Source: Chloroflexota bacterium
GTDB taxonomy: Bacteria; Chloroflexota; Anaerolineae; Ardenticatenales; Ardenticatenaceae
Direction of reading: 5' to 3'
DNA: 13,759 bases
Assembly (NCBI GenBank): GCA_003520455.1
Contig: DOUV01000822.1
Coordinates: 1 to 13,759 of the forward strand
Shown: positions 1 through 13,759 of the stretch, one piece after another
How the letters are laid out: every line of letters starts with the position of its first letter
Position numbering within the stretch: position 1 is the first letter of the stretch
Program-made: the position numbers and the translations under genes
The notes under the pieces: model-generated
What the model saw: only the letters and a program-made list of their open reading frames with translations
The model's database searches: none
Told to the model about the DNA's origin: nothing

Positions 1-3000
1 CTTCGCGCCGCGTTGAGCGCGCCGCGGCGATTATCAGCGCTCGTCGAGGATCTCATGGGGGGCGCTTATGCCACTGATACAATCATATCGCTTGTCCGGC
101 TGGCGGTCCGGGCGCGTCCCGAGTCCGACGCGCTCTCGCTGCTGCCCGCGCGCTATCACATCTTCGCACGGGCGCTTGAGGGCGCCTTCCTCTGCTTGAA
201 CCAGAGCCATCCGGCACATGCCGACGAGGGGCACCCGCGCCTCTTTCTAAACCGCCACGAAGAATGTCCCCACTGTCACGCGCGCGCGCTCGAGTTGGCC
301 ACCTGCCCACGCTGCGGGACGGCCTATCTTGTCGGCCGCGAGGTGAGCGAGCGGACCGCCAACGGAGAGCGCCGCCGCGTTTTGCGCCACCCCACGGCGA
401 CGACCGAGGACCTGACCAAAGGACTCTCCTACTTCGTCCTGACGGCGCAGCTACAGCAGCCTGACGAAGATGAGGCGATTGTCAGCGGCGAGGAGGTCGA
501 TGGTCTCGATACGGAACGGCTGGAACCATTCACGATCTGCTTGGGCTGTGGGGCGATTGAAGGAGCAGGCTGCACCTGCCGTTCCACGACACCCCCGATC
601 GTACTTCAGCGGGTGCTTTCCGATCAGGACCCGCTCCGTCGCTGTGTAGCCTGCGGCGCGCGTAGCCCCAACGGCGTCGTCTATCGTTTCCTGACAGGGC
701 AGGATGCACCGGTCAGCGTGTTGGGTACGTCGCTCTACCAGTTGTTGCCACCGACAGATGATGAAACGGCGGTCCTCCCGGGTGAAGGACGCAAATTGCT
801 GGTTTTTGCCGATAGTCGGCAGGCGGCCGCCTTCTTTGCGCCGTACCTCGAGCGCACCTACCAGCAGATCCTCCGCCGGCGTGTGATTCTCAAGGCGCTG
901 GCCGGTGATGAGGCCGATCACAACGCGCGGGCCGGCCACCTGCGGTTGCAAGATCTGACCGGCCGGGTCCTGGCGGTCGCCGAGCACGCCGGGCTCTTCC
1001 GCGCCGACCAGAGCTACGACGAGCGAACGACGCTGGTCAATCAATGGCTGATGCAGGAATTTATCGCTCTGGATTCGCGCATCGGGCTGGAAGGGCTGGG
1101 GCTGCTCCATTTTCGGCTCGTCCCGCCGCAGAACTGGGCGCCGCCGCAGGCGTTGCTCGAATCGCCCTGGAATTTCACCCGAGAGGAGGTGTCGGCGCTG
1201 TTCGTTGCGATGCTGACGACGCTGCGCCAGCAGGGGGTGGTGACCTTCCCACCGAATGTGGACCCGCGCGACGCCGCCTTCGAGCCGCGCAACGTCGAAC
1301 TGTTCGTACGCGACTATGCCGATGCTACTCAACACGTGTTGGGCTGGCTTCCGAAGCGCGGCGGCAACCGCCGGGTGGACTATCTGGTGCGCGTCCTGCG
1401 CCGCCGTCGGCCCGAGATGGCGCCTCGCGAGGCCGAGCAGACAGCCCAGGAAGTGGTCAAGGGGTTGTGGACCTATTTCACCAACCAACAGTCACCCTGG
1501 CGAGGGCACCTGGCGCCTGAGCAGCGGGCCCGTCAGGGAGTGGTCTATCGTCTGGATCACCGCTTCTGGGAATGGGCGCCCGTCGCAGAGACGGGGACTC
1601 CCGTGTACCGCTGCAATCGCTGCTTCAACGTCACCTACACCAACCTGGAGGGCGTCTGCCCCACGTATGGCTGCGACGGCGATCTGGAGCGCGTGGACGG
1701 CGCGGCCGGCGCCTGGGTCAGCAACCACTATCGCCACCTCTACCAGACCCTGGCGCCCATCCAGTTGAGTGCCGAGGAGCACACCGCCCAGTGGATGCCG
1801 AAGGTCGCCAGCGAGATCCAGAGTCGCTTTATTGACGGTCGAATCAACGTCCTCAGTTGCTCGACCACCTTCGAGTTGGGTGTGGACGTGGGCTCGCTTC
1901 AGGCCGTTCTGATGCGCAACGTGCCGCCGACGACGGCCAACTACGTACAGCGCGCCGGCCGTGCCGGCCGGCGAACCGACTCGGCGGCGCTTGTTCTGAC
2001 CTACGCCCAGCGGCGCTCACACGACCTGACCCACTTCAAGGAGCCTGAGCGGATGGTCTCCGGGCATGTGCGGCCGCCGGTGGTTGTCGTCCGCAACGAG
2101 AAGATCGTGCGCCGCCATGTACACTCCGTCCTGCTGGCGGCCTTCTTTCGTTGGGCCAGGGCACGTCGCGAGCGGGAGTTCCGGACCGTCGGTACCTTCT
2201 TCGCGCCTGAGGACGCGCTCTCGGGGCCTCACCTGTTGGAAGAATATCTGCGCGAGCCGCTTGAGCCGCTCCAGGAGGCGCTCCGGCGCATCGTGCCTCC
2301 CGAGCTACACCACGAGCTGGGTTTGGATGACTGGGGGTGGCTCCCGCAGCTCACCAATGGAGAGGGGACGGGCATCCTGGATCTGGCCGTGAGAGAGGTG
2401 ACCGGCGATCTTGACCTCTACGCGCAGTTAGAGCGTGAAGCCGCCTCCGCCCGGCGCTACAAACAGGCCGATCACTTCCACCGGGTGGCCCAAACGGTGC
2501 GCAACCGCGACCTGCTCGGGTTCCTGGGGAGCCGCAACGTGCTTCCGAAGTACGGCTTCCCCACCGACGTTGTGCCCCTCCGAACCAACCATATTCCCCT
2601 CCGTGAGGCCGACGAGGTCGATCTCCAGCGGGATCTGCGCGTGGCAATCTCCGAGTACGCGCCCGGGAGCGAAATCGTCGCCGCCAAGCGTATTTGGGTC
2701 GGGGGCGGGCTCTACATCCTTTCGGGTCGTGACTGGCAGACATGGTACTATGCTGTGTGCCCCAATTGCGGCCGCTTTCACCGCTCGCTCAAGCCGCTCG
2801 ATCCGCACTGCCAGGTCTGCAATGCCAATCTGTTCGGCTGGCCCCGTCACTATGGTCAGTATGTGAGACCTGAGTTCGGGTTCGTGGCGGGCCGGGACAC
2901 GCGCGACACCGGCGAGCGGCCGCCGCATCGCCTCTACGCCTCGCGGGTCGCGTTTTCCAATTACGCCGACGAGGGTCAGGAAGGGCCGAACGAGCCGCAG

Positions 3001-3651
3001 TTCATTTCTGCTCTTTCCGGCCCCACCGTCCAGGTAATGACGCGCTATTCGCGCTTTGGAAAATTGGCCCTGGTCAATCCGGGCATGGACAACAACGGCT
3101 TCACGATCTGCACCTCCTGCGGCTGGGCCGAGCCCGTGACACCCACGGCTACCGGCCGGCGCACGCGCCGCAAGGCGCAGCACGACAACCCCCGCACCGG
3201 CCAGCCGTGCAAGGGCCGGACGGAGAACTGGCATCTCGGGCACGAGTTCATCACCGACGTACTCGAACTCCGCTTCACGGGTGCGCTGCCGCCGGCGAAT
3301 GAGTACGCCGTCTGGCTCTCCACACTGTATGCAATCCTCGAAGGAACAAGCGAGACGTTGAGCATCCCGCGCGATGACCTCGATGGGACCCTCTACCGCT
3401 ACTCCACGGACTACCCACCGGCCCTGGTGCTCTACGACAACGTACCGGGCGGCGCCGGCCACGTGCGCCGCCTCAGCGAGGGCAAGGTGTTGCCCGTGAT
3501 TCTGCGCGCGGCCTGGGACCGTGTCGCACGCTGCGAGTGCGGAGAGGAGACCAGTTGCTATGAATGCCTGCGCAACTTCTACAACCAGTTTTACCACGAT
3601 CAACTGAAGCGCGGGCTGGCGCGCGACTTCTTGAGCCGAGTCTTACAGTAG
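1..3651 (+). CDS. DUF1998-type superfamily 2 helicase, 5'-truncated by the window edge
   Basis: The reading frame is open from base 1, so the TTG at base 13 is not a real start. At least 1216 residues are visible (numbered from base 1). The second helicase lobe is seen: VFADSRQ at 268-274, motif V around STTFELGVDVG (621-631) and motif VI QRAGRAGRR (650-658). The Walker A/DEAD lobe must lie upstream. Cysteine groups that look like zinc ribbons sit at 89/92/102/105, 180/183/215/218, 538/541/553/558 and 920/923/937/940. The C-terminus has the DUF1998 (MrfA/DrmB-like) pattern YDNVPGGAGH followed by C1178, C1180, C1186 and C1189. By family knowledge this is an ATP-dependent DNA translocase or helicase acting in defence or repair; in DISARM the helicase lobe and DUF1998 lie in separate proteins (DrmA, DrmB). 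It is followed 13 bases later by the NERD-helicase gene, so the two are probably co-transcribed. The family call is firm; the role in defence is inferred. Confidence 0.88.
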   Translation, partial: LRAALSAPRRLSALVEDLMGGAYATDTIISLVRLAVRARPESDALSLLPARYHIFARALEGAFLCLNQSHPAHADEGHPRLFLNRHEECPHCHARALELATCPRCGTAYLVGREVSERTANGERRRVLRHPTATTEDLTKGLSYFVLTAQLQQPDEDEAIVSGEEVDGLDTERLEPFTICLGCGAIEGAGCTCRSTTPPIVLQRVLSDQDPLRRCVACGARSPNGVVYRFLTGQDAPVSVLGTSLYQLLPPTDDETAVLPGEGRKLLVFADSRQAAAFFAPYLERTYQQILRRRVILKALAGDEADHNARAGHLRLQDLTGRVLAVAEHAGLFRADQSYDERTTLVNQWLMQEFIALDSRIGLEGLGLLHFRLVPPQNWAPPQALLESPWNFTREEVSALFVAMLTTLRQQGVVTFPPNVDPRDAAFEPRNVELFVRDYADATQHVLGWLPKRGGNRRVDYLVRVLRRRRPEMAPREAEQTAQEVVKGLWTYFTNQQSPWRGHLAPEQRARQGVVYRLDHRFWEWAPVAETGTPVYRCNRCFNVTYTNLEGVCPTYGCDGDLERVDGAAGAWVSNHYRHLYQTLAPIQLSAEEHTAQWMPKVASEIQSRFIDGRINVLSCSTTFELGVDVGSLQAVLMRNVPPTTANYVQRAGRAGRRTDSAALVLTYAQRRSHDLTHFKEPERMVSGHVRPPVVVVRNEKIVRRHVHSVLLAAFFRWARARREREFRTVGTFFAPEDALSGPHLLEEYLREPLEPLQEALRRIVPPELHHELGLDDWGWLPQLTNGEGTGILDLAVREVTGDLDLYAQLEREAASARRYKQADHFHRVAQTVRNRDLLGFLGSRNVLPKYGFPTDVVPLRTNHIPLREADEVDLQRDLRVAISEYAPGSEIVAAKRIWVGGGLYILSGRDWQTWYYAVCPNCGRFHRSLKPLDPHCQVCNANLFGWPRHYGQYVRPEFGFVAGRDTRDTGERPPHRLYASRVAFSNYADEGQEGPNEPQFISALSGPTVQVMTRYSRFGKLALVNPGMDNNGFTICTSCGWAEPVTPTATGRRTRRKAQHDNPRTGQPCKGRTENWHLGHEFITDVLELRFTGALPPANEYAVWLSTLYAILEGTSETLSIPRDDLDGTLYRYSTDYPPALVLYDNVPGGAGHVRRLSEGKVLPVILRAAWDRVARCECGEETSCYECLRNFYNQFYHDQLKRGLARDFLSRVLQ

Positions 3652-3664
3652 GGGAGGGGATTCC

Positions 3665-5332
3665 ATGGCTCGCATGTATCCCAACCGGCTCCGCGTGGAG
3701 ACAAAGAGCAACGCCGAGCGCCTGCTCTACGAGCGCTTTCAGCGGGAGCTCCCCGGCGAGTACACCGTCTTCCACAGCGTCGCCTGGCTGGCCCGCGATA
3801 CGCGTGGGGGCGCCCGCGACGGCGAGGCCGACTTCATCGTGGCCCACCCCGAGCGAGGCATCCTGATCGTAGAGGTCAAGGGCGGCAACATCCGCTACGA
3901 CGGGGCGAGCGATCAATGGTACAGCAACCAGCACGAGATCAAAGACCCCTTCGAGCAGGCCAAAGACAACAAGTACAGCCTGCTCGAGAAGCTCAAAGAG
4001 CTGCCGTACTGGCGTTCTCGCTGGGTGACCGTGGGCCATGCCGTCGCCTTCCCCGACGTGCCTGTCAAGCAGGATTTGCGGCTCGACGCCCCCGCCACCA
4101 TCATCCTCGACTGCGATGACCTTGACCGGCTTCGGGCCTGGGTCGAGGGGGTGCTGGCCTACTGGCAGGCCGAGGATGGGCGTGCGGGCGAGCCCGGCCG
4201 CGATGGGGTGCGCGAGCTAGTCGCGCTCCTCAGCCCCTCCTGGGAGCTGCGCGCACCGCTGGCGGTCCAGTTTGCCCGCGAGGAGCAGGATTTCATCCGC
4301 CTGACCGAGCAGCAGTTTCGCCTGCTGGATTTCCTCAACTTCCAGCGGCGCGCCGCCATCTCCGGCTGCGCCGGATCGGGCAAGACGACGATGGCGACGG
4401 AGCAGGCCCGCCGGCTGGCCGCGCAGGGGTTCCGCGTCTTACTCACCTGTTTCAACCGCCACCTGGCCGACTATCTCCAGAGCGACGAAACCCTGCCGGC
4501 GGGCGTGGAGGTCCGCCACTTTCACGGTCTCTGCGTGCGCATGGTGCGCCAGGCTGGCATGGACGAGCGTTTGGGGGGTGGCTGGAAGACGCAGGAGTGG
4601 TACACTCAGACCCTGCCGGAGTTGCTGATGGGGGCAGCCGGCCGCATTGGCCCCCAGTACGACGCCATCGTCGTGGACGAGGGGCAGGATTTCCTGGCCG
4701 ACTGGTGGGTGCCGCTGCAGTGTTTGCTTGAGGACCCTGACCGCGGTATCTTCTACATCTTCTATGACGACAATCAAAACCTCTTTCAGACAGCATTCGC
4801 CCTGCCACCGGGTCTCCAGCGCTTTCCGCTGACCCACAACTGCCGCAACACGCAGCACATCCACCGGACCTTCATGCCCTTCTCGCGTTCCGAGGTGGCG
4901 CCCCAGGTGATCGGGCCGGAGGGGCGGCCGGCCGAGGTGACCTACTACGGGAGCGAGCACGCGCTGAAACAGGCACTGCGCCGGGCGCTGCACCGCCTGT
5001 GCGTGGAGGAGGAGGTCGATACCGAAGATATCGTCGTGCTGACGCCGCGCGCCCGCGACAAGAGTCTGCTCTGGCGCTGGGGCTTCGTGGGCAACTTCCG
5101 GCTGACCGATCGCTGGCCGCCCGGCTCGAACGAGGTCTACTGCACCACGCCCTACCTGTTCAAGGGCCTGGAAAGCCCGGTCGTCATCCTCGTCGAGGTC
5201 TACCCGTCCAGCCATCAGGACCTGGAGACGTTGCTCTACGTCGGCTGCTCGCGCGCCCGAAACCACCTGATCGTGCTTGCCGAAGATGGGCTGCCAGAGG
5301 GTATTCGCGTGCGGCTGCCGACGAGCGTCTGA
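3665..5332 (+). CDS. NERD nuclease domain fused to a UvrD-like superfamily 1 helicase
   Basis: This 555-residue protein starts at ATG 3665, with a strong Shine-Dalgarno (GGAGGGG, 3653-3659) six bases upstream. The N-terminal 120 or so residues are a NERD domain: GEADF at 53-57 and ILIVEVKGG near 66-74 give the D56...E70-x-K72 arrangement of PD-(D/E)xK nucleases, so the active site looks intact. The helicase part has Walker A GCAGSGKTT (234-242, K240), Walker B VVDEGQD (336-342), a YDDNQNLF motif, an HNCRNT motif, a KGLE segment and YVGCSRAR (525-532), typical of the UvrD_C_2 end. It probably unwinds and cleaves DNA in the cytoplasm, and is the most plausible nuclease in this set. A 104-base gap separates it from the methyltransferase. 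NERD-helicases also occur as solitary genes, so membership in the system rests on gene order. Confidence 0.9.
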   Translation: MARMYPNRLRVETKSNAERLLYERFQRELPGEYTVFHSVAWLARDTRGGARDGEADFIVAHPERGILIVEVKGGNIRYDGASDQWYSNQHEIKDPFEQAKDNKYSLLEKLKELPYWRSRWVTVGHAVAFPDVPVKQDLRLDAPATIILDCDDLDRLRAWVEGVLAYWQAEDGRAGEPGRDGVRELVALLSPSWELRAPLAVQFAREEQDFIRLTEQQFRLLDFLNFQRRAAISGCAGSGKTTMATEQARRLAAQGFRVLLTCFNRHLADYLQSDETLPAGVEVRHFHGLCVRMVRQAGMDERLGGGWKTQEWYTQTLPELLMGAAGRIGPQYDAIVVDEGQDFLADWWVPLQCLLEDPDRGIFYIFYDDNQNLFQTAFALPPGLQRFPLTHNCRNTQHIHRTFMPFSRSEVAPQVIGPEGRPAEVTYYGSEHALKQALRRALHRLCVEEEVDTEDIVVLTPRARDKSLLWRWGFVGNFRLTDRWPPGSNEVYCTTPYLFKGLESPVVILVEVYPSSHQDLETLLYVGCSRARNHLIVLAEDGLPEGIRVRLPTSV

Positions 5333-5352
5333 CGAGGGGGAACCCTGAGAGC

Positions 5353-5363
5353 GCGTTTAACGC
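5353..5363. promoter_or_regulatory. 11-base dyad in the gap before the methyltransferase gene
   Basis: GCGTTTAACGC is a perfect inverted repeat of 5 bases around one central base. It lies in the 104-base gap between the NERD-helicase and methyltransferase genes, about 75 bases before the methyltransferase start. The loop is too short for a hairpin, so a protein-binding site is the only obvious role. No clear -35/-10 pair was found in this gap. A chance match is quite possible. Confidence 0.2.
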
Positions 5364-5422
5364 TACCGCCCGGAATGGCGAGGACAGGCCCCAACGTTCG
5401 TTGATCTTTCAGCTACTTCGTT

Positions 5423-5427
5423 AGGAG
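5423..5427 (+). promoter_or_regulatory. Shine-Dalgarno deciding the methyltransferase start
   Basis: AGGAG lies nine bases before ATG 5437. A second ATG at 5432 is only four bases away and opens a different frame, which runs as a 165-codon shadow. The ATG at 5437 opens the 913-codon frame with recognisable motifs, and its spacing is better. Confidence 0.6.
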
Positions 5428-5436
5428 AAGAATGGT

Positions 5437-8178
5437 ATGCCCACCCAACCCCGCCTCATCGCCGAAGAGCCCGCTGCCTACGACGCATCGCACGACGTGG
5501 TGGAGCGCGCCGCCTCCCGCGAGCGCCTGCGCGAGAAACTGCAAGACCCCGAATTCCGCCAGATCGAGGGCTTCCCCATCGGTGATGACGAGGCCATCCT
5601 GGCGCTCTCGGACCCGCCCTATTACACCGCCTGCCCCAATCCCTTCTTGCCGGAGATCATCGCGCGCTGGCAGGAGGAGCGCCGCGCCCTGCGGGCAGAG
5701 CTGGGGCTGCCCGACGATCTTTTCGCGAAATTTCGCGAAAGCGATTCCGCCGCGAACGGCTACAGCCGCGAGCCCTTCGCCGCCGACGTCTCCGAGGGCA
5801 AGAACGACCCGATCTACAACGCCCACTCCTACCACACCAAAGTGCCGCACAAGGCCATCATGCGCTACATCCTCCACTACACTGACCCAGGCGACATCGT
5901 CTTCGACGGCTTCTGCGGCACCGGGATGACCGGCGTGGCGGCGCAGTTGTGCGGGGACAAAAAGGCGGTGGAGTCGCTGGGCTACCGCGTGGATGGGCAG
6001 GGCATCGTCTACGACGGCGATCAGCCGATCTCGCGCCTGGGCGACCGCAAGGCGGTGCTGGTGGACCTGTCGCCGGCCGCCACCTTCATCGCCTACAACT
6101 ACAACACGCCGGTGGATGTGGCAGCCTTCGAGCGCGAGGCGAAGCGCATCTTGCGCGAGGTAGAGGAGGAGTGTGGGTGGATGTACGAGACGTGGCATCC
6201 GCATTGCGACGATCCGAGGCGGGTGAAGGGGAAGATCAATTATACGGTGTGGAGTGATGTGTTTGTATGCCTGAATTGCGCCGGCGAGTTAGTGTTTTGG
6301 GATGTGGCAATTGACCATGCAACTGGCGGGGTTCAGGATTCCTTCCTGTGTCCTCACTGTGGGGCTGAGCAAAGCAAGCGCGGTTTAGATCGTGTTGTGG
6401 AAACAGTTTTTGACCGCGCGCTAGGTGAGCTATCTAAGCGAGCAAAACAGGCTCCAGCGTTGATTAACTGCACAGTAGGGAAGAATCGTAGGGGTAAACG
6501 GCCCGACAGGCATGACCTGGAGCTTATTGAGAAGATTCAGGGGCAGGAGATCCCGTATCTATTTCCTCACGACCGAATAGACCGCGACATTGACATGTGG
6601 TATGAGAGGGATTATCGGTCGCTCGGACTGTATTCCCTCGACGGTTTCTTTACACAGAGAAATCTGTATACATTGGCTTTGACATGGCAATTGATCAATG
6701 AAGCACCAGAGAGAGTACGAAGACAGTTGCAGTTCGTATTTTCTGGAACTCTACAAATCACGTCTCGGATGAGTTCATTCCGGTATGACTCGCGTAATCC
6801 TAACAACACAGCTGGTGGAATCCTAAAAGGCGCTCTTTATATTCCATCTCTGTCCAAGGAGGGCAGAGTGGCTGACCTACTCGATAGAAGGCTCGGATTC
6901 ATATCTCGGATGTTAAGAGCTCGAGCCTACACAATCCCTGGAGCGATTGTTATTTCCACAGCTTCGTCTTCAAGATCAGATATACCAGACAATAGTATTG
7001 ATTATATTTTTACAGATCCACCTTTTGGCAGCAATATTATCTACTCAGACTTAAGTCTTCCTTGGGAGTCCTGGCTTGGGATTACAACAGATACAGAAAG
7101 TGAAGCTGTCGTTCATCGCCGCAAGAAAGTGAGGCCGTCAACACTACAGACCTATCAATCAATCATGGTTGAGTGTTTCCAAGATTTCTACCGGATTTTA
7201 CGCTCTGGACGTTGGTTGACTGTTGAATTCCATAACACCCAAAACGCTGTGTGGAATGCGATTCAAGAGGCAATTGCAAGAGCGGGATTTGTCATTGCCG
7301 ATGTGCGAACATTAGACAAGGGATCAGGCACCTTTAAGCAAGTCAACACTACTGCTGCTGTCAAGCAGGATCTTATCATCACTGCCTACAAACCCGCGGT
7401 TGTCTTCGAGAACCGCTTCCAGCCGCAGGCAGGCTCTGAAGCCGGCGCGTGGACTTTCATTGACGAACATCTGCGTCATCTGCCACTGCCTCAACTCAGA
7501 GACAGTCGCCTGGAAATGCTAGCCGAGCGCCAGGCCTACCTGCTCTTCGACCGCATGGTGGCCTTCCACATCCAGCGCGGCCTCACGGTGCCGCTCAGCG
7601 CCGCCGAGTTCTACGCCGGCCTCAAGGAGCGATACAGCGAGCGCGATGGCATGTACTTCTTGCCACCGCAGGCCGCCGAGTACGATAAACTGCGGCTCCA
7701 GGCCCAAGAGGTCCAGCAGTTCCCCCTGATCGTTACCGACGAGAAGACGGCCATCCTCTGGCTGCGGCAGCAGTTGGAGGCCCAGCCCCAGACCTTCCAG
7801 GAGATTCAGCCGAAGTTCCTCCGGGAACTGCACCAGCTTCGCCACGAGAAGCTGGCCGAGCTGCGCGACCTGCTGGAGGAGAGCTTCCTGGAGGATGCGG
7901 CCGGCCGCTGGTATGTGCCCGACCCCAACCGCGCCCAGGACCTCGAGAAGCTGCGCGAGAGGGCGCTGCTGCGCGAGTTCGCCACCTACGTCGAGGGGCG
8001 CGGCCGGCTCAAGGTCTTCCGCAGCGAGGCAGTGCGCGCCGGCTTCGGCGATGCCTGGCGCCGCCGCGACTACGCTACCATCGTCAAGGTTGCCGAGCGG
8101 CTGCCGGAGCGGGTGCTGCAGGAAGACCAGGACCTGTTGATGTATTACGATAACGCGCTGAATCGGGTGGAACGGTAA
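5437..8178 (+). CDS. Adenine-type DNA methyltransferase with zinc ribbon, BREX-3 PglX-like candidate
   Basis: This 913-residue protein has a SAM-binding motif I, DGFCGTG (157-163), and two possible catalytic motif IV sequences: DPPYYT (59-64) and DPPFGS (527-532). Cysteines 278/281 and 305/308 form a probable zinc ribbon. The C-terminal 250 or so residues are charged and helix-rich and end in a segment around KVAERLPERVLQEDQDLLMYYDNA that I associate with methyltransferases found beside BREX-3-type PglZ, from memory only. The likely reaction is SAM-dependent N6-adenine methylation marking host DNA as self. It sits downstream of two helicase genes; pglZ follows after a minus-strand cassette. 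Bases of about 6240-7390 (residues 268-652) are much lower in G+C than both ends, suggesting recombination. A DUF1156-type methylase (the type 3 BREX PglXI group) is the nearest family I can name. The methyltransferase call is firm; the BREX subtype is inferred. Confidence 0.88.
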   Translation: MPTQPRLIAEEPAAYDASHDVVERAASRERLREKLQDPEFRQIEGFPIGDDEAILALSDPPYYTACPNPFLPEIIARWQEERRALRAELGLPDDLFAKFRESDSAANGYSREPFAADVSEGKNDPIYNAHSYHTKVPHKAIMRYILHYTDPGDIVFDGFCGTGMTGVAAQLCGDKKAVESLGYRVDGQGIVYDGDQPISRLGDRKAVLVDLSPAATFIAYNYNTPVDVAAFEREAKRILREVEEECGWMYETWHPHCDDPRRVKGKINYTVWSDVFVCLNCAGELVFWDVAIDHATGGVQDSFLCPHCGAEQSKRGLDRVVETVFDRALGELSKRAKQAPALINCTVGKNRRGKRPDRHDLELIEKIQGQEIPYLFPHDRIDRDIDMWYERDYRSLGLYSLDGFFTQRNLYTLALTWQLINEAPERVRRQLQFVFSGTLQITSRMSSFRYDSRNPNNTAGGILKGALYIPSLSKEGRVADLLDRRLGFISRMLRARAYTIPGAIVISTASSSRSDIPDNSIDYIFTDPPFGSNIIYSDLSLPWESWLGITTDTESEAVVHRRKKVRPSTLQTYQSIMVECFQDFYRILRSGRWLTVEFHNTQNAVWNAIQEAIARAGFVIADVRTLDKGSGTFKQVNTTAAVKQDLIITAYKPAVVFENRFQPQAGSEAGAWTFIDEHLRHLPLPQLRDSRLEMLAERQAYLLFDRMVAFHIQRGLTVPLSAAEFYAGLKERYSERDGMYFLPPQAAEYDKLRLQAQEVQQFPLIVTDEKTAILWLRQQLEAQPQTFQEIQPKFLRELHQLRHEKLAELRDLLEESFLEDAAGRWYVPDPNRAQDLEKLRERALLREFATYVEGRGRLKVFRSEAVRAGFGDAWRRRDYATIVKVAERLPERVLQEDQDLLMYYDNALNRVER
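5721..5740. repeat. 20-base perfect palindrome made of two 10-base palindromes
   Basis: TTTCGCGAAATTTCGCGAAA is its own reverse complement, and consists of TTTCGCGAAA (itself a palindrome) twice in tandem. It lies inside the methyltransferase gene, encoding residues around FAKFRE. An AT-flanked CGCG core duplicated end to end is conspicuous in DNA this rich in G+C. It could be a recognition or regulator site, a recent 10-base duplication, or chance. The palindrome is seen directly; any function is speculation. Confidence 0.55.
6240..7390. other. Low-G+C block inside the methyltransferase gene
   Basis: Composition drops sharply inside one uninterrupted reading frame. Counted by hand: bases 5641-5700 have 44 of 60 G+C and 7921-7980 have 43 of 60, but 6661-6720 have 24 of 60 and 6961-7020 only 19 of 60. 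Arginine codons shift from CGC-type to AGA/AGG and CGA/CGT types in the block. It covers the zinc ribbon, the second catalytic-type motif (DPPFG) and what may be the target-recognition region. The edges are gradual, so the limits are good to perhaps 50 bases. Confidence 0.75.
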
Positions 8179-8182
8179 GGCG

Positions 8183-8214
8183 CGAACCACCATGAGCTTC
8201 CAGACGGGGGTTCG
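8183..8214. terminator. Weak hairpin between convergent genes, possible two-way terminator
   Basis: CGAACC (8183-8188) can pair with GGTTCG (8209-8214) around a 20-base loop; two more C-G pairs can form beyond one mismatch. It fills the short gap between the methyltransferase stop and the stop of the minus-strand HEPN gene, where a bidirectional terminator would be expected. There is no T-run on either side, so intrinsic termination would be inefficient. Confidence 0.3.
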
Positions 8215-8595
8215 TTAGAGAGTGTGTAGCGCTCCGATGATATTACGTGCAACCGCAACCGACGACTGTGCGAGGGCGGCAAGTCCAGTCACGAGTGAAT
8301 CGTCGTAATCTGCCCGGTTACGATTATCTCGCAGACGTTCGAGGTCAGTGCTGATCTTCCGTCGGACACGGTCACCGCGTGCACGGAAGTGGTTCCTGAG
8401 TAGCCGATGGTCCTCAGGTGAACCGGTTGGTACGAAGCCTTCTTTGTCGCGGGCGATCGTCCGGGCACCGCAAAAAGCAGCACAGTAGGCACGGCTAACG
8501 GCTGAACGAAGAGCAGCCTCTTCCGGTCCCGGTGTATTCGGTGTCCGTGACAGTGCGTCTGCCAGGGTAAGGAAATCGACCCAGTTGAAGCTCAT
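8215..8595 (-). CDS. HEPN-like protein, second gene of a two-gene cassette
   Basis: This 126-residue, mostly helical protein has features of HEPN domains: SRAYCAAF at 34-41, where many HEPN proteins read SRAYYAAF, and LERLRDNRNRADYDD at 85-99, an R...ADY variant of the HEPN catalytic region. The histidine of the classic Rx4-6H RNase motif is not seen there, so RNase activity is uncertain. Its ATG overlaps the stop of the upstream gene by four bases (ATGA, 8592-8595), implying translational coupling. It runs against the surrounding genes, converging on the methyltransferase. One counted line (8281-8340) is 50% G+C, lower than the flanking genes. HEPN proteins are commonly toxin or sensor components of toxin-antitoxin and abortive-infection modules; that role here is inferred from arrangement. 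Confidence 0.68.
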   Translation of the reverse strand: MSFNWVDFLTLADALSRTPNTPGPEEAALRSAVSRAYCAAFCGARTIARDKEGFVPTGSPEDHRLLRNHFRARGDRVRRKISTDLERLRDNRNRADYDDSLVTGLAALAQSSVAVARNIIGALHTL

Positions 8596-9002
8596 ACAAA
8601 TTGGAGATTGAAGTTGAAACGGCCGCCAACTCGATCCAGTTGATCCAGGAACCAGTCCTCGTCAAGTGCGTCGAGCCGGGCCAGCGCTTCATCCACCGGC
8701 AGTGGAGAGAGAATGTAGGCAAAAAGCTTCTCTGAGTTTTCTACTTCGGGATCACGAACGACCTCGAGCGCCGCCTGGACGCCTGGACCGAAATGAGACT
8801 GGAGTTGTGCGTACGCGTCCAAGAGGAAGTCGATAAGTTCCGGTTGAGTATTCAAGAAACGTCGCACTTCCGCAGGTGGCCGAAGAATATAGACGTCTTC
8901 GAGGCCACGCAATTGGGCTTCTCGCCCTGCGATAGTCGAACTTCCAGGCCCGTGTTGCCAACGCATATTCCATCCTACCAGGCATACGTAAGGCTTGCTC
9001 AT
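8592..9002 (-). CDS. Unknown protein, 136 residues, partner of the HEPN-like gene
   Basis: I do not recognise a named domain. From about residue 40 the sequence resembles an uncharacterised family whose members, as I recall them, read 'ExxxFLxxxPELIDxLLxAYxxLxxxFG', then 'LEVVxDPE', then a C-terminal 'DEDWFLDQL..GRFNFNLQFV'. Acidic residues are frequent in the last half (DPEVENSE at 84-91, LDALDEDW at 110-117). The first 30 or so residues look less protein-like, so a downstream start (TTG codon 31 or Met13) is possible. The ATG at 9002 is supported by a strong promoter just upstream, which would leave only a short leader with little Shine-Dalgarno match. It overlaps the HEPN-like gene by four bases. 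A partner or antitoxin role is inferred from order and overlap only. Confidence 0.6.
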   Translation of the reverse strand: MSKPYVCLVGWNMRWQHGPGSSTIAGREAQLRGLEDVYILRPPAEVRRFLNTQPELIDFLLDAYAQLQSHFGPGVQAALEVVRDPEVENSEKLFAYILSPLPVDEALARLDALDEDWFLDQLDRVGGRFNFNLQFV

Positions 9003-9022
9003 CGTCCGAGGGTCTCATCCCG

Positions 9023-9050
9023 ATTGTACCTGGGTTCCGGGCTGAGTCAA
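9023..9050 (-). promoter_or_regulatory. Sigma-70-type promoter of the minus-strand cassette
   Basis: On the minus strand, TTGACT (9050-9045) and TACAAT (9028-9023) are separated by 16 bases; each differs from the -35 and -10 consensus at one position. Transcription would begin near 9016, about 14 bases before the ATG at 9002. It lies in the 66-base gap shared with the divergent pglZ gene, so the cassette has its own transcription and might interfere with expression of pglZ. Confidence 0.65.
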
Positions 9051-9068
9051 GATCGAAGATTCCCAGAT

Positions 9069-11060
9069 ATGAATTCTTGGCGTGACGTAGTTCTTCAATA
9101 CTTTCATCACCGCACTGACCGTCTGACCGTGGTCGCCGATCCGGACGGGCTGCTGCAAGAGGAGCAGGTGCTGGCGGCCATCCGCGCCCGCGGCTTCGAC
9201 ATTCTCCCCTTCGAGGACCCGGTTGCCTTCCGCTATGCCTACGAATCGCTCTATCGCGAGCGGTGGGACGCGGAGGGAGAGCCCTCGCCCGCGCTGCTGG
9301 TGCGGGTGGACGGCCCGGACCTGCGTCGCCTGCCCTACGACCTGCTCCAACGCGGGCGCCAGGTGCGGCTCTCCTTGCACGACCTCCTCCCGAGACTGAG
9401 CTATCCGGTGGTGCGGGACTTCTTTCGCACTGCCCCCGAGTTGCTCGATCACTTGATTGCGGCCGAGAATCTCAGGGAGGGAGCCCGCCTTGGCGACGGC
9501 CGGACGCTGGCTTTCATCGCCCGCCACGTCTACAGCCTCGATCCCGCGATCGTTCTCACCCTGAACGACCTGGTCGAGCGCCTTTTGATCGTTCACTACA
9601 ACGGCTGGCCGCTCCCGGAGCGACTTCAGCGTTGGCTGGCGGAGCAATTTCAAGCCACGACACCCTTCGAGGGGTTGCCAGTCGCGCGGTGGCTCGCCGA
9701 CCGCAACGCGTTCTTTACATTCATCGAGGCCCAGTGGCAGGCGCACCTTGAAGGACAGGGGCTCACGCTGGCGGAAGCGCGGCCGGCCTACGCTGCCGGC
9801 CCCGCACAAGTGAGCTTCGCACTCCCCGGGATTCGAGCCACGGTAGACACCCTCTTCCTCGAAGGCAAGCTGCGCCCCGTGCGGGTGATCGCCGAGCGCC
9901 CGCCGGTGGACTGGACGGGCGTGGGCGTCGCGGTTGACGAGGACGCCCACCGTCAGCAGCGCCTCCAGCGGCTGTTGGCAGCCGTCGAGAAACAACTCCA
10001 TGATGCGCGTGACAGCAACCACCGCCTCTGGTTGGACCTGGCGCGAATCTGGGCCGAGGCCCTCGTGCTAGCGAACCGCACCGCTCTTGCCGTTCCCCTG
10101 CGGGAGCAGTTCGATCTCCTCCGCGAGCGGCTGACCGTCGAGTTCGGCGCCTGGTTGCGAGCCCGCTACAACACACTCCATACGTTACCCTATCTGCCCG
10201 CGCCCATTGTGGGGCATCATGGCGTGCATTTCCTCGCCCACCGGCTCCATCAACGCACCCCGAGGCTGGCCATGCTCGTGCTTGATGGGCTTGCTCTGGA
10301 TCAATGGCAGATCATCCGCGAGGTCTGGGACTCTCAGGCGCGACCCTGGCGGTACAACGAACAGGCGCTCTTCGCCGTCCTCCCCACGATCACGCCGATT
10401 GCCCGGCAGGCGCTCTTCGCCGGCCAACTGCCCTTCTACTTCGCCGATACATGGCAGCGTACCGACGCCGACGAACGTCACTGGCAGCGTTTCTGGGCGG
10501 ATCAAGGATTGTATCCCAGTGCAGTTGCCTGGCGGCTGGGACTGGAAGACGCAGAGAGCCTGGTGGCTGATACGCGCCTCCGCGCGCTGGGCCTGGTCGT
10601 CAGCACTGTGGATGAGATGCTGCACGGAACAGCCCAGGGAACGGCCGAGCTCCACGAGCGGGTGCGCTGGTGGGCGCAGCAGGAAATGCTTTCGCAGCTC
10701 ATCGACCGCCTGCTGGCCACCGGCTTCGAGGTCTGGCTTACCAGCGACCACGGCAACGTCGCCGCCGAGGGAATTGGCCGGCCGCGTGAGGGTGTGCTCG
10801 TCGAGCGGCGCGGTACGCGAGTACGCTTCTACTCGGACCCTGCATTCCTGGAGCGGGCTCGGGCTGATCTGCCCGAGGCTGTCGCCTGGACCCCCGGCGG
10901 TCTGCCGCCCGGCGTTCAGACGCTCTTTGCCCCAGGTCGTCTCGCCTTCGCTGCCGCCGGCCAGGGCCTGATCACCCACGGTGGCCTGGCGCTCGAGGAG
11001 GTTGTCGTACCATGGGTGCATATTGATAAGAAGAATTCCGAGGGACAACAGATCGGATGA
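9069..11060 (+). CDS. pglZ: PglZ-family protein, BREX type 3-like
   Basis: I chose ATG 9069 (663 residues). The frame stays open upstream to 8793, but that stretch lies over the minus-strand cassette, and the start MNSWRDVVLQYF fits the beginnings of BREX-3 PglZ proteins. The N-terminus has VADPDGLLQEE and FDILPFEDPVAFRYAYES (about 18-52), which I recognise from BREX-3 PglZ. The C-terminal alkaline-phosphatase-fold domain shows VLDGLALDQW with metal-ligand candidate D406, the nucleophile region LPTITPIARQALFAG (T440, T442), TVDEMLHG with D515, and TSDHGN with D560 and H561, so the metal site looks complete. PglZ is a core protein of BREX/Pgl phage exclusion, acting in the cytoplasm with the PglX methyltransferase; its exact reaction is not fully settled. 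Only a weak Shine-Dalgarno precedes the start. The next gene begins four bases after the stop. Confidence 0.88.
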   Translation: MNSWRDVVLQYFHHRTDRLTVVADPDGLLQEEQVLAAIRARGFDILPFEDPVAFRYAYESLYRERWDAEGEPSPALLVRVDGPDLRRLPYDLLQRGRQVRLSLHDLLPRLSYPVVRDFFRTAPELLDHLIAAENLREGARLGDGRTLAFIARHVYSLDPAIVLTLNDLVERLLIVHYNGWPLPERLQRWLAEQFQATTPFEGLPVARWLADRNAFFTFIEAQWQAHLEGQGLTLAEARPAYAAGPAQVSFALPGIRATVDTLFLEGKLRPVRVIAERPPVDWTGVGVAVDEDAHRQQRLQRLLAAVEKQLHDARDSNHRLWLDLARIWAEALVLANRTALAVPLREQFDLLRERLTVEFGAWLRARYNTLHTLPYLPAPIVGHHGVHFLAHRLHQRTPRLAMLVLDGLALDQWQIIREVWDSQARPWRYNEQALFAVLPTITPIARQALFAGQLPFYFADTWQRTDADERHWQRFWADQGLYPSAVAWRLGLEDAESLVADTRLRALGLVVSTVDEMLHGTAQGTAELHERVRWWAQQEMLSQLIDRLLATGFEVWLTSDHGNVAAEGIGRPREGVLVERRGTRVRFYSDPAFLERARADLPEAVAWTPGGLPPGVQTLFAPGRLAFAAAGQGLITHGGLALEEVVVPWVHIDKKNSEGQQIG

Positions 11061-11064
11061 CACG

Positions 11065-11805
11065 ATGACTGAAGATCGCATTGGTTTTGACCGCACGATT
11101 CGACTTCGCTGGCTGGACCAGGCGGCACTCTTGGCCCGCGAGCTGCGGGACAATGAAGCCCTGCGCGAGGCTCTCTTCGAGTGTCTCACTCACGACGTGC
11201 GTGGTGAGGAGAGTCGGCGAAAGACCGTAACAGTCCTTGCCCGCATCTGGTGGCGGGTCCCGGAGGAGCACATCCTGTTCCGTGAGGAAGCTTTCGCCAT
11301 GGTCGCCCAGGAAACGCCAGGGGCCCGCCTGGCGCTTCACTGGGGGATGGCGCTTCTGGCCTATCCCCTTTTTCGTGATGTCACAGCGATCATCGGGCGT
11401 CTGCTCCGGCTGCAAGGTGCGTTTACTTTGGCACAGGTGAGTCGCCGGATCAGCGCCGACTGGGGAAATCGCACCACGCTCAAATATGCCGTCCCGCGGA
11501 TTCTACGTTCGCTCTCCGATTGGGAGATCGTTGAGCCGACAAAGGAGGTGGGTGGCTATGAGCCCTGTCCACCGATCCTTTCCCCGCGTGTTGGACCCGC
11601 GCTTTGGCTCCTCGAGGCCTCCTTGCGGGCGCGAGAGACAGACGTTCCGGTGAGTGATCTCCTTCGCTCGCCGGAGTTGTTCCCATTTGCGCTCCCTGTT
11701 TCGCCCGGCGATCTCTTGCGCTCTGGGCGGTTCCAGGTAGACCAACAAGGGCAAGACCTCCTGATGGTTCAGAAGGTGTCCACAGCTAACCACGGATGGC
11801 GATGA
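11065..11805 (+). CDS. Unknown 246-residue protein with probable winged-helix segment, coupled to pglZ
   Basis: I do not recognise a named family. ATG 11065 follows the pglZ stop by four bases; a longer start at 10981 inside pglZ is less likely, because its extra 28 residues look like an out-of-frame reading of pglZ. The protein is helical. Residues 108-158 (AIIGRLLRLQGAFTLAQVSR to SDWEIVE) look like a winged helix: helix, short turn, basic recognition-like helix with WGNRTTLKYAV, then a likely wing. SRRKTVTVLARIWW (50-63) is another basic helix. The last few residues (about 238-246) may be a non-conserved tail. In BREX type 3 the gene after pglZ is brxA, a DNA-binding protein; this one does not look like BrxA (DUF1819) to me, but may do a comparable job. 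A DNA-binding accessory role is inferred. Confidence 0.7.
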   Translation: MTEDRIGFDRTIRLRWLDQAALLARELRDNEALREALFECLTHDVRGEESRRKTVTVLARIWWRVPEEHILFREEAFAMVAQETPGARLALHWGMALLAYPLFRDVTAIIGRLLRLQGAFTLAQVSRRISADWGNRTTLKYAVPRILRSLSDWEIVEPTKEVGGYEPCPPILSPRVGPALWLLEASLRARETDVPVSDLLRSPELFPFALPVSPGDLLRSGRFQVDQQGQDLLMVQKVSTANHGWR

Positions 11806-11995
11806 GGTCCCGGATTTTCCCAGATTGATGTTGGAACTCCGGCACCGCCCGCAACTTGCAAAACGACCTCCGTCAGATCCTTGGGGATCTCGGCATTGCC
11901 GAAAGCGTGAGAATCAACGTGAGTGAGTCCGAGAATAGCCAGCGCGAACCGTCCACCGCTCTCCGAGACACGTAGCCATCGAGAAGCGTACAACC
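11806..11995. other. 190-base gap with possible gene remnant
   Basis: I see no clear promoter or terminator here. On the plus strand, about 11829-11971 is open and reads like protein, with NLQNDLRQILGDLGIAESVR in the middle and then a stop, but it has no convincing start and is preceded by an in-frame TGA at 11826. On the minus strand a 77-codon frame (11769-12002) also covers the gap and runs into the genes on both sides. Neither matches a family I know. A decayed gene fragment left by insertion of the downstream gene is one explanation; an untranslated spacer is another. Confidence 0.35.
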
Positions 11996-13759
11996 ATGCC
12001 AATCATCGATCGCATTGAATCCGCCCGGCGAGAACTCCTCGATCTCACCACCCGCTCCCGCCTCCTGCACACGCCCCGGGGCGCCAGCGTCAAGATCGTA
12101 GAGGTCGTGGACGAGCGTTCGGAGCAGATCTATCGCATCCTCGTTCAAGAAGGGAAGCGCATGAGCTTCCTGCCCCAACCCGAGTCAGAGGGCGGGCTGG
12201 CGGCCGGCGACTCGGCCGTCCAGATGGAGCTCCTGGCGCCCGAAGACGATGGCGTGGAGGAGGAGCGTGTTGCCGGCCGGCATATCGACACCCGGCTCCA
12301 GGCCAAACTCACGTCAGCCAGGCTCCAGAAGCGGTTGCTCCAGCTCTACTATGACGCGCGCAACTTTGAGGAGGAGCAGGGCGTCAACATCCTCTACCTG
12401 GCCCTGGGCTTCCTCAAGTGGTTCGAGGCGCCTTCATCCGACAGACCACGATACGCGCCCCTGATCCTCGTGCCGGTCGTCCTGGACCGGCGGAGCGCCC
12501 AATCCCGGTTCCAGCTCCGCTACTCGGAAGAGGAGCTGTCCACGAACCTCTCGCTCCAGGCCAAGCTGAAACTGGACTTCGGGATCGAGCTCCCAGAACT
12601 GCCGGATGCCGAGGAATTGTCCCCATCCCCCTACTACGATGCGGTGGCGAAGGTTGTATCCGCGCAGCCCCGTTGGGAGCTCCTTCGCGATGACATCGTT
12701 CTCGGCTTCTTCTCGTTCGCCAAGTTCCTCATGTACCGTGACCTCGATCCCCGGAGCTGGCCGCAGCGTCGGAAGCTCGAGGAACACCCGATGATCCACA
12801 GCCTTTTGGGTGACGGCTTCAACCACGATCCGTCCCCCTTCAGTGAAGACACGAACGTGGACGAGGTCTTGGAGCCCGGGGACATGGTCCATGTTGTGGA
12901 CGCGGACAGCTCCCAGACGCTGGCCATCGAGGAGGTGCGCCGGGGCCGGAGCCTCGTGATCCAGGGACCACCGGGCACCGGCAAGTCGCAGACCATCGCG
13001 AACCTCATCGCGATGGCCGTCCGGGAGGGGAAGACGGTCCTCTTCATGGCCGAGAAGATGGCCGCTCTCGAGGTCGTGCAGCGCCGCCTGGATCGGATCG
13101 GGCTTGCGGTAATGTGTTTGGCGCTCCACAGCCACAAGGCCCGGAAGAAAGCTGTCCTGGAGGAGTTGGAGCGGACTCTGAACCTCGGGCGACCCCAGGT
13201 GGACGGCATCGAGACGCTCACGGACCAGCTCCGCGAGCGGCGGGAGCAGCTCAACGCCCACGTTCGACGCCTCCACACACCGCTGGAGGCGTCGGGGTTC
13301 ACGCCCTACCAAATCGCGGGGCACCTGGTTCGCCTCTCAGCCAAAGGGGTCCCCGCTCAAGACTACAAGCTCGACCCGGCCCGCACGTGGAGTCGCGAGG
13401 ACTTGAGGGAGCGCGAGACCCAGATTCAGAGGGTGGCGCAGCACATCGAGGAGATGGGGACACCCGGGCAACACCCGTGGCGCGGCGCCCGCCTGGACGT
13501 AGTCTTGCCCCAGGACGTGGCGCGGCTGGAGCCGAGGATCCACGAGCTTCTCACTCGGCTTGCAGAATGGCGGGCCGGTGTATTGGACCTCGGGCGGTGC
13601 CTGGATGTTCCGGCGGAAACCTGGAAGGAGGTGGCGGCTCTCCTCCGCCTTGCCGACGCCATCGCGCAGTCCCCCTCCATGGATCGCGCCAGCATCGCCA
13701 GCCCTGCATGGGAGGCGCGGCGCGAGACGATCTCCGCGCTCGTCGAGGCGCTGCGGCGG
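11996..13759 (+). CDS. DUF4011-type superfamily 1 helicase, 3' end outside the window
   Basis: The frame is open from ATG 11996 to the right edge (588 residues). The N-terminus, IDRIESARRELLDLTTRSRLL then YLALGFLKWFE (about 4-142), is the DUF4011 pattern that opens a family of large helicases. Walker A is GPPGTGKSQT (324-333, K330) in the AAA_11/UPF1-like arrangement, preceded by VDADSSQTLAIEE and followed by KTVLFMAEKMAALEVV. Relatives usually run well over 1300 residues, with the second helicase lobe and a Vsr/DUF559-like nuclease or DUF3320 end, so the effector domain would be beyond the edge. Only a poor Shine-Dalgarno (GAGAAG) is seen. DUF4011-helicase-Vsr proteins are known as single-gene phage defence (Hhe). 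It may be part of this system or an independent neighbour; the 190-base gap favours separate expression. Confidence 0.85.
   Translation, partial: MPIIDRIESARRELLDLTTRSRLLHTPRGASVKIVEVVDERSEQIYRILVQEGKRMSFLPQPESEGGLAAGDSAVQMELLAPEDDGVEEERVAGRHIDTRLQAKLTSARLQKRLLQLYYDARNFEEEQGVNILYLALGFLKWFEAPSSDRPRYAPLILVPVVLDRRSAQSRFQLRYSEEELSTNLSLQAKLKLDFGIELPELPDAEELSPSPYYDAVAKVVSAQPRWELLRDDIVLGFFSFAKFLMYRDLDPRSWPQRRKLEEHPMIHSLLGDGFNHDPSPFSEDTNVDEVLEPGDMVHVVDADSSQTLAIEEVRRGRSLVIQGPPGTGKSQTIANLIAMAVREGKTVLFMAEKMAALEVVQRRLDRIGLAVMCLALHSHKARKKAVLEELERTLNLGRPQVDGIETLTDQLRERREQLNAHVRRLHTPLEASGFTPYQIAGHLVRLSAKGVPAQDYKLDPARTWSREDLRERETQIQRVAQHIEEMGTPGQHPWRGARLDVVLPQDVARLEPRIHELLTRLAEWRAGVLDLGRCLDVPAETWKEVAALLRLADAIAQSPSMDRASIASPAWEARRETISALVEALRR

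Follow-up and report, generated by a model that had tools for sequence, protein, structure and literature searches.

A type 3 BREX variant with a Druantia III-like helicase module and a NERD nuclease as the best reading of a Chloroflexota defence locus

Introduction

Type 3 BREX is composed of BrxF, BrxC (DUF6079), PglXI, BrxHII, PglZ and BrxA, and PglZ is usually taken as the signature of BREX and its probable effector. The main text of a 2026 survey (PMC12839542) places BrxHII in 77% of type 3 BREX systems. Druantia type III is formed by DruH and DruE. DruH has been described as having helical ends around Ig-like domains and is reported to sense tail or baseplate proteins, while DruE of E. 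coli carries PLD nuclease domains in its C-terminal region. TALON combines an ARMADA-like YprA homologue with a NERD endonuclease, is largely confined to Chloroflexota according to the available text of a YprA survey (PMC12458937), and typically also contains a TPR-cold-shock fusion (TPR-CSD) and TATA-binding proteins (TBP). ARMADA contains YprA, BrxHII-like and PglX-like proteins.

The DNA analysed here (the window) is 13,759 bases long. Its best reading is a type 3 BREX in which a Druantia III-like helicase module and a NERD nuclease take the place of BrxHII, a variant not described in the open literature searched. The search, confined to open full texts, turned up no account of a BREX-3 that has a Druantia-like helicase; an unnamed entry in supplementary tables or in the subscription papers, most of which lay outside it, is possible. 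The main text of the 2026 BREX survey (PMC12839542) does not mention Druantia, DUF1998, DruE or YprA, and neither PglZ nor BrxC occurs in the available text of the YprA survey (PMC12458937).

Results

Most of a type 3 BREX operon lies in the window

Both edges of the window fall inside genes. It covers the right-hand portion of a type 3 BREX operon, which is cut on the left inside the helicase gene. The following genes were annotated:

1..3651, plus strand: SF2 helicase of the DruE/YprA lineage, C-terminal 1216 residues with Helicase_C and MZB/DUF1998 domains (Pfam MZB 56 bits, Helicase_C 40 bits)
3665..5332, plus strand: NERD nuclease-UvrD helicase (Pfam NERD 49.7 bits, UvrD_C_2 34.9 bits; PADLOC RTasNERD-Hel 309 bits)
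5437..8178, plus strand: PglXI/BrxXI, the type 3 BREX DNA methyltransferase (PADLOC PglX/PglXI 1206 bits; Pfam N6_N4_Mtase 60.6 bits)
8215..8595, minus strand: weakly HEPN-like protein of 126 aa (Pfam HEPN 17.8 bits, E 0.0037, under the cut-off of 22)
8592..9002, minus strand: protein of 136 aa overlapping the HEPN-like gene (no Pfam, PADLOC or NCBIfam match)
about 9069..11060, plus strand: BREX type 3 PglZ (NF033449 608.6 bits, cut-off 250; PADLOC PglZ 648 bits), its start set from the profile extent and the ATG at 9069
11065..11805, plus strand: BrxA (PADLOC BrxA 217.9 bits over residues 5-237; no match in Pfam or NCBIfam)
from 11996, cut at the right edge: DUF4011 protein, kin of the anti-phage proteins ProA, Hhe and PDC-S37

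Every reading frame is open, and each motif searched for is present, namely motif VI (QRAGRAGR) in the helicase, EVK, Walker A GCAGSGKT and DEGQD in NERD-UvrD, and two DPP(Y/F) motifs with DGFCGTG in PglXI. The open genes, profile scores and motifs bear out the initial annotation, which had placed a NERD nuclease-helicase, a methyltransferase and a BREX-3 PglZ in one locus, and the MZB match likewise bears out its DUF1998 domain in the helicase. Its inventory of five genes overlooked the two small minus-strand genes, which split the operon between PglXI and PglZ, and its 'unknown winged-helix protein', the fifth gene, is BrxA (PADLOC, 218 bits). The accompanying statement that BrxC, BrxF and BrxA are missing from the window thus holds for the first two and fails for the third. 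BrxC, BrxF and protein X (a helicase partner in relatives, see below) are all absent from the window, whose left edge is inside the helicase.

The helicase is 5'-truncated at this edge, its N-terminal part lying beyond the window, and matches the PADLOC DruE1 model at 434 bits over profile positions 494-1674. A DUF1998-type helicase near a methyltransferase is also the feature shared with DISARM, to which the helicase had first been assigned. However, DrmA is matched only weakly (33 bits in PADLOC; 31 bits in NCBIfam, where the cut-off is 999), so that the DISARM link falls; in addition, the helicase of relatives is paired with a DruH-like protein, DrmB and DrmC have no match among the window proteins and, unlike in DISARM, the methyltransferase is PglXI. 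The likeness to ARMADA is limited to the combination of a YprA-family helicase with a PglX-type methyltransferase. It differs in that no BrxHII-like gene is present, the methyltransferase is PglXI, and PglZ and BrxA are found. With type 3 BREX the window shares PglXI, PglZ and BrxA, but upstream of PglXI it has a DruE-lineage helicase and NERD-UvrD, and BrxHII is missing.

The one complete relative, L007, and locus L006 carry BrxF and BrxC upstream

GTDB genome contigs were scanned with the helicase family (alignment A1). Among the best 80 of 369 loci, the named entries nearest to the helicase belong to Chloroflexota, which points to this phylum as the probable source of the window. An Anaerolineae metagenome-assembled genome (locus L007) contains a complete operon with all genes on one strand:

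902-1384: BrxF
1389-5093: BrxC (DUF6079)
5087-8728: protein X
8756-13615: DruE-like helicase (DruE1 684 bits)
13625-15310: NERD-UvrD
15350-18112: PglXI
18128-19843: AbiEi-AbiEii
19828-21810: PglZ
21816-22574: BrxA

Neighbouring genes overlap by at most 16 bases or are separated by at most 39. In Thermoflexus (locus L006, genome G002) the order is BrxF-BrxC-X-helicase-PglXI up to the contig end, with NERD absent between helicase and PglXI. NERD-UvrD, which has no match among solved structures, adjoins the helicase in the window, L007 and L182, and lies upstream of BrxC in G004, G005, G088 and G345. The upstream BrxF and BrxC that L007 and L006 share with type 3 BREX bear on two earlier proposals. 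The initial annotation had suggested a BREX subtype in which both the usual ATPase and the usual helicase are replaced. Replacement of the helicase is supported, as tblastn detected no BrxHII in operons that combine the DruE-like helicase with intact BREX-3 genes and the association recurs, whereas replacement of the ATPase is not, because BrxC and BrxF are found just upstream of the X-helicase pair in both loci. Judged from these gene orders, the two genes were probably not lost from the operon of the window. It had also been held that brxC and brxF upstream would make the locus an ordinary BREX-3 with extra genes; relatives do have them there, but they lack BrxHII and the gene set is found repeatedly, so that the second half does not follow.

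Protein X as a putative DruH-like partner of the helicase

Protein X has about 1200 residues and was found directly upstream of the helicase in all nine close relatives with upstream sequence. A structure model of one member has a helical N-terminus, a tandem Ig-like core and a further helical region, and this fold plan suggests that X may be DruH-like. The resemblance to Druantia type III lies in the helicase, which matches the DruE models, and, by model, in its upstream partner in relatives, some 1200 residues long and with an Ig-like core between helical ends, as described for DruH. It differs from Druantia type III in that X has no match in PADLOC (to DruH or any other family), and in that the module is embedded among BREX-3 genes with NERD-UvrD added. 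X of L007 has no Pfam match at E<=0.1, and DruH is not among the PDB fold matches listed for the X model, which does not speak against a DruH fold. When the X profile (A2) was compared with solved structures, mainly sigma factors were matched, an artefact of the sigma-70 domain fused to some X members; the profile without the sigma-bearing members (A3, 27 of 34 rows) matched nothing credible. The possibilities that X is a PglZ or a TPR-CSD protein found no support, and a plasmid search with an actinobacterial X gave no match.

Aligned to chain 9tu7_Y (2108 residues), the helicase profile stops at residue 1720; from its length, this chain is presumably E. coli DruE. From this alignment, helicases of the window family would lack the C-terminal PLD nucleases, a difference from E. 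coli DruE, and the M. smegmatis form of DruE (1667 residues) is similar to them in length.

The association recurs in genomes and metagenomes

Recurrence of the module elsewhere, a check proposed at the outset, was confirmed, and both the gene content and the recurrence of the association are well supported. In searches by phylum and by class, which scored at most two candidates per genome, PglXI relatives (E<=1e-60) were found in 12 of the 400 Chloroflexota genomes sampled and in 32 of the 396 from Anaerolineae, the two samples overlapping, and the helicase (E<=1e-150) in 20 of 396 Anaerolineae genomes. In seven of these 20 the helicase lies within or together with BREX-3 genes, and the gene order is not the same throughout. 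G001 and G002 show the orders of L007 and L006, respectively; G088 and G345 have NERD-BrxC-PglXI-X-helicase-BrxA; G744 has X-helicase-PglZ-BrxA, with BrxC and a piece of PglXI on another contig. Also counted are G732, whose genes are spread over three contigs (helicase-NERD, NERD-PglXI and PglXI-AbiE-PglZ-BrxA), and G007, in which helicase-PglZ-BrxA alone was seen. BrxC has no match in the G732 and G007 drafts, nor does PglXI in the G007 draft. The count leaves out G008, where a fragment of PglXI lies 7.6 kb downstream, and G467, which has a BrxC-like remnant of 285 bp. The exact order helicase-NERD-PglXI-PglZ-BrxA recurs less readily than the association itself, being complete only in L007, where the AbiE pair is inserted between PglXI and PglZ, and present in pieces on the three contigs of G732. 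In the remaining 11 of the 20 genomes the stretch seen, on a short contig in some cases (G484, G637), contains no BREX-3 gene, and the X-helicase pair therefore also lives alone. No X was detected by tblastn in three distant members of these 11 (G435, G520 and G375).

At least one BREX-3 core match on the helicase strand was found in 12 of the best 80 loci (of 369), eight of them substantial; the others are L001, L004 (a remnant), and L048 and L067 (broken genes). For metagenomes, the lengths of the longest contigs per protein were compared, taking the 120 best entries each for the helicase (of 828), BrxC (of 5997) and PglZ (of 597). Exactly matching lengths were shared with a BrxC contig by 12 helicase contigs and with a PglZ contig by 12, three of them with both (21 of the best 120), and lengths shifted by 1 to 100 bases gave chance means of 0.37 (BrxC) and 0.28 (PglZ), with a maximum of 3. 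If equal length denotes the same contig, 21 metagenomic contigs would carry the helicase together with BrxC or PglZ. Among the length-paired helicases, two with 71% and 70% identity to that of the window have BrxC as their partner, so that an upstream BrxC is likely in the genome of the window as well. The search of viral contigs with the helicase returned a single distant match, L081.

BrxHII is absent where the module accompanies intact BREX-3 genes

No BrxHII lies between PglXI and PglZ in the window or anywhere in the complete L007 locus, and tblastn with two plasmid BrxHII queries detected none in operons with a DruE-like helicase and intact BREX-3 genes. BrxHII-like genes near the helicase were found in L048, where PglXI and PglZ are broken, and in L052, L064 and L193, none of them with intact BREX-3 genes. 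SNF2 helicases related to BrxHII occur in five of the ten genomes searched, but not on the contigs that carry the operons. Among plasmid BREX-3 loci, L082-L084 are canonical, with BrxHII between PglXI and PglZ, and the E. faecium plasmid locus L085 has no helicase at this position. A phylogenetic tree was built from 31 PglXI proteins, L167 and L001 having been dropped as too short. One group of 15 (ultrafast bootstrap 100) contains no BrxHII locus and unites the window, L007/L164, loci of the NERD-BrxC-PglXI arrangement and several in which no helicase was detected. As deeper nodes are weak and some members are cut by contig ends, this grouping is no more than a hint. By eye, L193 appears ARMADA-like.

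PglZ was not detected in one arrangement

The order NERD-BrxC-PglXI-X-helicase-BrxA was found in G088, G345, G004 and G005, and partly in L027 and L044. In L135, which has this order, junctions range from -19 to +18 bases and PglZ is absent from the neighbourhood. Profile searches detected PglZ in none of the five genomes of this arrangement (G004, G005, G006, G088 and G345) versus all six others; the five are mostly drafts, with G345 consisting of one 3.97 Mb contig of about 4.0 Mb. BrxF was likewise detected in none of the five and was found in both controls (G001 and G002), while BrxC is present in all five, in G006 on another contig. The relatives thus differ from type 3 BREX both in the DruH-like protein ahead of the helicase and in this arrangement without PglZ and BrxF.

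Discussion

With moderate confidence, the window is taken to be a BREX-3 variant in which BrxHII is replaced by a Druantia III-like pair (the DruE-lineage helicase and a DruH-like X, expected just to its left) together with NERD-UvrD. Two separately described defence systems may here be built into one; that they work together, and what each part does, we infer from the sequences. PglXI would methylate host DNA, and BrxC, BrxF and BrxA would be the recognition and loading parts. The DruH-like Ig-domain protein X would sense an infection product, as DruH is reported to do with tail or baseplate proteins, and the DruE-like helicase would next engage phage replication intermediates. DNA cleavage would be supplied in trans by NERD-UvrD, alongside PglZ, because the helicase ends before the PLD-bearing C-terminal region. 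A further-reaching version, which we put forward tentatively, is that in Chloroflexota two modular halves, BREX and Druantia III, have been fused into a single machine: BREX would mark self and license, the DruH/DruE-like pair would sense phage proteins and unwind, and NERD would cut, the module having displaced PglZ in the NERD-BrxC-PglXI-X-helicase-BrxA lineage to leave a PglZ-less BREX.

The interleaving of the two sets of genes, which abut or overlap in L007 (-16 to +39) and L135 (-19 to +18), and the recurrence of the same partners in different orders argue against two independent systems in one defence island, i.e., a helicase-less BREX-3 (BrxF-BrxC-PglXI-PglZ-BrxA) that took up a self-sufficient but functionally uncoupled X-helicase(-NERD) cassette of Druantia III type as inserted cargo. 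Each half does occur by itself, BREX-3 without a helicase in L085, L156, L157 and L172 and X-helicase pairs with no BREX-3 gene in the stretch seen in, for example, L028 and L008; moreover, X and helicase are intact beside broken BREX-3 genes in the Clostridia-type loci L048 and L067, and a precedent is BxaP, which is encoded within type 3 BREX loci and, according to the available text of PMC10799925, gives protection of its own. We nevertheless consider such an uncoupled pair, the main rival, less likely: BrxHII is absent wherever the X-helicase pair accompanies intact BREX-3 genes, and with PglZ and BrxF missing in one arrangement no complete BREX-3 is left there to be independent. To our knowledge, the PADLOC release of 2023 has no TALON models, so a best match to DruE is compatible with TALON, which resembles the window in having a YprA-family helicase adjoining a NERD protein in Chloroflexota; yet a helicase-NERD part that is TALON or close kin instead of Druantia III, merged with or beside BREX-3, is quite improbable, since the BrxF-to-BrxA genes of L007 are all accounted for with no TPR-CSD or TBP gene among them, BREX-3 genes are present and NERD is fused to a UvrD helicase.

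If the BREX-3 variant is accepted, loci can be arranged in a natural series that runs from BrxHII through the lack of any helicase to a Druantia-like helicase alongside PglZ and, lastly, one in the absence of PglZ; in this series it can be tested which parts sense, modify and destroy. The variant would link DruH-type sensing of phage proteins to a methylation-based system, and annotation pipelines would gain a rule for loci that are now scored as partial BREX or partial Druantia. The 126-aa HEPN-like protein is possibly an accessory, half of a toxin-antitoxin-like pair, and this pair would be optional, as AbiE would be in the relatives.

Degraded BREX-3 genes beside the X-helicase pair

Broken or remnant BREX type 3 genes lie directly upstream of the pair formed by the DruH-like protein X and the DruE-like helicase in three loci:

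L048, 1-3544: PglZ pieces, PglXI and BrxHII, broken
L067, 971-2083: PglZ pieces and BrxA, broken
L004, 4757-5041: BrxC-like remnant of 285 bases

In both L048 and L067, which are Bacillota MAG loci, the X-helicase pair is intact. The position of the short BrxC-like remnant immediately before the pair in L004 suggests decay of the BREX genes at this locus, with the X-helicase pair surviving.

In L193 (G284:C8, 1292-19148), one strand carries X, its helicase and then a helicase similar to BrxHII, the usual helicase of BREX type 3; farther along lies a 926-aa gene that by eye resembles one for a DUF1156-type methyltransferase. This locus is perhaps an ARMADA-like relative carrying a DruH-like partner.

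Fusions, insertions and flanking genes

A C-terminal sigma-70 domain was found fused to seven of the 68 upstream neighbours, all belonging to the X family (L029, L010, L011, L012, L013, L014 and L016). The fused domain of the L029 protein (4590-8615; sigma part at about residues 1040-1341) is complete, comprising regions 1.2 to 4. A sigma factor of its own on a DruH-like protein is an odd pairing; a sigma-70 protein is also present in the MZA system.

The accessory pair between PglXI and PglZ differs between loci:

Window, 8215-9002, strand opposite to the operon: HEPN-like pair
L007 (complete Anaerolineae relative operon), 18128-19843: AbiEi-AbiEii

L164 and L167 also harbor AbiEi-AbiEii in this slot. 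In L201 (G732:C67, an Anaerolineae draft) at 771-8337, six genes separate NERD and PglXI; one encodes an Hsp70-like protein (98 bits), and another gives a weak match to the metallo-beta-lactamase fold.

To the right of BrxA lies one further gene:

Window, 11996-13759: DUF4011 protein, starting 190 bases past BrxA and cut by the window edge

Its product is related to the anti-phage proteins ProA, Hhe and PDC-S37, and it is probably a separate defence gene neighbouring the operon.
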